Shown here: in pieces, positions 1 through 64,000 of the stretch
Layout: each line of letters starts with the position of its first letter
How positions within the stretch are numbered: the first letter of the stretch is position 1
DNA from: Methylocaldum marinum
GTDB lineage: Bacteria; Pseudomonadota; Gammaproteobacteria; Methylococcales; Methylococcaceae
Reading direction: 5' to 3'
Assembly: GCF_003584645.1 (NCBI RefSeq)
Contig: NZ_AP017928.1
Location: 1,080,981 to 1,144,980 of the forward strand
DNA: 64,000 nt
Position numbers and translations under genes: made by a program
Notes under the pieces: model-generated
Told to the model about the DNA's origin: nothing
The model's input: the letters and a program-made list of their open reading frames with translations, nothing else
Databases searched by the model: none

Positions 1-458
1 AGAGCATAGTGTGGTAGCTTGGGGCCAAGTGCCACACTATCGCCACCATTCTTGTCACATTTTCAACACACGGTTCGCACAGAGTTGCCACGTTGCTACC
101 ACCATGCTGCCACTCTGTTCACACCATTAGGTCGCAGCCCGACCTGATCGCACACACTTTTTTCTGGTCACAAAGGCCCATGCACCGTTACTCCCTAACC
201 TGGGCACAAGATAAGGAATAACAATCAAGAGATTTGGAATGTACGTTCGCGGATGTTGGAATGTACGTAGCCGGAAATAAGTTTTTCGCTGTCTGATCAT
301 GTGCCCGAACAACAGAGCATTGGAAAGAACGTTGCGCCTTGTTGGAAACAACGTAGTGCCAGATAGGGAGTAACGGGGCATGTGACCAGCCAACGGTTAT
401 TGCGATCAGCGCAGTTCGATTTGAAAGCCCAGAGGCTGGAAGCAGCGTATTTTTTTGC
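1..458. other. Non-coding repeat-rich region at window start
   Basis: I see no convincing gene here. The stretch is rich in dyads and repeats. An inverted repeat with 9-bp perfect arms (ATAGTGTGG at 6-14, CCACACTAT at 32-40) extends inward imperfectly. A 38-bp imperfect dyad lies at 80-117 (outer arms CAGAGT / ACTCTG). A four-copy iteron-like array follows at 234-354 and is listed separately. Together with the repA/iteron region at 5.9-7.2 kb, this suggests a replication, partition or control locus of a plasmid-like element. That function is inference. Confidence 0.5.
234..354 (+). repeat. Four iteron-like 13-bp direct repeats
   Basis: Four copies of a 13-mer fit TTGGAAnnnACGT: 234-246 and 256-268 (both TTGGAATGTACGT), 320-332 (TTGGAAAGAACGT) and 342-354 (TTGGAAACAACGT). 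Within each pair the start-to-start spacing is exactly 22 bp, about two helical turns; the pairs are 64 bp apart. Such spacing is typical of initiator or regulator binding arrays. The motif differs from the iterons at 6051-6179, so a different protein would be expected to bind. The bound protein is unknown. Confidence 0.6.
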
Positions 459-1196
459 CTACTGAGCTGGCGGCATGCCCGCGTTGCCGCCGCTGCGGAA
501 ATGGCTATCAACCAGCTTGGCGATGTCGCCAGGCTGGGCTCCTGCGTTGAATGCAAAGCGCAGCGCCTGCTCCAGTTGTTGCCAGCCCTGCGCTGAAGTG
601 ACATTACTGCCTAATGTTTCGGTCAGACGGAACATCAGCCCTTCCAGCAGCTCTTCGTCACCCACGTCCGATGCGGTCTGCTCCGCCAGGGCCAAGAGGA
701 CGTTGCGCGCAGATGCCAACGAGTCGATTGGTACCCCGGCCAATGCTGTAGGGGTGCTGATGACACGATCCACCCTGACGACTGTCGCCAAATCAAGGGC
801 TTGATCGACGCCCGGCTCGATCTCCATGCGGATCAGCACATCGCCAGCCAACAGAAAGCGGGTCTTGATAAGCCCCGGCTGCTCATCCTGAAACAACCAC
901 ACCGACTGCTTGTCGGCCAGCAGCTTGCCTAGCACGAGCTTGCTGTCATCCAGTGCCCCACGATCCTGCCACTGGTGCAACACGTCGCTACGCAGGCGCC
1001 CGCCTTCCACACCGAGGTGGTGCAACAGGCCGACTAGTCGTTTGGCGGAGATCACCTGCTCTTTGCCACGTAGCCAGACCGAGAGGTTGGCAGTGCGGAT
1101 ACCGGTGGCTTCAGCGATCCGCCCCAGCGTTTCCCCGCGCAGTCGTATCAAGGCGGCGGCAAAGCCTGGCAATTGTTCGTTGGCAAGGGTTGGCAT
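459..1196 (-). CDS. Helix-turn-helix transcriptional regulator
   Basis: This 245-residue protein begins with a helix-turn-helix (about residues 20-50: GETLGRIAEATGIRTANLSVWLRGKE) followed by a long domain I do not recognise. The ATG at 1196 places the HTH at the N-terminus; upstream codons in the same frame run into the divergent gene and are unlikely. It is divergent from the AAA+ ATPase at 1326, and the 129-bp gap carries two pairs of tandem octamers that look like its operators. A local regulator of the ATPase gene and itself is the natural inference. No close family name is claimed. Confidence 0.7.
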   Translation of the reverse strand: MPTLANEQLPGFAAALIRLRGETLGRIAEATGIRTANLSVWLRGKEQVISAKRLVGLLHHLGVEGGRLRSDVLHQWQDRGALDDSKLVLGKLLADKQSVWLFQDEQPGLIKTRFLLAGDVLIRMEIEPGVDQALDLATVVRVDRVISTPTALAGVPIDSLASARNVLLALAEQTASDVGDEELLEGLMFRLTETLGSNVTSAQGWQQLEQALRFAFNAGAQPGDIAKLVDSHFRSGGNAGMPPAQ

Positions 1197-1213
1197 GTCG
1201 GGATCTCTAAATT

Positions 1214-1304
1214 CACTGTAAATCACTATAAGACTTATTGGCTGACAAGACGAGAGTACGGAGCTTGGCGATTCGCGTAAATCGCATTTATAGTAAATTA
1301 TAGT
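1214..1304. promoter_or_regulatory. Paired octamer operators in divergent promoter
   Basis: On the HTH-gene side are CACTGTAA (1214-1221) and CACTATAA (1224-1231), 10 bp apart. On the ATPase side the reverse complement core TTATAGT occurs at 1288-1294 and 1298-1304, again 10 bp apart. Two same-face tandem pairs in opposite orientation, one beside each gene, are what a regulator controlling both divergent promoters would use. Binding by the adjacent HTH protein is inferred. Confidence 0.5.
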
Positions 1305-1325
1305 TAGGCAATCTGAGAGGCCATC

Positions 1326-2900
1326 ATGCGCAAACCAAAGCAAGCCCGCCCGTTGCGCCTGCGGGAATACGAAGCCGCCATTGCTGCGCTCAAGGCGCGA
1401 CACCCCTGGCTTGCCCGGCAAATCGTCGAACCCGCGCCGGGGCATTTGGCCGTGGTGGCACATCTGTTTGCCCAGGTGGAATGCCTGCTGCCGCCCACAG
1501 TGGTCGCACGCAAGGGCTCACTGTCGGTGAGTTGCAACCGGGATCGCCTGGCCATTCATTACCAGCCGCCGCGACGCCACAGCGAACGTGCAGCAGCCGT
1601 GTTCGATCTGATTGCCCAGACCAAGCACCTTTCGCTGCAAAAATGCCCCGTTTGCGGTGTACAGGTTGTCGGGGACGGCATCCGTCCGAAACGCTGCCCG
1701 CAACATGACGGCATCCAAGGATTGTTTGCCGAAGAAGTGCGCCGCAGCCGCCAGCTCATCGTCGAACAGGGTGTACAGCAGGTGGTGCTCGATCTGGGCA
1801 AGGTGACGACCGAAGATGTACGCGCCGCCATAGCGGTTGAAGATGAGCCCGTCCCAAGTGAGGCCAAACCGGAGCAGGTTCAGGAGCAGCCGACAGAAAC
1901 CGCTAAATCAATGCCCTTACCGAGCATCGTCTTTGTCGATGAAGCCGGGCTGGAGGCGTTCGTGGATCGCCACCGACCGAAAGGCGATGACAAGTTCAAG
2001 CGCGCGCAGGCGATGGCGGAGCGGATCAAGCGGGCGGGCCATGGTAGCCGCCAACTGGGCCTTCTGCCCCCGGACTGGAAAGCCCTTCTGGATGAGTTCG
2101 CGCAGGCCTTTCCAAACTTCCATGAACTGGCCGAGCTGCTACGTGACCACTTTGCCCTGTCCAGCCTGGGCGATAGCCGCGTGTCCTGGCCTGCCGTGTT
2201 GCTGGTCGGCCCGGCGGGCATCGGCAAAACCGAGGCGGCACGCTGGCTGGCCGATCAGCTCGTGCTACCGTTTCGGGTCTTCGACATGGCAAGTACGCAA
2301 TCAAGTTCGCCGCTCGCCGGTTCCGAATCGTTCTGGAGCAACTCCGAGCCAGGCCAGCTCTTCGAGCTGCTGGCCTACCAGCCACTGGCCAACCCGGTGG
2401 TGGTGCTCGATGAGCTGGATAAGGCCAGCAACGGGCGACCGCAATACGATCCGCTGGCGGCGCTCTATACCTTGCTGGAACCGCGCAGTGCGCGGGATTT
2501 CATCGACCTGTCGATCCGCGACTTTGCCATCGACGCCAGTCATGTGAATTGGATGGCGACCGCGAATGAGCTGGATGCCATTCCGGGGCCGCTACGCTCA
2601 CGGTTGACGGTGTTGCACATTCAACCGCCCAGGCCGGAGCAGGTCAGAAGCATTGCGCAGTCGATTTACAACCGACTCCGCGACGAGTCGAGCTGGGGCA
2701 ACGCCTTTGCCGAGAGGCTGGATGATGATGTCCTGTCCCGTCTGCAAGCCTTGCCGCCGCGCAGTGTGCGTCTGGTTCTGCAGCGGGCCTTGGGCGCAGC
2801 GGCTCGTGATGACCGAGGAGTCGTCCAGGTGCAAGACATCAGGCCGCTGGTCGAGATCAGCCGCCGTTGCGTTGGCTTTGTCAGCGAGGGATGGAATTGA
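1326..2900 (+). CDS. Lon-like AAA+ ATPase without protease domain
   Basis: This 524-residue protein has an N-terminal half with a possible zinc site (C107, C110, C124, H127) and a C-terminal AAA+ module. The module shows Walker A GPAGIGKT (295-302), Walker B VVVLDELDKA (358-367) and a sensor-1 segment ATANELDAIPGPLRSRL (411-427) very like the Lon ATPase core. No Lon S-K protease domain follows. A GAGAGG Shine-Dalgarno sits just before the ATG. It is divergent from an HTH regulator and ends 6 bp from the convergent small-protein operon. A remodelling or regulatory ATPase of the accessory element is likely; its substrate is unknown. Confidence 0.75.
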   Translation: MRKPKQARPLRLREYEAAIAALKARHPWLARQIVEPAPGHLAVVAHLFAQVECLLPPTVVARKGSLSVSCNRDRLAIHYQPPRRHSERAAAVFDLIAQTKHLSLQKCPVCGVQVVGDGIRPKRCPQHDGIQGLFAEEVRRSRQLIVEQGVQQVVLDLGKVTTEDVRAAIAVEDEPVPSEAKPEQVQEQPTETAKSMPLPSIVFVDEAGLEAFVDRHRPKGDDKFKRAQAMAERIKRAGHGSRQLGLLPPDWKALLDEFAQAFPNFHELAELLRDHFALSSLGDSRVSWPAVLLVGPAGIGKTEAARWLADQLVLPFRVFDMASTQSSSPLAGSESFWSNSEPGQLFELLAYQPLANPVVVLDELDKASNGRPQYDPLAALYTLLEPRSARDFIDLSIRDFAIDASHVNWMATANELDAIPGPLRSRLTVLHIQPPRPEQVRSIAQSIYNRLRDESSWGNAFAERLDDDVLSRLQALPPRSVRLVLQRALGAAARDDRGVVQVQDIRPLVEISRRCVGFVSEGWN

Positions 2901-2906
2901 GGTTGC

Positions 2907-3176
2907 TCAGCGCTGTCTAGATAACCAGGCCGCACCGGCAGCCAGCGCATCGGCCTCACTGGCATAGGTTGTCGATGGGCCGCTGATAATGCAGGGCTGG
3001 GTTTCGCCGTCGCCTTCCACCGTCCACAGCTCCCAGGTTCCGTCGTTTTTCCAGCTGGGGATGGCGGTGTAGGGTTTGTCTTTCAGCGCAGCCAGCGCGG
3101 CATCCACTTCGGGACGGATCTGCAACTCACCCGAGTAAATATAAGGTGTCGCGCAACGGGCATCAGATCGGTTCAT
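2907..3176 (-). CDS. Small hypothetical protein, last gene of the SLOG operon
   Basis: This 89-residue protein starts at ATG 3176 and overlaps the end of the upstream SLOG gene by 14 bp, which supports translational coupling. The sequence is acidic to neutral with an aromatic patch (about residues 37-60, including W and Y) and a C-terminal Ala-rich helix. A longer upstream frame exists but lies over the SLOG gene and is not believable. I do not recognise the family. It is the distal gene of a five-gene operon in the plasmid-like region. Confidence 0.5.
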   Translation of the reverse strand: MNRSDARCATPYIYSGELQIRPEVDAALAALKDKPYTAIPSWKNDGTWELWTVEGDGETQPCIISGPSTTYASEADALAAGAAWLSRQR

Positions 3177-3639
3177 GTTCCGTACTCCAGAAAAGCTCCA
3201 GTAGCGCGCTCGCCTGCAGGTAAATACCGGGGTTGCGTGCTTCACTCGGGCCAGCAATGTTGAGAATAGCGACGGGATGGCTAAGCAACCAGCCTTGCCA
3301 TGCCGCCAACAGCTCTTCTGTAGGGGCATGCAAATCGCACAGTAGAAGTGGCTTGCCATGTCCCGTCGCCAGATCGCGAGTGAGCAGGCTGCCACCTTCG
3401 AGCCTGCTCCGGTAAAGGATCAGTGTGGCATCAGAGTCCAGCACATTGCGTTTGGTGCGCTGGCGGTAGCCGCTGGATTCGGCCTCCACCAACTGGTAGC
3501 GAGCATCCAGGATGCCATCAGCGGCCCGTCGGCCTGCCGGGCACCAGCCGCCGTGCGGAATTTGCTGGGCAATGGCGAAATCCAGCGCCGCCCGGTCTAC
3601 GCCGGTCTGGCCGCCGGAGAGGATGCGCTGAATGCTCAC
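3163..3639 (-). CDS. SLOG / YpsA-like (putative molybdenum carrier) protein
   Basis: The N-terminus reads ILSGGQTGVDRAALDFA, followed by GGWCPAGRRAADG and a RNVLDSDATLIL strand. This is the Rossmann-like pattern of the cpYpsA/SLOG group, annotated in databases as putative molybdenum carrier. SLOG proteins generally bind nucleotides or nucleotide-derived signals. The chosen GTG start at 3639 overlaps the stop of the preceding gene (GTGA), giving 158 residues; an ATG at 3666 would add 9 residues inside the upstream gene. The gene sits in an operon with envelope proteins. A nucleotide-sensing role is inference; molybdenum binding is not shown. Confidence 0.72.
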   Translation of the reverse strand: MSIQRILSGGQTGVDRAALDFAIAQQIPHGGWCPAGRRAADGILDARYQLVEAESSGYRQRTKRNVLDSDATLILYRSRLEGGSLLTRDLATGHGKPLLLCDLHAPTEELLAAWQGWLLSHPVAILNIAGPSEARNPGIYLQASALLELFWSTEHEPI

Positions 3640-4052
3640 CCTTGCCCCGTTGCGGCGACCGTGCAACTCACTTGAACCTCTGCGCCGAGCTGATCTGCCG
3701 AGAGCTGGCCGATGCGTCCGCGCTGGCTGGCAAGCTTCAGTTGCTTGCGCACCTGTGCCAGGCTGCGCTTTTCAATAACCGCTGTATAGCTTGCACCCAG
3801 ATCACCATCAGGATCGATGAACAGCTCGATCCGCTTCACCGGCAGGCCGAATACCGTGAAGCTGCGTGCCGGCGTCAGCACCCAACTACCGGGAGCATTG
3901 GGTGCAATGCCGTCCAGCACGTGTATTGGCAAGGCTTGTCGGCATTCCACGGCGGCAGCAATGGTCGGCTCGATCCGCAACCAGTGGTTGAGGTCTGGGG
4001 CGGTGCCATCCATCAGTACAACCGGCATGGCCGCCAGCAGCAATGCTTTCAT
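3636..4052 (-). CDS. Hypothetical secreted protein
   Basis: This 138-residue protein opens with a short hydrophobic stretch (MKALLLAAMPVVLM), which could be a weak signal peptide, followed by a mainly beta-type sequence without a family motif I recognise. Its ATG overlaps the stop of the upstream lipoprotein gene by 4 bp, and its own stop overlaps the SLOG gene start. It is therefore firmly inside an operon. An extracytoplasmic location is inferred from the leader and the neighbouring lipoprotein. No function is assigned. Confidence 0.55.
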   Translation of the reverse strand: MKALLLAAMPVVLMDGTAPDLNHWLRIEPTIAAAVECRQALPIHVLDGIAPNAPGSWVLTPARSFTVFGLPVKRIELFIDPDGDLGASYTAVIEKRSLAQVRKQLKLASQRGRIGQLSADQLGAEVQVSCTVAATGQG

Positions 4053-4693
4053 CCCTTGATGTTCCTGATCCAGAAACGGCGGTCATCAACCGTGAAGTTA
4101 GGGTCATAGCCGACCAGCGTCAGCAACGAACCAACATAGTAAAGGCCGAACTGATTCATCAGCCAGCGCTCCATCGCCGGGTCGCTTGGCAGCTTACTGT
4201 ACGGGGGGATTGGCCCGTCACCGCGAACCTGGCCGCTGGTTTTGCCGGAGATGGAAAAGCTCATCCAGGTCAACACGAAATTATTCGACTGTTTCGGCAG
4301 CTCCGGCGCGCAAAGCGACAGATTGCTGAAGCGCTCTGAGCGCTTGGCGTCGTGCCAGAGCACTGCGTCAAAGCGAATGCAATCACTGGCTTTGAGCGTG
4401 AGGCTGCGGGTCAGCGTCATCTGATCAGCCGGAATTTGCAGATTGCTGATCACCACCTTGGGCCACTCCGGGGCGCGACCGTCGGTAGAAAGATTGTGGC
4501 ACAAGGCGTTATGCAGCGGGGTGCTCAGCAAACTGTTGTAGTTTGCTGCGCTTGCGGGCGTAGCCGCTTGCGACAGACTGGTTCCAATGGATTGTCCCAG
4601 TCCGTTCAGGGAATCCAGCGCTCCCTGCATGCCGGTAGTGGCACAACCCGTCAAGACAAAAGGCAGAAGCAGCAAGCTCCGGTAGTGTGTCAT
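4049..4693 (-). CDS. Putative outer-membrane lipoprotein
   Basis: Starting at ATG 4693, which is preceded by GAGG, the protein begins with a classic lipoprotein leader ending in a lipobox (FVLTGC, cysteine about residue 16). About 200 residues of mature domain follow, with three further cysteines that could form disulfides. The family is unknown to me. It lies between a two-TM protein upstream and a small secreted protein downstream, with 4-bp coupling to the latter. This suggests an envelope-associated complex on the plasmid-like element. Entry exclusion or surface modification are possible roles but unsupported. Confidence 0.65.
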   Translation of the reverse strand: MTHYRSLLLLPFVLTGCATTGMQGALDSLNGLGQSIGTSLSQAATPASAANYNSLLSTPLHNALCHNLSTDGRAPEWPKVVISNLQIPADQMTLTRSLTLKASDCIRFDAVLWHDAKRSERFSNLSLCAPELPKQSNNFVLTWMSFSISGKTSGQVRGDGPIPPYSKLPSDPAMERWLMNQFGLYYVGSLLTLVGYDPNFTVDDRRFWIRNIKG

Positions 4694-4710
4694 CGCAGAT
4701 CCTCGCGAGG

Positions 4711-5367
4711 TTATCCGTTGAAGATGGCATTGAGCCGGGCGCACCAGGTTTCCGCCGCCCGACGACTCATGGGAAAACTGAGCACTGGTCGTTGCGGATC
4801 GGCGGTTTGCAGCTCGATGGCGAAGTCTTTGGCGCGTACCGTGCGCTCGAAGGTCGGCACGCTCATGCCGCTGGCGTTGATCTGACGGCTACCGCCGTTC
4901 ATCTCCATGCTCTCGACCTCGCGCCAGGTGATCTGCCAGCTGAGCAGCCAGGAGAAATCGTGGATACGCCAGGCTTCATCCACGATTGAGCAGACAGCCA
5001 GTTTGCGATGCTGCCGGTCAAACACCAGAAAGGCCGGCGCGGGGTAGCCCAAGAGATGTCCAGCATCGAATGACAGGCTCTGCTGGGCGTTGATTCTGGC
5101 GACAAGGGCCTGACAGCGAGCCTGCAAGCGCGCCAGAAAGCGGAAGGACAGCGTGAAGATCGCTAGTGAAATCAACAGATAGAGCATCAGCTCACTGGTC
5201 AGCAGCCCCCACAGCGACGACTGTGACAGACGCGCAGGCCCCACGCCGAACATCGCCAGTACAAGAATCAGCGCAAAACCAGCGGCAGCCAGCCCTGAAA
5301 GCCCAGCCACCGGAACAGCCAGCCCCGCAGCCGCACCCATCCCTGCAGTCTTCCAGACGCGTGCCAT
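4711..5367 (-). CDS. Hypothetical membrane protein, first gene of the operon
   Basis: This 218-residue protein has two hydrophobic segments near the N-terminus (about residues 16-42 and 55-76) and a soluble C-terminal domain. The domain starts with a beta-strand pattern (AFLVFDRQHRKLAVC) and may be a PH-like or related small beta domain. It is the promoter-proximal gene of the five-gene minus-strand operon and lies 17 bp before the lipoprotein. It is divergent from the XRE regulator at 5510; the intergenic region carries repeated CTCATAGAG boxes. Function is unknown. Confidence 0.6.
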   Translation of the reverse strand: MARVWKTAGMGAAAGLAVPVAGLSGLAAAGFALILVLAMFGVGPARLSQSSLWGLLTSELMLYLLISLAIFTLSFRFLARLQARCQALVARINAQQSLSFDAGHLLGYPAPAFLVFDRQHRKLAVCSIVDEAWRIHDFSWLLSWQITWREVESMEMNGGSRQINASGMSVPTFERTVRAKDFAIELQTADPQRPVLSFPMSRRAAETWCARLNAIFNG

Positions 5368-5390
5368 ACGTCACCGCCTCCATGTTGTTA

Positions 5391-5483
5391 CTCATAGAGG
5401 TCATTTTAGGGGTTCAAGGCCTCATTGTCACTCATAGAGCGTGCTCATATAGAGCGTGGCCTTATATGGCGGGCACTCATAGA
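5391..5483 (+). promoter_or_regulatory. Repeated CTCATAGAG boxes in divergent promoter
   Basis: CTCATAGAG occurs at 5391-5399 and 5431-5439, a variant CTCATATAGAG at 5444-5454, and CTCATAGA at 5476-5483. All lie between the membrane-protein operon and the xre gene and all are in one orientation. Clustered repeats in a divergent intergenic region suggest binding sites for a local regulator, possibly the XRE protein. Not verified. Confidence 0.4.
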
Positions 5484-5509
5484 TTCTTTCTTTTTGAAAA
5501 GAGAGAGAT

Positions 5510-5749
5510 ATGGCCCTTGATCCGCGAGTGCGCTTTGGCCTGAAGCTGATTGAGATACGGAAGACCAAAGGGTGGTCGCAAGAGCGCCTGGCGTTGGAGA
5601 GCGGCTTGGCCCGCAGCTATTTGGGTGGGGTTGAGCGCGGCCAGCGCAACATCGCGCTGCTCAACATCTTCAAGCTGGCCGAAGCGCTGGAAGTGGAGCC
5701 TTCGGTACTGCTGGAGGCGCCGGCGGCTGGACAGGAGGCAGCACCGTAA
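5510..5749 (+). CDS. XRE-family helix-turn-helix regulator
   Basis: This 79-residue protein is almost entirely a Cro/C1-type HTH domain. The pattern is LKLIEIRKTKGWSQERLALES, then GLARSYLGGVERGQRN, then an LAEALEVEPSVLL helix. A purine-rich GAGAGAGA ribosome-binding region precedes the ATG. It is divergent from the membrane-protein operon and is followed by two palindromes and the iteron origin. Such small XRE proteins usually repress their own and neighbouring plasmid genes, which is the probable job here. Confidence 0.85.
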   Translation: MALDPRVRFGLKLIEIRKTKGWSQERLALESGLARSYLGGVERGQRNIALLNIFKLAEALEVEPSVLLEAPAAGQEAAP

Positions 5750-5752
5750 CAT

Positions 5753-5782
5753 CGTAGCGCTACGTTATCGTAACGTTACGAT
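5753..5782. promoter_or_regulatory. Twin palindromic operators after xre
   Basis: Two perfect dyads occur close together: CGTAGCGCTACG (5753-5764) and ATCGTAACGTTACGAT (5767-5782). They share half-site CGTA and start just past the xre stop codon, beside the origin. They look like sites for a dimeric regulator. The cognate protein is unknown. Confidence 0.45.
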
Positions 5783-5905
5783 GTCATCTGACAGGGGGCG
5801 AGTTGCCCCGGCAGGCCTGTCGATAGCATGTCGAGAAAACCGACGCCAAGTAGCCCTGTTTTTCGAGTAACGAGTAGCCGCGCAGCGACCGGAGGGAGCG
5901 AAGGA

Positions 5906-6179
5906 TTTTCCACAGCCGCAGGGCGGTAGCTACTAGGTATTTATAAATACTAGGAAAAACCTAAAAGCAGAACTACTAGAGGCGACCTCTCCTCCTGGCT
6001 GAATCGCCGTCCCAGCGGGGCTTACAGGCGACCTGACACGTTGATCTTGACTAGCGATGTCACGTAAAACGGCTAGTGATGTCACGTACCGATGACTAGC
6101 GATGTCACGTGGATAACTTGCAGAAATGGCACCAAAGCCAGTTCTGGCAAGGGTTTTAGCCTTGCTAGTGATGTCACGT
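5906..6179. other. Plasmid-type replication origin (iterons, DnaA-like boxes, AT-rich dyad)
   Basis: Four near-identical 15-bp iterons CTAGYGATGTCACGT lie at 6051-6065, 6073-6087, 6096-6110 and 6165-6179. Spacings are 22, 23 and 69 (about 3 x 23) bp. DnaA-box-like sequences are TTTTCCACA at 5906-5914 and CGTGGATAA at 6108-6116, each one mismatch from consensus. An AT-rich perfect palindrome GTATTTATAAATAC (5937-5950) could be part of an unwinding element. The array lies directly 3' of repA. Iteron plus initiator gene is the standard layout of theta-replicating plasmids. Whether it still fires is unknown. Confidence 0.75.
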
Positions 6180-6203
6180 GGACAACCCGAAAAGCCCACA
6201 GGC

Positions 6204-7232
6204 TTACCCCCTCCTCTTGGTGGCTGCGATATGCAGGCGTGCAGGGGTGAGGATCAGGTGATCTTTCGTTTCCTCGATGTGGTTCCGAGCCTCGGGATAG
6301 AACAGCAGCGCTTCGTTTAGCCGGAGGCGGAAATTGGTCTTGAAGTTGGCCAGCCCCTTGGGAGTATTCGCATAGCCAGAGCCGAACTGCATCATCAGGC
6401 CAGTCCATGGCACGTGAACAAGCCGTTTGCCTCCTTTGCTTGCCCCAACGTTCAGGGTGAACATGCGGTAGACCAGCCATGTGTAGATGTCCATCGCCAA
6501 AGGCGACTTTATGAGCGCGCGTAGTGCCTCCATTTTGAGTGGCACGGGGGCACTGATCAGACGTTTAAAAAAGTCTGTGCTCAAGGTGATCGAGCTTTCC
6601 CATGCCCCTCGTCGCACCGTATCGCGAGAGCTCCAGAAGACGAACGCCTCCTCCGCGATGAGGATGTTTCTGACGTGCAGCGCATCGCCATCTGCACCAC
6701 CGACGGTAATCATCGAATGCACCAGCCGCAAGCTCTGGTCACGCACTCGCGCGATGTACCGGCCATCATTATGCAGATCGAGGCTTTGCAAGAATGCCGC
6801 CTGGGAACGCCCAAGCGATAGATCGGGACTACCTGTGCGAACGGCTTCAGTACACATCCACGCCAGCAGCAGGCGCGGCAGCCCGCCATACGGTACGCCA
6901 TAGTCGGGGTTGGCTACGATGGAAAGGCTCAGCTTGCCCGTGCCGCGTTTGAAATGGTTGGTCTTGGGGTCTGTATGAGGAAGCGTGGCCTGCGCCAGAA
7001 AGTGTGCGATGTAGCCTGTAGCGCCTGCGTTGCGGGCCTGCTCGATCTCCAGCTCCACAGCTTCGTCGATCAAGTAGCGCACCCGTGGAGTCAATGCATG
7101 GGCGGCGTCGTGCTGCTCCGCCTGCTTCACCACCTCGGTGGCATTCTGCCTGATCCGCTCCAGCGGATCGCGCTTGAGCGTGGCTTCTGCCACACCAGCG
7201 TCCAGCAAATTGCCCACGCTGCGCATCGCCAA
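6204..7232 (-). CDS. repA: Plasmid replication initiator RepA
   Basis: This 342-residue protein resembles plasmid RepA initiators of the RepA_C type. Telling segments are TGYIAHFLAQATLPHTDP, YGVPYGGLPRLLLAWM, and a C-terminal winged-helix-like part around LAMDIYTWLVYRM and FKTNFRLRLNEAL. These proteins bind iterons and load the host helicase. The gene ends 24 bp from the iteron array, and an AlpA-type regulator lies just upstream in the same orientation. Its presence among chromosomal genes suggests an integrated plasmid or a plasmid-derived island. The family assignment is from memory of motif patterns. Confidence 0.8.
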   Translation of the reverse strand: MAMRSVGNLLDAGVAEATLKRDPLERIRQNATEVVKQAEQHDAAHALTPRVRYLIDEAVELEIEQARNAGATGYIAHFLAQATLPHTDPKTNHFKRGTGKLSLSIVANPDYGVPYGGLPRLLLAWMCTEAVRTGSPDLSLGRSQAAFLQSLDLHNDGRYIARVRDQSLRLVHSMITVGGADGDALHVRNILIAEEAFVFWSSRDTVRRGAWESSITLSTDFFKRLISAPVPLKMEALRALIKSPLAMDIYTWLVYRMFTLNVGASKGGKRLVHVPWTGLMMQFGSGYANTPKGLANFKTNFRLRLNEALLFYPEARNHIEETKDHLILTPARLHIAATKRRG

Positions 7233-7264
7233 CTCCTGACCCTTGACCTGCGAGATCGCGGCGA

Positions 7265-7477
7265 TCAGGGATGGACAGCGTTGTTACTGGCAGTGCGGGC
7301 GGCAGCGGCCTTCTGTCCGAGCCAGGTATCAATCTCGTGCTCCAGCCATCCGACAACCCGCTTGTTGATCTGGATGCATACCGGGAATGTCGGATCATCG
7401 CGTGTGATCCGCCAGAGCGTTACGTCGTTGATACCGCCAAGCTTTTCGCAGACGGCCTTGCGGCGTAGAATTTTCAT
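7265..7477 (-). CDS. AlpA-family / excisionase-like DNA-binding protein
   Basis: This small 70-residue protein has a MerR-like HTH. It starts MKILRRKAVCEKLG, includes TLWRI and FPVCIQINKRVVGWLEHEIDTWL, the signature of AlpA phage-type regulators and excisionase-like factors. A GGAGG Shine-Dalgarno sits 8 nt before ATG 7477, favouring this start over an upstream one at 7495. It lies 32 bp upstream of repA on the same strand, so it may regulate repA or act in excision. No integrase gene is visible in the window. Confidence 0.8.
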   Translation of the reverse strand: MKILRRKAVCEKLGGINDVTLWRITRDDPTFPVCIQINKRVVGWLEHEIDTWLGQKAAAARTASNNAVHP

Positions 7478-7947
7478 CGTCCTCACCTCCTGCACATTGA
7501 AAGTCGATGCAGGAAGTTTCAGGTGACGACCCGGCAGCGGTCACGGATTCCCAGAAGGGAATTTTTGCAGCAAAAAATCCGACGGCTGCGATGCAGGACA
7601 GGCAAGCGATGCACGGGCCTCGCTCCGGGTAGCAGCGGCTAAAGTGTATATGGAAGTGACTACAAGATGAGTGGTGACAGAGACAATGCCGCCACCACAC
7701 ACGCATTCCTGTCAAACTTCCTGTTCAACGTCTGAACCAACACCTGCAAACCTGACGTCTGATACAAGATGCAAGGCGGACAGCGTTCGCTGAGCCGTTT
7801 CGTTGAAAGCGGTTTGGGAGCCACAACCGCTTTCAACCCTGCAAGCGCGAATTACAACAGATGGATATAATTTAACATAATATACATTATGCGCTATTAT
7901 GACAACCTTGCGATCGGGCGTTCCTGAACCGCCATCACGTTCATTTT
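7478..7947. other. Intergenic boundary region
   Basis: No convincing gene is seen in these 470 bp. Part of it is markedly AT-rich (about 7860-7900), and there is a short direct repeat of ACGTCTGA near 7730 and 7760. The region separates the plasmid-like block from the HvfABC-like cluster and may hold the element boundary. I could not find an obvious attachment-site duplication. Confidence 0.4.
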
Positions 7948-8706
7948 TTAGCTTGCCCCGATCACTCCACGCTCGGCCAGTGCTCGCAGAATCTCCGCGC
8001 CATGTTCCGCCAGCCCCTGAGACGAATACCCGATTTCCGTTGCCAATCTCTTCAAACACTCGGCAGCGGCTACAGAGCCCTCGTCTTCGAGAATCTGCAA
8101 TAGCCGGTAGGTAACCGGGCTGATTTCCAGGAATTTCACCGTGTCGGACATATCGCGATAGACAACCAGACACGTCGCCTGTTCAGGCGGTTCGCTCGGT
8201 TGCTGGTCTGGGCCGATCCGATGCACAGGAAACCGATAAGCCAAGGGCCAAGCAACCTCCGACAAGTGAATGGTTTGTCCCAGCGGGTCAGTGATCAAGT
8301 TGGCACTCGGGTCCGGTACCTCGCCTTCGGCGACGACCAAAGCCAACTCGGCCCATTCATAATGAGCTAGTTCCAGAAGGAAAGGCGGATCACCGGAATC
8401 AGGCTCGCGTTCATTCTGAAGATAATCGAGAAACTGTTCGCCAATTTCAGCGAAAAACGGCGTATTGCTCCGATGCGTGGCGTAAAAACCCTGAACTAAA
8501 GCGAACCAGTCGTTTTGATTCAGGATGCTTTTAGTCACCGGGAAACCGGTTGCCAGAAAATTCTCGATATTATTGAAAAACAATTCACGATAGACCTTCA
8601 TACGTTCCGGCGCCGGCCCACGCGGAGGCGGATTGTGATCGGGGTCACGGATATATGCGGCAAACGCAAATTGGATTTGCTGAAACGGAGGGACCTTTTC
8701 AGCCAT
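7948..8706 (-). CDS. HvfC/BufC-like DUF2063 partner protein
   Basis: This 252-residue protein carries the DUF2063 N-terminal domain (about residues 8-100, with the [23 protein letters not shown] segment) and a C-terminal domain of winged-helix type. Members of this family act as the recognition partner that brings the precursor peptide to the DUF692 (MNIO) enzyme. The start overlaps the end of the MNIO gene by 8 bp, so the two are translationally coupled. The order precursor-MNIO-partner matches HvfABC and bufferin operons. It acts in the cytoplasm before export of the modified peptide. Confidence 0.85.
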
Positions 8707-9544
8707 ATTTTCGGACGGGTTCGAATGCAGTCGTTGATTGAAGCAAACGAATCCGTTCTACTTCAGTTAGAAGTTCCGCTAAAGGAGGAATATTGAAATC
8801 CCTCTCTAGGAGAGTTGGGAATACGCCAAACCGCTCGTATGCCCTGCTCAGTAATCGCCAAACCGGATCGATGACGGTTGCGCCGTGTGTATCGACCAGA
8901 AAATCAGCTGCTTCGACATAATGACCAGCGACGTGGGCGTAGGCAATGCGGTGTCCGGGAATTGCGGCTAGAAAACTCTCGGCATCATAGCCATGATTAA
9001 CGCTATTGACATAAATATTGTTGATGTCGAGCAGCAGATCGCAATCGGCTTCTTCAAGTACTGCGTTGAGAAAATCGATTTCCTCGAGCTCCTTACCTGG
9101 CGCGGCATAATAGGAAATATTTTCGATGGCTATCCGCCGCTCCAAAATCTCTTGAGTCCTGATAATGCGGTCGGCAGTATATTCGACCGCTTCGGCCGTG
9201 AACGGAATAGGCATGAGGTCATACAGATGACCGTCATCGCTACAGTAGCTCAGATGCTCGCTGTACAGGCGAATGTGATGTTGATCGAGAAACGATTTGA
9301 GTTCGCTCAGAAATGCCTCGTCAAGCGGCGCGGGACTGCCGAGCGACAAAGACAAACCGTGGCAGACAAAGGGAAATCGGTCGGTCAGGGAACGAAACTG
9401 TTTGCCAAGTCTTCCCCCAATCCTGATCCAGTTTTCCGGCGCGATCTCGTAAAAATCGACCGATTCCGGTAGGTGCTCGGTGAGCGGGCCTATGAAGGCC
9501 CGCCTAAGTCCAAGTCCGGCACCTTGAACGGCGTATTTCTTCAT
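8699..9544 (-). CDS. MNIO (DUF692) peptide-modifying iron enzyme, HvfB/BufB-like
   Basis: This 281-residue DUF692 TIM-barrel enzyme belongs to the multinuclear non-heme iron oxidative enzymes. Expected metal ligands are visible: H62 ([10 protein letters not shown]), E96/H97 (YSEHLSY), E141, D173 ([10 protein letters not shown]), H184, H204/H208 (YAHVAGH), D218/H220 (DTHG) and E247. Characterised relatives convert cysteines in precursor peptides to oxazolone-thioamide or related groups that bind copper. The adjacent precursor has EGKCG-type motifs, pointing to the HvfB-type reaction. It is coupled to the DUF2063 partner by an 8-bp overlap. Confidence 0.9.
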
Positions 9545-9573
9545 GTCGCAAGGTTCCGGCGATAAACAAGTGC

Positions 9574-9897
9574 TTATTCCGCTTTCTTGTCTGCGTCAGC
9601 CGGCTGTTCTTTGTCCGATTTCATTCCGGCACATTTGCCTTCCATTGCCTTCTTGTCCTGTTCCTGGCTATTCTGTTTCATGGCCCCGCAATTCATTTCC
9701 GGATTTTTCATCATCTGGCCACCGCATTTCCCTTCACCGCAGACCATTTCCTTCTGTTCTTTTCCGGCTTCAGCGACCTGCAGGTAGCCATTGTCCAAGT
9801 CTTTAATTCCAAACGGATTTTCAGACGCATTAGCGACAGCGGAGAAGGATGTTACGACAGCAGCTCCCATTACGGTTTTAAGTACTCTTTTACTCAT
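9574..9897 (-). CDS. HvfA/BufA2-like RiPP precursor with EGKC motifs
   Basis: This 107-residue protein has a Sec-type signal peptide (residues 1-24, cleavage near VANA|SEN) and a hydrophilic, Lys/Glu-rich mature part with four cysteines (C53, C58, C70, C89). EGKCG occurs at 55-59 and EGKCA at 86-90. EGKCG is the motif where HvfB-type MNIO enzymes install copper-binding oxazolone-thioamide groups. The gene lies 29 bp upstream of the MNIO gene. A periplasmic or secreted copper-binding modified peptide is the likely product; the second, degenerate motif may or may not be modified. Confidence 0.85.
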
Positions 9898-10197
9898 TGT
9901 CTCTTATTCCTCTCAATCGATAGCGATTTGTCGAGCGCTATGCGCGCGAAACTGATTAGACCTAGAAATTCAACAAAGTTGCCGGTTATCCGTTAGGACG
10001 ACACATGTGGAGACGTCACTTTCGCACCACCCTTTGTCAAGGCTGCTATTTTCACACATTAACCGGGAATTGTGGACTCCATAGGCGTGAATCCCCTTTT
10101 TCGTCCCGCCTGGACAGCAGAAACCGGTATTCTCTCGTGCTCATTCTTGCCGAAGTTTCAACATAACCTATCAGAACCGCAGTCTGAAGTTAAATCA
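9898..10197. other. Intergenic region upstream of the RiPP precursor
   Basis: This 300-bp stretch between the precursor start and the IS200-type element holds no gene I can support. The precursor promoter must lie here on the minus strand. I did not find a recognisable CueR, CopR or Fur operator by eye. Confidence 0.35.
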
Positions 10198-10800
10198 CCC
10201 CCGGCAAAGCCGGGGGCTTATTGGGTGAGCGCCTCGAAGGCGCCGTAAAATCATGAGCCGCCCAAGGCGGCTGTTTACAGGCCCAGCTTCATCTGGTCAA
10301 TACGCTCATCCTCCTGTTCCTGATGGCGGATATACGCCCGAACCATAGCCTCATCCAAACCCACCGTGGACACAAAATATCCCCTCGCCCAGAAATTCTC
10401 CCCGGTGAAGTTCCTCTGCCGCCCCCCAAACTGCCGGGCGATTTGGATCGCACTCTTACCCTTGATGTAGCCCACCACGTTCGAAATCGCATACTTCGGC
10501 GGAATGCTGATACACATATGAACGTGGTCGCCCATCAGGTGACCTTCTACTATTTTCGATTCCTTGTGCCCGGCAAGCTCATGAAATATCTCTCCATGAT
10601 GCCGCTTGAGCGCACCAAAAATCTGTTTCTTCCGCCGCTTCGGGATGAACACCACATGATACTTACAATCCCACCGGGTGTGGGAAAGACTCTGGTACTC
10701 TTTCATTGTGAACCTCCTTCTCTTGGTCGAGATTTCAGGTTCACGATGACCGTTGTACAGGTCAAACCTCGGTGAGTCCCCCGGCAAAGCCGGGGGCTTA
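10198..10800 (-). mobile_element. IS200-type insertion sequence
   Basis: A single tnpA-type transposase gene lies between two identical 23-nt sequences (10198-10220 and 10778-10800), each a hairpin with 8-bp stem (CCCCCGGC/GCCGGGGG, loop AAA) followed by CTTA. IS200/IS605 elements have hairpin ends, no inverted terminal repeats, and move as single strands. A further palindrome-rich segment (10226-10270) lies between the left hairpin and the gene. The exact cleavage sites are not determined. No tnpB gene accompanies it. Confidence 0.75.
10275..10706 (-). CDS. tnpA: IS200-family HUH transposase TnpA
   Basis: This 143-residue Y1 transposase looks complete. The pattern CKYHVVFIPKRRKK, the HUH pair H61/H63 (GDHVHMCISIPP) and the catalytic Tyr (Y125, VRAYIRHQE) are all present. 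ATG 10706 gives the normal N-terminus for the family; an upstream in-frame start at 10787 would read through the hairpin end and is rejected. The element lies between the RiPP cluster and a zinc-ribbon protein gene and interrupts no visible gene. Confidence 0.92.
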   Translation of the reverse strand: MKEYQSLSHTRWDCKYHVVFIPKRRKKQIFGALKRHHGEIFHELAGHKESKIVEGHLMGDHVHMCISIPPKYAISNVVGYIKGKSAIQIARQFGGRQRNFTGENFWARGYFVSTVGLDEAMVRAYIRHQEQEDERIDQMKLGL

Positions 10801-10933
10801 CCTCAATGAGTTATGGTCAGCAACAGAGCATTGAGCTATTCTCTCGGACCAAATTCTCGGTTGGCGGCAACGTTGAATTTTAGGGCATTACCTGCGACCG
10901 AAGCACAGAAACAAAACAGGATCGGGGGCACTT

Positions 10934-11218
10934 ATGTATTGTCGACATTGTGGCAAAGAGATGAACGACAAGGCGGTAGTCTGTACGGGATGCGGCCAGC
11001 CCGTCGAAACCGGAGAAGGCAGCTCCGTCAGAGGCGAACCCTGGAGCCTTTTGATGATGATCGGCTTGATCGTCGCTACCTTGTTTGTGCCTCCGGTTGG
11101 CCTTGTGGCGGGGGTTATCGGTTTTATGGATGAGGCGAAGAAGGTTCAGGGAGCAATTCTCACGACCATCGGTGTATTTATGACCTTGCTTCTGACTGCG
11201 ATCATTCTCGGTTTATAG
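10934..11218 (+). CDS. Zinc-ribbon membrane protein
   Basis: This 94-residue protein starts with a zinc ribbon (C3, C6, C17, C20; MYCRHCGKEM and CTGCGQPV) followed by two hydrophobic segments (about residues 38-60 and 72-93). Such zinc_ribbon_2 plus two-TM proteins are common and poorly characterised. It stands alone, downstream of the IS200 element and upstream of a response-regulator gene. Function is unknown. Confidence 0.75.
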   Translation: MYCRHCGKEMNDKAVVCTGCGQPVETGEGSSVRGEPWSLLMMIGLIVATLFVPPVGLVAGVIGFMDEAKKVQGAILTTIGVFMTLLLTAIILGL

Positions 11219-11303
11219 CCGGCCCTGAGGCTGCGAAAGGCGCGGTAACCGGATTTTCGAATTCGAATCAAGGCACTGTAGATATTGATATAAGGTCTTT
11301 AGG

Positions 11304-12080
11304 ATGTTCCGCGATAAGAACTTCCTGGTTGTCGATGATAATGAGATCAACCGAATTCTCCTTAAAACGCAACTTTCTCAAATGGGCGCTCAAGTCACCG
11401 AGGCCAGAAGCGGCAACGAGGCCGTTGAGAGTATTCGAACACTTTGTTTCGATTTGATTTTTCTCGATCTGCGCATGCCTGGTATAACGGGCTTCGACGT
11501 GATGCGTGCCATCCGTCAGGACGCCCAGCGTTTCAATGACAAAGAAACGCCGGTAATCGCGGTTACCGCTCATGCACTGCCTCAACAGCGAAAGGAGATT
11601 CTCGAAGCGGGGTTTTCCGACTTTTTGATCAAACCCATCCTGGAAGATCAGCTCTTATCCGTAATCGAAACCTGGCTGTGCACCAGCACCGTTCCCTCCC
11701 CTCGCTCCGCCCTCCCCTGTGCCCATCATATGGATCCGTATCTCAAGATGATTATCGAGAAAACTGGCGGCAATCGAGGAATCGCCGAAATGCTCGTAGT
11801 TAAATTGGCGCAGGAGTTGCCGGCGCAATTAGCCGAGGTTGAGAAGGCGCTCGGTGTTGACGACTATCGCCAGGCACGCGAAATTACGCACAAAATCAAT
11901 GGATCGGCAAGCTTCTGCGGCCTCCTCGGGATCAGAGAGGCGGCCAGCGAGTTGGAAACCGCATTGGGCGCTTCGTCCTCGCATGAGACGCTTCGGGCTT
12001 GCATGCAAGCGATGGGGAGAGAAATCCGAGCGTTTCTTTCTAACAGAACGAATCTAGAGGCTGCGCTGAGCAATCCGTGA
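11304..12080 (+). CDS. Response regulator receiver with C-terminal HPt domain
   Basis: Residues 5-125 form a REC domain with acidic pocket D11/D12, phospho-acceptor D55 (FLDLRMPG), T88 and K110. A Pro/Ser linker follows, then an HPt domain (about residues 143-255) with the phospho-histidine H196 in HKINGSASFCG. No kinase or output domain is present, so this should be a phosphorelay intermediate serving a hybrid kinase encoded elsewhere. The neighbouring genes give no clue to the signal. Confidence 0.88.
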   Translation: MFRDKNFLVVDDNEINRILLKTQLSQMGAQVTEARSGNEAVESIRTLCFDLIFLDLRMPGITGFDVMRAIRQDAQRFNDKETPVIAVTAHALPQQRKEILEAGFSDFLIKPILEDQLLSVIETWLCTSTVPSPRSALPCAHHMDPYLKMIIEKTGGNRGIAEMLVVKLAQELPAQLAEVEKALGVDDYRQAREITHKINGSASFCGLLGIREAASELETALGASSSHETLRACMQAMGREIRAFLSNRTNLEAALSNP

Positions 12081-12128
12081 CAGGCCTGTGCTCAGCGCAT
12101 TCGTGAAGCCGAAAATAGGCGATCCGTA

Positions 12129-12674
12129 TTAAAGCTTAAATAGATGTTTGCGGTAGTACTGGAGCTCGGCAATTGATTCAAGGATGTCATCGAGTGCTCG
12201 ATGAGAGTTCTTCTTTCTAAAGCCCTCCTTGATATGTGGCGCCCAGCGCCCAGCTAACTCTTTCAGAGTTGATACATCGAGATTGCGATAGTGAAAATAA
12301 GCCTCGAGTGCGGGCATCCACCGCGCCAGAAAGCGCCGATCCTGACAGATGCTGTTGCCGCACATTGGCGAAACGCCGGCGGGAACCCAGCGTTGCAGAA
12401 AAGAAAGGGTAAGCTTTTCGGCGTCCTGTTCCGTGGTTTGGCTTTCACGGACGCGCTCGACCAATCCGGATTCGCCGTGATGTTTCCTGTTCCAATCGTC
12501 CATACCGGCAAGTGTTTCGTCATTCTGAGAGATTGCAAGCACGGGACCTTCCGCCAGAACCTCCAAGTCTTTGTCCGTTACTACCGTGGCGATCTCGATA
12601 ATACGATCGGCCTGGGTGTTGAGGCCAGTCATCTCCAGATCGATCCAAATAAGATTTTGCGAGTCTTGCGCCAT
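12129..12674 (-). CDS. orn: Oligoribonuclease
   Basis: This 181-residue DEDDh exonuclease degrades 2-5-mer RNAs and pGpG to nucleotides. Catalytic residues are visible in [11 protein letters not shown] (D and E) near the N-terminus and [11 protein letters not shown] (H and D) near the C-terminus. Length and sequence agree with gammaproteobacterial Orn. It is divergent from the M48 protease and rsgA genes; orn next to rsgA is a common gammaproteobacterial arrangement. Confidence 0.96.
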
Positions 12675-12853
12675 TCAGGTTCCCTTACAACATTATTCAA
12701 GGAAAATTGATGGTGATTAGGGTGTCTTACGGTTTATACCCAACGCCTCAATGAAACCGGAAGCAAAAGGAACCGCTGCCCAAGGAATCTTGTCAGGCAT
12801 TTTACCAAAGGCTAAGCTGTAAAGCCGCTAGAGAAACTAAGCTCTTTAATCCG

Positions 12854-14098
12854 ATGAACACCTTCACCGTCCTATTTCTCGTGACACTCGCCATTTCTTT
12901 CGCTATCGAATGGTGGCTGTCGCATCGGCAATTGGCTTATGTCCGGGAACATAGAAATGCCGTTCCCGACGCATTTAAAGACACCATCACGCTGCAGGCC
13001 CACCAGAAAGCGGCGGATTACACAACCGATAAAGCACGCTTAGGCAATGTCGATCGAATAATCGGTGTGATTATTTTGTTGTTGTTTACGGTTGGCGGAG
13101 GCGTTGACGCCGTACATCAATTTTGGATCGGTTTCGAACTTTCCCCGCTTGTGACGGGAATCGCCGTGATTCTCTCGACAATGCTGCTGATCAATCTGCT
13201 GGAACTTCCCATAAGCCTCTATCAAACATTCGTTATCGAGGAACGCTATGGATTTAACCGAAATACGCCCAGGCAGTTTGCCACTGATCTAGTGCTTCAG
13301 ACCGGGCTGAGTTTGGCAATCGGTGGTCCTTTGCTCGCGCTGATTCTCTGGATCATGCAAAGCATGGGAAGCTATTGGTGGCTCTTGGCATGGTCGATTG
13401 TAATAGGCTTTTCCGTTTTGATGAGTTGGGCCTTTCCCACTTTCATCGCCCCCTTATTCAACAAATTCACGCCGCTTCAGGATGAAACACTGAGAAAACG
13501 CATAGAGACACTGATGGACCGGTGCGGCTTTCAGAGCAAGGGCATCTTTGTGATGGACGGCTCACGTCGTTCCGGGCATGGTAATGCCTATTTCACCGGA
13601 ATCGGCGACAGTAAACGCATCGTTTTTTTCGATACCCTGATTAACGCGCTGAGTCATGACGAGGTGGAAGCGGTTTTGGCCCACGAATTAGGTCATTTTC
13701 GACGGAAACACGTACTGAAGATGCTTATTGCAAATGCTCTACTTGCGTTAATCGGCTTCGCTCTGCTCGGTTGGCTAAGCGCTCAGGACTGGTTCTACAG
13801 CGGTCTTGGCGTAAGTCATCAATCAAATGCTCTCGCACTTCTCTTGTTTATGCTTATTGCTCCGGTATTCACTACGTTTTTGCAGCCGATCATCGCGTAT
13901 TTTCAGCGCCGACACGAATTTGAAGCGGACGATTTCGCCGCATATCAAACCCGCCCGGCGCATCTTATCAGTGCTCTTGTCAAGCTCTATCGTGACAACG
14001 CCAGCACACTGACTCCCGATCCCTTGTATTCCGCCTTCCATTACAGCCATCCACCAGCATCGACTCGCATAGCCAATCTCTCGGCCAAGTCTGCATAA
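12854..14098 (+). CDS. M48-family integral membrane metalloprotease (Ste24-like)
   Basis: This 414-residue membrane protein has about seven hydrophobic segments and the zinc-protease motif HELGH (about residues 277-281), with a downstream glutamate in RRHEFEADDFA. Its N-terminal part matches the CAAX prenyl protease 1 N-terminal region. It would cleave membrane or periplasmic proteins in the inner membrane. It sits between orn and rsgA, and rsgA follows by 25 bp, so they may be co-transcribed. The substrate is unknown. Confidence 0.9.
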   Translation: MNTFTVLFLVTLAISFAIEWWLSHRQLAYVREHRNAVPDAFKDTITLQAHQKAADYTTDKARLGNVDRIIGVIILLLFTVGGGVDAVHQFWIGFELSPLVTGIAVILSTMLLINLLELPISLYQTFVIEERYGFNRNTPRQFATDLVLQTGLSLAIGGPLLALILWIMQSMGSYWWLLAWSIVIGFSVLMSWAFPTFIAPLFNKFTPLQDETLRKRIETLMDRCGFQSKGIFVMDGSRRSGHGNAYFTGIGDSKRIVFFDTLINALSHDEVEAVLAHELGHFRRKHVLKMLIANALLALIGFALLGWLSAQDWFYSGLGVSHQSNALALLLFMLIAPVFTTFLQPIIAYFQRRHEFEADDFAAYQTRPAHLISALVKLYRDNASTLTPDPLYSAFHYSHPPASTRIANLSAKSA

Positions 14099-14123
14099 GA
14101 CCGCGAAATGACAAAAGGGCGAG

Positions 14124-15035
14124 ATGGCGGGATCGGTTCGTAATTCGTTGCGCGAGGGTCTGGTGATCGCGCACTTGGGCCAAGGTTTGGCCGTGGAGGA
14201 ATCTCCGGGCGAAATTCTCCTTTGCCACACACGACGGCGACTGGGTTTCGCTACCGTAGGGGATCGGGTGTTATGGGAGCCTTACGAGGGGAATCAGGGC
14301 CGGGTCGTGAAAATTCTGCCCCGTCGCAGCGTGCTGACTCGTCCCGGCCACAATGAAACAATACGTCCTGTTGCAGCCAATCTGGATCAAATTTTCGTAG
14401 TCGTTGCTCCCGAACCAGAGCCGGACTATTTGTTGGTCGATCAATACCTGGCCGCATGCGAACACCGCGATATCAACGCAAGAATAATCTTCAACAAAGC
14501 CGACTTGCTCGCCTCGCGGCAGGTAGCGGACGACTTACTGGCGGATTATCGCCGCATTGATTATTCGTACTTTGTGATAAGCGTCAAGAAAGAAGAAGGA
14601 CTGGCTGAGTTACGCGAAGAACTGATCGACCGCTGCAGTATGCTGGTCGGACAATCAGGTGTAGGTAAATCATCGCTCACCAATGCGCTGTTACCGGATA
14701 AACAACTTCTGACAAGGAGTCTGTCGGAAAAAACCAGCTTGGGACGGCATACGACAACTACCGCCACTCTTTATCATCTTCCCGACGGTGGAGACCTCAT
14801 AGATAGCCCTGGGGTATCTATCTTCGGCTTGGCTGAAATGAGCATACGCGACTTGGCGGCCGGTTTTCGGGAGTTCCGTCCCTGGATACTCCGCTGCCAG
14901 TTCAATGATTGCAGGCACATTAACGATAAAGGCTGTGCAGTCCGCGATGCGGCCGAGGCCGATATGCTACCTCATGCTCGCTATGAGCGTTACCTAAAGC
15001 TGATTGAAAAGTTACCGCCGGTGCAGAAACCATAG
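14124..15035 (+). CDS. rsgA: Ribosome small-subunit GTPase RsgA
   Basis: This 303-residue protein is a circularly permuted GTPase that assists late 30S subunit maturation. An N-terminal OB fold precedes the G domain, where NKAD (G4) comes before GQSGVGKSS (G1) and DSPG (G3), as expected for the permuted family. A C-terminal zinc-binding segment (CQFNDCRHINDKGC) follows. It lies downstream of the M48 protease gene and divergent from nothing essential. Confidence 0.95.
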   Translation: MAGSVRNSLREGLVIAHLGQGLAVEESPGEILLCHTRRRLGFATVGDRVLWEPYEGNQGRVVKILPRRSVLTRPGHNETIRPVAANLDQIFVVVAPEPEPDYLLVDQYLAACEHRDINARIIFNKADLLASRQVADDLLADYRRIDYSYFVISVKKEEGLAELREELIDRCSMLVGQSGVGKSSLTNALLPDKQLLTRSLSEKTSLGRHTTTTATLYHLPDGGDLIDSPGVSIFGLAEMSIRDLAAGFREFRPWILRCQFNDCRHINDKGCAVRDAAEADMLPHARYERYLKLIEKLPPVQKP

Positions 15036-15225
15036 CGGCTATCAGGTGAACTGAATAAAGGTCTAAAAGTTCGGCCAACCAGAGCCCCTTAGCGGGCATA
15101 TCGTACCTCGACTAGCCAGCCTCCGCTCACCGGGCCGGTCCTTAAACCTCAGCGTCCAAACCCGGTGCCCCCCGAAACCTTTCGACATTGTAGGATGATA
15201 GGCTGTTCGTCGACGAAAGGAACGG

Positions 15226-16257
15226 TCATCCTTGCTGCAGGAGGCTGCGCAAGTCGATGGTCGCAGCGTTGGCCCTGGCAATATAGTTTGCCAAGGTCAG
15301 CGAGTAATTGGCGAATAAGCCAAAACCTCCGCCGTTTAGAATCACCGGACTTAAAAAGTCGGCCTGGCCATCCTCGAGCTCATGAGTAACTTGCTGCAGT
15401 GTTACCAAGGCTGTCTTATTGCCGAGGATGTCCCTGAAATCGAACTCGATTGCCTTGAGAATGTGCATTGCGGCCCAAGTATAGCCGCGGGCTTCGAAGA
15501 AGACGTCATCGATCAGTAGCCAGGGTGTTCTGCTGACTACATTGCGCTGGTCGTTCCCGGTAACTTGCCTGGTATCACCAGCACTCGCACTCAGCCGGTT
15601 GGAAAGGTCTCCCAGCCGCTTTTCCAACACCTCCAGGTATTGGCGCAAATTGTCGGCTCTGGAATAAAAGTTCGCATCACGCTTCATCAGGCGTACACGG
15701 TAACGTTCGAGCGCATCGATCCCTTTTTGGTACTCGGATTCTGATGAAGGCAATTGCCAGGATTTGTGATCGAAATAGAAAAACGGCTCGGCTCTTGCGA
15801 GGTCGGGATCTTCCCTCGACTGGGTTTGAGCCCGCGCGAGATGGTTACGAAGTGCAGTGGTTGCGTCGCGCAATGCGGTAAGCGCACCGTATTCCCAGGC
15901 AGGTATGTTGTCCAGTAATACGCCCGGAGGAAAAACATCATTGACCAACAAGCCCCCCGGTTTGTGCAGCAGCGTCTCTCCAATCTGCACGAGCGCGGAC
16001 GTGTATGTATATCCGAGAGGCAATTCCTTTGGATTCTTGACGTTTCCATGTTTCGCAGCCACTTCGAGTACGTCGAACTTATCCGGTTCCTCGCTCCAGT
16101 ACCAGGAAACGGCTAAGAAGATCACCACGAGCAAGACCGCTAGAACACCGATCGCCCAAACGAGCCCTTTTTCCGCGTTCGTCTTTGGGGTAAATATGCC
16201 CTTGATCCTTGAGCCGAGTGACGCCGACCGAGTTTCGGTTTGTTCTGGCACAGACAT
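15226..16257 (-). CDS. DUF2333 family membrane protein
   Basis: This 343-residue protein has one N-terminal transmembrane segment (about residues 33-53) and a long soluble, probably periplasmic domain. Family signatures include PGGLLVNDVFPPGVLLDNIPAWEYGAL and WLLIDDVFFEARGYTWAMH-like segments. Proteins of this DUF are found in many gammaproteobacteria and have no assigned function. It precedes xerC in the same orientation with a 68-bp spacing downstream. The 190 bp between it and rsgA hold no gene I can see. Confidence 0.85.
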   Translation of the reverse strand: MSVPEQTETRSASLGSRIKGIFTPKTNAEKGLVWAIGVLAVLLVVIFLAVSWYWSEEPDKFDVLEVAAKHGNVKNPKELPLGYTYTSALVQIGETLLHKPGGLLVNDVFPPGVLLDNIPAWEYGALTALRDATTALRNHLARAQTQSREDPDLARAEPFFYFDHKSWQLPSSESEYQKGIDALERYRVRLMKRDANFYSRADNLRQYLEVLEKRLGDLSNRLSASAGDTRQVTGNDQRNVVSRTPWLLIDDVFFEARGYTWAAMHILKAIEFDFRDILGNKTALVTLQQVTHELEDGQADFLSPVILNGGGFGLFANYSLTLANYIARANAATIDLRSLLQQG

Positions 16258-16325
16258 GAATAAAGCCCTTTAGCGGTTCCCCGAATCTATTGATTATAGC
16301 GCAAAGGTTGCACTTAAGTCACAGT

Positions 16326-17240
16326 TCAGGAATTTGGGCGGCGCCTTTTCGCACGAGGATGTGATCGGTCGTATACGGATGCCAAATGCTGAAAATCGAG
16401 ATGAGTATAGATTTGTGTAGTACTGAGATTCGCATGTCCCAGCAATTCCTGCACGGCACGCAAGTCTCCACTGGACTCCAAAATATGACTCGCGAATGAA
16501 TGCCTGAGCATGTGAGGATGAACATGTTCAGGCAAGCCGCGCTTATTTTGCCAGCGGTCGAGGCGCAACTGCACCGTTCGTCCGGCAATTCGAACTCCTC
16601 GCCTGCTGACAAACACAGCGTCCTCCCCGGCGCGCGCATAGCGATGACGCACAACCAACCAGCGCTCGATGGCCGCACGAGCGCAACGTCCGATTGGCAG
16701 AATGCGGGATTTCTGCCCTTTCCCATACCTGATTAAAACGGTTCCGTCATTCAAATCCAGATCCTGAAGTTCGAGCGAAACCAGTTCGCTCAATCGCAGC
16801 CCCGAGGAGTAAAAAAGCTCCCACATGGCCACATCGCGAATTTCCAATTCACTGTCGAGCTCGCCCTCCAGGAGCCCTGTCATTTGATCGGCATCTAACA
16901 GTGCCGGCAATTTTCGCGGCGCTTTGGGCGGACGTACCCCGCGTGCCGCGTTGCCTTCGAGCTGGCGGCGTTTAACCAGGAAATTGAGAAAGCTCCGGAT
17001 TGCCGACAATGCGCGCTGAAGACTGCGGCTGCCGAGTCCTTCAAGGTGGCGAGCAGCGATGTGGTCCCGAACATGCTGCGAGAGCAGGTTTTCCCAGCAC
17101 TCTATACCATGAACATCGCAATATCGTTTCAGCTGAGCGAGATCCCGGGAATAATTGGAAAGCGTATGTGCGGAAACCCGCTGCTGCGATCGCAGAACAT
17201 CGAGAAAGCTGGCGACCTGCTCTTCCGCGTTTTGCTGCAT
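16326..17240 (-). CDS. xerC: Site-specific tyrosine recombinase XerC
   Basis: This 304-residue recombinase resolves chromosome dimers at dif with XerD. It has an N-terminal SAM-like core-binding domain (about residues 8-95) and a catalytic domain with R (SSGLRLSELVSLE), H-x-x-R (HPHMLRHSFASHIL), H (LGHANLSTTQIYTHLD) and the tyrosine in IYTHLD. It follows DUF484 by 3 bp in the conserved lysA-dapF-DUF484-xerC order of Pseudomonas and Methylococcus relatives, which supports XerC over XerD. Confidence 0.94.
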   Translation of the reverse strand: MQQNAEEQVASFLDVLRSQQRVSAHTLSNYSRDLAQLKRYCDVHGIECWENLLSQHVRDHIAARHLEGLGSRSLQRALSAIRSFLNFLVKRRQLEGNAARGVRPPKAPRKLPALLDADQMTGLLEGELDSELEIRDVAMWELFYSSGLRLSELVSLELQDLDLNDGTVLIRYGKGQKSRILPIGRCARAAIERWLVVRHRYARAGEDAVFVSRRGVRIAGRTVQLRLDRWQNKRGLPEHVHPHMLRHSFASHILESSGDLRAVQELLGHANLSTTQIYTHLDFQHLASVYDRSHPRAKRRRPNS

Positions 17241-17243
17241 GGA

Positions 17244-17960
17244 TTAGCTACAGCCGGCGAGCAAAGATGCAAAGCGAGCGGACACCAATTCACCCAACTG
17301 TGCGACAAAGTGCAAGCCCATGCCGGTTTGGAATCGGTTTGCGTCACGGCTGCCGATAGCGAGCAGTCCTTTGACGCCGGCGTGTTGCAGAGGTATTAAT
17401 GCGTATGAACGCACATCCGCGGAATTGTTAGAGAACATGTACTGCGCATGAACCGGATCCGGCTTCCCGCAATACGGTTTTCCGGTATCCAGAGCCGACG
17501 AGAAAAGAACCAGGCCGGCGTCGCCCGGCGGCAGATTAAGGCCGGTGATCGCGCTCTCTTTCACCGGCTGAACGAATTTCACCGTCACGAAGTCGGCTTG
17601 AAAGTATTCGTGTAGACTCCATCTCAGGCTGCCTAGTGCATCTTCGAGAGTCGTGGCGTCCAGCAAAGTCAGAGTCAACTGGTGAATACGCTGGTGCAAG
17701 GCGTCGTTATCGCGTGCAATCTGCAGAATGTCGTTCAGCTGCGACTTCAGTTGCCGGTTACTGTCCCGCAAAAGCGAAACTTGCCGTGTAATTAGCGAAA
17801 CGGCGTCCCCACAGGGATGCGGTACCTTAAGCATTTCCAGCAGATCCAACTGATCGTGAAAGAAATCCGGATGCTGGTGCAAATAGGCCGCAACTTCGTC
17901 AGCCGAGACTGTTGTTCGTTCATGATGACGCCGAGGCGCCTTCGGAGTAATCAAGCTCAT
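17244..17960 (-). CDS. DUF484 family (GAF-like) protein
   Basis: This 238-residue protein starts at ATG 17960, which overlaps the dapF stop by 4 bp. It has an N-terminal helical region (VAAYLHQHPDFF) with a short coiled coil, and a C-terminal GAF-like domain. DUF484 proteins sit between dapF and xerC in many gammaproteobacteria, and their function is not established. A longer frame from 18032 would overlap dapF and is rejected. Confidence 0.9.
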   Translation of the reverse strand: MSLITPKAPRRHHERTTVSADEVAAYLHQHPDFFHDQLDLLEMLKVPHPCGDAVSLITRQVSLLRDSNRQLKSQLNDILQIARDNDALHQRIHQLTLTLLDATTLEDALGSLRWSLHEYFQADFVTVKFVQPVKESAITGLNLPPGDAGLVLFSSALDTGKPYCGKPDPVHAQYMFSNNSADVRSYALIPLQHAGVKGLLAIGSRDANRFQTGMGLHFVAQLGELVSARFASLLAGCS

Positions 17961-18787
17961 AATTCGATTTCGCCCTCGAACACACGAACGGCAGGTCCGG
18001 TCATAAAAACCGGCCTTCCCCGTCCTTCCCAAGTTATGTTAAGGGAGCCGCCCGGAAGATCAACGTGGACCGGACTACTCAGATCCCCCTGCTCCATACC
18101 GATTACCGTTGCGGCGCAAGCTCCACTGCCACAGGCCAAGGTCTCACCGGCCCCGCGTTCGAAAACGCGCAGCCTGATATGATGTCGGTCGATCACCTGC
18201 ACAAAGCCGATATTGGCGCGCTGCGGAAAAATCGGATGGCACTCCAGGATCGGTCCCAATCGTTCGATCGGTGCACGATTGACATCATCGACTTTGATTA
18301 CAATATGCGGATTACCCATCGATACCGCACCGAAAAGCCAAAGATTTCCGTCGGCCTCCACGGCATACAAAGCGGCTTCGTCTGCGGTGTTCAGTGGGAT
18401 CTGGCAGGGCTGGTGTTGCGGGACGCCCATATTGACGGTCACGAGTCCACCTTCTCGATGGAGCAAACACAACTGCCCGGCATCCGTGTCAACTACGATC
18501 TCATCCTTGTCGCACAAGCCGTGGTCGCGAACGAACCGGGCGAAGCAACGGGCACCGTTTCCGCATTGCGCCACTTCGCCACCATCCGCATTGAAGATCC
18601 GGTAACGAAAGTCGGCATTTGAACTCGTCGGCGCTTCGACGATCAAGAGTTGGTCGCAGCCGACCCCGAGGTGCCGGTCTGCGATAAGACGAATCCTTTC
18701 CGGCGACAATGCAACGTTCTGGCGCACGCCATCAATCACAACGAAGTCATTGCCTAAGCCATGCATTTTGGTGAATTTCAGTATCAT
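17957..18787 (-). CDS. dapF: Diaminopimelate epimerase
   Basis: This 276-residue enzyme converts LL- to meso-diaminopimelate for lysine and peptidoglycan. The two catalytic cysteines are visible in QCGNGARCFARF and ETLACGSGACA, and the N-terminus MHGLGNDFVV is diagnostic. It begins at the lysA stop (1-bp overlap) and ends overlapping DUF484 by 4 bp, forming a coupled lptM-lysA-dapF operon. Confidence 0.97.
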   Translation of the reverse strand: MILKFTKMHGLGNDFVVIDGVRQNVALSPERIRLIADRHLGVGCDQLLIVEAPTSSNADFRYRIFNADGGEVAQCGNGARCFARFVRDHGLCDKDEIVVDTDAGQLCLLHREGGLVTVNMGVPQHQPCQIPLNTADEAALYAVEADGNLWLFGAVSMGNPHIVIKVDDVNRAPIERLGPILECHPIFPQRANIGFVQVIDRHHIRLRVFERGAGETLACGSGACAATVIGMEQGDLSSPVHVDLPGGSLNITWEGRGRPVFMTGPAVRVFEGEIEL

Positions 18788-20034
18788 CAGTCTAGAACGT
18801 GTTCGCCCCGGAAAAGCATGGCAGTCGTTTCCCTTTCGCGGATCAAGTGAGTACGGAGCCCGTCCACCATGACCTCGGCTGGCCGGGGGCGGGAATTGTA
18901 ATTGGAACTCATGCTGAATCCGTAAGCGCCCGCGGAACGGATCGTCAGAAGAACGCCCTCGGACAGGGCAAGTTCACGCCCGATACCGAGAAAATCCCCG
19001 GTTTCGCAGACCGGTCCGACGATATCGTAGGTTCTGACGTCCGCGCCACTTAGTTGTCGAACCGGTACGATCTCCTGCCAGGCATCGTAGAGCGCGGGAC
19101 GAACGAGATCATTCATGGCGGCGTCGACGATGGCGAAATTCTTGTCCTGATTGGATTTCAGATATTCTACGCGGGTCACCAGAACCCCGGCGTTACCGAT
19201 GATGGCACGGCCGGGTTCGATCAGAATCTCGTAATTCGTTTGCTGCAGTCGCTGCAGAAGAGCCGACGCGTATTCGCTGGGCTCCGGTGGCTGCTCCTCG
19301 CGGTAGCGGATGCCTAATCCCCCTCCTAGATCAATATGATGGAGACCGATTCCGTGTTCTTTCAAGGCGTCTGCAAGAAGCAGGATCCGATCGAGTGCAT
19401 CCAGAAAGGGCGTTACGGAAGTCAGTTGAGAACCGATGTGGCAGTCGATGCCCAGTACCTGAAGATGAGGCATGTCGGCAGCACGCCGATATTGAATCAA
19501 TGCTTCGCCGACATCGACGCCGAACTTGTTCTCCCGAAGGCCCGTGGATATGTATGGGTGGGTAAGCGCATCCACGTCCGGATTCACGCGCAGCGAAATC
19601 GGAGCTTTCACACCGAGTGCTCCGGCAAGCCGGTTTAGCCGGTCCAATTCGCCCGGGACCTCTACGTTGAAGCAGCGGATACCGACTTCGAGCGCTCTCT
19701 CCAATTCGTCCTCTCGCTTGCCCACTCCGGAGAAGACGATTTTCGCTGGATCGCCGCCCGCCGCCAATACCCGCTCCAATTCGCCTACGGACACGATGTC
19801 GAAGCCCGAACCCAAGCGTGCCAAGATGTTTAATACCGCCAAATTGGAATTGGCTTTCACTGCATAACAAACGAGGTGCGGCTTGCCGGCGAAAGCCGCG
19901 TCGAATGCGCGCCAGTGGCGTTCGATGGTAGCGCGCGAATAAACATAGCACGGCGTTCCATACCGTTCTGCAATGGCAGCCAACGGCACATCTTCGGCAT
20001 GCAACATGCCGTCGCGATAATTGAAATAATCCAT
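18787..20034 (-). CDS. lysA: Diaminopimelate decarboxylase
   Basis: This 415-residue PLP enzyme makes L-lysine from meso-DAP. The PLP lysine is in YAVKANSN, the glycine-rich loop is HIDLGGGLGIRY, and the dimer-interface catalytic cysteine is in VCETGDFLG. The ATG overlaps the lptM stop by one base (TGATG). It leads directly into dapF, so lysine and DAP steps are coupled. Confidence 0.97.
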   Translation of the reverse strand: MDYFNYRDGMLHAEDVPLAAIAERYGTPCYVYSRATIERHWRAFDAAFAGKPHLVCYAVKANSNLAVLNILARLGSGFDIVSVGELERVLAAGGDPAKIVFSGVGKREDELERALEVGIRCFNVEVPGELDRLNRLAGALGVKAPISLRVNPDVDALTHPYISTGLRENKFGVDVGEALIQYRRAADMPHLQVLGIDCHIGSQLTSVTPFLDALDRILLLADALKEHGIGLHHIDLGGGLGIRYREEQPPEPSEYASALLQRLQQTNYEILIEPGRAIIGNAGVLVTRVEYLKSNQDKNFAIVDAAMNDLVRPALYDAWQEIVPVRQLSGADVRTYDIVGPVCETGDFLGIGRELALSEGVLLTIRSAGAYGFSMSSNYNSRPRPAEVMVDGLRTHLIRERETTAMLFRGEHVLD

Positions 20035-20159
20035 CAGCGCTGTGCTTCTTCCGAATTAGGATCTTCGCTGGGGAGGAAAAGAGGTCCCTTCTGGCCGCAT
20101 GCGGAAAGGACAAGACTGAACAAAATCAACGACAGGAGGGTTCGAAACGGAAGCGACAT
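20034..20159 (-). CDS. lptM: LPS assembly lipoprotein LptM (YifL-like)
   Basis: This very short gene encodes 41 residues: MSLPFRTLLSL, a hydrophobic leader, then the lipobox LSACGQKGPLFLP, which is the LptM/YifL hallmark. LptM helps LptD fold and form disulfides at the outer membrane. Its stop codon overlaps the lysA start (TGATG). The lptM-lysA-dapF order is the widespread gammaproteobacterial arrangement, which makes the call firm despite the small size. Confidence 0.9.
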   Translation of the reverse strand: MSLPFRTLLSLILFSLVLSACGQKGPLFLPSEDPNSEEAQR

Positions 20160-20355
20160 GATTTTTGGATTGCTGGCTCGTGGCGATAATGATTTCGCGT
20201 ATTCTAATGGAAAAACGGGGGCGACCCAACGCGCGGACTGTACTCCATGCCATTTGCCGCTGCCAAGTACAGACGGACTACCCTCCAGCCTCCGGGGAAA
20301 AACCGGTCACTCCGGTTTTGAAGCCAGCCCAACAGCCACTCGTCTCATAGGTCGT

Positions 20356-21396
20356 ATGCAAATTGAAAGCTTTTCGGATGCCGTTCTCGTATGGTTCGAT
20401 CGACACGGACGCAAAGACTTACCGTGGCAGCTCGATCGAACACCTTATCGGGTCTGGATCTCCGAAATCATGCTCCAACAAACTCAGGTCGCAACTGTCA
20501 TCCCCTATTTTGAACGCTTCATGGTACGTTTTTCCGACGTCAAGGCACTGGCGCAGGCGTCCCTGGATGAGGTCATCGCGCTGTGGGCCGGGCTCGGATA
20601 CTATGCGCGAGCTCGCAATCTGCACCGGGCCGCGCGCATAATCGTGGACCAACACAACGCCCTGTTGCCCCACACCATCGAGGAATTGAGCGCTCTGCCC
20701 GGCATCGGCCGCTCTACGGCCGGAGCGATCCTGAGCCTTGGATCGGATATCCGCGCATCGATTCTGGATGGTAACGTCAAGCGGGTTCTGTGTCGGTACC
20801 AGGGGATCGAAGGCTGGCCCGGAGACGCCAAGATTTTCGCGGAATTATGGAACCTGAGTGAGGCTCTCACACCCTCGTACAGAACCGCCGACTACAACCA
20901 GGCCATGATGGACTTGGGGGCGACCGTGTGTACCAAGCGGAAACCGTTTTGTTCCGTCTGCCCGATCAACGCCGACTGCAAGGCATTCCTGACTCAGCGG
21001 ACGGATGTCATTCCGGCGCCGAAACCTCGGCAAACCATGCCGGTCCGAAAGTGTTACATGCTGGTATTGAGAAACGCTTCCGGCAAGATTTATCTGGAAA
21101 AGCGCCCGACTAGCGGAGTTTGGGGAGGTCTTTGGAGCCTGCCGGAGTTCGATAGCGAGGTAGACGTAGATGCTTGGTGCGTGAAACAACATATCGACCG
21201 TTCCACACTTGAGTGCCTTCCTCGGCGTCGGCATACTTTTTCGCATTTTCATCTGGATTTTGTTCCGCTGGTTGGCCGAACAACCTCCGATTATTGCGGA
21301 ATCGGCGAGCCGTCGCTATGCCGGTGGCTCACTCCGGATGAAACGGTCGGGCTTCCGGCGCCGGTGCTGAAGTTGGTAAATGAAACTTCCGGATAG
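20356..21396 (+). CDS. mutY: Adenine DNA glycosylase MutY
   Basis: This 346-residue enzyme removes adenine mispaired with 8-oxoguanine. Visible features are LQQTQVATVIPYF (catalytic Glu helix region), the helix-hairpin-helix LPGIGRSTAGAI with the downstream Asp (ILDGNVKR), the 4Fe-4S cysteines C-x6-C-x2-C-x5-C (CTKRKPFCSVCPINADC) and a C-terminal NUDIX-like domain. ATG 20356 gives the normal family N-terminus; the open frame runs much further upstream but would overlap lptM. It is followed by yggX, as in E. coli. Confidence 0.95.
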   Translation: MQIESFSDAVLVWFDRHGRKDLPWQLDRTPYRVWISEIMLQQTQVATVIPYFERFMVRFSDVKALAQASLDEVIALWAGLGYYARARNLHRAARIIVDQHNALLPHTIEELSALPGIGRSTAGAILSLGSDIRASILDGNVKRVLCRYQGIEGWPGDAKIFAELWNLSEALTPSYRTADYNQAMMDLGATVCTKRKPFCSVCPINADCKAFLTQRTDVIPAPKPRQTMPVRKCYMLVLRNASGKIYLEKRPTSGVWGGLWSLPEFDSEVDVDAWCVKQHIDRSTLECLPRRRHTFSHFHLDFVPLVGRTTSDYCGIGEPSLCRWLTPDETVGLPAPVLKLVNETSG

Positions 21397-21453
21397 GACC
21401 GACGGCACGGATTGAGTCGAATGTTTTTATTACATGAAATTGAGAGGTGAACA

Positions 21454-21726
21454 ATGGCGCGGCGAGTCAAATGCGCACGTTTGGGAATTGAAACCGACGG
21501 CCTTGAAAAGCCGCCCTTCCCTGGTCCGGAAGGGCAGCGAATTTTCGACCAAATCTCAGCTGAGGCATGGCAGGAGTGGCTCAAATTCCAGACCATGCTG
21601 ATCAACGAACACCGGCTCACGCCTTTCGAACCGGAAGCGCGACAATTTCTTGCAAAAGAGCGCGAGAAATTTCTGTTCGGCGGCGGAACGCAGTTGCCCG
21701 AAGGTTACGTTCCTCCGAAAGTCTGA
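21454..21726 (+). CDS. yggX: Fe(II)-trafficking / oxidative damage protection protein YggX
   Basis: This 90-residue protein matches the YggX family: an N-terminal cysteine (VKCARLG), then GLEKPPFPGPEGQRIF, and W-x2-W (AWQEWLKFQTMLINE). It protects iron-sulfur enzymes from oxidative damage. The gene lies 57 bp after mutY, an arrangement shared with enterobacteria, and suits MutY's own Fe-S cluster. Its 3' end overlaps the convergent L,D-transpeptidase gene by 22 bp. Confidence 0.95.
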   Translation: MARRVKCARLGIETDGLEKPPFPGPEGQRIFDQISAEAWQEWLKFQTMLINEHRLTPFEPEARQFLAKEREKFLFGGGTQLPEGYVPPKV

Positions 21727-22694
21727 GGCGGATCGGACGGCTTCGAGATGGCGATCGGGATTCCGGTTGGTTGCTGAAGTGCCTGTCTTACGGCGGCGCC
21801 GTCCAGCACCACTTGCTGTTGCTTCGTTTTGTTCTGGATCAGGTCCATGGCTAAATCGAGTAGCTGTTCGTAAGTCATGCGGTCTTCGTCCAGAGGCTGG
21901 TGGACTTCCATATACAAGATCCCGTTCGACCAGCCCAGCTTGACCGGCTGGTTGACCAAATGAACCTGAGTGCCGACGTTGACTTGCGGGAAAAGTCGCT
22001 CGATATCCTCCGGGTACATCCGGATGCATCCATGTGTTACTCGCATACCTATGCCATAGGCTTTGTCGGCGCCGGTACCATGGATAAGATAGCCGGGAAC
22101 GCCTAGCCTCATGGCGAAGGTCCCGAGCGGATTCAGCGGACCTGCGGGAACGACGTCCGGCAAAATGTCACCTTCTCGGGCGTGCTCTTCCTTGATGGAC
22201 TCCGGTGGAATCCAGACCGGGTCCTTCACCTTTTGAACGATTTTGGTCGCACCCAAAGGTGTCCTCCAGTCCATCCGTCCGATACTCACCGGATAGGTAA
22301 CGACCTGTGTCGCTTTGACCTTCGGCTGAACAGGAAAGTAATAGAGGCGCATTTCCGGAATATTGATGACAACGCCGGCACGTGGCGCATCGGGGAGGAC
22401 AAATTGGCGCGGAATCAATACCTCCTTGCCGTTCCCCGGTAGCCAGCGGTCTACGGTTGGATTGGCCATGACGATTTCGTCCTGCCCGATACTGAACTCG
22501 CGCGCGATATCGATCAGCGTATCCTCATGCCTCGCCTTGGTGTATTGAATTTCCCCGATAAGGTCGCTGCCGTCCGTGGGTAGCGCGAATATCTCGGCCG
22601 CGCCATTTATCGGAGTGGCGAGCATGAGGGCAACCGCCAGCCAGCCCGACTTCCATCGGTCGATACGCGCCAACTCGATTGTCTTCTGCAACAT
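21705..22694 (-). CDS. L,D-transpeptidase (YkuD/ErfK family)
   Basis: This 329-residue protein has an N-terminal signal segment (about residues 15-34, cleavage near NGAAE), a LysM-like region (about 50-96) and a YkuD catalytic domain. The active-site motif is HGTG...THGCIRM, with the Cys nucleophile in the HGCIRM part. Such periplasmic enzymes crosslink peptidoglycan or anchor lipoproteins to it. It overlaps the convergent yggX gene and is preceded on the same strand by rdgC, 10 bp upstream. Confidence 0.92.
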   Translation of the reverse strand: MLQKTIELARIDRWKSGWLAVALMLATPINGAAEIFALPTDGSDLIGEIQYTKARHEDTLIDIAREFSIGQDEIVMANPTVDRWLPGNGKEVLIPRQFVLPDAPRAGVVINIPEMRLYYFPVQPKVKATQVVTYPVSIGRMDWRTPLGATKIVQKVKDPVWIPPESIKEEHAREGDILPDVVPAGPLNPLGTFAMRLGVPGYLIHGTGADKAYGIGMRVTHGCIRMYPEDIERLFPQVNVGTQVHLVNQPVKLGWSNGILYMEVHQPLDEDRMTYEQLLDLAMDLIQNKTKQQQVVLDGAAVRQALQQPTGIPIAISKPSDPPQTFGGT

Positions 22695-22704
22695 TGCGTT
22701 ACAC

Positions 22705-23631
22705 CTACACTACAGGTTGTTTCGATTGAAGATTTTCGCCGCCGAAGAGTTCGATCAAACGCGGCAAAAATGTCGCAATCTCCAGGCTCATGACCGCAAA
22801 GTCCGCGTCGAAGCGTTCGACCGGATCGGACGTTTCGACATCGGCTGCCTCTTCCTGAACCAAGTCCAAAAAGCGGAGTTTTTTGATGCTCAAGGCCTCG
22901 TCGAGAATAAAGCTCAGACGATCATTCCAAGTGATCGCCAATTTGATGACCTCTTTGCCGGCCTCGATGTGATTTTGTATCTCCGGTGCACCGAGGTCGT
23001 GGCGGCGGCAGCGCACAAGGCCTCCGTCTTCTTCCGGCGAACGCAATTCGCATTCGCTTTCCAAGGTGATATCGGGCGGCAAATCGCTATCCATGATCCA
23101 GCGAGTCATGATAGCACTTGGCCGCTCCTGGGTGGCGGGGGGCACTACCGGTAAAGATCCTAGACACTGGCGTAGCAGCGAGGCAATTTCCTCGGTTTTC
23201 TTTACGCTGGCGCTATCCGCGACAAGCCATCCACCCTTGGGATCAATGTACGCATAAGTACGGCGACTGTGACTGAAGGCCCGAGGCAAGAGATCTTGCA
23301 TCACCTCGTCACGTAGGGCATCCCGCTCTTTCCGTCGCATCGGCCGCCCCTGGCTTTCTTCGATTTCAGCCACTCGTTCCGAGAGAATTTCATTGACCAC
23401 CGAGGTGGGAACAATTTTTTCTTCCTTTTGAACACAAACCATCGCAAATCCGTTGGTGACATGTACCAGAGGAAAAGTATCCTTGCCGAGAGGCGCGCAC
23501 CAGCCGAAGCTGACGGCTTCGAGACTGCCGCAAGGACGAAAGCGGCGCTGATCGAGTCTCTGCTCGAACTCCGCGGCATCAAGATCAAAGGGCTCGGAAA
23601 AACGCAATAGGGATAGGTTTTTAAACCACAT
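22705..23631 (-). CDS. rdgC: Recombination-associated protein RdgC
   Basis: This 308-residue protein starts MWFKNLSLLRFSEPFDLD and contains FGWCAPLG, the family hallmark. RdgC forms a ring around DNA and modulates RecA-dependent recombination; it is found in the nucleoid. It is divergent from the Lon-like protease gene and followed after 10 bp by the L,D-transpeptidase gene. Confidence 0.93.
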   Translation of the reverse strand: MWFKNLSLLRFSEPFDLDAAEFEQRLDQRRFRPCGSLEAVSFGWCAPLGKDTFPLVHVTNGFAMVCVQKEEKIVPTSVVNEILSERVAEIEESQGRPMRRKERDALRDEVMQDLLPRAFSHSRRTYAYIDPKGGWLVADSASVKKTEEIASLLRQCLGSLPVVPPATQERPSAIMTRWIMDSDLPPDITLESECELRSPEEDGGLVRCRRHDLGAPEIQNHIEAGKEVIKLAITWNDRLSFILDEALSIKKLRFLDLVQEEAADVETSDPVERFDADFAVMSLEIATFLPRLIELFGGENLQSKQPVV

Positions 23632-23977
23632 AGTTCGGAATCAATGACCAAAAGTGGCGAATTATGGCGATCAGAGCGATCTTTGTCATTAAGGCCGTCG
23701 AAGCGACACTCGCGCGTGACTCGAAGTTCGAGTCTAAAGTATATTCGTCCATCCCGAGAGCGATACTCAACGTTTCGATGTCGTACCAAGTTGGTCACAC
23801 GCGTCCGTCACGCACCTGTCCTGCGCAATGATTGGTCAATATGTTCTCTGGATCAACCGGGCAAGACGGCAGAATTAATCTGCGTCATTCAGTCTTATTA
23901 ATTTTGCAAGCCATATGTTGATGTTGTTGAAATATCCTATTAATTCTCGATAATCCATTTGAGAGTTGAGCAATTCT
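23632..23977. other. Divergent intergenic region (rdgC / Lon-like gene)
   Basis: These 346 bp separate two divergent genes and must hold both promoters. An open frame exists inside it (23644-23901, plus strand), but it is Arg/Ser-rich with no family features, so I do not call it. The part from about 23890 is AT-rich, as expected for a promoter. No recognisable operator was seen. Confidence 0.4.
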
Positions 23978-26407
23978 ATGGATAACCACCGACAGTCTCT
24001 TTCAGCAAGTGTTCTCTACAAGGCGTGCGATCCCCGGGAATTCGACTTCTCCACCACGGACCAATTGGCCGACATCGGGGTCGTGATAGGTCAAGAGCGC
24101 GCGCTGGATGCTATTCAGTTTGGCATTTCCATTGTCCAGAACGGATACAACATTTTCGCGCTTGGGCCGAGCGGATCCGGAAAACTGGCCGCAGTTAAGG
24201 AAATCGTCGGCCGTGAGGCCGAAAAAAGACCGGTGCCTGACGACTGGTGCTACGTCAACAATTTCGCTGAAGCCTCCAAACCCAAGGCTCTAAGATTGCC
24301 TGCCGGTCAAGGGCGGCGTTTCGCTCGCGACATGGAACAGGTCATCGAGGAACTCAGTGCCGTGATTCCCGCCGCGTTCGAAGGTGAAGAGTACCGCGGC
24401 CGAGCCGAGGAGATCGAGGAAGATGCCAAGGAACGCGAGATCAACGCTCTCAATGAACTGCGCCGGAAATCCCTGCAGAACGGCATCGCATTGCTTGAAA
24501 CACCTACCGGATTCGCATTTGCTCCGGTGGACGAAAAAGGCGAAGTGCTCGGACCGGAACAGTTTCAAAAGCTTTCGGAGCATCAGCAGGAACAGATTCA
24601 GGAAGCGGTGACGGATTTGCGCCAGCAGTTGCAAAAGCTGCTCAAACAATTCCCCGTATGGCGCAAGGAAGCCAAAGAAAAGCTGAAAACGCTGAATCGG
24701 GAAATTGCCGAATTCGCCGTAAACCATTTGATGGACGATCTAAAGGTCCGTTACCAGGCCATTTCCGGAGTCGTTCAATATCTGAATGAAGCGCAACGGG
24801 AAATCATCGATCATGCGGAAGATTTTTTTCCGAAGCAGGAGGCCGGCGTCGCGGCGTTAATCGGACATGCCGCGCAGCGGCCCAGTCCGTTTCTACGCTA
24901 CAAAGTCAACCTGCTGGTGGACAATAGCGAATCCAATTTTGCCCCGGTCTTCTTCGAGGGCTTGCCCAGCCATAACAATCTGGTCGGAAGAGTGGAATAC
25001 CAAGCCTATATGGGGGCTTTGGTCACCGATTTCACAATGATCAAGCCCGGTGCGTTACATAAAGCCAACGGCGGCTATTTGATTTTGGATGCGCGCAAGG
25101 TATTGATGCAGCCCTTCGCCTGGGACAGCCTGAAACGCATCCTTCAGTCGCGCGAAATCCGCATCGAAACCCTGGAGCGTGCGTTGAGCGTAATCAGCAC
25201 TTCGAGCCTCGAGCCTGAACCGATCCCTCTGGATATCAAGATCATTCTTATCGGAGATCGTGTTCTGTATTATTTGCTCAATGTTTACGATCCGGAATTT
25301 CGCGAACTCTTCAAGGTTTCGGCCGATTTCGAAGAAGCGATCGATCGCGATGCTAATGGCAATGCTTTATACGCTCGCCTCATTGCCAGCTTGGCGCGGC
25401 GGAGCCAATTGCGGCCGCTGAACAAGGAGGCGGTTATCCGCGTTATCGAACATGCTGCGCGCCTGGTGGAAGACTCGGACAAGTTGTCAACCCATTTGCG
25501 CAGCCTGGACGATCTTCTGAAGGAAGCGGACCATTGGGCAGGACAAGGGCAGCGATCGACCATTACGCGGGATGACGTGCAAGCCGCCATAGATCACCAG
25601 ATTCGAAGGGCAGACCGCTTGCGCGAGCGGATTTACGAAAATATTCGGCGCGGAACGGTTTTTATCGACACCGACGGCGCGACGACCGGTCAGGTTAACG
25701 GACTATCGATCATAAGCTTGGGTGACTTCGCATTCGGCCAGCCATCCCGGATTACCGCCACGACTCGGCTAGGCAACGGTAAAATCTTAGATATCGAGAG
25801 AGAAAGCGAGCTAGGGGGAGCAATACATACCAAGGGCGTGATGATTTTGTCCGGCTTCCTGGCACAGCGTTATGCCAAGACTCGGCCGTTTTCGGTGACC
25901 GCCAGCCTAGTATTCGAGCAGTCCTACGGCCAGGTTGAAGGTGATAGCGCGTCGGTTGCCGAACTCAGCGCGATTCTCTCGTCACTCGCCGATTTGCCGA
26001 TTCAGCAGTCGCTAGCCGTAACCGGTTCAGTCAATCAACACGGAAAAGTTCAGCCCATCGGCGGAGTCAACGAAAAGATAGAAGGCTTTTTCGATATCTG
26101 TTCTGCGGCCGGCCTTAACGGGAAGCAAGGGGTGATCATCCCTTCTGCCAACGTTAAACACCTCATGCTGCGTCAAGATGTTGTTAAAGCAGTCGAATCC
26201 GGCCTGTTTCACGTCTACGCGGCCGATACGGTAGACCAGGTCCTGGAACTGTTGATGGACCGGCCGGTCGGCGAACGCAACACGACAGGCGCGTTCCCGG
26301 ACGACAGCATAAATGGCCGTGTAGAAAAACGTTTAAGGGAGTGGACCGACCTCCAAAAGGAATTCAAGAGTCAAGAGAAGTCCGGAGAGAATCAAACTTA
26401 TGGCTGA
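23978..26407 (+). CDS. Lon-family (LonB/YcbZ-like) ATP-dependent protease
   Basis: This roughly 809-residue protein is a non-classical Lon family member. An N-terminal AAA+ part has a Walker A (GPSGSGKLA) and is interrupted by a long helical, Glu/Lys-rich coiled region (about 120-280). A second ATPase part follows (GGYLILDARKVL, IKIILIGDR). The C-terminal S16 protease domain has the catalytic Ser in EGDSASVAEL and Lys in GGVNEKIEGFF. ATG 23978 is preferred over a TTG at 23966. It overlaps the next gene by 8 bp. Confidence 0.88.
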   Translation: MDNHRQSLSASVLYKACDPREFDFSTTDQLADIGVVIGQERALDAIQFGISIVQNGYNIFALGPSGSGKLAAVKEIVGREAEKRPVPDDWCYVNNFAEASKPKALRLPAGQGRRFARDMEQVIEELSAVIPAAFEGEEYRGRAEEIEEDAKEREINALNELRRKSLQNGIALLETPTGFAFAPVDEKGEVLGPEQFQKLSEHQQEQIQEAVTDLRQQLQKLLKQFPVWRKEAKEKLKTLNREIAEFAVNHLMDDLKVRYQAISGVVQYLNEAQREIIDHAEDFFPKQEAGVAALIGHAAQRPSPFLRYKVNLLVDNSESNFAPVFFEGLPSHNNLVGRVEYQAYMGALVTDFTMIKPGALHKANGGYLILDARKVLMQPFAWDSLKRILQSREIRIETLERALSVISTSSLEPEPIPLDIKIILIGDRVLYYLLNVYDPEFRELFKVSADFEEAIDRDANGNALYARLIASLARRSQLRPLNKEAVIRVIEHAARLVEDSDKLSTHLRSLDDLLKEADHWAGQGQRSTITRDDVQAAIDHQIRRADRLRERIYENIRRGTVFIDTDGATTGQVNGLSIISLGDFAFGQPSRITATTRLGNGKILDIERESELGGAIHTKGVMILSGFLAQRYAKTRPFSVTASLVFEQSYGQVEGDSASVAELSAILSSLADLPIQQSLAVTGSVNQHGKVQPIGGVNEKIEGFFDICSAAGLNGKQGVIIPSANVKHLMLRQDVVKAVESGLFHVYAADTVDQVLELLMDRPVGERNTTGAFPDDSINGRVEKRLREWTDLQKEFKSQEKSGENQTYG

Positions 26408-27161
26408 GAATACCCCTATCCCGGAGCGTGTCGTGGTGGCTCTGAACCTATTGCGCCACGACATCGGTATTCTCGAATTGGCCGCACACCTCGCTGCCCG
26501 AAAGCAAGCGCAACTGATAGCGGTCTATGTGGAAGAGACCAACTTAATCCATTTGGCCGAACTCCCGTTCGCCATGGAAATCGATCGTATCTGCGCAGCT
26601 GAGCGGAAAGTCGAACTCTCGCGTCTCATGCGCGCTCTGCGGTCGAGTACGGAGCAAATACAAGAAGCGCTTTACCGCTTGAATGAACGCCTGCGAATCG
26701 ATGTCAGTTTTCGAACGGTACGCGGGCATTTCGTTTCGTCGGTCATGTCGGAGATCGAGCAAGTCGACGTCGTCTTCCTGCCGAAGAGAACTGAGGCGCA
26801 GAGAAGCATCGGTTCGAAGAAGGCTGCTATGTACCCCATCTGGGTCGTATTTGACGGATCCGAGGGGGCGGAACGCGCATTGCAGATGGCAGCCGAACTG
26901 GTCGAACTCGAATCGAGCCAACTTTATGTAGCCCTTCCGACGGAAACCGGCATCAAATTGGAAACATTGAAAAAGCAAGCGCTACACTGCTGCACCAGCC
27001 GCGCAGATGTTCGATTCGTTTCCGTTTGCCCGATGGATACGCAGAATTTGATGCGTTCGATGCAGCGCACCGGATGCCGTTTACTGGTGGTGAGACGCCA
27101 GGACGGCGATTTCAGCAAAGCCATTTCCGAAGCCGTGGCCTGCCCCGTCGTTCTGGTTTAG
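26400..27161 (+). CDS. Universal-stress-like protein coupled to the Lon-type protease
   Basis: This 253-residue protein shows two weak Usp-like alpha/beta repeats. Each starts with a hydrophobic strand and long helix (VVVALNLLRHDIGILELAAHLA; PIWVVFDGSEGAERALQMAAELVE) and ends near RLLVVRR...CPVVLV. Its start overlaps the Lon-like gene by 8 bp (translational coupling). A stress-sensing or adaptor role for the protease is plausible but unproven. It is followed by a strong hairpin at 27229. Confidence 0.7.
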   Translation: MAENTPIPERVVVALNLLRHDIGILELAAHLAARKQAQLIAVYVEETNLIHLAELPFAMEIDRICAAERKVELSRLMRALRSSTEQIQEALYRLNERLRIDVSFRTVRGHFVSSVMSEIEQVDVVFLPKRTEAQRSIGSKKAAMYPIWVVFDGSEGAERALQMAAELVELESSQLYVALPTETGIKLETLKKQALHCCTSRADVRFVSVCPMDTQNLMRSMQRTGCRLLVVRRQDGDFSKAISEAVACPVVLV

Positions 27162-27228
27162 GCGCTCGCTACCCTCGTTCTCTGAGGCCGAGACCCAGAT
27201 TATGCACGATCGCGAAGGGGGGCACCCA

Positions 27229-27252
27229 CCCGGCCCATAAATATGGGCCGGG
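27229..27252 (+). terminator. Hairpin terminator after Lon/Usp pair
   Basis: A perfect 10-bp stem (CCCGGCCCAT / ATGGGCCGGG) with a 4-nt AAAT loop lies 68 bp after the Usp-like stop codon. There is no clear T tract, so it may be a less canonical or bidirectional terminator between this operon and the convergent DUF4383 gene. Confidence 0.6.
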
Positions 27253-27373
27253 CTAATCCGAGGCAAAGATGCCATTCTCCGCGGCGCGAAACACCAGGAC
27301 GGAATCTACGGGCCTGATGTAAGAGATTGGCTGATCGCTTGTCCAGTTATTGAACGACTCGCTGGATAAGGGG

Positions 27374-27790
27374 TCACGTATGCCAGGCATGTTCCCGCGC
27401 GCCGGCGGCAAATCCGAAATAGGCCGCTACTGCCGCACTCAGCAGATGCAACCAGGCATCACCACCGTAGATTGGGGCTAATCCGAACAGCGTGTTCGTT
27501 GCCGGGATTATCCCCAACAGGAATAACACACCGAAAAGAACCGCATTGGCCCGAGCAAAGTTCACGGCTCTAGGAATACTCCGCGCAGCAAGAATACCCC
27601 AGATTCCAATGCCGATATGTACCAAATTGTGAATCAGATTAACCGGAAAGAGGCCAAGCAACTTCCCATAACCTGCTTCTATAGACAAGGGAGGACCGCC
27701 GATAATCGGTTGTACAAGCCCCGGAATGAAGCCCAGAATACCGACGATCAGGTAAAAGATGCCGAACACTTTGGCGAAAGTCTGGACCAT
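27374..27790 (-). CDS. DUF4383 membrane protein
   Basis: This 138-residue protein has four hydrophobic segments and matches the DUF4383 pattern: MVQTFAKVFGIFYLIVGILGF, then NLIHNLVHIGIGIWG and GGDAWLHLLSAAVAAYFGF. It has no known function. It stands alone between the Lon/Usp operon and the first IS66 element. Confidence 0.85.
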   Translation of the reverse strand: MVQTFAKVFGIFYLIVGILGFIPGLVQPIIGGPPLSIEAGYGKLLGLFPVNLIHNLVHIGIGIWGILAARSIPRAVNFARANAVLFGVLFLLGIIPATNTLFGLAPIYGGDAWLHLLSAAVAAYFGFAAGAREHAWHT

Positions 27791-28015
27791 GACACTTCTC
27801 CTTCAATTTCAACTAACACCCTCTTTCGCATATTCTCGGATGGGAAAACCGCGCGCTATTCGGTTCGTTACTTGAAATCTCCCATAACACGCCATTGATC
27901 CGAGAAAAGCCCATGTTGGCAATTAGAGTTTTCGAGAAATCTCTAGTTCAGGCTCAAAGGCATATCATTTTGCTGTTTTGGCACGACCAGGCTCGAGTTC
28001 GATTCAGTTGAACAA

Positions 28016-28023
28016 AAATTGAC
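28016..28023. repeat. IS66 copy 1 target-site duplication (left)
   Basis: AAATTGAC directly abuts the left IS66 terminus and is repeated exactly at 30376-30383 next to the right terminus. Confidence 0.93.
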
Positions 28024-28084
28024 GTAAGCGTTCGGCGGTACCCGGACTTGTGGTCGCAGTGGCGAACGGTTAAGTGGTCGCTTG

Positions 28085-29596
28085 TTACGCCCCGGGCAGC
28101 TTGCAGTTGTGAGGAAGCAGGCTGTCGATGTCCTTCTGCTTGGTGGAAGGCAGGCGGTTGAGGACATCCTTCAGATAGGCCTCCGGATTGATGCCCAGCT
28201 CCTTGCAGGTCTGGATCAGGCTGAAGACGGTGGCGGCGACCTGGCCGCCCTTGGGCGAGCCGAGGAACAGCCAGTTCTTGCGGCCGATGGTCAGCGGGCG
28301 GATGGCCCGTTCGCTCCGGTTGTTGTCGATCTCCAGGCGACCGTCTTCGGTATAGCGCTCCAGCGCCGGCCAGTTCTTGAGGGCATAGCCGATGGCCTGG
28401 GCAGTGGGGGTCTTGGGCGCCAGCTGGCGCAGCCGGTCTTCGAGCCAGGCCTTGAACTCGGCCAGGATCGGCCGCGCCTGTTCCTGCCGTAGCTTTCGGG
28501 TGCCTTCGGCGTCGAGTTGCTGTTCTTTGGCCTCCCGTTCGATGGCGTAGAGCCGGCCGATGTACTCCAAGGCCTCATGGGCGCTGATGCGCTTGCCGTT
28601 CTCGGTCTGTCGGGCAATCTCGAAGAACTTGCGGCGCGCATGCGCCCAGCACGCCACTTCCAGGACCTTGCCCGCGGCGAAGATCTGGTCGTAACCGGCA
28701 TAGGCGTCCGCCTGCAGGTAGCCGCTGTAGCCTTCCAGTTTGGCCTTGGGATGCTTGCCCGCCCGGGTTTCGGTGTGGTCATAGACGACGATGGGCGGCG
28801 AGTGGCCGGCGTATACCCAAAACCGGGTTTCCCGCGTCTTGCCGCGGTCCTGCACCGCCACAGTGGTGTCGTCCGAGAAGATCACCGGCTGTTGCTTGAG
28901 CAACGCCAGCATCCGCTCGACCAAGGGCTGCAGCTGCCAGCCGCTCTGGATGACCCAGTCGCACAACGTGGTGCGGGCAATGGGGACACCCTGGTGGGCA
29001 AAGATTTGCTCGATGCGGTACAGCGGCAGGTGATAGCCGTATTTGGCCATCAGCAGATGTGCCAGAAGACCCGGCAGAGGGATGCCCTGCTCGATGATTT
29101 GCGGCGGGGCCGGTACCGTGGTCAACTGCCCTTGGCACTTCGCGCAGGCGCACTTTTCCCGCCGCGTTTCCACGACCTTCAGTTGCGCCGGGACGTAATC
29201 CAAGCGTTCGGAGCTTTCGTAGCCGATCACCGGCCGTTCCTCACCGCAGGCAGGACACTGCCGGTCTTGTGCCGACAACGGCAATACCACGATCTCTCGC
29301 GGCAGATGCGCCGGCAGTGCGGTGCGCTTCGGTTGATTCTTGGCGGGCGATTGCACCACCACCGTCTTGAACGCCACCGGACTGGCGACGGGGGCGTCCT
29401 CGGGCACCTCATCCCACAGCGGCAGTTGGTCGATGTCGGGGAGGGTCGCCAGTCGCTCGGAACGGGCGCCGAACAGCAGCTTCTTCAGCTGCGCCAGGTC
29501 GAATTCCAGCCGTTCGATGCGCGCCTCGCGCTGGGCCAGGGTGGCCTTTAGAGTACGATTTTCTTCGGCGAGAGCGGCGGCATTCATGGCTGCCAT
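28085..29596 (-). CDS. tnpC: IS66 family transposase TnpC
   Basis: This roughly 503-residue DDE transposase has an N-terminal coiled leucine-rich region (LAQREARIERLEFDLAQLKKLLFG), a zinc-binding part (CPACGEE and CACAKC) and the IS66 catalytic core (FSDDTTVAVQD, LQADAYAGYDQIF, NNRSERAIRPLTIGRKNWLF). The start is one of two nearby ATGs (29596 or 29587); a further upstream start at 29647 is less likely. It is intact. The last 28 residues differ from those of the second copy at 62288. Confidence 0.93.
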   Translation of the reverse strand: MAAMNAAALAEENRTLKATLAQREARIERLEFDLAQLKKLLFGARSERLATLPDIDQLPLWDEVPEDAPVASPVAFKTVVVQSPAKNQPKRTALPAHLPREIVVLPLSAQDRQCPACGEERPVIGYESSERLDYVPAQLKVVETRREKCACAKCQGQLTTVPAPPQIIEQGIPLPGLLAHLLMAKYGYHLPLYRIEQIFAHQGVPIARTTLCDWVIQSGWQLQPLVERMLALLKQQPVIFSDDTTVAVQDRGKTRETRFWVYAGHSPPIVVYDHTETRAGKHPKAKLEGYSGYLQADAYAGYDQIFAAGKVLEVACWAHARRKFFEIARQTENGKRISAHEALEYIGRLYAIEREAKEQQLDAEGTRKLRQEQARPILAEFKAWLEDRLRQLAPKTPTAQAIGYALKNWPALERYTEDGRLEIDNNRSERAIRPLTIGRKNWLFLGSPKGGQVAATVFSLIQTCKELGINPEAYLKDVLNRLPSTKQKDIDSLLPHNCKLPGA

Positions 29597-29654
29597 TATA
29601 CCCGGTGGACCACCCGAAAGCCCAGCTCTGATGCGGGTTTCAGGCACTTTCGAC

Positions 29655-29996
29655 TCAGCCGACCCGACCCGCGCGAACCGCGCGGAAACGGGCCACCGTC
29701 AGGTCCACGCCTTCCAGCAACAGCAGCAGGTCCGAGCGCGAAATCGTCCCCTGAACCGGCTTGCGGAAGCGGCCTTTCTCCAGCCGCTTGTAGGCCAGCC
29801 AGAAACCGTGACGATCCCACCACAACAGCTTCACCTTGTCCCGGCCCCGGTTGAAAAACACGAACACCGCACCCGATAACGGCGAATACCCCAGACTGCT
29901 CTCCACCGCCAGCGCCAAACCATCGATGGACTTGCGCAAATCGACCGGCTCGGCCACCACATACACCGCCGCCGCACTCAGAATCGTCGCCAGCAT
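29655..29996 (-). CDS. tnpB: IS66 accessory protein TnpB
   Basis: This 113-residue protein matches IS66 TnpB (Orf2): VDLRKSIDGLALAVESSLGYSPLSGAVFVFFNRGRDKVKLLWWD and a GFWLAYKRLEKGRF segment. The ATG at 29996 overlaps the tnpA stop by one base (TGATG), which fixes the start over an upstream one at 30086. It is required for transposition but has no known catalytic motif. Confidence 0.92.
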   Translation of the reverse strand: MLATILSAAAVYVVAEPVDLRKSIDGLALAVESSLGYSPLSGAVFVFFNRGRDKVKLLWWDRHGFWLAYKRLEKGRFRKPVQGTISRSDLLLLLEGVDLTVARFRAVRAGRVG

Positions 29997-30298
29997 CACG
30001 AGACCAATGCGGCCACCACCTGCTTCAACAACCCGGCATCGAACCCCGGTTTCACCTCGATGCGAACCCCGCCCACCGACAACCACAGACCACCGACTGC
30101 TGTCTCACCGCCATCTACCCGCATCAACGTCAGTGGCGCCACCACCGCTGGCTGCGCTACGCGTCGACGCCAGTAGATGAACGCCGCATAGCTGACCGCC
30201 TCGCGCGCACACCAAGCGCGCACCGACAACCCACTCCCTGCCTGTTGCTCCAGCAGGACCCGCCAATGCATCTCTCGTTCTTGTTTCGTCATCGCCAT
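29996..30298 (-). CDS. tnpA: IS66 TnpA (HTH protein)
   Basis: This 100-residue protein is the first IS66 gene. Its N-terminal helix-turn-helix (about residues 10-45: WRVLLEQQAGSGLSVRAWCAREAVSYAAFIYWRRR) is the typical IS66 Orf1 pattern. It is translationally coupled to tnpB. Its protein sequence is identical to that of the second copy. Confidence 0.92.
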   Translation of the reverse strand: MAMTKQEREMHWRVLLEQQAGSGLSVRAWCAREAVSYAAFIYWRRRVAQPAVVAPLTLMRVDGGETAVGGLWLSVGGVRIEVKPGFDAGLLKQVVAALVS

Positions 30299-30375
30299 CT
30301 CCTCCTCTTCGGGAATATGGCGATACTGTGACTCAGGCGCTAATCGGTGGGAATTATGCGGACAGCCGGACGCTT

Positions 30376-30383
30376 ACAAATTG
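30376..30383. repeat. IS66 copy 1 target-site duplication (right)
   Basis: AAATTGAC directly abuts the right IS66 terminus and matches 28016-28023 exactly. Confidence 0.93.
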
Positions 30384-30477
30384 ACTGCTTGCGTACTCTT
30401 ACCTATTCAAAAGCATATCTCTCGGCATCATCCTATTTCGAACTACGTCTTGAATTTGAGATTTTCGAGGTGCCGAC

Positions 30478-30843
30478 ATGTTGACTCCAGATACATCTTC
30501 TACGGGTTCCATGCAATCGTGTATCCAGCAATGTTTGGATTGCCATGCCATCTGCCTGGAAACGGCAACCCACTGTCTGGAAAAAGGAGGGCCGCATGCG
30601 GAGGTCGATCATATTCGACTCCTCTTGGATTGCGCCGAGATTTGTCAGACCAGCGCAAATTTCATGCTTCGCGGATCGGATCTTCACACCTTAACCTGTG
30701 AAGTCTGCGCGGAAACTTGTGAGCAGTGCGGGGACAGTTGCGAGCAATTCGAAAATGACCCACAACTGCAGGCCTGCGCACAGGCCTGCCGGAGTTGCGC
30801 CGACGCCTGTCAGGCCATGGCCGAAGAAGCGGGGGTTGAATAA
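30478..30843 (+). CDS. Cytosolic copper storage protein (Csp3-like four-helix bundle)
   Basis: This 121-residue protein has 16 cysteines in helices, many spaced C-x3-C or C-x2-C (CIQQCLDCHAIC, CEVCAETCEQCGDSC, CAQACRSCADAC). This is the hallmark of Csp proteins, which store many Cu(I) ions inside a four-helix bundle. There is no signal peptide, so the cytosolic Csp3 type fits. A GAGGT Shine-Dalgarno precedes the ATG at 30478. IS66 copy 1 ends 95 bp upstream of the start and may have altered the promoter. Csp proteins were first described in methanotrophs. Confidence 0.9.
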   Translation: MLTPDTSSTGSMQSCIQQCLDCHAICLETATHCLEKGGPHAEVDHIRLLLDCAEICQTSANFMLRGSDLHTLTCEVCAETCEQCGDSCEQFENDPQLQACAQACRSCADACQAMAEEAGVE

Positions 30844-30863
30844 GGGATCTTAGAAAAAAGCGA

Positions 30864-31100
30864 CTATAAAACCCGGCCTACAATAAAGAAAGCTGCACCG
30901 GGAAACAGCAAAGCTGGTCCCCACCAGGTGCCGGCCACCGTCGCGAGAACGCTGACTGCGAGTAGAACGGTCCCTACCGCCTGCAGTTTCCCGCCGAGTT
31001 TGCGTATCGGCGCGGTAATTTCATGCCCACCACAGTTGGGACACCCGTCAGCTTGATCGGAAATTTCTGCGTCGCAAATAGGACACTTGATGAGGGCCAT
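30864..31100 (-). CDS. Zinc-ribbon small membrane protein
   Basis: Starting at ATG 31100, this 78-residue protein has a zinc ribbon (CPIC and CPNC) and a hydrophobic C-terminal region (about residues 36-77) with one or two transmembrane segments. It is convergent with the csp gene, 20 bp away. Its architecture resembles the protein at 10934, without close identity. Function is unknown. Confidence 0.7.
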   Translation of the reverse strand: MALIKCPICDAEISDQADGCPNCGGHEITAPIRKLGGKLQAVGTVLLAVSVLATVAGTWWGPALLFPGAAFFIVGRVL

Positions 31101-31223
31101 CGCTGTAACTCCGCCACTGAAAGAGGTGAGATTAGCGGAGATCCGGTTTACCGACAACAGGTAACACCACGGATACGAACGTCCCGATCGCGTTAAGCGA
31201 TCAGCAGCCGTTTCCGGGTTAAA

Positions 31224-31299
31224 TGGTGGGCCATGTAGGGATCGAACCTACGACAAACGGATTAAGAGTCCGCTGCTCTACCAGCTGAGCTAATGGCCC
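31224..31299 (-). tRNA. tRNA-Lys (anticodon CTT)
   Basis: The reverse strand folds as a tRNA: acceptor GGGCCAT pairs with ATGGCCC, followed by discriminator A and an encoded CCA. The anticodon loop CTCTTAA gives anticodon CTT (lysine, codon AAG). The T loop GGTTCGATCC is canonical. It is the last of four clustered tRNA genes on this strand. Confidence 0.95.
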
Positions 31300-31326
31300 T
31301 GTGCGGGATATCCGGATGAACCGGAT

Positions 31327-31402
31327 TGGGGTGACCGATGGGGCTCGAACCCACGACAACCGGAATCACAATCCGGGGCTCTACCAACTGAGCTACGGCC
31401 AC
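31327..31402 (-). tRNA. tRNA-His (anticodon GTG)
   Basis: Acceptor GTGGCCG pairs with CGGTCAC (one G-U pair); discriminator C and an encoded CCA follow. The anticodon loop contains TTGTGAT, giving GTG for histidine. The extra G at -1 typical of tRNA-His is encoded at 31403. Confidence 0.95.
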
Positions 31403-31422
31403 CGTTGAAAAACCACAAAAGA

Positions 31423-31499
31423 TGGCGCGCTTGGCAGGACTCGAACCTGCGACCCTCGGCTTAGAAGGCCGATGCTCTATCCGGCTGAGCTACAAGCGC
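31423..31499 (-). tRNA. tRNA-Arg (anticodon TCT)
   Basis: Acceptor GCGCTTG pairs with CAAGCGC; discriminator G and encoded CCA are present. The anticodon loop CTTCTAA gives TCT for arginine (AGA codon). The T loop GGTTCGAGTCC is canonical. Confidence 0.95.
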
Positions 31500-31500
31500 T

Positions 31501-31577
31501 TGGTCGGGGTAGAGGGATTCGAACCCCCGACATTCTGCTCCCAAAGCAGACGCGCTACCAGACTGCGCTATACCCCG
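31501..31577 (-). tRNA. tRNA-Pro (anticodon TGG)
   Basis: Acceptor CGGGGTA pairs with TACCCCG; discriminator A and encoded CCA are present. The anticodon loop TTTGGGA gives TGG for proline. It is the first gene of the four-tRNA cluster; Pro-Arg-His-Lys in close series indicates one transcript. Confidence 0.95.
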
Positions 31578-31701
31578 GACGACCTTCTTTAACGAGAAGC
31601 CGTTCGGCTAACCATCAAGACTGTCAATAATACTCATGTCGCCACGGGCCGTCAATCCATAGTTTGGATGCCAAAGCGCTCAATGGGAACAAGAGCTTGC
31701 T

Positions 31702-32325
31702 TTACAGCTTGTCCTTTACTGATTGGAAGATTTCCTCGTTCAGAACATCCATTCCATTCAAAATTCCGTTCAGCTGGGCTAAACGCGACGAGACGAATTT
31801 CTCATCCTTGATCGAGCCGACGTTGACGTAAACGTTAAGAGCAGCACTTTTTAGCGCGGCGTGTCCGGCTACAACGGCAACGCCGGCATCACTGACGACG
31901 TTTCGATTTCCTTTCTCGGCTACGATCCTGCTCAACCGGATAACTTCGGCGCAGGCTTTCGCACACTCGATAGGAACATCCGTCGCCTCCTGCAATGCAG
32001 ATTGTATTTGCTGGCTTCTAGCAGACTTTTGCTCGTCTGTTTCCTTGGGCAATCCATAGGCAGCCATGACTTTATTGAATACTTCGACGTCTGACCTCAC
32101 CATATCCATTAGCTGCGCGCGCAAACTTTCCGATTTTGCCAGAATTTCTTTCATCTCCGGCTCGACGGACTCGTAGTTTTTCTTTCCTATGGTGAGATTA
32201 CAAACCATGCTGACCAATGCAGCACCCATCGCACCCATGATGGCCGCTGCACTGCCGCCGCCCGGAGTTGCCGACTTGCTGGCCAGGTCGTCCAAAAAAT
32301 GATGGATTGTTTTGTCTTTGATCAT
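31702..32325 (-). CDS. fchA: Methenyltetrahydrofolate cyclohydrolase FchA
   Basis: This 207-residue protein matches FchA, which interconverts methenyl-H4F and formyl-H4F in methylotroph C1 metabolism. Features are the Gly-rich ATPGGGSAAAIMGAMGAALVSMVCNLTIG near the N-terminus and VPIECAKACAEVIRL. It is divergent from mtdA, the previous step in the pathway, with 164 bp between them. In Methylobacterium the two genes are also neighbours. A formiminotransferase-cyclodeaminase family protein of other role is the alternative, but the mtdA neighbour argues for FchA. Confidence 0.9.
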   Translation of the reverse strand: MIKDKTIHHFLDDLASKSATPGGGSAAAIMGAMGAALVSMVCNLTIGKKNYESVEPEMKEILAKSESLRAQLMDMVRSDVEVFNKVMAAYGLPKETDEQKSARSQQIQSALQEATDVPIECAKACAEVIRLSRIVAEKGNRNVVSDAGVAVVAGHAALKSAALNVYVNVGSIKDEKFVSSRLAQLNGILNGMDVLNEEIFQSVKDKL

Positions 32326-32489
32326 GCCGATTCACTCCATCAGCGTCATAGTGTAAAAAATGGCGGGAGAGTATAAAACACAAGGCATCGCGGGTTAAAA
32401 TTTTGCGCTTTTCTGAAGCTCCGGTTCGGCAACGAATCCGATGATCCCGCCGGACCGATCAAGGTTACACGCCATTCCAAGGAAATAGA

Positions 32490-33347
32490 ATGAAGAAGCT
32501 TTTGTTCCAGTTCGATACCGATTTTTACCCATCCGTGTTCGACACCGTTGTGGCCTATGATGGTGGCGCAGACCATGTGATCGGCCATGGCAGTCTGACA
32601 CCGGAGAACGTTGGCGCGCTCGTGGACGGTACGATTTTCACGCGGGCTCCAAAGGACAAGAAGAACACGGCGATCTTCATCGGAGGCAGCGATTTGATTG
32701 CCGGACAGGAGCTTTTGAAAGCGGTGAAGAAAAAGTTTTTCGCTGGGTTCCGGGTGTCGGTGATGCTGGACAGCAACGGCAGCAACACCACCGCCGCCGC
32801 GGGTGTTGCCAAACTCGCCGCGAGTGGCGCGCTTTCCGGAAAAAGGGCCGTAGTCCTCGCCGGAACCGGGCCTGTCGGCCAGCGCGCTGCAGTCATGCTT
32901 GCCAAAGAAGGTGCTGAAGTGTCGATCACCTCACGTCAGATGGCTCGTGCCGAGAAAGCCTGCCAGGATATGAAGCTGCGATTCGGTGTAGAACTGACTC
33001 CTATGGAAGCTTATGGCAGCGACGCTCGCGGCAAAGCCATAGAACGAGCGCAAATCGTGTTCGCGGCCGGCGCTGCTGGCGTGGAACTGCTGGAAGCGGG
33101 GCACTGGCAGGAAAATCCATCGATCGAGCTCATGGCGGACGCCAACGCCACACCTCCGATCGGGATTGGCGGGACAGATATGATGGACCGGGGAGCGGAT
33201 AGGAACGGAAAGATCGTTTGGGGAGCCATAGGCTTCGGCACTTTGAAATTAGCGCTGCACCGGGCCTGCGTCGCAAAATTATTCGAAAGCAACGATCAGA
33301 TTCTGGATGCCGAAGAAATTTTCGCAATCGCGAAAACCATGGCCTAA
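32490..33347 (+). CDS. mtdA: NADP-dependent methylene-H4F/H4MPT dehydrogenase MtdA
   Basis: This 285-residue enzyme oxidises methylene-tetrahydrofolate or methylene-tetrahydromethanopterin with NADP. It starts MKKLLFQFDTDFYPSVFD, typical of the family, and has the Rossmann loop AGTGPVGQRAAVMLAKEGAEVSITSR. MtdB is the close alternative; adjacency to fchA, the next tetrahydrofolate step, favours MtdA. It is one of the clearest markers of methylotrophy in the window. Confidence 0.9.
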   Translation: MKKLLFQFDTDFYPSVFDTVVAYDGGADHVIGHGSLTPENVGALVDGTIFTRAPKDKKNTAIFIGGSDLIAGQELLKAVKKKFFAGFRVSVMLDSNGSNTTAAAGVAKLAASGALSGKRAVVLAGTGPVGQRAAVMLAKEGAEVSITSRQMARAEKACQDMKLRFGVELTPMEAYGSDARGKAIERAQIVFAAGAAGVELLEAGHWQENPSIELMADANATPPIGIGGTDMMDRGADRNGKIVWGAIGFGTLKLALHRACVAKLFESNDQILDAEEIFAIAKTMA

Positions 33348-33407
33348 GACGTTTTGCAGACTATCGAGGATGGCGGCCTATAGCACGGCGGCTTCCCTCC
33401 CGGGCGC

Positions 33408-34148
33408 CTAAATTTCGAGGATTTTTCCGGGATCGAATTCGCCTACGAGTTGACTCGGAAAATAGCCTCGGGGATTACAAAGAATTCGAGTGCCGGAACA
33501 GCGATAGTCCGAAACAGCATGGGTATGGCCATGAAACCAAGCAGCGACCTCGAAGCTATGCAGGACTTCTCTTAAATCGTTGCAGTAGGCATGGCGTTTA
33601 ATCTGGCTCGGGCTATCCGGCCAACTCCAAGGCGTCGGAGCGTGGTGGGTAACAACAACGGTTTTCCCGGAGAACGGTTTCACAAGCTCGGAAAAAAGCC
33701 AATTTCGGGATTTCCTGTGCAGCAGGCGATAGCTCTTTGCATTCAGGAACTCCGTACGATAGCTAATTTTCCGGAAATCATTGACGATGGAAACCAGTTC
33801 CTCCAGGTGCTCATTTTCGTCGCCCCCGAGGTCGCTCCAGAGAGAACACCCCAGAAATCTCACCCCGTCATGCACCCAGGCACGTTGCTCCAGGAACTGC
33901 ACATTGCTTCCACTGGCAGCGTTCGCTAGCTTCGAGATGCTGGAGAGATACTCCTGACCGTAGAACTCGTGGTTGCCCGCTACGTATATCACGGGCTTGG
34001 CAAACGATTTAAGCCACTGCAAGCCTTGGAGGCCCACACCGATGTCACCGGCTGCTACGATTATGTCCGCATCCGTGGTTCTGATTTCCAATGGCCCGAA
34101 TTCTAGATGTATGTCCGAAAAATATTGAATGCGCACAGCTTGTTTCAA
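33408..34148 (-). CDS. Metallophosphoesterase
   Basis: This 246-residue calcineurin-like phosphoesterase shows the five metal motifs: DIHLEFG, AGDIG, GNHEFYG, THHAPT and HGHTH. The substrate cannot be told from sequence. It is convergent with mtdA (61 bp apart) and divergent from ispG. Confidence 0.88.
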   Translation of the reverse strand: MKQAVRIQYFSDIHLEFGPLEIRTTDADIIVAAGDIGVGLQGLQWLKSFAKPVIYVAGNHEFYGQEYLSSISKLANAASGSNVQFLEQRAWVHDGVRFLGCSLWSDLGGDENEHLEELVSIVNDFRKISYRTEFLNAKSYRLLHRKSRNWLFSELVKPFSGKTVVVTHHAPTPWSWPDSPSQIKRHAYCNDLREVLHSFEVAAWFHGHTHAVSDYRCSGTRILCNPRGYFPSQLVGEFDPGKILEI

Positions 34149-34321
34149 TCCCAGGCCGAACTTTCCTTGGTGGGCTTACCAATCCGGCAAATCTATTAAG
34201 GTTCCATAATTATAACTTGACACCCAACTAAAGAACTCGGAAATTATCCAGCTTACGATAAGCTTGAGCCGTGTCGCTGCTAAAATAGCGCGCTGCATAG
34301 TATCCCAGTAGGTTTTTAAGC

Positions 34322-35560
34322 ATGATGAATAGAAGAGATTCGGTCGGTGTAAAAGTCGGTGAAATCCAAATCGGCGGCAATGCCCCGGTTATCGTACAAT
34401 CCATGACCAATACCGATACGGCAGATGTGGAGGGTACCGTCAGACAGGTGATGGATCTGGCCAAAGCCGGTTCCGAACTGGTCCGCATTACCGTAAACAA
34501 CGAAGAATCCGCACAGGCCATACCTCGGATACGCGAAGAATTGGACAAGAAGGGCTGCTCGGCTCCTCTCATCGGCGATTTTCACTTCAACGGCCACAAG
34601 CTGTTGGACAAATATCCCGATTGCGCTGAAGCTCTGGCGAAATATCGTATCAATCCCGGCAATGTGGGGCGCGGCTCCAAGCGTGATCCGCAATTCGCTC
34701 AGATGATCGAATTCGCCTGTCGCTATGAGAAACCGGTGCGGATCGGAGTCAACTGGGGGAGCCTCGATCAATCCGTACTGGCCCGCCTGCTGGATGAAAA
34801 TGCTCGGCTGAGCGAGCCGAAACCGCTCTCCGATGTGATGCGCGAGGCGGTCATTACGTCGGCTTTGGAGAGCGCCGAACGAGCTGTGTTGCTGGGTTTG
34901 CCCAAGAACCGTATCGTGCTATCGTGCAAGATGAGCGGCGTTCAGGAGCTGATCGCGGTTTATCGAGCGCTGGCCGAACGGTGCGATTACGCCCTACACT
35001 TGGGGCTCACCGAAGCCGGCATGGGATCCAAAGGCATTGTCGCGTCCACCGCGGCCTTGGCGGTCCTGCTGCAGCAAGGCATCGGCGATACGATTCGTAT
35101 CTCCCTAACCCCCGAGCCCGGCGCCGACCGCACTCACGAAGTCATCGTTGCCCAGGAGATTCTTCAAACCATGGGCATCCGCTCATTCACGCCCATGGTG
35201 ATCTCCTGCCCAGGCTGCGGCCGCACGACCAGTGATTACTTCCAGAAGCTGGCTCAGCAGATTCAAAGCCATCTTCGCCATAAAATGCCGGAATGGCGCA
35301 AGAAATATTCGGGTGTCGAGGATATGCACGTGGCGGTCATGGGCTGCGTGGTCAACGGCCCCGGCGAGAGCAAGAATGCCAATATCGGGATCAGCCTGCC
35401 GGGAACCGGCGAACAGCCGGTCGCTCCGGTATTCGAAGATGGCGTAAAGACCGTAACGCTCAAGGGAGATCATATCGCCGAGGAGTTCCAGGAACTGGTC
35501 GAACGTTATGTCATTTCCCACTACGGCTCGAACCCGGGAAATCTGGCGGCCGCCGAATAA
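34322..35560 (+). CDS. ispG: 4-hydroxy-3-methylbut-2-enyl diphosphate synthase (IspG)
   Basis: This 412-residue 4Fe-4S enzyme catalyses the sixth step of the MEP isoprenoid pathway. The short bacterial form is indicated by an N-terminal TIM barrel ([27 protein letters not shown]) and the cluster cysteines in SCPGCGRTT and GCVVNGPGE. Length and ends match the family. It stands alone with its own promoter. Confidence 0.96.
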
Positions 35561-35590
35561 GAAATGGAAAGCGCCCTGGTCCGCGGCTGT

Positions 35591-36415
35591 TCAATCGAAA
35601 CGCCCCGGGCTTTGGCTGGACATCACCTCCAGGCGCTCCAGTTCGAGATCGCTGAATCCCGCTGCTCGGCGCAGTTCGGAATTGAACGGCCCCCGCACGG
35701 TGCCCCGAAGATAGTGTTCGATAAGGTGGAAATATTCCGCTACGGGCTCGACTCCCTGTTCGGCGCAAAGGTGTCGGAACCAACGGGTACCTCGCGCCAC
35801 ATGACCTACCTCGTCTCTCAGGATGATCCTGAGAATGTCCGCTGTGGTCTCATCCCCCAAGACATCGAGTTTGGCAATCATGGCCGGGGTGACGTCCAGC
35901 CCCCTTGCCTCCATCACCCGCGGGACCAGCGCCAAGCGCGCCTTAACGTCGTGGGACGTCTCCTCGGCCAACTCCCACAATCCTCTATGCGCCGGGAGTT
36001 GACCGTAGTCGCTGCCAAAATCCTTTAATCGTCCGCGTACAAGAGAAAAATGGAAAGCCTCTTCGATCGCGACTTCCAGCCAGTCGTCATAAAACGCACG
36101 CGGCATTCCGCGAAACCGATAAACCATGTCCCAGGCTAACTGAATCGCAGTGAACTCGATGTGGGCAACGGCATGAAGAAATGCGATTTTGCCATGGACG
36201 GTCGTCAACTTCCGCCGCGGCAAATACCTGGGATCCACCAATTTCGGATGCTCCGGAAAGCGAACTCCCGAAGCCGGCTTGGCGGGAGGTCGATCGTCCA
36301 GATCGAATCCACCTTCCCGGAATAGCTGCGCCGCCAGCTCGGTGGCTTTTAGTTTGCCTTCGATGGATGGCGCGTATAGGCACGTTTCCGCAATTTCAAA
36401 CAGATTGGTCGGCAT
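35591..36415 (-). CDS. DUF455 ferritin-like protein
   Basis: This 274-residue protein belongs to DUF455, a ferritin-like helical family with likely diiron ligands. Visible candidate motifs are VAHIEFTAIQLAWD, EEAFHFSLVRGRL and RDEVGHVARGTRW. The biological reaction is not established. ATG 36415 is preferred to 36430. It is convergent with ispG (30 bp apart) and downstream of acnB, from which a hairpin separates it. Confidence 0.85.
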   Translation of the reverse strand: MPTNLFEIAETCLYAPSIEGKLKATELAAQLFREGGFDLDDRPPAKPASGVRFPEHPKLVDPRYLPRRKLTTVHGKIAFLHAVAHIEFTAIQLAWDMVYRFRGMPRAFYDDWLEVAIEEAFHFSLVRGRLKDFGSDYGQLPAHRGLWELAEETSHDVKARLALVPRVMEARGLDVTPAMIAKLDVLGDETTADILRIILRDEVGHVARGTRWFRHLCAEQGVEPVAEYFHLIEHYLRGTVRGPFNSELRRAAGFSDLELERLEVMSSQSPGRFD

Positions 36416-36442
36416 GAATTTCGTTACCAATGCGGAAGAGCC

Positions 36443-36472
36443 GCGTACCGCATCAATAAAGGTGCGGTACGC
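36443..36472 (-). terminator. Hairpin between acnB and DUF455 gene
   Basis: A perfect 10-bp stem (GCGTACCGCA / TGCGGTACGC) with a 10-nt loop lies 22 bp beyond the acnB stop codon on the minus strand. There is no U tract in the acnB direction, so strength is uncertain. Confidence 0.5.
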
Positions 36473-36493
36473 GCTGCTTTCCGGTTCTCCTCT

Positions 36494-39070
36494 TCAAGCC
36501 GTTGCATCTAGCACAAGCTGTTCGGCCTTTTTTGCAAAGTCGGGAATCTGATCAAAATTCAGATAGCGATAGGTCTCAACTGCGTCCTTTTCCAATGCTT
36601 GCATGAAAGACATGTATTCTTCGTGGGATGGAATGCGCCCCAAACTCGAACATACGGCGGCCAGCTCCGCCGAGGCCAGAAAAACATTGGCGCCGGCACC
36701 CATGCGATTGGGGAAATTACGCGTTGAGGTCGACACCACCGTAGCCTGGTCCGCCACCCGCGCCTGATTTCCCATACACAAAGAACACCCTGGCATCTCG
36801 GTACGCGCACCGGCTTTACCGTAAATGCCGTAATAGCCTTCCTCGATTAATTCCGATTGATCCATGCGCGTCGGCGGAGCGATCCATAGACGTCCTAAAA
36901 CCTGAGTTCCGAAGTGCTCCAGGATTTTACCGGCTGCCCGGAAATGACCGATATTAGTCATGCATGAACCAAGGAAAACTTCGTCGATGTGGGTTCCCGC
37001 AACGGCTGACAGCGGCTTGACGTCATCCGGATCGTTGGGACAACACAAGAGTGGTTGCTTGATCTCGTTTAGATCGATCTCGATGACTTCGTGATATTCG
37101 GCATCGGGATCCGGCTCCAGGAGCACGGGGTTAGCCAGCCAGGTCTCCATGGCCTCGATTCGGCGGGTAAGCGTGCGGACGTCGCCATAGCCCTGGTCGA
37201 TCATCCACTTGAGCAAAACGATGTTGGACCGCAAATATTCCTCGATTGGTTCCTTATTCAATCGCACGGTACACGCGGCGGCCGACCGCTCGGCGGACGC
37301 ATCCGCCAGTTCGAAGGCTTGCTCGATTTTTAGATTCGGCAGTCCTTCGATTTCCAGAATGCGTCCCGAGAAAACGTTCTTCTTGCCTTTCTTCTCGAGT
37401 GTCAAAAGCCCCCGCTGCATTGCTGCATAAGGAATGACATGCACCAGATCCCTTAATGTGATACCCGGCTGCAATTCTCCCCTGAACCGAACCAGGACCG
37501 ACTCCGGCATGTCCAAGGGCATCACGCCGGTGGCCGCGGCGAAAGCGACCAGCCCGGAACCCGCCGGAAACGATATGCCAATGGGAAACCTGGTGTGGGA
37601 ATCGCCGCCGGTCCCCACGGTGTCCGGTATCAGCATGCGGTTGAGCCATGAATGGATGATGCCGTCGCCGGGCCGGAGCGAAACGCCGCCACGATTAATG
37701 ATGAAGTCCGGCAGCGTGTGATGCACGTTGATATCCACGGGTTTGGGATAAGCCGCGGTATGACAGAACGACTGCAAAACCAGGTCCGCTGAAAATCCCA
37801 GGCAAGCCAAATCCTTGAGCTCGTCGCGGGTCATCGGACCAGTGGTATCCTGGGATCCTACCGTTGTCATGTGGGGTTCGCAGTATGTGCCGGGGCGTAC
37901 ACCCGCAACGCCGCAGGCTTTTCCGACCATTTTTTGCGCGAGGGTATACCCTTTGCCGCTATCGATTCCGGATCGCGGGCGACGGAATACCGGCGAGGGG
38001 CCGAGCCCCAGCGCCCTGCGGGCACGATCGGTAAGGCCGCGTCCGATGATCAGCGAGATCCTCCCTCCGGCTTGCACCTCGTCCAGCAGAATATCGTTCT
38101 TCAAGGAGAACGTAGAGAGCGGTTCGCCGCTCTCGTGGCGTTTGATCGCACCTTCATAGGGATAAACGTCGATGACGTCGCCGGTTTTTAGATTCGTTAC
38201 ATCGCATTCGATCGGCAACGCACCGGAATCTTCCATGGTGTTGAAAAAGATGGGGGCGATCTTGCCTCCGATGCACATGCCGCCGGCGCGCTTGTTCGGG
38301 ACGCAAGGGATGTCTTCGCCGATATACCACAACACCGAGTTGGTTGCGGATTTCCGGGACGATCCGGTACCCACGACATCGCCCACGAAAGCGACCGGCC
38401 AGCCTTTTTTCTTGAGTTCCGTGATCTGCGCCTCGGCATCGGTAACGCCTTCGCGCGGAACCTTCAACATGGCCTTGGCATGCAGCGGAATATCGGGACG
38501 CGACCAGGCATCCTGGGCAGGCGAAAGGTCGTCGGTATTGATTTCCCCGGGCACTTTGAATACGGTCACGGTAATGACTTCGGGTACCTTCGGCCGACTG
38601 GTAAACCACTCGGCTTCGGCCCAAGCGCACATGACCACGCGGGCATTTTCGTTGCCGGCCTCGGCCTTTTCGCAGACATCGTGAAACGCATCGAACATCA
38701 GCAAGGTGTGGGACAAGCCCTTGGCGGCCAGAGGTCCCAACACCGTATCATCCAGAAGCCCGATCAACGGAGCGACATTGTATCCACCCAGCATGGTGCC
38801 GAGCAGTTCAGTCGCCCGGCGCGAGTCGAGTATTGGCGAGACGGTCTCGCCCTTCGCGACAGCCGCCAAAAACCCGGCCTTGACATAGGCCGCTTCATCC
38901 ACTCCCGCCGGCACCCGGTTGGTCAGCAGGTCGAGCAGGAACTCTTCCTGGCCTCCAGGTGGATTTTTTATGTGCGCTATCAGCGCGGTCGTCATTTCCG
39001 CGCTCAGAGGTTTCGGCACCAGCCCTTGTGCCGCTCGCTCGGCAACGTGTCTGCGATATTCTTCCAGCAT
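36494..39070 (-). CDS. acnB: Bifunctional aconitate hydratase B / 2-methylisocitrate dehydratase
   Basis: This 858-residue protein has AcnB architecture: a HEAT-like N-terminus ([17 protein letters not shown]), a swivel domain, and the catalytic domains with 4Fe-4S cysteines in [11 protein letters not shown] and GCSLCMGNQ. It interconverts citrate and isocitrate in the TCA cycle. It has its own transcription unit, divergent from the histone deacetylase-like gene. Length fits the family and no frame defects are seen. Confidence 0.97.
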
Positions 39071-39328
39071 GATTTCCCCTAAAGTTTGCTACGCTGCTCG
39101 AATCGGGCCAGAAGCACGATTCGAAACCGATTGGTTGTCGTCTGAAAAACCGTCGCTTGTCGTTCTCGGGATGGATTCACCCAACATCGGTCCCAATACC
39201 GAGACTCATGAACCATAAAGCGGTGCCGGTTCAATTCCAACGCCTATACTCGGGTATTATATGAGCCACTCCTATGTTTATCACGCGGGATGCTCATAAT
39301 TCCCGGAAACCGCCGTTGACCCGTCAGC

Positions 39329-40267
39329 ATGGATAGAATCATGACCACGATCTACTTCAGTCATCCGAGTTTCTTGGACCATGATACCGGCCTCGGCCAT
39401 CCGGAAAGTGCGGAACGCTTGCGGTCGATCGAACGCGCGCTGGCGCGACCCGATTTCGCAGACCTCGACCGGCGGGAGGCGCCGTACGGAACACGTGAAC
39501 AGGTTTGCCTGATACACACCGCACGATATATCGAGTATGTATTGGGTGCGGTACCCAAACTGGGTTTTGCTTATCTCGATGGCGATACCGTCATCTCGCC
39601 CGGGTCCGGCGAAGCGGCGTTGCGCGCCGTCGGCGCTGCATGTGCCGCCGTGAATGCCGTTTTTACAGAAGAAGCGGTAAACGCCTTTTGCGCTGTCCGG
39701 CCGCCGGGACATCATGCCGAACCGGATACCGCCATGGGCTTTTGCCTGTTCAACAATATCGCCATTGCCGCTGAATATGCACGCAAGCACCAAAGGATTA
39801 AACGAGTTGCCATCGTGGATTTCGACGTACACCACGGAAACGGCACACAACGGGCGTTCGAGGCGAACGAGGATGTCTTGTACGCATCCACTCATCAATT
39901 CCCATGGTATCCCGGTACCGGTCGCTCATCCGAAACCGGAGTCGGCAACATAATCAACGCGCCCCTTCCGGCCGGAAGCGGATCCAAGGAATTTCGAGCG
40001 GCTTTGTCGGAGCGGATTCTGCCCGCTGTCGACCGTTTTTCACCTGAACTGATCTTGATTTCCGCCGGCTTCGACGCCCACCGGGACGACCCTCTGGCCA
40101 ACCTGAACCTGGTCGAGGATGATTATGCCTGGGTAACCTCGGAACTCACGGCATTGGCTCGAAAACACGCTGCTCGCAGGCTCGTATCCCTCTTGGAGGG
40201 CGGTTACGACTTAGGGGCTTTGGCGAAAAGCGTAGCCGCGCACTTACGTGCGCTGATGGAGAGCTGA
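39329..40267 (+). CDS. Histone deacetylase family protein
   Basis: This 312-residue zinc amidohydrolase has the class II HDAC/AcuC motifs: HPSFLDHDTGLGHPESAERL, RPPGHHAEP, VDFDVHHGNGTQRAF and AGFDAHRDDPLANL. In bacteria such proteins deacetylate acetylpolyamines or protein lysines; the substrate is not clear here. An alternative start is the ATG at 39341, which gives MTTIYF. It is convergent with ugd, with a strong hairpin between. Confidence 0.92.
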   Translation: MDRIMTTIYFSHPSFLDHDTGLGHPESAERLRSIERALARPDFADLDRREAPYGTREQVCLIHTARYIEYVLGAVPKLGFAYLDGDTVISPGSGEAALRAVGAACAAVNAVFTEEAVNAFCAVRPPGHHAEPDTAMGFCLFNNIAIAAEYARKHQRIKRVAIVDFDVHHGNGTQRAFEANEDVLYASTHQFPWYPGTGRSSETGVGNIINAPLPAGSGSKEFRAALSERILPAVDRFSPELILISAGFDAHRDDPLANLNLVEDDYAWVTSELTALARKHAARRLVSLLEGGYDLGALAKSVAAHLRALMES

Positions 40268-40277
40268 CGGTGAAAGC

Positions 40278-40305
40278 CGGGGTGCGCCCACACAAGCGCA
40301 CCCCG
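40278..40305. terminator. Bidirectional terminator between HDAC-like gene and ugd
   Basis: A 10-bp GC-rich stem (CGGGGTGCGC / GCGCACCCCG) with an 8-nt loop lies between two convergent stop codons (40267 and 40315). It is followed on the plus strand by a moderately AT-rich stretch. Confidence 0.75.
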
Positions 40306-40314
40306 CTATTCGAA

Positions 40315-41649
40315 TTAGGCTGAGGATGCGCCCCGCCCGATGCCGAAATAATCGAATCCAAGCGCTTTCATCCTCGCCGGATCGTACAGATTCCGGCCGT
40401 CGAAAATCACCGGACTCGAAAGCTCCGCCTTGATCACATCGAAATCGGGGCTGCGGAACACATTCCACTCGGTGACGATAATCAGTCCGTCAGCCCCTTT
40501 AAGCGTAGCTTCGGGACTGTCGCTAAGTGCCAGGTCGGACCGGTTTCCGAACAAGCGGCTGGCTTCATGTGCCGCAACCGGGTCAAACGCCTGTACCTTT
40601 GCTCCCGCCTCCCAAAGAGCTTCGATGATTACCCGGCTTGAAGCCTCGCGCATGTCATCGGTGTTCGGCTTGAATGCGAGTCCCCATAAGGCTAACGTCT
40701 TTCCCTTTAGATCACCCTTAAAATAGTCGTTAACCTTTTCGAACAGTCTCAGTTTCTGTCGGTCGTTTACATCTTCGACCGCCTGAAGCAGTTGGGCCTG
40801 GTATCCGACGTCGCGTGCGGTGCGTTCGAGCGCTTTTACGTCCTTCGGAAAACAGGATCCGCCGTACCCGCAACCGGGATATATGAAGTGGTATCCGATT
40901 CTGGGATCGGAACCGATGCCGACCCTCACTTGTTCGATATCTGCCCCCAGGCATTCGGCCAGGTTCGCCAATTCGTTCATGAAGCTGATCTTCGTCGCCA
41001 GCATGGCATTGGCCGCGTACTTGGTCAGCTCAGCCGAGCGTATATCCATGCAGACCAGCCGGTCATGATTGCGGTTGAATGGTGCATACAAGGCTCTCAA
41101 GAGTTCCGTAGTGCGGGGGTTATCGGCACCTACGACGATACGATCCGGTTTCATGAAATCCTCGATGGCCGCCCCCTCTTTCAGGAATTCGGGATTCGAA
41201 ACCACATCGAACTCGCAGGGTTTCTGCCGGTCATTGAGCACTGTGTTTATCGCCTGACGCACTTTATCCGCTGTACCGACCGGCACGGTGGATTTGTTGA
41301 CCACGATGCGGTACTCCTCCATGCGTTCGCCGATGCTGCGCGCCACTGCCAGCACATATTGAAGATCCGCCGATCCGTCTTCATCCGGAGGAGTGCCAAC
41401 GGCGATGAACTGAAATAGTCCGTGCCGAACCGCAAAGTCCACATCGGTAGTGAAGTGCAGACGCTTGGCCGCCATGTTGCGTTCGATGATGCTGTCCAGA
41501 CCCGGCTCGTAAATGGGTACTTCCCCCTGATTGAGGCGGGCAATCTTGCCTTCGTCGATATCTACGCAAACGACCTCGTTGCCTACCTCGGCCAAGCAGG
41601 CGCCGGTCACGAGACCTACATAACCCGAACCAAAGACGGTGACTTTCAT
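40315..41649 (-). CDS. ugd: UDP-glucose 6-dehydrogenase
   Basis: This 444-residue NAD-dependent enzyme oxidises UDP-glucose to UDP-glucuronate for polysaccharide synthesis. The Rossmann start is [26 protein letters not shown] and the catalytic cysteine is in [12 protein letters not shown]. It is the last gene of the minus-strand series following metZ (62-bp gap). The paralogous UDP-ManNAc dehydrogenase is less likely by the N-terminal pattern. Confidence 0.95.
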
Positions 41650-41711
41650 GACTATTCCTTCTTGTTAAGAAATGAAATTCTGTATGGGTGTCGAAAATTG
41701 CCCGTCAGGCT

Positions 41712-42896
41712 TTACGCGAAGGCGCGAAGCAAATCTCGCCGGATGTCTTCGACATCTTCCAAACCAACGGCGATACGTACCAAACCCTCGCTGATACCTG
41801 CCGCAGCGCGTTCGCTCTCGCTGAGCCTGCCATGGGTCGTGGTTGCGGGATGGGTAATGGTCGTTTTCACGTCGCCTAAATTAGCGGTGATTGAGAGCAG
41901 GCGAGTCGAATCGATAAGCTTCCAGGCGCCGTCGCGGCCCCCTTCAACCTCAAAACTCACGATCCCACCCCCCGCGGCTTGTTGGCGCACGGCCAGATCG
42001 TGCTGGGGATGGGAAGGCAGTCCCGGATAATAGACTCGCTTCACCCAAGGCTGGGATTCCAGCCATTCGGCAAGACTCAGAGCGTTCTCACTGTGAGCGC
42101 GCATCCGCATCGACAGGGTTTCGAGGCCCTTGAGAAACACCCAGGCATTGAACGGACTCATGGACGGGCCACCAGTTCTCAGAAAAGGATAAATTTCCTT
42201 ATCCAACAGCTCCTGGCGGCCGACGATGGCGCCCCCGACGCACCTCCCCTGCCCGTCCAGATACTTGGTTGCCGAGTGAATGACAATATCCGCTCCCAGG
42301 TCCAAAGGCTTTTGGAGAGCCGGCGTGCAGAAGCAATTGTCGACTACCAGAAGACTTCCATTTTCTCCGGCCATCGTGGAAATGCGATGAATATCCGCAA
42401 TTTCGGTGAGAGGATTGGACGGCGTTTCGAGGAAAAGGAAACGTGTTTCGGGTCGGATAGCCGATTCCCATGCTTCATAATCGGACATATCCACGAAAGT
42501 GGTCGTGACACCGAATTTGGCTAAATAATTCTGGAATAGTAAAACGGTGTTGCCGAATACGCTCCGAGAGCAAACGACATGGTCCCCGGCTTTCAGCAAT
42601 CCGAAAGCCGTGGTAGCGATAGCGGCCATTCCCGATGCGACCGCGATGCAGCGTTCTCCGTTTTCCATGGCGGCGAGCCTGTCTTCGAAAGCGCGCACTG
42701 TGGGATTGGTGAAGCGCGAGTAGATATTGCCCGGAACTTTTCCGGAGAACCTTGCGGCGGCATCTGCGGCGCTGTCGAACACATAGCTGGAAGTCGCAAA
42801 AATAGGATCGGAATGTTCCAGTTCGGGCGTTCGCCGCTGTCCTGCCCGAATCGCTTGAGTCTCGATGGCATACTGCTGCCATTCCCAATCGGTCAT
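41712..42896 (-). CDS. metZ: O-succinylhomoserine sulfhydrylase
   Basis: This 394-residue Cys/Met-metabolism PLP enzyme makes homocysteine from O-succinylhomoserine and sulfide. The PLP lysine is in IHSATKYLDGQGRCVGG, and the N-terminal YSRFTNPTVRAFEDRLAAMENGERCIAVASGMAAI is typical. ATG 42896 is preceded by GAGGTAGATGAA. It follows purF by 37 bp, the conserved purF-metZ order of Pseudomonas and relatives, which supports MetZ over MetB or MetY. Confidence 0.93.
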   Translation of the reverse strand: MTDWEWQQYAIETQAIRAGQRRTPELEHSDPIFATSSYVFDSAADAAARFSGKVPGNIYSRFTNPTVRAFEDRLAAMENGERCIAVASGMAAIATTAFGLLKAGDHVVCSRSVFGNTVLLFQNYLAKFGVTTTFVDMSDYEAWESAIRPETRFLFLETPSNPLTEIADIHRISTMAGENGSLLVVDNCFCTPALQKPLDLGADIVIHSATKYLDGQGRCVGGAIVGRQELLDKEIYPFLRTGGPSMSPFNAWVFLKGLETLSMRMRAHSENALSLAEWLESQPWVKRVYYPGLPSHPQHDLAVRQQAAGGGIVSFEVEGGRDGAWKLIDSTRLLSITANLGDVKTTITHPATTTHGRLSESERAAAGISEGLVRIAVGLEDVEDIRRDLLRAFA

Positions 42897-42933
42897 TTCA
42901 TCTACCTCGCAAGAAGAATCCTCTAAACCCAAA

Positions 42934-44442
42934 CTAACCCGCGTTGTGTAAGTCGATGATCGAACCTTCGACCATGCGTCTGGCCTTGGATTGATCATTC
43001 CGATGCTTGCTGAGACGATCGAGGTAGTCCTGATTGATGTCGCCGGTGACGTAATCGTTATTGAAGCAAGACGTGTCAAACCGCCCGATGGAGGGATTGC
43101 CTTTCTGTACTGCTTCGATCAAATCGATCAAATCCTGGTAAATCAACCAATCGGCGCCGAGTTCTTCCTGCACGTCCTGCTCGCTGCGCCCATGGGCGAT
43201 CAATTCATGGGCGGCAGGCATGTCGATGCCATAGACATTAGGATAGCGTACCGGTGGAGATGCGGAAGCGAAATAGACGTTTCGCGCCCCGGCGTCCCGC
43301 GCCATTTGAATGATTTGCGTCGATGTCGTACCTCGGACGATGGAATCGTCGACCAGCAAAACGTTCTTGTCCTTGAACTCCAGGTCGATGGCATTCAGCT
43401 TCTGTCTGACGGATTTCTTGCGAAGCTGCTGGCCCGGCATGATGAAGGTGCGCCCGATGTAGCGATTCTTGATGAACCCTTCCCGGTATTTCACCCCTAG
43501 CCCGTTCGCGAGCTGCAACGCGGCCGTCCTGCTCGTATCGGGGATGGGAATCACCACATCGATATCGTGGTCGGGGCGCAGCCGGAGAATCTTTTCAGCG
43601 AGTTTATCACCCATGCGCAGCCGGGCTTTATAAACGGAGATGTTGTCGATGATCGAGTCGGGGCGCGCGAAATAAACGAACTCGAAGATGCACGGTGAAT
43701 AGAGCACCTTCTCCGCGCATTGGCGTCTATGTAGCCTGCCGTTCTTCTCGATGATCACGGCTTCGCCCGGTTGCACATCCCGGATCAGCTTGAATCCCAA
43801 AACGTCCAGAGCGACGCTCTCCGAGGCGATCATGTAATCGGTACCGTGGGCGGTCTTGCGCTCGCCGAACACTAGGGGACGAATGCCGTAAGGGTCCCGG
43901 AACCCGATGATGCCGAAGCCGGTGATCATGGCCACGACCGAGTAAGCGCCTCGGCAGCGCTGGTGTACGGCTGCAACGGCACGGAACACGTCCTCGGCGC
44001 CGACGCGAAGCTTTCGGAGCTCCTGAAGTTCGTGGGCGAAGACGTTGAGGAGAACCTCGGAGTCCGAATCGGTATTGATATGCCGCTGATCCTGGGCGAA
44101 CAGCGCCTCCTTCAGCTCCTCCGCATTGGTCAGATTGCCGTTGTGGGCCAAACTGATCCCGTACGGAGAATTGACATAAAACGGCTGGGCCTCGGCCGTA
44201 TTAGTGCAGCCCGCGGTGGGATAGCGGACGTGGGAGATGCCCATTTTCCCCCTGAGATTCAACATGTGCCGGGTATGGAACACGTCCCGAACCAAACCAC
44301 TGTCCTTGCGCAAATTAAAACGATCATTTTCGCAGGTGACGATACCCGCGGCATCCTGTCCCCGATGCTGCAATACGGTCAGAGCCTCATAGAGTTCCTG
44401 ATTGACTTCGTCACTGGAAACGATGCCGGCAATACCACACAT
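42934..44442 (-). CDS. purF: Amidophosphoribosyltransferase
   Basis: This 502-residue enzyme performs the first committed step of purine synthesis. The N-terminal nucleophile is Cys2 ([21 protein letters not shown]), and the PRPP-binding loop is [13 protein letters not shown]. No propeptide is present, as in the E. coli type. It follows cvpA by 25 bp, the cvpA-purF pair seen in most gammaproteobacteria. Confidence 0.97.
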
Positions 44443-44467
44443 AGATCAACTCACCTGAAATAAAATA

Positions 44468-44968
44468 TCATCGAAATCTGACATAGCTGCCAAAGTCCGA
44501 TGGAAGTTGGTCGCGAAGCCACAAAGCCAAAGACTGAAATGGCGGAATCAGAGTGGACTGCTTCCACCAGGGATCTGCGGGAAGGGGCGTTATTCCGGCG
44601 AGAAGAACCAGCACCGAAACGACAACGATCCCGCGCCCGATTCCGAACACCATTCCTGCAAGACGGTCGGTACCGGTTAGTCCGGTACTGTGGACCAGCT
44701 TATGCAACACAAATGCCACGAGGCTGGCCAGGATCAAACTGGCAAAAAAGAGCACACCAAACGACGCCGCCATCCGGGCAGAAGGTAGCGGAACCAGCGT
44801 TTCCAGGTAAACCGAAAAATCACGGCTGAATCGTAAACCAATCCAGACCGCCGCGATCCATGCGCAAAGGGAAAACACTTCCCGCATCAGGCCGCGCAGC
44901 AACCCGATAAGGGCCGATAAACCGATGATTCCGGCAATACAGTAGTCGATCCAAATCAGATTAGACAT
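44468..44968 (-). CDS. cvpA: CvpA family membrane protein
   Basis: This 166-residue inner-membrane protein has four hydrophobic segments. The pattern WIDYCIAGIIGLSALIGLLRGLMREVFSL and a Gly-rich region are typical of CvpA, first known from colicin V production and linked to envelope stress. It is upstream of purF in the usual pair. An additional 80 bp separate it from dedD. Confidence 0.93.
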   Translation of the reverse strand: MSNLIWIDYCIAGIIGLSALIGLLRGLMREVFSLCAWIAAVWIGLRFSRDFSVYLETLVPLPSARMAASFGVLFFASLILASLVAFVLHKLVHSTGLTGTDRLAGMVFGIGRGIVVVSVLVLLAGITPLPADPWWKQSTLIPPFQSLALWLRDQLPSDFGSYVRFR

Positions 44969-45048
44969 GTCCGTACCGATGTCGATGATGGAACTCCAGG
45001 GCTGATGAGCAACTCAATCGGAAAGCCGATATTCCGGTATCCCGCTGT

Positions 45049-46035
45049 TCAGGGATGCGGCACTACGATACCCTTGACACCGACACTGTCTTCAATCCGC
45101 TTCTGTACCTGCTCTGCCCGTGTCCGGTTCAACTCGGGACCGACGTGCACACGATAGATCGAATTTCCGGCGTTGGTAACGACCTCCACGAACGCGGGAA
45201 AGTTCGATTTTCGCAGTTTTTCCGCGAGAGAACGCGCGTTCCCCTCGGTAGTGAAGCTACCGGCTTGCACAACCCACACCGCCATATCATCGGGTGTCTC
45301 CACGGGTGCTTTTGCGACCGGAAGACCGGGTGAGCCACCGGTCGGCGTAGACTTCGATGAATTTTCAGCCGTTTTAGAAACCGATTCGGGCGATACCGCC
45401 TTCTGATTGGCAGAAGCAGACTTTGCCGTCTGGGATTTTCGCGAGGTAACCTGCGGCGAGACCGATTTCCCGGAACCTGACGCTTTTGCGGATTTCGGTT
45501 TCTCCGGTTCTTTTTCCGTGGCCTTCGCGCCTACCGATTTTGGCTTAGTCTTAGACGGTGCAACCGGCGCCTCGGTCGAGATCGAATCGATTCCGTCTTT
45601 CACCGGCTCCGGGCCACTAGCCACCGCGGCTCCGTCTAAACCGCCGGAAGCTCGGCTTTGCGCCTCACCAACAGCCTGGGGAGCCGCCTCGGGATCGAGA
45701 TCCTCTCCGAAATCCGGCCCATTTTCCCGGTCTTCGTCAAGATTGCCGGGAGGCATGCCGTCGTTTTCCACGGCAGCGGAATCGCCATCGGTCAATGGAA
45801 TTATTCGATAACCCGTATAAGCTTTCTCGCCCCCTTCCGACGGTGCGGCATCGGCTGCCGATTTAGGCAGATCGATGGCTCTTGCATCGAGTTCCTTGGG
45901 AAGCTCAGGGATATCTCCGGCACCAACCGTGCCTTGACCGTCCTGTTCCTCCTCGAACAGCATGGGCACAAAAATTACAACCAGGGATACGATGATGATG
46001 GCGCCGACCAGACGCTGCTTCAGTTGCTGATCCAT
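45049..46035 (-). CDS. dedD: SPOR-domain cell-division protein (DedD-like)
   Basis: This 328-residue protein has a cytoplasmic start, a single transmembrane segment (about residues 10-27), a long low-complexity Pro/Ser/Lys/Ala linker and a C-terminal SPOR domain (about 250-326, WVVQAGSFTTEGNARSLAEKLRKSNFPAFVE). SPOR domains bind denuded glycan at the septum. The folC-dedD-cvpA-purF order matches the gammaproteobacterial locus. ATG 46035 gives the MDQQLKQRLVGA start; a much longer frame is rejected. Confidence 0.9.
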   Translation of the reverse strand: MDQQLKQRLVGAIIIVSLVVIFVPMLFEEEQDGQGTVGAGDIPELPKELDARAIDLPKSAADAAPSEGGEKAYTGYRIIPLTDGDSAAVENDGMPPGNLDEDRENGPDFGEDLDPEAAPQAVGEAQSRASGGLDGAAVASGPEPVKDGIDSISTEAPVAPSKTKPKSVGAKATEKEPEKPKSAKASGSGKSVSPQVTSRKSQTAKSASANQKAVSPESVSKTAENSSKSTPTGGSPGLPVAKAPVETPDDMAVWVVQAGSFTTEGNARSLAEKLRKSNFPAFVEVVTNAGNSIYRVHVGPELNRTRAEQVQKRIEDSVGVKGIVVPHP

Positions 46036-46048
46036 GTATACCTCGGAC

Positions 46049-47311
46049 TCAGCTGATGTGAGCCAAAATCTCGGAAACCAGAAAAAATGAACCGAACACG
46101 AGCACGAGTTGGCCGCTCTCCGCATTTTGCTGAGCGGCATCAAATGCAGACGCGGCATCCTCGAATCCCGACCGGACTGTCGCAACACCAAGACTGTCGA
46201 AGACAGCCGAAAGTTGATCGGCCGTCGCTGCCCGAGACATTTCGAGAGGAGCCAAATACCAATGCTCGACGAGATCCTTAATGTTATAGATGATCCCGTG
46301 GATATCCTTGTCCCGCATGACCGCGAAAACTGCATGTATCGTTTTCCCGTCAAACCGGGAACTCAAATAATCCGCTAATACCTTTACGGCCTGAGGATTG
46401 TGTGCTACGTCCAATAATACAGGAACGCTTGCCGGGATGTACTGAAACCGTCCGGACAAGGAGACAAGCCGCAACCCGTCCCGGATGGCAGACTCCCCAA
46501 CCGGCAGGCTGCCTTCAATTCGCTGCAGGAGTTCCAGTACGGCCGAGGCGTTGATCAATTGGTGATTGCCCTGGAGCGCCGGAAGCGGCAAAGCGGTAAG
46601 TTGCGTGTCCCGCCCACACCAATTCCATCCTTCGTCGAACACTTCATACCCGAAATCCCGCCCAAAACACGTAACCGGCATGCTGTGCTCAAAGGCGTAT
46701 CGGATCACAGTCGCCGGCACATCGGTGTCCCCGATCACCGCGGGTCTGCCGGGCCTGAAAATTCCGGCTTTCTCGAGGCCTATAGCGGCTCGGGTATCGC
46801 CTAGCCAGTCCTGGTGATCCAAATCGATACTGGCGATCAGTGCCGCGTCCGCATCGATGATATTGACGGCATCCAAACGTCCGCCCAAACCGACCTCGAG
46901 CACTTGCACGTCGAGATCCGCAGTCGCGAAGATGTCGAGCGCCGCCAAGGTGCCGAATTCGAAAAAACTCAGAGTGGTTTTGTTGCGGACGCGCTCTATG
47001 CGTTCGAAGGCATTGCAGATGAGTTCGTCGCTGACGGGCCGCCCGTCGATGCGAATACGCTCGTTGTAGCAAAGGAGATGTGGCGACGTATACGTACCGA
47101 CCCGGTATCCCTGTTGACGCAAAATGGAGTCCAGCATCGCCACACAGGAACCTTTTCCGTTGGTGCCGCCCACGGTGATGGTGAACAAGGGCGTAGCTCG
47201 AGGAAGAAGCCGGCCGTAAACCGTTTTGACGCGCGATAAGCCGAGATCGATGGACTTCGGATGCAGGGTCTCCTGCCAGGCCAGCCAGTCAGCCAGCGTT
47301 TGGAAACGCAT
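46049..47311 (-). CDS. folC: Bifunctional folylpolyglutamate / dihydrofolate synthase
   Basis: This 420-residue Mur-ligase-family enzyme adds glutamates to folates. The P-loop is TVGGTNGKGSCVAMLD, and the SPHLLCYNERIRIDG segment is diagnostic. It lies 3 bp after accD and 13 bp before dedD, so it is in an operon. Polyglutamylated folate supply fits the heavy folate C1 use suggested by mtdA/fchA. Confidence 0.95.
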   Translation of the reverse strand: MRFQTLADWLAWQETLHPKSIDLGLSRVKTVYGRLLPRATPLFTITVGGTNGKGSCVAMLDSILRQQGYRVGTYTSPHLLCYNERIRIDGRPVSDELICNAFERIERVRNKTTLSFFEFGTLAALDIFATADLDVQVLEVGLGGRLDAVNIIDADAALIASIDLDHQDWLGDTRAAIGLEKAGIFRPGRPAVIGDTDVPATVIRYAFEHSMPVTCFGRDFGYEVFDEGWNWCGRDTQLTALPLPALQGNHQLINASAVLELLQRIEGSLPVGESAIRDGLRLVSLSGRFQYIPASVPVLLDVAHNPQAVKVLADYLSSRFDGKTIHAVFAVMRDKDIHGIIYNIKDLVEHWYLAPLEMSRAATADQLSAVFDSLGVATVRSGFEDAASAFDAAQQNAESGQLVLVFGSFFLVSEILAHIS

Positions 47312-47314
47312 GAA

Positions 47315-48280
47315 CTAGTCGTTGCCCGTGAGTTCTTTAGCGGAAAGAGAGGTATAAGCAGCGGCGAGCAGCTCGGATTTTTCGGCGTGTTTCTCGGGCG
47401 TGACCGGCTCAATGTACGCCACGGCCGGTTTTTCCGCAGTCAATATGGAGAGCAGCGACGCGATTTTTTCGCGCATTTCGCGACGATCCACGATCATGTC
47501 CAAAGCGCCGTGGTCGAGCAGGAATTCGCTTCTCTGAAAACCTTCCGGCAGCTTTTCACGAACCGTCTGTTCGATGACGCGCGGCCCCGCAAAGCCGATC
47601 AACGCACCGGGCTCGCCAATATTGATATCGCCAAGCATGGCCAGACTGGCGGATACGCCACCCATGGTCGGATCCGTCATCACGGATATGAAAGGAATAC
47701 CAACATCAGCCAAGCGCGCCAAAGCGGCACTGGTTTTTGCCATCTGAAACAGCGACAGCAAGGATTCCTGCATCCGAGCACCGCCGCTGGCACTGAAAGC
47801 AACCAGTGGCATCCGGTGCTCCAGGCAATGGTCGACGCCGCGCACGAAGCGCTCGCCGACGACCGATCCCATGGAACCGCCCATGAATTCGAAATTGAAT
47901 GCGGCGGCGACCAAAGGTCGGCCATGAAGCTGTCCGGCGACGACGATCAAGGCGTCCTTTTCCCCGGTGGACTTTTGCGCCTGGGTCAGACGATCCTTGT
48001 ATTTCTTGCTGTCCTTGAACTTCAGCGGGTCGACGGGCGCAAGGCTCTCGCCGATTTCCAAGCGATTGCCGGGATCGAGAAACAGATGAAGGCGCTTGCG
48101 TCCGCTGATGCGCATGTGGTGGCTGCACTTCGGACAAACCTCCAAATTCCTCTCGACCTCCGACCTGTACAAGATTGCGTTGCAGGCCGGGCATTTGCTC
48201 CACAAACCCTCGGGTATCGCACTCTTGGACGACGCTTCTGTGCGGATTTTCGAAGGAACTAATTTGTGAAACCAGCTCAA
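47315..48280 (-). CDS. accD: Acetyl-CoA carboxylase carboxyltransferase subunit beta
   Basis: This 321-residue subunit starts with the zinc ribbon CPAC...CPKC (about residues 34-58) and a crotonase-fold domain ([31 protein letters not shown]). It pairs with AccA for fatty-acid synthesis. It lies between trpA (14 bp upstream) and folC (3 bp downstream), the common trpA-accD-folC order. Confidence 0.97.
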
Positions 48281-48294
48281 AGTGATAACTCTCG

Positions 48295-49104
48295 CTAAAC
48301 GGATGCGTCCATCGCGGCACGCATGGATTTCAACAGATCGGCGATATCGTCGAGAGCTCGCCCGGCGTCGCCCCGCGCAACTTCAATTTTCTCGACCAGT
48401 GCGCTGCCGACCACGACGGCATCGGCAAATTTCGAGATCGTAGCCGCGATCTCCGCGTTCTTAACGCCGAATCCTACGCCCACCGGCAGCTCCGTCAATA
48501 GGCGAATTTCGGAGAGCTTTCGCTCGACCTCTTTCAAATCCAGATGTGACGCGCCGGTGACGCCTTTCAGAGAGACGTAGTAGAGATAGCCCCGTCCCAA
48601 CTGCCCCATCTTGCGTATGCGCTCAGCCGTACTGTTCGGGGCAAGGAGAAAAATCGGGTCGATGTCGGCCTGCTCAAGAAACGACAACAGGTCGGACGAT
48701 TCTTCCGGAGGCATATCCACTGTCAGGACGCCGTCGACGCCGGCGTTCTTCGCCCTATCGACGAAAGCCCGGTATCCCATGCACTCGACCGGGTTGAGAT
48801 AGCCCATCAGAACGATCGGAGTCTCGCCGTCGGTCGAACGGAACTGCTCCACCATATCGAGCACTCGACGCAGACTCGTTTTGTGTAGCAGAGCCCGCTC
48901 GCTCGCTTTTTGAATCACCGGACCGTCCGCCATCGGGTCGGAAAAAGGCACTCCCAACTCGATGATATCGGCTCCCGCTTCGACCATGGCATGCATTGCC
49001 GGAACGGTGAAATCCGGATGGGGATCGCCGGCCGTAATGAAAGGAATGAGGGCTTTTCGGCCGGTTTGCTTGAGAGTCTGGAATTTGGCGGTCAAACGGC
49101 TCAC
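48295..49104 (-). CDS. trpA: Tryptophan synthase alpha chain
   Basis: This 269-residue TIM-barrel subunit cleaves indole-glycerol phosphate. The catalytic Glu and Asp lie in [15 protein letters not shown] and the ITAGDPHPD loop is present. The GTG start at 49104 overlaps the trpB stop (GTGA), as coupling requires; an upstream frame from 49191 would overlap trpB and is rejected. Confidence 0.96.
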
Positions 49105-50321
49105 AGGGTAATTCCTTCGCGCCTTGCTACGGTGTTGATGTCTTTGTCTCCGCGTCCCGACAGATTGACCAGGATTTTTTGGTCCTTGCACATGGTGGGA
49201 GCGAGTTTCAGGGCGTAAGCCACGGCGTGGCTGGATTCCAGTGCCGGGATGATGCCTTCGATCCGGGTCAGGGTATGGAAGGCTTCCATGGCCTCGTCAT
49301 CGGTAACGCTGACGTAGCTGGCCCGACCGCTGTCCTTCAGCCAGGAATGTTCCGGCCCCACGCCAGGGTAATCGAGGCCGGCGGAAATCGAATGAGTTTC
49401 GATGATCTCGCCATCCTCGTCTTCCATCAGATAGGTTCGGTTGCCGTGCAGAACCCCTGGCTTCCCGACACTCAAAGGTGCCGAGTGACGTCCGCTAGCA
49501 ATACCCTCACCCGCCGCCTCGACGCCGTACAGCGCGACACCGTGCTCGTCGATGAAAGGATAAAACAAGCCAATGGCGTTCGAGCCGCCGCCGACGCAGG
49601 CAATCAGGGCATCGGGCAGACTTCCGGTCAACGCCTGCATCTGTTGCTTGGCTTCGCGTCCTATGACCGCCTGAAAGTCGCGCACCATTGCGGGATAGGG
49701 ATGCGGACCGGCGACTGTGCCGATGATATAAAAGGTATTGTCGACGTTCGTGACCCAATCGCGCATGGCCTCGTTCAGCGCATCCTTGAGAGTTTTCGAG
49801 CCGGATTCCACGGGCACCACGGTCGCGCCGAGCAATTTCATTCGATATACGTTAAGGGCTTGGCGATCGACGTCGACGGCGCCCATGTAGACTACGCATT
49901 CCATTCCCAGGCGAGCTGCCACGGTAGCGGTAGCCACCCCATGCTGTCCGGCGCCGGTCTCGGCGATGACCCGCTGTTTGCCCATACGCTTTGCCAGCAG
50001 GGCCTGGCCGACGGTATTGTTGACCTTGTGCGCTCCGGTATGGTTGAGATCCTCGCGCTTGAAGAAAATCTGTGCGCCGCCCAGCGTGGAGCTGAGACGT
50101 TCTGCATAATAAATCGGCGAAGGTCGACCTACATAGTGCTTGAGGTCGTAATCCAGTTCGGCAAGGAACTCGGGATCTTTCATATAGCGCAAATACGCGT
50201 CCCTCAGTTCCTGGATCGGATGCATCAAGGTTTCGGCAACGAATACGCCGCCGTAGGGCCCGAAATGTCCGTGCTCGTCGGGCAGGTTATACGGTTCAGT
50301 CGATGTTTGCTCTATGGTCAT
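49101..50321 (-). CDS. trpB: Tryptophan synthase beta chain
   Basis: This 406-residue PLP enzyme joins indole and serine. The PLP lysine is in [10 protein letters not shown], and the phosphate loop [13 protein letters not shown] is present. It overlaps trpF by 26 bp and trpA by 4 bp, so the three are one coupled unit. No leader peptide or attenuator was recognised upstream. Confidence 0.97.
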
Positions 50322-50955
50322 ATTCGTGTACCTGTTCTAGAAATGCCGCCATTTTACCGGCATCCTTGATGCCCTTCCCTGCCTCCACTCCGCTGGAAAC
50401 GTCGACGGCGTACGGACCTACCGTCCGCAAGGCTTCCCCGACGTTTTCGGGTGTCAGCCCTCCGGCCAAAATCACGGACTGGCGGAGTTCCTTGGGGACC
50501 ATGTTCCAGTCGAAGCGATGCCCCGCTCCCCCTTTTACGTCCGGATGCCAGGCATCCAACAGAAAGCCCGCGGCATCCGGATAGGCGCGCACCACGCTTT
50601 CCAGGTCCGTTTCGGACCGCATCCTCACCGCCTTGATGTAGGGTTTACCGAAACGGCGGCAGTAATCCGGAGTTTCCTCACCGTGAAACTGAATCAGATC
50701 GATGCGCACCTGTTCCAAAATCTTGCGAACGACACTTTCGTCTTCGTCGACGAACAGCCCCACCACCGTCGCGAACGCCGGTAACACAGACACGATGTTT
50801 CGCGCCGTCTCGACGTCCAACGTTCGCGGACTTGGCGGATAAAAAACCAAGCCGATTGCATCGGCGCCCAGCTGAACCGACGTCAAGGCGTCGTCCGGGC
50901 GGGTGAAGCCGCAGATTTTAACCCGAGTTCTACGGAAGGGATACGGGAATTTCAC
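50296..50955 (-). CDS. trpF: Phosphoribosylanthranilate isomerase
   Basis: This 219-residue TIM-barrel enzyme catalyses the Amadori rearrangement in tryptophan synthesis. The catalytic cysteine ([12 protein letters not shown]) and Asp ([10 protein letters not shown]) are visible. It overlaps trpB by 26 bp and truA by 4 bp; truA-trpF-trpB-trpA is the usual gammaproteobacterial order outside enterics. Confidence 0.96.
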
Positions 50956-51767
50956 AGACTGTCCGAAGGAGCATGGCGACTGGCGTTTTCCGGCAGGTTA
51001 TCGAATATCGGATGCCGGGGTAAACCGAAATGGACGGGATAATAAACACCGCCCAAGTATAACCCGTCGGGCGGCGCGGTGACACCAGCGCACTTCCGGT
51101 TTCGAGCTTTGAGGACTTCGCCCGCCCAGACCGGGTCCTGCTTGCCCGATCCAATTTCCATCAGCACTCCGGCAATGTTGCGCACCATATGATGCAGAAA
51201 AGCATTGGCGCACAGTTCGATGACCACCCTGTCGCCTTCCCGGCGAACATGGATGAAATGCATCCGCCGCATCGGACTCTTGGATTGGCAATCCTGCGCT
51301 CGGAACGAAGAGAAATCATGTTCGCCTATGAGATGGCTCGCCGCCTCCTGCATGGCTTTTTCGTCCAGTGGATGAAAATGCCAGGTGACCTGTCGCCGGA
51401 ATAGCGCAGACTTCATCTGACGATTCAGGATGACATACCGATAGAATCGGGCTATGGCGCTGTAACGCGCATGGAAGTCTTCGGATGTCTCCCGAACCCA
51501 AAGAAGGCGGACCTCTTCGGGGAGCGCGGTATTCGTTCCCATCAGCCAGGAATAGGGCTTGCGGTACACCTTGGTATCGAAATGCACGACCTGCTCCAAG
51601 GCATGTACGCCTGCATCCGTCCGGCCGGCACAGGTGACCCTAACCGGTTCGGCGGCGACGCGGCTCAGTGCGTGTTCGACTGCGGACTGAACGGTCAGTT
51701 TTCCTTTTTGGCATTGCCAACCAGCAAAGGCTTGACCGTCATACTCGATACCCAAGGCAATACGCAT
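50952..51767 (-). CDS. truA: tRNA pseudouridine(38-40) synthase
   Basis: This 271-residue enzyme modifies the tRNA anticodon stem. The catalytic Asp is in VTCAGRTDAGVHALEQVVHFD, and the N-terminus starts with the typical RIALGIEYDGQAFAGWQ. It is the first gene of the minus-strand run and is coupled to trpF by 4 bp. The gltA gene is divergent. Confidence 0.96.
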   Translation of the reverse strand: MRIALGIEYDGQAFAGWQCQKGKLTVQSAVEHALSRVAAEPVRVTCAGRTDAGVHALEQVVHFDTKVYRKPYSWLMGTNTALPEEVRLLWVRETSEDFHARYSAIARFYRYVILNRQMKSALFRRQVTWHFHPLDEKAMQEAASHLIGEHDFSSFRAQDCQSKSPMRRMHFIHVRREGDRVVIELCANAFLHHMVRNIAGVLMEIGSGKQDPVWAGEVLKARNRKCAGVTAPPDGLYLGGVYYPVHFGLPRHPIFDNLPENASRHAPSDSL

Positions 51768-51983
51768 TTTTCCGAAATTATTTATTTAACAGACTGATAG
51801 GAAAGATCGTTCCACGATCAGTCAAATGTTACCATTTTGAAACAATCGAGGCCTGAGCGGGCCAACCGAAAGGTTTCTAAAAGCGCCCCGGCATCGTTCA
51901 GGCAGGGTAGCGTTGAATGACCGGTTGTCGTTACACTGAAACAGAAACGAGAAAAGAGTCCTCATTTAAGGTTTTTTAGCATT

Positions 51984-53273
51984 ATGGCAGAATCAGCAAA
52001 GCTCGAACTGGAAGGAAAACAGTTCGAAATTCCCGTCGTCACCGGTACGGAGAATGAAAAAGGGCTGGACATCACCCGGCTCCAGGCATCGACCGGCTAC
52101 ATCACGGTCGATCCCGGTTACGCCAATACCGGCTCGTGCACATCCGCCATTACCTACATCGACGGCGACAAAGGCATTCTTCGCTACCGCGGGATCGATA
52201 TCGCCGAGCTCTGCGAAAAATCGACCTTCATGGAAGTCTGCTACCTGCTCATATACGGCGAACTGCCGAATGCCGAGCAATACGCGAAATTCAAGGACAA
52301 GGTCCTGTTTCATTCGCTAATACATGAGGACATGAAGAGCTTCTTCACCTCGTATCCGGGCCACGCCCATCCCATGGCCATTCTTTCCGCCATGGTCTGC
52401 TCGCTCTCGGTTTATCATCCGGAGCTCCTAAAGCCGGATCAGTCGCCGAACGAGCGGGACCAAACCATTACCCGCCTTCTGTCCAAGGTGCGTGTTCTCG
52501 CCGCTTTTGCCTACAAGCGGTCGGTGGGCGAAGCGTTTGTTTACAGCCGTCCCGAGCTGGACTACCTCTCCAATTTCCTGCACATGATGTTCACGACGCC
52601 GGTCAAACTGTACGAACCGGACGAGGTAACCCGCAGGGCGCTGGACGTCTTATTCATCCTGCATGCCGACCACGAGCAGAATTGTTCGACCTCGACCGTC
52701 CGCATGGTCGGATCATCCAAGGCCAATTTGTTTGCTTCCATTTCGGCCGGTATCTGTGCCTTGTGGGGTCCGCTGCACGGCGGCGCCAACCAGGCGGTCA
52801 TCGAAATGCTGGAGGAGATCGCGGCCGACGGCGGGAACTACAAGAAGTTCATCGACAAGGCCAAGGACAAGAACGATCCGTTCCGGCTCATGGGGTTCGG
52901 ACACCGGATCTACAAGAACTATGATCCCCGCGCGCAGATTATCAAGAAGCATTGCGACGAAGTGCTCGGAAAACTCGGCATACACGACCCCATCCTGGAA
53001 ATCGCCAAAGGCCTCGAAGAAGTGGCGCTTACGGATCCCTATTTCATCGAGCGCAAGCTTTATCCCAACGTCGATTTCTACTCCGGAATCCTCTACCGTG
53101 CCATGAGGATTCCGACCAACATGTTTACCGTGATGTTCGCCTTGGGAAGACTGCCCGGCTGGATTGCCCACTGGAAAGAAATGATCGAGGAACCCGGCAT
53201 GAGAATCGCGCGGCCCCGCCAGATTTACATCGGCGAGCGGCAGCGGTCCTATAAGACCATACAGGATCGATAG
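51984..53273 (+). CDS. gltA: Citrate synthase (type II)
   Basis: This 429-residue protein is the hexameric proteobacterial type. Visible motifs include GPLHGGANQAVIEML and MGFGHRIYKNYDPRA, with the catalytic His residues and the Asp near the C-terminus (YPNVDFYSG). It condenses oxaloacetate and acetyl-CoA at the entry of the TCA cycle, complementing acnB in the window. It has its own promoter and is divergent from truA. Confidence 0.97.
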   Translation: MAESAKLELEGKQFEIPVVTGTENEKGLDITRLQASTGYITVDPGYANTGSCTSAITYIDGDKGILRYRGIDIAELCEKSTFMEVCYLLIYGELPNAEQYAKFKDKVLFHSLIHEDMKSFFTSYPGHAHPMAILSAMVCSLSVYHPELLKPDQSPNERDQTITRLLSKVRVLAAFAYKRSVGEAFVYSRPELDYLSNFLHMMFTTPVKLYEPDEVTRRALDVLFILHADHEQNCSTSTVRMVGSSKANLFASISAGICALWGPLHGGANQAVIEMLEEIAADGGNYKKFIDKAKDKNDPFRLMGFGHRIYKNYDPRAQIIKKHCDEVLGKLGIHDPILEIAKGLEEVALTDPYFIERKLYPNVDFYSGILYRAMRIPTNMFTVMFALGRLPGWIAHWKEMIEEPGMRIARPRQIYIGERQRSYKTIQDR

Positions 53274-53296
53274 AATTCGACTTCCAGTGCGCTCTG

Positions 53297-53323
53297 CGCC
53301 CAGTTGGAAAACTGGCGCAGAAT
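53297..53323 (+). terminator. Hairpin after gltA
   Basis: An imperfect stem (CTGCGCCCAGTT / AACTGGCGCAG, one bulged C) with a short GGAA loop lies 23 bp past the gltA stop. It lacks a U tract, so terminator function is only likely. Confidence 0.5.
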
Positions 53324-53507
53324 GCTGAAAATCTTACGTCCTTTGCCAAGGCAAGGCGAGCGGCGGATACCTTCCATATCATTCGACGACACGACCGACG
53401 TCGGTCTTACCTTTTTCCGGCTGCTGTTGATTCCGGTTCGGCAACGCAATGCTGCTCTTCGAGTCAAAATCGTAAAGACCGATTATCGTGTTGCCGTGTT
53501 GAAACGA

Positions 53508-54575
53508 ATGTCGACCGCCGCTCGCTTGTTTGCTTCTTTTTTTCTATTCCTATTCGTGCCGTCGGAGCCACCGGCCGAGGAACGCCGGTGCCAACCGGAG
53601 TCTGTTCGCGTTCGCTCACCGGATCGAGTGTTGATAATTCCGTTGTTGAGGAAAGATCCGGGTTCTGCGGAAAACGAACGCTGGGCGGAACGTCCGGCAG
53701 CGCAAATCGAAGCATTTTACCGTACCCGCTTTTCCGCAAATGTGGCCCGCCTGCGGGATATACGCCTATGGGAGGACTACTACCGCGAGACCGCTGTAGA
53801 AATGCGCAAGTCGGCGCCCTTCGACCGTGTCATATTGATAGGGCATGGCGGATATGACGGCCCCATTCTGAACGGTCATATCGTTGCAAGCGCTTTGACC
53901 GTAGAAGGAGCGCAGGCTAAAGCGACTCGGATCGCCGAGGCGCAGCCCGGGCTCGAGGAGACCGTCACCATCAGCTACGACGTTGGCCAAAATCGCGATT
54001 TCAGCCGTTTCATGGAAAGCCGGTGGAACCGGCTTTCCAAAAAAGATCCGGCGGAAATCCGTAAGATTTTGTTAAACAGCGAGCGCAGACTCCAGCCGTT
54101 GGATCTTGCCTGCATGGAACGCCAATGCCCGGCCGAGGCATTCGTTTCGCTTCCGGATGATTCGGACCGGGAGATCAAGCGAGCCGCCTGTGAGTCGGTT
54201 TGCAGGAATCCGCTCTTCCTTTGGCGCTCATCCGACGAAATTGCTCCGGAGCGATTTCGGACCTTTGTCCGAAGCCTAAGTTCGCTCACGGCGCAGGACG
54301 GTTTGATCGTGCTCGGCATGTGCAATCCGGGAAGCGATGTACCCGAGAGAGAATCGCCCTGGGACGTCGGCGGGGCTTTGGTTCATTCGAACCTGGCCTC
54401 GGGTCCTCACCAAACCTATGTACACCTGCTCGCTGCCGCCGCCGCCCGTACCGTAGCCGGTCCCATCGGCAAGACTAGCGCCGAGGATGTGGTGAGGCGG
54501 ATAACGGGATTTGAAGAACGGCGACCGCAACGGAACTTGCGTATCGTCGCTCCGGCCACGCGCTGCAGTCCATGA
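53508..54575 (+). CDS. Hypothetical secreted protein with His-Gly motif
   Basis: From ATG 53508 this is a 355-residue protein with an N-terminal hydrophobic leader (residues 4-17) and an exported or periplasmic body. It has a caspase-like-looking strand-turn (FDRVILIGHGGYDGPILN) and a cysteine-rich middle (CMERQCPAEAF, CESVCRNPLF). The HG motif plus a later GMCNPG could form a His/Cys pair, but this is speculative. The frame is open upstream to 53304, though a Shine-Dalgarno is not evident for either start. I do not recognise the family. Confidence 0.6.
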   Translation: MSTAARLFASFFLFLFVPSEPPAEERRCQPESVRVRSPDRVLIIPLLRKDPGSAENERWAERPAAQIEAFYRTRFSANVARLRDIRLWEDYYRETAVEMRKSAPFDRVILIGHGGYDGPILNGHIVASALTVEGAQAKATRIAEAQPGLEETVTISYDVGQNRDFSRFMESRWNRLSKKDPAEIRKILLNSERRLQPLDLACMERQCPAEAFVSLPDDSDREIKRAACESVCRNPLFLWRSSDEIAPERFRTFVRSLSSLTAQDGLIVLGMCNPGSDVPERESPWDVGGALVHSNLASGPHQTYVHLLAAAAARTVAGPIGKTSAEDVVRRITGFEERRPQRNLRIVAPATRCSP

Positions 54576-54683
54576 ACTTTCGGTAGAACGATCGAACCGG
54601 GACATCGCGTCCACTGCTTGGGATTCGGTGCGCCAAGGCCCTATAGCGCGTAGAATTCTTGCTTTTTTAATCCGAAATTTTCG

Positions 54684-56582
54684 ATGGCTTTAATTACCTT
54701 CCGCAATATACACGTCAGCTTCGGCCATCCCCTGCTCGACGGCATCGGCTTTTCCCTGGAAAAGGGCGAGCGAGTGTGTCTGGTCGGACGTAACGGAACC
54801 GGAAAATCCACGCTGCTCAAGCTTTTGGCGGGCGATTTGACTCCGGATGACGGCGAAATCATCACTTCCGAGGGCCTGCGGGTCGCCAGGCTCGACCAGG
54901 AAGTCCCGCTGGATGCGACCGGTAGCGTGTTCAATGTGGTGGCGGCCGGCCTCGGTGATAGCGGCAAATTGATCCGGCGTTTTCATGAGTTCTCCCAGCG
55001 CGTTGCCACCGACTGCGACCCGGCGTTATTGGCGGAATTGGAGCAATGTCAGCACCGCATCGAAACCATCGGCGGCTGGGATCTCCACCGAAAAATCGAA
55101 ACCCTGCTCGATAAGCTCGATTTGCCCGTCGACGTCGACGTGGAATCTCTATCGGGCGGACTGAAGCGCCGGGTGCTGCTGGCCAGAGCCTTGGTCTGCG
55201 AACCGGACGTCTTATTGCTCGACGAACCCACCAACCACCTCGATCTTGCTGCGATCCTCTGGCTGGAGGAATTCCTGCTCGGTTGGTCCGGCACCCTGAT
55301 CTTCATTACCCACGACCGCATGTTCCTGCAGAAATTGGCGACCCGGATCATCGAGCTGGATCGGGGCAGACTGTTCGACTGGCCCGGCGACTACGCTACC
55401 TATCTGAAGCGCAAGGAAGAACAGCTCAACGCCGAAGCCAAGGCCCAGTCGGAATTCGACAAAAGGCTGGCACAGGAGGAAGCCTGGGTTCGCGAGGGTA
55501 TCAAGGCGCGCCGTACGCGCAACATGGGCCGCGTGGGGCGCTTGCTCGACATGCGAAAGGAGCGGGCGGAACGCCGGAACCGTACCGGCCAGGTCAGCAT
55601 GGTGCTGCAGCAGGCCGAAAAATCAGGCCGGCTCGTCCTGGAGGCCGAGAAGGTCCGTTTCGACTATGGCGGCCAGCCGATCGTCCGCGACTTTTCCACC
55701 ACGATCCTCCGCGGCGACAAGGTCGGTATCATCGGACCCAACGGCTGCGGCAAGACTACCCTACTCCGCCTGATGCTCGGTGAATTGCAGCCGACATCGG
55801 GCCGCATCCGCCTCGGAACCAACCTGCAAATCGCTTATTTCGATCAGTATCGGGCCCAGCTTGACGAAGAAAAATCAGTGGTCGACAACGTCGCCCAGGG
55901 CAGCGACCGGGTTACCGTCAACGGCCGTAATGTACACGTCGTCGGCTATCTCAAGGACTTTCTCTTCACCCCCGAGCGCGCGCGCCAGCCGGTGAAGTCA
56001 CTTTCGGGCGGCGAACGAAACCGCCTGCTCCTCGCCCGGCTGTTCACCCAGCCCGCTAATCTCCTGGTTCTCGACGAACCCACCAACGACCTGGACGCGG
56101 ACACCCTGGAGCTATTGGAAGAACTATTGACCGATTACGACGGCACCGTCTTGGTCGTTAGCCACGACCGGACATTTCTCAACAATCTCGTCACCAGCGT
56201 GCTGGCGTTCGAGGGCGACGGCATCGTCAACGATTACGTGGGCGGTTACGACGACTGGGTGCGGCAGCGCCCGGCCGCTGAACCCGTCTCCGCGAAACCT
56301 CCAGTCGAAAAAACAGTTCCCGCCAAACCCGCGAAAGAAAAGCCGAAAAAGCTGAGTTTCAAGGAGCAACGCGAACTTGATGCATTGCCTCAGCAGATCG
56401 AGACCCTCGAAAAGGAAATCGCATCCTTGAATGAGGATATCTCGCGCCCCGAGTTCTATCATCAGACGAAGGACGCCATATCCACCGCACAGGACCGGCT
56501 TGCGGAACTTCAGCGCCAGGTGGATGCCGCATATCTGCGGTGGGAAACGCTGGAAACATTACGGGAGGAATCAGCCGGGTGA
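54684..56582 (+). CDS. uup: ABC-F ATPase Uup-type
   Basis: This 632-residue protein has two ABC ATPase domains: GRNGTGKST, LSGGLKRR, VLLLDEPTNHLD and GPNGCGKTT, LSGGERNR, LLVLDEPTNDLD. A linker joins them and a C-terminal coiled coil (about 545-630, KEQRELDALPQQIETLEKEIASLN) is the Uup hallmark. There are no membrane segments; such proteins act on ribosomes or branched DNA. It stands after the hypothetical gene and starts its own unit. Confidence 0.92.
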   Translation: MALITFRNIHVSFGHPLLDGIGFSLEKGERVCLVGRNGTGKSTLLKLLAGDLTPDDGEIITSEGLRVARLDQEVPLDATGSVFNVVAAGLGDSGKLIRRFHEFSQRVATDCDPALLAELEQCQHRIETIGGWDLHRKIETLLDKLDLPVDVDVESLSGGLKRRVLLARALVCEPDVLLLDEPTNHLDLAAILWLEEFLLGWSGTLIFITHDRMFLQKLATRIIELDRGRLFDWPGDYATYLKRKEEQLNAEAKAQSEFDKRLAQEEAWVREGIKARRTRNMGRVGRLLDMRKERAERRNRTGQVSMVLQQAEKSGRLVLEAEKVRFDYGGQPIVRDFSTTILRGDKVGIIGPNGCGKTTLLRLMLGELQPTSGRIRLGTNLQIAYFDQYRAQLDEEKSVVDNVAQGSDRVTVNGRNVHVVGYLKDFLFTPERARQPVKSLSGGERNRLLLARLFTQPANLLVLDEPTNDLDADTLELLEELLTDYDGTVLVVSHDRTFLNNLVTSVLAFEGDGIVNDYVGGYDDWVRQRPAAEPVSAKPPVEKTVPAKPAKEKPKKLSFKEQRELDALPQQIETLEKEIASLNEDISRPEFYHQTKDAISTAQDRLAELQRQVDAAYLRWETLETLREESAG

Positions 56583-57033
56583 GTATCGGTTACTCGGCTA
56601 CCGGCCCTATTTGCCCCCAATCGATGCGAGGCCCCGCTTCACGGCCAATGTCTGCGTACTGTGGCCCGCCTGACTCGTTTCCTTCGTGGTAACGGCTGTC
56701 GCAGCCTACGCCAAGAAGAAGAAAGTATTCTCATTTCCCCGGATAGACCGGGTTACAGAACGCCACGGCCTTCCGTCATCCGGTTCCTGCAGCCGAGCGG
56801 GCGTCGTGCCGAGGCGTCACTTTCACGAACCGAGCGTCCCCGGTCTTGGCGTGGCTCTGCCAAACTCGCCTAAACTAACCTCCGTTCTTTCCGGCCGGTG
56901 CTGCGGAGTTCAGGTGTTGCGAGCCCAATTCGCATTCCGGAACCAAAATGTAAGGCATGAAATTTGCTTAATGTATGTCCAGGCCAAGCGATAAGGCCTG
57001 AATTATCCACTCTGACAGGTTAGGGAGGCCTTT
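56583..57033. other. Intergenic region after uup
   Basis: These 451 bp show no convincing gene. Several short frames exist but are Arg/Pro/Ser-rich and lack family features. The promoter of the lipoprotein gene at 57034 must lie near the 3' end. Confidence 0.35.
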
Positions 57034-57267
57034 ATGCAAGCACGATTCGTTTTCCCTGCTCTACTACCCTTGGTGCTGATGGGATGCGAGCAATCCGATC
57101 AACAACCCAGCATGCCGCCAAAGGATCCCGCTACCCCAATGTCGGCTCCAGCCCCGACCCCGCCGGCACCCCCAGCGGAACGCCCCCCCATTCCGGAACC
57201 CACACCCGCTCCGGAATCCGCACCCGACGATCCGTCTTTACCACCGGACAGCGATTCGTCTCTTTAA
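57034..57267 (+). CDS. Proline-rich lipoprotein
   Basis: This 77-residue protein has a lipoprotein leader with lipobox (LVLMGC, cysteine at residue 18) and a mature part dominated by Pro, Ala, Ser and Asp/Glu (PAPTPPAPPAERPPIPEPTP). GGGAGG before the ATG is a clear ribosome-binding site. It is likely a small, disordered, envelope-anchored peptide. No family name is known to me. Confidence 0.65.
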   Translation: MQARFVFPALLPLVLMGCEQSDQQPSMPPKDPATPMSAPAPTPPAPPAERPPIPEPTPAPESAPDDPSLPPDSDSSL

Positions 57268-57862
57268 AGGACAGTGACTCCGGCGTCCGTCGGCCGTGTA
57301 CGGAATGGTCTTGGGAGGATTGCCGGATCGGACTATGGCCTGCGGGAGAGGGCTTTCGCCCGGGATCGAGCTGATGCCGCGTGCTAAAGCCCGCTCCCGC
57401 ACCGGGGATATCGCCGTCAATCCTTAAACCTCGGCCGTTGGGCTATGGCTGCATGTAAACCGCTCAGGCGACCGGACCGGGAAAACACGAAACCTGGCAT
57501 CACCGTCCTCGACACCTCGTGTTTCCGGTCGGTCGAGGAAGTGGGCCAAGTTCGCCTTTCCTCGCGCGGCATCGTGTCGAATCCGGGTATGTCAAACCCG
57601 GAGGAATTTCCCAACCTCGTCCCGTCCTGGTTCGAAAGAGCACGCCAAGCCGACGCTCGCTGATCGAAGCCGTTCCGGATGGCGTGGCCGGCGACTGGCG
57701 CCCCAATTTCGGCTTGACCGAGGAGAAAGGCCGACCCCGGTCGAGATACGCTGTAATCTGCGCGCCAAGGTCAGGGCAATGTCGGAGACCTCGCTGTATC
57801 GATGCCTTTCGGCCCGAGGCCAGGATCGGGCGTAAGCCCCTTGCCGCCGGCACTACACAGGA
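57268..57862. other. Gene-poor intergenic region
   Basis: I see no gene I can support in these 595 bp. Frames present on both strands are short, Arg/Pro-rich, and lack motifs. The base composition is GC-rich. It forms the start of the degraded accessory zone that continues to the window end. Confidence 0.35.
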
Positions 57863-58075
57863 TCAAGAGACTACAGAGAGAAAACGGAACAATTCACGAA
57901 TGAAATGGCGGGCAATGTTCGTGCAGTCCTCGCAACTCGATGCCAGGTAGGCGACTGCTATAACCAGTATCAGGGCGAAAACAGCAAGTATCCAAACGCG
58001 TGCCGTCATAGTCGTGGTTACCGGATAGTCGGGGAATTGGATTTCATGCCGCGACTCGGTCCGCGGACTGGACAT
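57863..58075 (-). CDS. Possible small membrane protein
   Basis: This 70-residue frame has one clear hydrophobic segment (about residues 28-47, RVWILAVFALILVIAVAYL) with a charged N-terminus and a Cys-containing C-terminal tail. An alternative ATG at 58090 gives 75 residues. No good Shine-Dalgarno is seen, and the upstream part of the frame overlaps the dispersed repeat. It may be a real small gene or a remnant; confidence is low. Confidence 0.35.
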   Translation of the reverse strand: MSSPRTESRHEIQFPDYPVTTTMTARVWILAVFALILVIAVAYLASSCEDCTNIARHFIRELFRFLSVVS

Positions 58076-58093
58076 AGAAAATGAACCCATGGA

Positions 58094-58227
58094 CCGGCGT
58101 TTCCACCCATGATTCGTCATCTCGCAATACGCGTGGCAACGCGGTTCAAGCGCGCGCGGACTTCGCCCGGTAGGGTCAATCAGTCCCGACGGTCTTGATC
58201 GCCGAGGAAAATAGCCTCCCGGCGATC
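58094..58227. repeat. Dispersed ~135-bp repeat, copy A
   Basis: The stretch begins CCGGCGTTTCCACCCATGATTCG and ends CCTCCCGGCGATC. The same order of blocks, with scattered changes, recurs at 61371-61506. The outer blocks are almost identical and the middle is diverged. It does not look like coding sequence and has no transposase. Confidence 0.6.
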
Positions 58228-58404
58228 GGCGCGCGACGTGACGTGAAAAAGCCAGCCCGCCAGTTCGATGCAAAGTGGTCTTGCCATGTGGGGCAGTGTA
58301 GGACGAGAGTGCTCGATTGGGAGAGTAGCTACGAGAATCCCGATGAATCAATACGTCTCGCAGCCCTTGCAGAACCGGACTCGGAGCGTTACACCATCCG
58401 GCTC

Positions 58405-59257
58405 TCAGCTTGAGTCATCCACAGTGGTTTGGGGTATAAGATTGTGCCGGATTCGCAACGATGGCATCCAGCTTGACAGGACTTCGCTAAACCGATCCCA
58501 CGACACACTGCGCCTCTGGCTGCGCCGGTTTAGCCCTTTGAATAGCAACCGGCTGATCCGGTAGGCATAGGTGCGTACTTGGCGGATATTACCGCTAACC
58601 GCATCGTACCCGACCTGCCCTTGCAGGTGCGGACATAGCGTTTCTCAAACCACAAATCCAGCACGTAGTGCAGATAAATATTTGCCGGCACTGGCGATAC
58701 GAGGCCGCCTTGCGGCGTCCCGGCTTCGCTGGCGCTGAAGCGCCCGGATTCCAACACGCCTGCTTTGAGAAAGCGCCTGATAATCCGCAATAACGCCGGG
58801 TCTTTGATTCGATGCGCCAGAAATCGCATATCCAGTCGTGACTGACATTGTCAAAGAATCCTTTGATGTCGGCCTCGACGAGCCATTGGGTGTTGTGAGT
58901 GGTGACCCTCCCGCCTAACCGCGCAAGCGCTTGATGTGCGTTACGATCCGGGCGAAACCCGTACGAACAGTTGCGAAATTCAGGCTCCCAGATCGCTTGC
59001 AGTATCCCGGACCGGTTGGGATCGGTAATTTAGACTACGTAGTCCGGCTGACAGCGCTTTAATCCGCTCTTCCACGCCCTGTGCGTATTCCGCTTTACTG
59101 ACCTTGTCGATTCCCGCTGCCTTGTTGCCCGGTTGAGCTTCGAAGCTGTCCATCCGCCTTCGGGATGGCTTAATAATCCCATCAATGCGTTGTACCGCGC
59201 TTGCGGCTGTTGCCGTGCCCACTGTGTGAAATGAATAAGTTCGGTTGTCATGCGCAT
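58405..59257 (-). pseudogene. Degraded group II intron reverse transcriptase/maturase
   Basis: Reading the minus strand from 59257, successive frames give group II intron RT blocks in order: an N-terminal MTTELIHFTQWARQQPQARYNALMGLL, then QPGNKAAGIDKVSKAEYAQGVEERI, VEADIKGFFDNVSHDW (first catalytic Asp), SASEAGTPQGGLVSP, IYLHYVLDLWFEKR, and a C-terminal GLNRRSQRRSVSWDRF. At least three frameshifts separate them, and the YADD segment with the other two catalytic aspartates is missing. The gene cannot make active enzyme. The intron RNA part probably lies upstream at 59.3-59.8 kb. Confidence 0.85.
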
Positions 59258-59886
59258 AGTCCGCTCGGTGTCGGGGCATGTTTCCCCTATCCCCTATCCC
59301 CTATCCCTTATCTCAAACCGGCACCCCTTTGCTCCCGCAGCATTACCCGCATTCTTCGCTACCATGGGTGCCTCCGACTTCCTCTCGCCACTGTTTCCGT
59401 CCTTGCTGTTCAGGCTTGTCGGGACATGCGCCGACGAGGGGATCTCCTGGGTTACTGCCCATTCTTATTGTCTGGCTCGAAGCGGCCTACGATCCCGGGT
59501 GGTCGCGACATTCTCACCATAACCAAGGTCGCGCTGTTGCCTGCTGGCGTCTTGATACCATCGGCCCTTTCCAATACGGTCATTTCGGGACTCTACACCT
59601 TCACGGTCAGCATGATCCGTTACCATTGCTCCTCGCCTGCTTTCGTGCCTACGCATCAAGCGCACTGTTACCGGTTCGCCTGCAAGGCTCGATACCCAGC
59701 CCGTGGCTAGCGGTTACTGGGGCGGGATTCTCACCCGCTGGAATGTGCAGCATTGCCCAGCCGCAACCAAGACCTGACCCCTTTGTTTCTTTTCTTTGCT
59801 TTGTTTTGCAAGGAGAACATGGGGAACGGCCATAGAAAAGAAACAATCTCTGCCTTCGTATCGCTCATGTCAGCCATGACTCGAAC
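59258..59886. other. Non-coding region with heptamer repeat; possible group II intron RNA remains
   Basis: These 629 bp lie 5' of the dead reverse transcriptase (on its strand) and before the immunity gene. A CCCCTAT heptamer is repeated at 59284-59310 and listed separately. Open frames on the plus strand (for example 59201-59710) have no motif and look like frames inside structured RNA. The 5' RNA domains of the intron are the most likely content, though I could not fix the boundary or domain V. Confidence 0.4.
59284..59310 (-). repeat. G-quadruplex-like heptamer repeat
   Basis: Three tandem CCCCTAT units followed by CCC give, on the minus strand, four runs of three or four G separated by ATA loops. 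This fits an intramolecular G-quadruplex motif. It sits just upstream of the dead reverse transcriptase start. Function is unknown. Confidence 0.6.
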
Positions 59887-60303
59887 TCAGTTCGGTCGTT
59901 CATCATATTCCGAAACCTCCCATCCGATGGATACACAGGCGAAGTAAAGATGCGAACGTCGGATGTCTTCAATGCCCTCCGGAGCATCCGTATAAGGGTC
60001 AAAATCAACAATCAACGATTGGCCAAACTGGACAATTCTGATGCCGTCACTCAACACCTGAATTTGTGAGTTCGCTTTTTCATTGATACAAAATTCCGAA
60101 ACATCTCTAAAGCACATTCGAACATTGACCCACTCGGAGCCTGTAGTCCGTGACTGGTCGCGCACGCCGACGACTATGCTGGCGCATCTAGATCGCCTGG
60201 ATGAGCCCATCTCTACGTCGATCTTCCATACCAAGGAGTCATAGAATTGATAGAAGCGTTCCAGGAAAGGGGCTGCGTCAAGGGACGTCCAAATTGTATT
60301 CAT
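59887..60303 (-). CDS. Putative immunity protein for RHS toxin
   Basis: This 138-residue cytoplasmic protein starts 3 bp after the stop of the RHS toxin fragment, the usual position of a cognate immunity gene. It is mixed alpha/beta with acidic surfaces (FDPYTDAPEGIEDI) and no signal peptide. I do not recognise a named immunity family. Assignment rests on context: small, downstream, and in the same orientation. It appears intact. Confidence 0.6.
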   Translation of the reverse strand: MNTIWTSLDAAPFLERFYQFYDSLVWKIDVEMGSSRRSRCASIVVGVRDQSRTTGSEWVNVRMCFRDVSEFCINEKANSQIQVLSDGIRIVQFGQSLIVDFDPYTDAPEGIEDIRRSHLYFACVSIGWEVSEYDERPN

Positions 60304-60306
60304 GAT

Positions 60307-60618
60307 CTATGTACCTATTGGTCCAGCTGGATTAACTCCGCTCGGTAGCTGCTGCCACTCAGGCGGAATGTGCGGTTTTCCCCTTCCATGTCCAGAGGAA
60401 GGATCGGCCGGCACCGGGAACACGTGACCATGCCCTGAGGGAGCAACCGGGCCGTGGTTCTTGAAATCCACGTGCGCGACAACATTCCCGTTTGCGTCGT
60501 AAATTGCATTCTGAACAGCGTTTCCTGTTCTTGGGTCTATGTGGGTATAAATCGAATTCGGCGGTTGGCCTGACAATGGAGGTTTAACGTGTCCAGACAG
60601 ATGCGGCGAACTTTTAAA
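60307..60618 (-). CDS. RHS/polymorphic toxin C-terminal domain (5'-truncated)
   Basis: The open frame of 103 residues ends in a compact domain: IYTHIDPRTGNAVQNAIYDANGNVVAHVDF, then GHGHVFPVP, GHGRGKPHIPPEWQQLP and PIGT. The YDANGN unit is RHS-like, and the histidine-rich tail recalls the polymorphic toxin type 24 group (from memory, not searched). The 5' end is lost at the IS200 hairpin; no good start codon exists, so this piece is probably not made on its own. The putative immunity gene follows by 3 bp. Confidence 0.65.
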   Translation of the reverse strand, partial: FKSSPHLSGHVKPPLSGQPPNSIYTHIDPRTGNAVQNAIYDANGNVVAHVDFKNHGPVAPSGHGHVFPVPADPSSGHGRGKPHIPPEWQQLPSGVNPAGPIGT

Positions 60619-60624
60619 TCAGCT

Positions 60625-60645
60625 ACCACCCGCAGAGCGGGTGGT
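60625..60645. repeat. IS200-type end hairpin
   Basis: A perfect 9-bp stem (ACCACCCGC / GCGGGTGGT) with AGA loop marks the right end of the second IS200-type element. It corresponds in position to the hairpin at 10198-10216 of the first element but differs in sequence. Confidence 0.65.
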
Positions 60646-60689
60646 TTGATGAAGGCCCGCTGAGGGGGCCGAAAAACGGATGAAAGGGC

Positions 60690-61070
60690 CTAAAGACCCT
60701 GGATGTGCAGTTGCTCGATGCGCCTCTCCTCAGCTTCCTGATGACGGATATAGGCTCGAATCACTTGCTCATCCAATCCCACAGTGCTGACGCAATACCC
60801 CTTGGCCCAGAAATGTAGCCCCGTGAAGTTTCGCTTCTGTCCCAAGAATTCCCGATGGATACGGACCGCGGATTTCCCTTTCAGAAAGCCCACCGTATAG
60901 GCCACGCTGAACTTCGGCGGAATACTCAAGCACAGATGAATGTGATCCGGCATCGCGTGCCCTTCCACCAACTCGATGCCCACTTGGCGGCACAACTCGC
61001 GGAAAATCCCCCCGATCCGTCGCCGCAACGTTCCATAGATTGCCCGGCGCCGGTATTTGGGCACAAACAC
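60690..61070 (-). CDS. tnpA: IS200-family transposase, N-terminus replaced by RHS sequence
   Basis: The frame shows the IS200 TnpA body: KYHVVFVPKYRRR, HUH pair in PDHIHLCLSIPPKF, and the catalytic Tyr in VIRAYIRHQE. The first roughly 15 residues of the normal protein are absent. Instead the frame continues upstream into RHS-like sequence until a TGA at 61218-61220. A GTG at 61070 is the only internal start. The left IS end is therefore deleted or recombined. Catalytic residues survive, but activity is doubtful. Confidence 0.8.
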   Translation of the reverse strand: MFVPKYRRRAIYGTLRRRIGGIFRELCRQVGIELVEGHAMPDHIHLCLSIPPKFSVAYTVGFLKGKSAVRIHREFLGQKRNFTGLHFWAKGYCVSTVGLDEQVIRAYIRHQEAEERRIEQLHIQGL

Positions 61071-61094
61071 AACATGGTACTTGCAGTACCATTT

Positions 61095-61217
61095 CAGGTT
61101 GCCGTTGGCGTCGTAGGCGAAGCGTTCGATCCAGGGCTTGTCGCCGCCGTCCGGGTCCGGGAGCGCCTTTTCGACGATGCGGCCGAGGGGGTCGGCTGCC
61201 GCGCTCGTTGGGCTTGA
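61095..61217 (-). pseudogene. RHS-repeat core remnant
   Basis: In the same frame as the transposase, the minus strand reads AADPLGRIVEKALPDPDGGD, then KPWIERFAYDANGNL, both typical of RHS repeat units (DPLGR and YDANGNL). A TGA at 61218-61220 cuts it upstream, and the IS200 body begins right after NGNL. With the toxin tail at 60307-60618 this is the remains of one RHS gene split by the IS. Confidence 0.7.
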
Positions 61218-61370
61218 TCAACCCGACGTGGCTAAGCGAACGGTGAGGTGGCGTTCGTTGAACAGATCGGAGTAGTCGAAGCGGTCGTCTATAAGCCTCG
61301 GTCGCCCCAAGGGTGGGCCACCGTCGGCGGCCGAAGGCCAGTTGGTGCCTCACGTTCGCCAGATTGGCAT

Positions 61371-61506
61371 CCGGCGTTTCCACCCATGATTCGTTATCTC
61401 GCAATATGCGTGGCAACGCCGGCTGAAATGCGCGCAGACTTCGCTCAAGAAAGTCAGCCAGCCTAATTTGATCCTAGTCGTAACGAAAAATGGCCTCCCG
61501 GCGATC
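61371..61506. repeat. Dispersed ~135-bp repeat, copy B, ending at IS66
   Basis: This matches copy A at 58094-58227: it starts CCGGCGTTTCCACCCATGATTCG and ends CCTCCCGGCGATC. The first base of the second IS66 element follows immediately, so the IS lies at or in the repeat edge. Confidence 0.6.
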
Positions 61507-61585
61507 GTAAGCGTCCGGCTGTCCGCATAATTCCCACCGATTAGCGCCTGAGTCACAGTATCGCCATATTCCCGAAGAGGAGGAG

Positions 61586-61888
61586 ATGGCGATGACGAAA
61601 CAAGAACGAGAGATGCATTGGCGGGTCCTGCTGGAGCAACAGGCAGGGAGTGGGTTGTCGGTGCGCGCTTGGTGTGCGCGCGAGGCGGTCAGCTATGCGG
61701 CGTTCATCTACTGGCGTCGACGCGTAGCGCAGCCAGCGGTGGTGGCGCCACTGACGTTGATGCGGGTAGATGGCGGTGAGACAGCAGTCGGTGGTCTGTG
61801 GTTGTCGGTGGGCGGGGTTCGCATCGAGGTGAAACCGGGGTTCGATGCCGGGTTGTTGAAGCAGGTGGTGGCCGCATTGGTCTCGTGA
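61586..61888 (+). CDS. tnpA: IS66 TnpA (HTH protein), copy 2
   Basis: This 100-residue protein is identical to the TnpA of copy 1. It has the N-terminal helix-turn-helix of IS66 Orf1 (LSVRAWCAREAVSYAAFIYW). The stop overlaps the tnpB start (TGATG). Confidence 0.92.
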   Translation: MAMTKQEREMHWRVLLEQQAGSGLSVRAWCAREAVSYAAFIYWRRRVAQPAVVAPLTLMRVDGGETAVGGLWLSVGGVRIEVKPGFDAGLLKQVVAALVS

Positions 61889-62229
61889 TGCTGGCGACGA
61901 TTCTGAGTGCGGCGGCGGTGTATGTGGTGGCCGAGCCGGTCGATTTGCGCAAGTCCATCGATGGTTTGGCGCTGGCGGTGGAGAGCAGTCTGGGGCATTC
62001 GCCGTTATCGGGTGCGGTGTTCGTGTTTTTCAACCGGGGCCGGGACAAGGTGAAGCTGTTGTGGTGGGATCGTCACGGTTTCTGGCTGGCCTACAAGCGG
62101 CTGGAGAAAGGCCGCTTCCGCAAGCCGGTTCAGGGGACGATTTCGCGCTCGGACCTGCTGCTGTTGCTGGAAGGCGTGGACCTGACGGTGGCCCGTTTCC
62201 GCGCGGTTCGCGCGGGTCGGGTCGGCTGA
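61888..62229 (+). CDS. tnpB: IS66 accessory protein TnpB, copy 2
   Basis: This 113-residue IS66 Orf2 protein (VDLRKSIDGLALAVESSLGHSPLSG) differs from copy 1 at one noticed residue (His for Tyr in LGHSPLSG). Its ATG overlaps the tnpA stop, fixing the start. Confidence 0.92.
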   Translation: MLATILSAAAVYVVAEPVDLRKSIDGLALAVESSLGHSPLSGAVFVFFNRGRDKVKLLWWDRHGFWLAYKRLEKGRFRKPVQGTISRSDLLLLLEGVDLTVARFRAVRAGRVG

Positions 62230-62287
62230 GTCGAAAGTGCCTGAAACCCGCATCAGAGCTGGGCTTTCGGGTGGTCCACCGGGTATA

Positions 62288-63799
62288 ATGGCAGCCATGA
62301 ATGCCGCCGCTCTCGCCGAAGAAAATCGTACTCTAAAGGCCACCCTGGCCCAGCGCGAGGCGCGCATCGAACGGCTGGAATTCGACCTGGCGCAGCTGAA
62401 GAAGCTGCTGTTCGGCGCCCGTTCCGAGCGACTGGCGACCCTCCCCGACATCGACCAACTGCCGCTGTGGGATGAGGTGCCCGAGGACGCCCCCGTCGCC
62501 AGTCCGGTGGCGTTCAAGACGGTGGTGGTGCAATCGCCCGCCAAGAATCAACCGAAGCGCACCGCACTGCCGGCGCATCTGCCGCGAGAGATCGTGGTAT
62601 TGCCGTTGTCGGCACAAGACCGGCAGTGTCCTGCCTGCGGTGAGGAACGGCCGGTGATCGGCTACGAAAGCTCCGAACGCTTGGATTACGTCCCGGCGCA
62701 ACTGAAGGTCGTGGAAACGCGGCGGGAAAAGTGCGCCTGCGCGAAGTGCCAAGGGCAGTTGACCACGGTACCGGCCCCGCCGCAAATCATCGAGCAGGGC
62801 ATCCCTCTGCCGGGTCTTCTGGCACATCTGCTGATGGCCAAATACGGCTATCACCTGCCGCTGTACCGCATCGAGCAAATCTTTGCCCACCAGGGTGTCC
62901 CCATTGCCCGCACCACGTTGTGCGACTGGGTCATCCAGAGCGGCTGGCAGCTGCAGCCCTTGGTCGAGCGGATGCTGGCGTTGCTCAAGCAACAGCCGGT
63001 GATCTTCTCGGACGACACCACTGTGGCGGTGCAGGACCGCGGCAAGACGCGGGAAACCCGGTTTTGGGTATACGCCGGCCACTCGCCGCCCATCGTCGTC
63101 TATGACCACACCGAAACCCGGGCGGGCAAGCATCCCAAGGCCAAACTGGAAGGCTACAGCGGCTACCTGCAGGCGGACGCCTATGCCGGTTACGACCAGA
63201 TCTTCGCCGCAGGCAAGGTCCTGGAAGTGGCGTGCTGGGCGCATGCGCGCCGCAAGTTCTTCGAGATTGCCCGACAGACCGAGAACGGCAAGCGCATCAG
63301 CGCCCATGAGGCCTTGGAGTACATCGGCCGGCTCTACGCCATCGAACGGGAGGCCAAGGAACAGCAACTCGACGCCGAAGGCACCCGAAAGCTACGGCAG
63401 GAACAGGCGCGGCCGATCCTGGCCGAGTTCAAGGCCTGGCTCGAAGACCGGCTGCGCCAGCTGGCGCCCAAGACCCCCACTGCCCAGGCCATCGGCTATG
63501 CCCTCAAGAACTGGCCGGCGCTGGAGCGCTATACCGAAGACGGTCGCCTGGAGATCGACAACAACCGCAGTGAGCGGGCGATCCGCCCCCTCACCATCGG
63601 CCGCAAGAACTGGCTGTTCCTCGGCTCGCCCAAGGGCGGCCAGGTCGCCGCCACGGTGTTCAGCCTCATCCAAACCTGCAAGGAACTCGACCTCAACCCA
63701 GAGGCCTACCTGAAAGACGTCCTGACCCGTTTACCCACCACCAAGCAGAGGGAGATCGACAGCCTGCTACCCCACAACTGGAAACCAGCCAACGTATAA
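62288..63799 (+). CDS. tnpC: IS66 family transposase TnpC, copy 2
   Basis: This roughly 503-residue DDE transposase is nearly identical to copy 1 through the catalytic core. Its C-terminus departs (KELDLNPEAYLKDVLTRLP...HNWKPANV against KELGINPEAYLKDVLNRLP...HNCKLPGA), matching the DNA breakpoint near 63565. The frame is open and all IS66 motifs are present, so it may be functional. The start may be 62288 or 62297. Confidence 0.92.
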   Translation: MAAMNAAALAEENRTLKATLAQREARIERLEFDLAQLKKLLFGARSERLATLPDIDQLPLWDEVPEDAPVASPVAFKTVVVQSPAKNQPKRTALPAHLPREIVVLPLSAQDRQCPACGEERPVIGYESSERLDYVPAQLKVVETRREKCACAKCQGQLTTVPAPPQIIEQGIPLPGLLAHLLMAKYGYHLPLYRIEQIFAHQGVPIARTTLCDWVIQSGWQLQPLVERMLALLKQQPVIFSDDTTVAVQDRGKTRETRFWVYAGHSPPIVVYDHTETRAGKHPKAKLEGYSGYLQADAYAGYDQIFAAGKVLEVACWAHARRKFFEIARQTENGKRISAHEALEYIGRLYAIEREAKEQQLDAEGTRKLRQEQARPILAEFKAWLEDRLRQLAPKTPTAQAIGYALKNWPALERYTEDGRLEIDNNRSERAIRPLTIGRKNWLFLGSPKGGQVAATVFSLIQTCKELDLNPEAYLKDVLTRLPTTKQREIDSLLPHNWKPANV

Positions 63800-63860
63800 G
63801 GTCCTGACGGTTAACTGTTCGGCGGCATCAGGAAAAGACTGTCCTCCAGCGGACGCTTAC

Positions 63861-64000
63861 GCGTGTCGGACTGCATGACCTTCCCCTTTGTTAAACTGCT
63901 TATATTTCATTAGAGTTGTTTCAGATGCTAAACAATTGTAAATCAACAGATTTTATAGTTCTAAAGCCCGGCGGAAAGTGAGAAAAAATAATCCACGAAG
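63861..64000. other. Window end, AT-rich non-coding
   Basis: No gene is seen in the last 140 bp beyond the IS66 terminus. The stretch is AT-rich compared with the rest of the window. Confidence 0.4.

Follow-up and report, generated by a model that had tools for sequence, protein, structure and literature searches.

Does a three-gene cluster of Methylocaldum marinum, whose precursor carries a single exact EGKCG motif, produce a copper-binding peptide of the HvfABC kind, and what sort of peptide would this be? The genes hvfA, hvfB and hvfC lie in this order at 7948-9897 on the minus strand of the window, i.e. the whole stretch of 64,000 nucleotides analyzed (1.08-1.14 Mb of the genome). The precursor HvfA (107 aa) is encoded at 9574..9897, the MNIO enzyme HvfB (PF05114, 281 aa) at 8699..9544 and HvfC (252 aa), a DUF2063/NGO1945-type partner with an RRE, at 7948..8706. 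Open reading frames, strand and coordinates agree with the original prediction, as does the 8-bp overlap of hvfB and hvfC (8699-8706). All three genes were matched by family models. HvfB scores 438 bits against the NCBIfam equivalog NF003818 (cut-off 360) and resembles the solved MNIO 3BWW (E 3.9e-73); HvfC scores 301 bits against the equivalog NF050145 (cut-off 142) and resembles the DUF2063 protein 3DEE (E 7.4e-11). For HvfA the models give a mixed answer: it reaches 25.3 bits with NF050137, a 29-position domain model (cut-off 19.5), and only 17 bits with the full-length equivalog NF050188 (cut-off 95), a cut-off which is narrow because a repeat-bearing control of the family also stays below it (47.8). 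Clade conservation and dN/dS further support the hvfA call.

The genomic context was then considered. The genome (one contig, 6.09 Mb) contains no second MNIO and no second HvfC; it has two pmoA copies and the host is therefore a methanotroph. In three genus mates the operon adjoins the same zinc-ribbon gene, response regulator, orn and M48 protease, and hvfB is present in all but 2 of 61 relatives. Among genus mates purifying selection acts on hvfA, with dN/dS of 0.05-0.14 and a core under tighter constraint than the tail. Family matches, selection and shared neighbours thus show that the cluster is more than a chance assembly. Two elements are peculiar to the flanks of the host genome and missing from the matching places in the three genus mates: an IS200/IS605-type transposase gene between hvfA and the zinc-ribbon gene (10275-10787, minus strand), and a mobile-element module beside hvfC, made of an AlpA-type regulator followed by a RepA_C gene (6204-7495, minus strand). 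Elsewhere in the window, two 520-aa open reading frames of opposite orientation (28085-29647, minus; 62237-63799, plus) with the same 344-aa antisense frame probably represent a single insertion sequence present twice. No RNA element was found at the locus by Rfam, and no transporter or pmo gene adjoins hvfABC. As had been claimed, no DoxX gene is adjacent. The two DoxX genes of the genome, at 3.55 and 5.64 Mb, were rejected as HvfD, both being beside unrelated genes. A sequence search of the stretches surrounding 39 other HvfB loci of the order detected no DoxX either, and the fon cluster of Fontimonas thermophila consists only of A, B and C (PMC13097082), so that this absence is normal for such clusters. 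Across HvfABC systems a DoxX-like fourth gene is common without being required.

The precursor was examined residue by residue; column counts refer to 34 related precursors described below. Its predicted Sec-type signal peptide (residues 1-24; 9826..9897, minus strand like all precursor features) was judged by eye from a K/R n-region, a hydrophobic stretch and A-N-A; it ends ...ANA/SENPF, and A24 is found in 34/34. A leader-like segment follows, ENPFxxKDLxxGYxQVAE (residues 26-43; 9769..9822), with N27, P28, F29 and G37 in 34/34 and Y38 in 33/34; its residues are invariant in distant precursors too, and HvfC probably binds it. One EGKCG (C58), one EGKCA (C89) and two other cysteines had been reported behind a Sec-type N-terminus, which we confirm. 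The two others, at positions 53 and 70, lie in EMVCG and EMNCG, and all four cysteines are thus within E-x-x-C-[GA] five-mers: where two motifs and one or two modifications had been proposed, we count four candidate sites. Site 1 (EMVCG, 9736..9750; C53 column 21/34) and site 2 (EGKCG, 9721..9735; Cys and Gly each 34/34) are spaced by 5 residues and form a tandem pair, Val replacing Lys in its first half; the full EGKCG five-mer of site 2 is missing in several lineages of the clade. Site 3 is EMNCG (9685..9699; C70 32/34). Site 4, EGKCA (9628..9642), is followed by GM, and K83, E86, K88, C89 and A90 are invariant (34/34), with G91 in 33/34 and M92 in 32/34. EGKCA, originally taken as a degenerate motif, is in fact conserved more strongly than any other core site in the clade precursors. 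A structure model of HvfA gave no fold (mean pLDDT 49; with a 10-row alignment, weak evidence of disorder), which is compatible with a flexible metal-binding peptide.

To place this layout among relatives, HvfB loci were gathered from 61 related genomes and from the best 80 matches in GTDB species genomes, the non-Methylococcales set being these nearest matches rather than a random draw; precursors were read beside the loci, and a tree was built from 113 HvfB sequences. Precursors were retained with at least one KCG plus two C[GA], or with two xC[GA] plus NPF/SPF/GY, a filter that misses precursors which diverge strongly. The 34 distinct precursors of what we call the KCA type, a label set after the sequences had been seen and covering related rows that are not independent, all belong to the host's GTDB family or to its named member Candidatus Methylumidiphilus. 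Exactly one Cys-Ala site is present in 33 of them and two in the remaining one. EGKCG accounts for 20 of 121 sites in this clade (17%), 88/225 in other Methylococcales and 300/351 outside the order (85%); for Cys-Ala the shares are 35/121, 26/225 and 2/351, respectively. Since Cys-Ala sites (EGACAG, EGKCAG) are frequent in other Methylococcales, the trait may be older within methanotrophs. A DNA scan for EGKCAGM agrees with this picture: of 251 genomes in the order 28 matched, the host's family contributing 25 and a single other genus 3. When 369 genomes sampled across the class were scanned, matches were confined to the two that belong to the host's family. The unconstrained tree shows a single origin of the clade in 59% of bootstraps, and one origin is not rejected because the tree in which the clade is held together has a higher likelihood than the free one. 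The site layout is kept in at least a dozen genera. A layout of three or four sites replacing the usual repeats is a lineage-specific trait of this family.

Several neighbouring cases were noted in this survey. In two genomes of one genus (loci L188 and L189) a precursor of the same layout is encoded away from the genome's nearest hvfB match, which suggests modification in trans. Second, divergent MNIO clusters occur in the same family (L152, L153 and L155), with precursors rich in EGGCS/EGGCN sites, i.e. with Ser or Asn after Cys. In the L038 precursor, EGKCG blocks are separated by an EF-hand-like stretch (DADGDGSITKEEF), which resembles the EF-hand fusions of PMC12452194.

Upstream of hvfA a candidate promoter, CAACTT-N14-GTCTAA, lies at 9956..9981 on the minus strand, 59-84 bp before the start. 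It resembles the sigma-E consensus, GGAACTT-N15-GTCTAA. A CTT-N-GTCTAA site was found 69-111 bp before the start in 15/34 clade members, a count inflated by kinship of the sequences, compared to a mean of 0.15 and a maximum of 2 in mononucleotide shuffles, and in none of 79 others outside the clade. A sigma-E-like promoter possibly drives hvfABC.

On the enzyme side, the expected metal ligands of HvfB are all present as predicted: H62, H97, E141, D173, N175/N176, H204, D218, H220 and E247 are each found in 113/113 relatives, the assignment being by motif match to the VcMbnB list (PMC8888699) and not by structure-based superposition. In FonB, two Arg, Asp249 and Phe250 were reported as substrate contacts (PMC13097082). 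The corresponding R14, R15, D249 and F250 of HvfB are the same inside the clade as in the remaining family, and the catalytic Asp, matching FonB D249, is present. A co-evolved change of the enzyme was sought and rejected at the published contact positions: the clade is set apart only at positions 40, 41 and 81, none of them a known contact. So it is the substrate that changed, the known contacts of HvfB staying the same.

The chemistry to be expected comes from the relatives. Oxazolone-thioamide groups, initially cited for these, are outdated: in PMC13097082 alkylation-assisted NMR established 5-thiooxazoles in fontiphorin, oxazolin and gonophorin, for which copper binding is reported as well, and the oxazolin group concurs with the revised structure (PMC13419390). 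We infer the following course for the chemistry at each Cys, export, copper binding and physiological role. HvfA would be synthesised in the cytoplasm and held by HvfC via the leader-like segment; the mixed-valent iron enzyme HvfB would oxidise Cys of the E-x-x-C-[G/A] five-mers to 5-thiooxazoles with loss of 4 H each. C53 and C58 would form a tandem pair of the sort that such enzymes process well, and C70 and C89 would probably be converted too, giving 2-4 rings. The modified peptide would then be exported by Sec, bind Cu(I) and buffer copper in the methanotroph periplasm. In PMC13097082, FonBC accepted EAKCAEGKCA, with Ala after Cys in both repeats, and introduced one modification into an NVCGG substrate; a relative thus tolerates Ala after Cys as well as Val in front of it, and by analogy HvfB may behave likewise. 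In our opinion it is likely that hvfABC produces a copper-binding captophorin which buffers periplasmic copper and belongs to a non-repetitive type specific to the lineage. The HvfB and HvfC equivalog matches, the sole MNIO and HvfC, the conserved ligands and contacts, the selected layout and the two pmoA copies count for it. Against it count the isolation of C70 and C89, FonBC having left a minimal single-repeat peptide unmodified and modified a double repeat (PMC13097082), and the NF050188 score. A copper-protective role is moreover disputed even for the canonical relative bulbicupramide (PMC12538549).

The HvfABC/captophorin kind is already known, and the non-repetitive lineage form is a variant of it. 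The oxazolin cluster of Haemophilus influenzae has the same A-B-C order, signal peptide, MNIO, DUF2063/RRE partner and EGKCG core, but its HvfA contains three AEGKCGEGKCG cassettes (six Cys) and the cluster a DoxX-like gene (PMC13419390), whereas the four sites of the host HvfA are not repeats, Ala follows Cys in one of them, and the cluster lacks DoxX. FonABC, of the captophorin class, shares the minimal ABC set without DoxX and the same enzyme contact residues; fontiphorin, however, has seven EGKCG-type sites, all modified (PMC13097082), compared to the low EGKCG share of the host family. MmrABC of Microbulbifer likewise combines an exported EGKCG-type precursor, an MNIO and DUF2063 to make the copper binder bulbicupramide, but the five to eight Cys of that precursor come in repeats (PMC12538549). 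Methanobactin (MbnABC) also involves an MNIO, a methanotroph setting and copper, but its MbnC-type partner is absent here, and presumably its oxazolone/thioamide chemistry too; this candidate was rejected, the MbnB model giving 41.7 bits (cut-off 325) with no other MNIO in the genome. We found no literature on such a cluster in methanotrophs, most subscription journals lying outside the search.

Among other explanations, the bufferin half of the original prediction did not stand. Bufferins (BufABC, DUF2282 or Buf2) likewise rely on an MNIO and PME1 chemistry and concern periplasmic copper, and the MNIO_BufB model does give 265 bits; this score is nevertheless below its cut-off of 310 whereas the HvfB cut-off is exceeded by 78 bits, the precursor family differs, a search for the DUF2282 precursor of Buf1 found none in the genome, and the KC-type motifs with Phe250 fit the Lys-Cys group (PMC13097082). 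A bufferin cluster is thus largely refuted and very improbable. Even harder to believe is that the cluster is decaying and motifs are being lost from the precursor: the single canonical EGKCG and the flanking IS and AlpA/RepA elements could suggest it, but the dN/dS values refute it, and the genes are intact, the layout is kept across genera and hvfB is nearly universal among the relatives.

Two further readings concern what the peptide does. The Cys-Ala site C89 could be left as a free thiol, or react slowly, the thiooxazoles and one thiolate, perhaps with the neighbouring Met, making a defined Cu(I) site. The constancy of one such site per precursor, of A90 and of M92 fits this, the residue after Cys is the most selective position of FonB (PMC13097082), and C89 is isolated as was the lone repeat that FonBC left unmodified. 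Two points argue against it: FonBC processed a substrate in which position 5 was Ala in each repeat (PMC13097082), and enzyme position 250, which contacts position 5, is unchanged. We hold this reading to be rather unlikely. Equally doubtful is a peptide for copper supply, i.e. storage or hand-over to particulate methane monooxygenase, rather than for detoxification. The special layout tracks one methanotroph family, and the host has its pmoA copies and, with no MNIO besides HvfB, lacks an MbnB-type methanobactin enzyme; but genes of this type are also found in many bacteria that have no pMMO, neither a transporter nor a pmo gene adjoins the cluster, the promoter candidate points to stress, and lineage-specificity may reflect descent only. 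More speculative, and improbable as a whole, is the idea that in one methanotroph family the usual polydisperse repeat "copper sponge" turned into a peptide with 3-4 fixed and distinct positions. In it the invariant Cys-Ala-Gly-Met site would serve a separate purpose, as a free thiolate/Met ligand, as a processing stop or in docking, and a defined copper stoichiometry would be tied to the copper supply of pMMO.

The preferred reading, a non-repetitive captophorin, bears on a very abundant class whose tested EGKCG members are repeats with every Cys alike. The subtype is under-annotated because current HvfA models partly miss it. In a natural subtype with few, distinguishable sites, one could read site by site in what order they are modified, whether a tandem pair is needed, how the residue following Cys matters and what the copper stoichiometry is. 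The cluster also prompts the question whether methanotrophs without methanobactin enzymes have a copper peptide of the thiooxazole kind.
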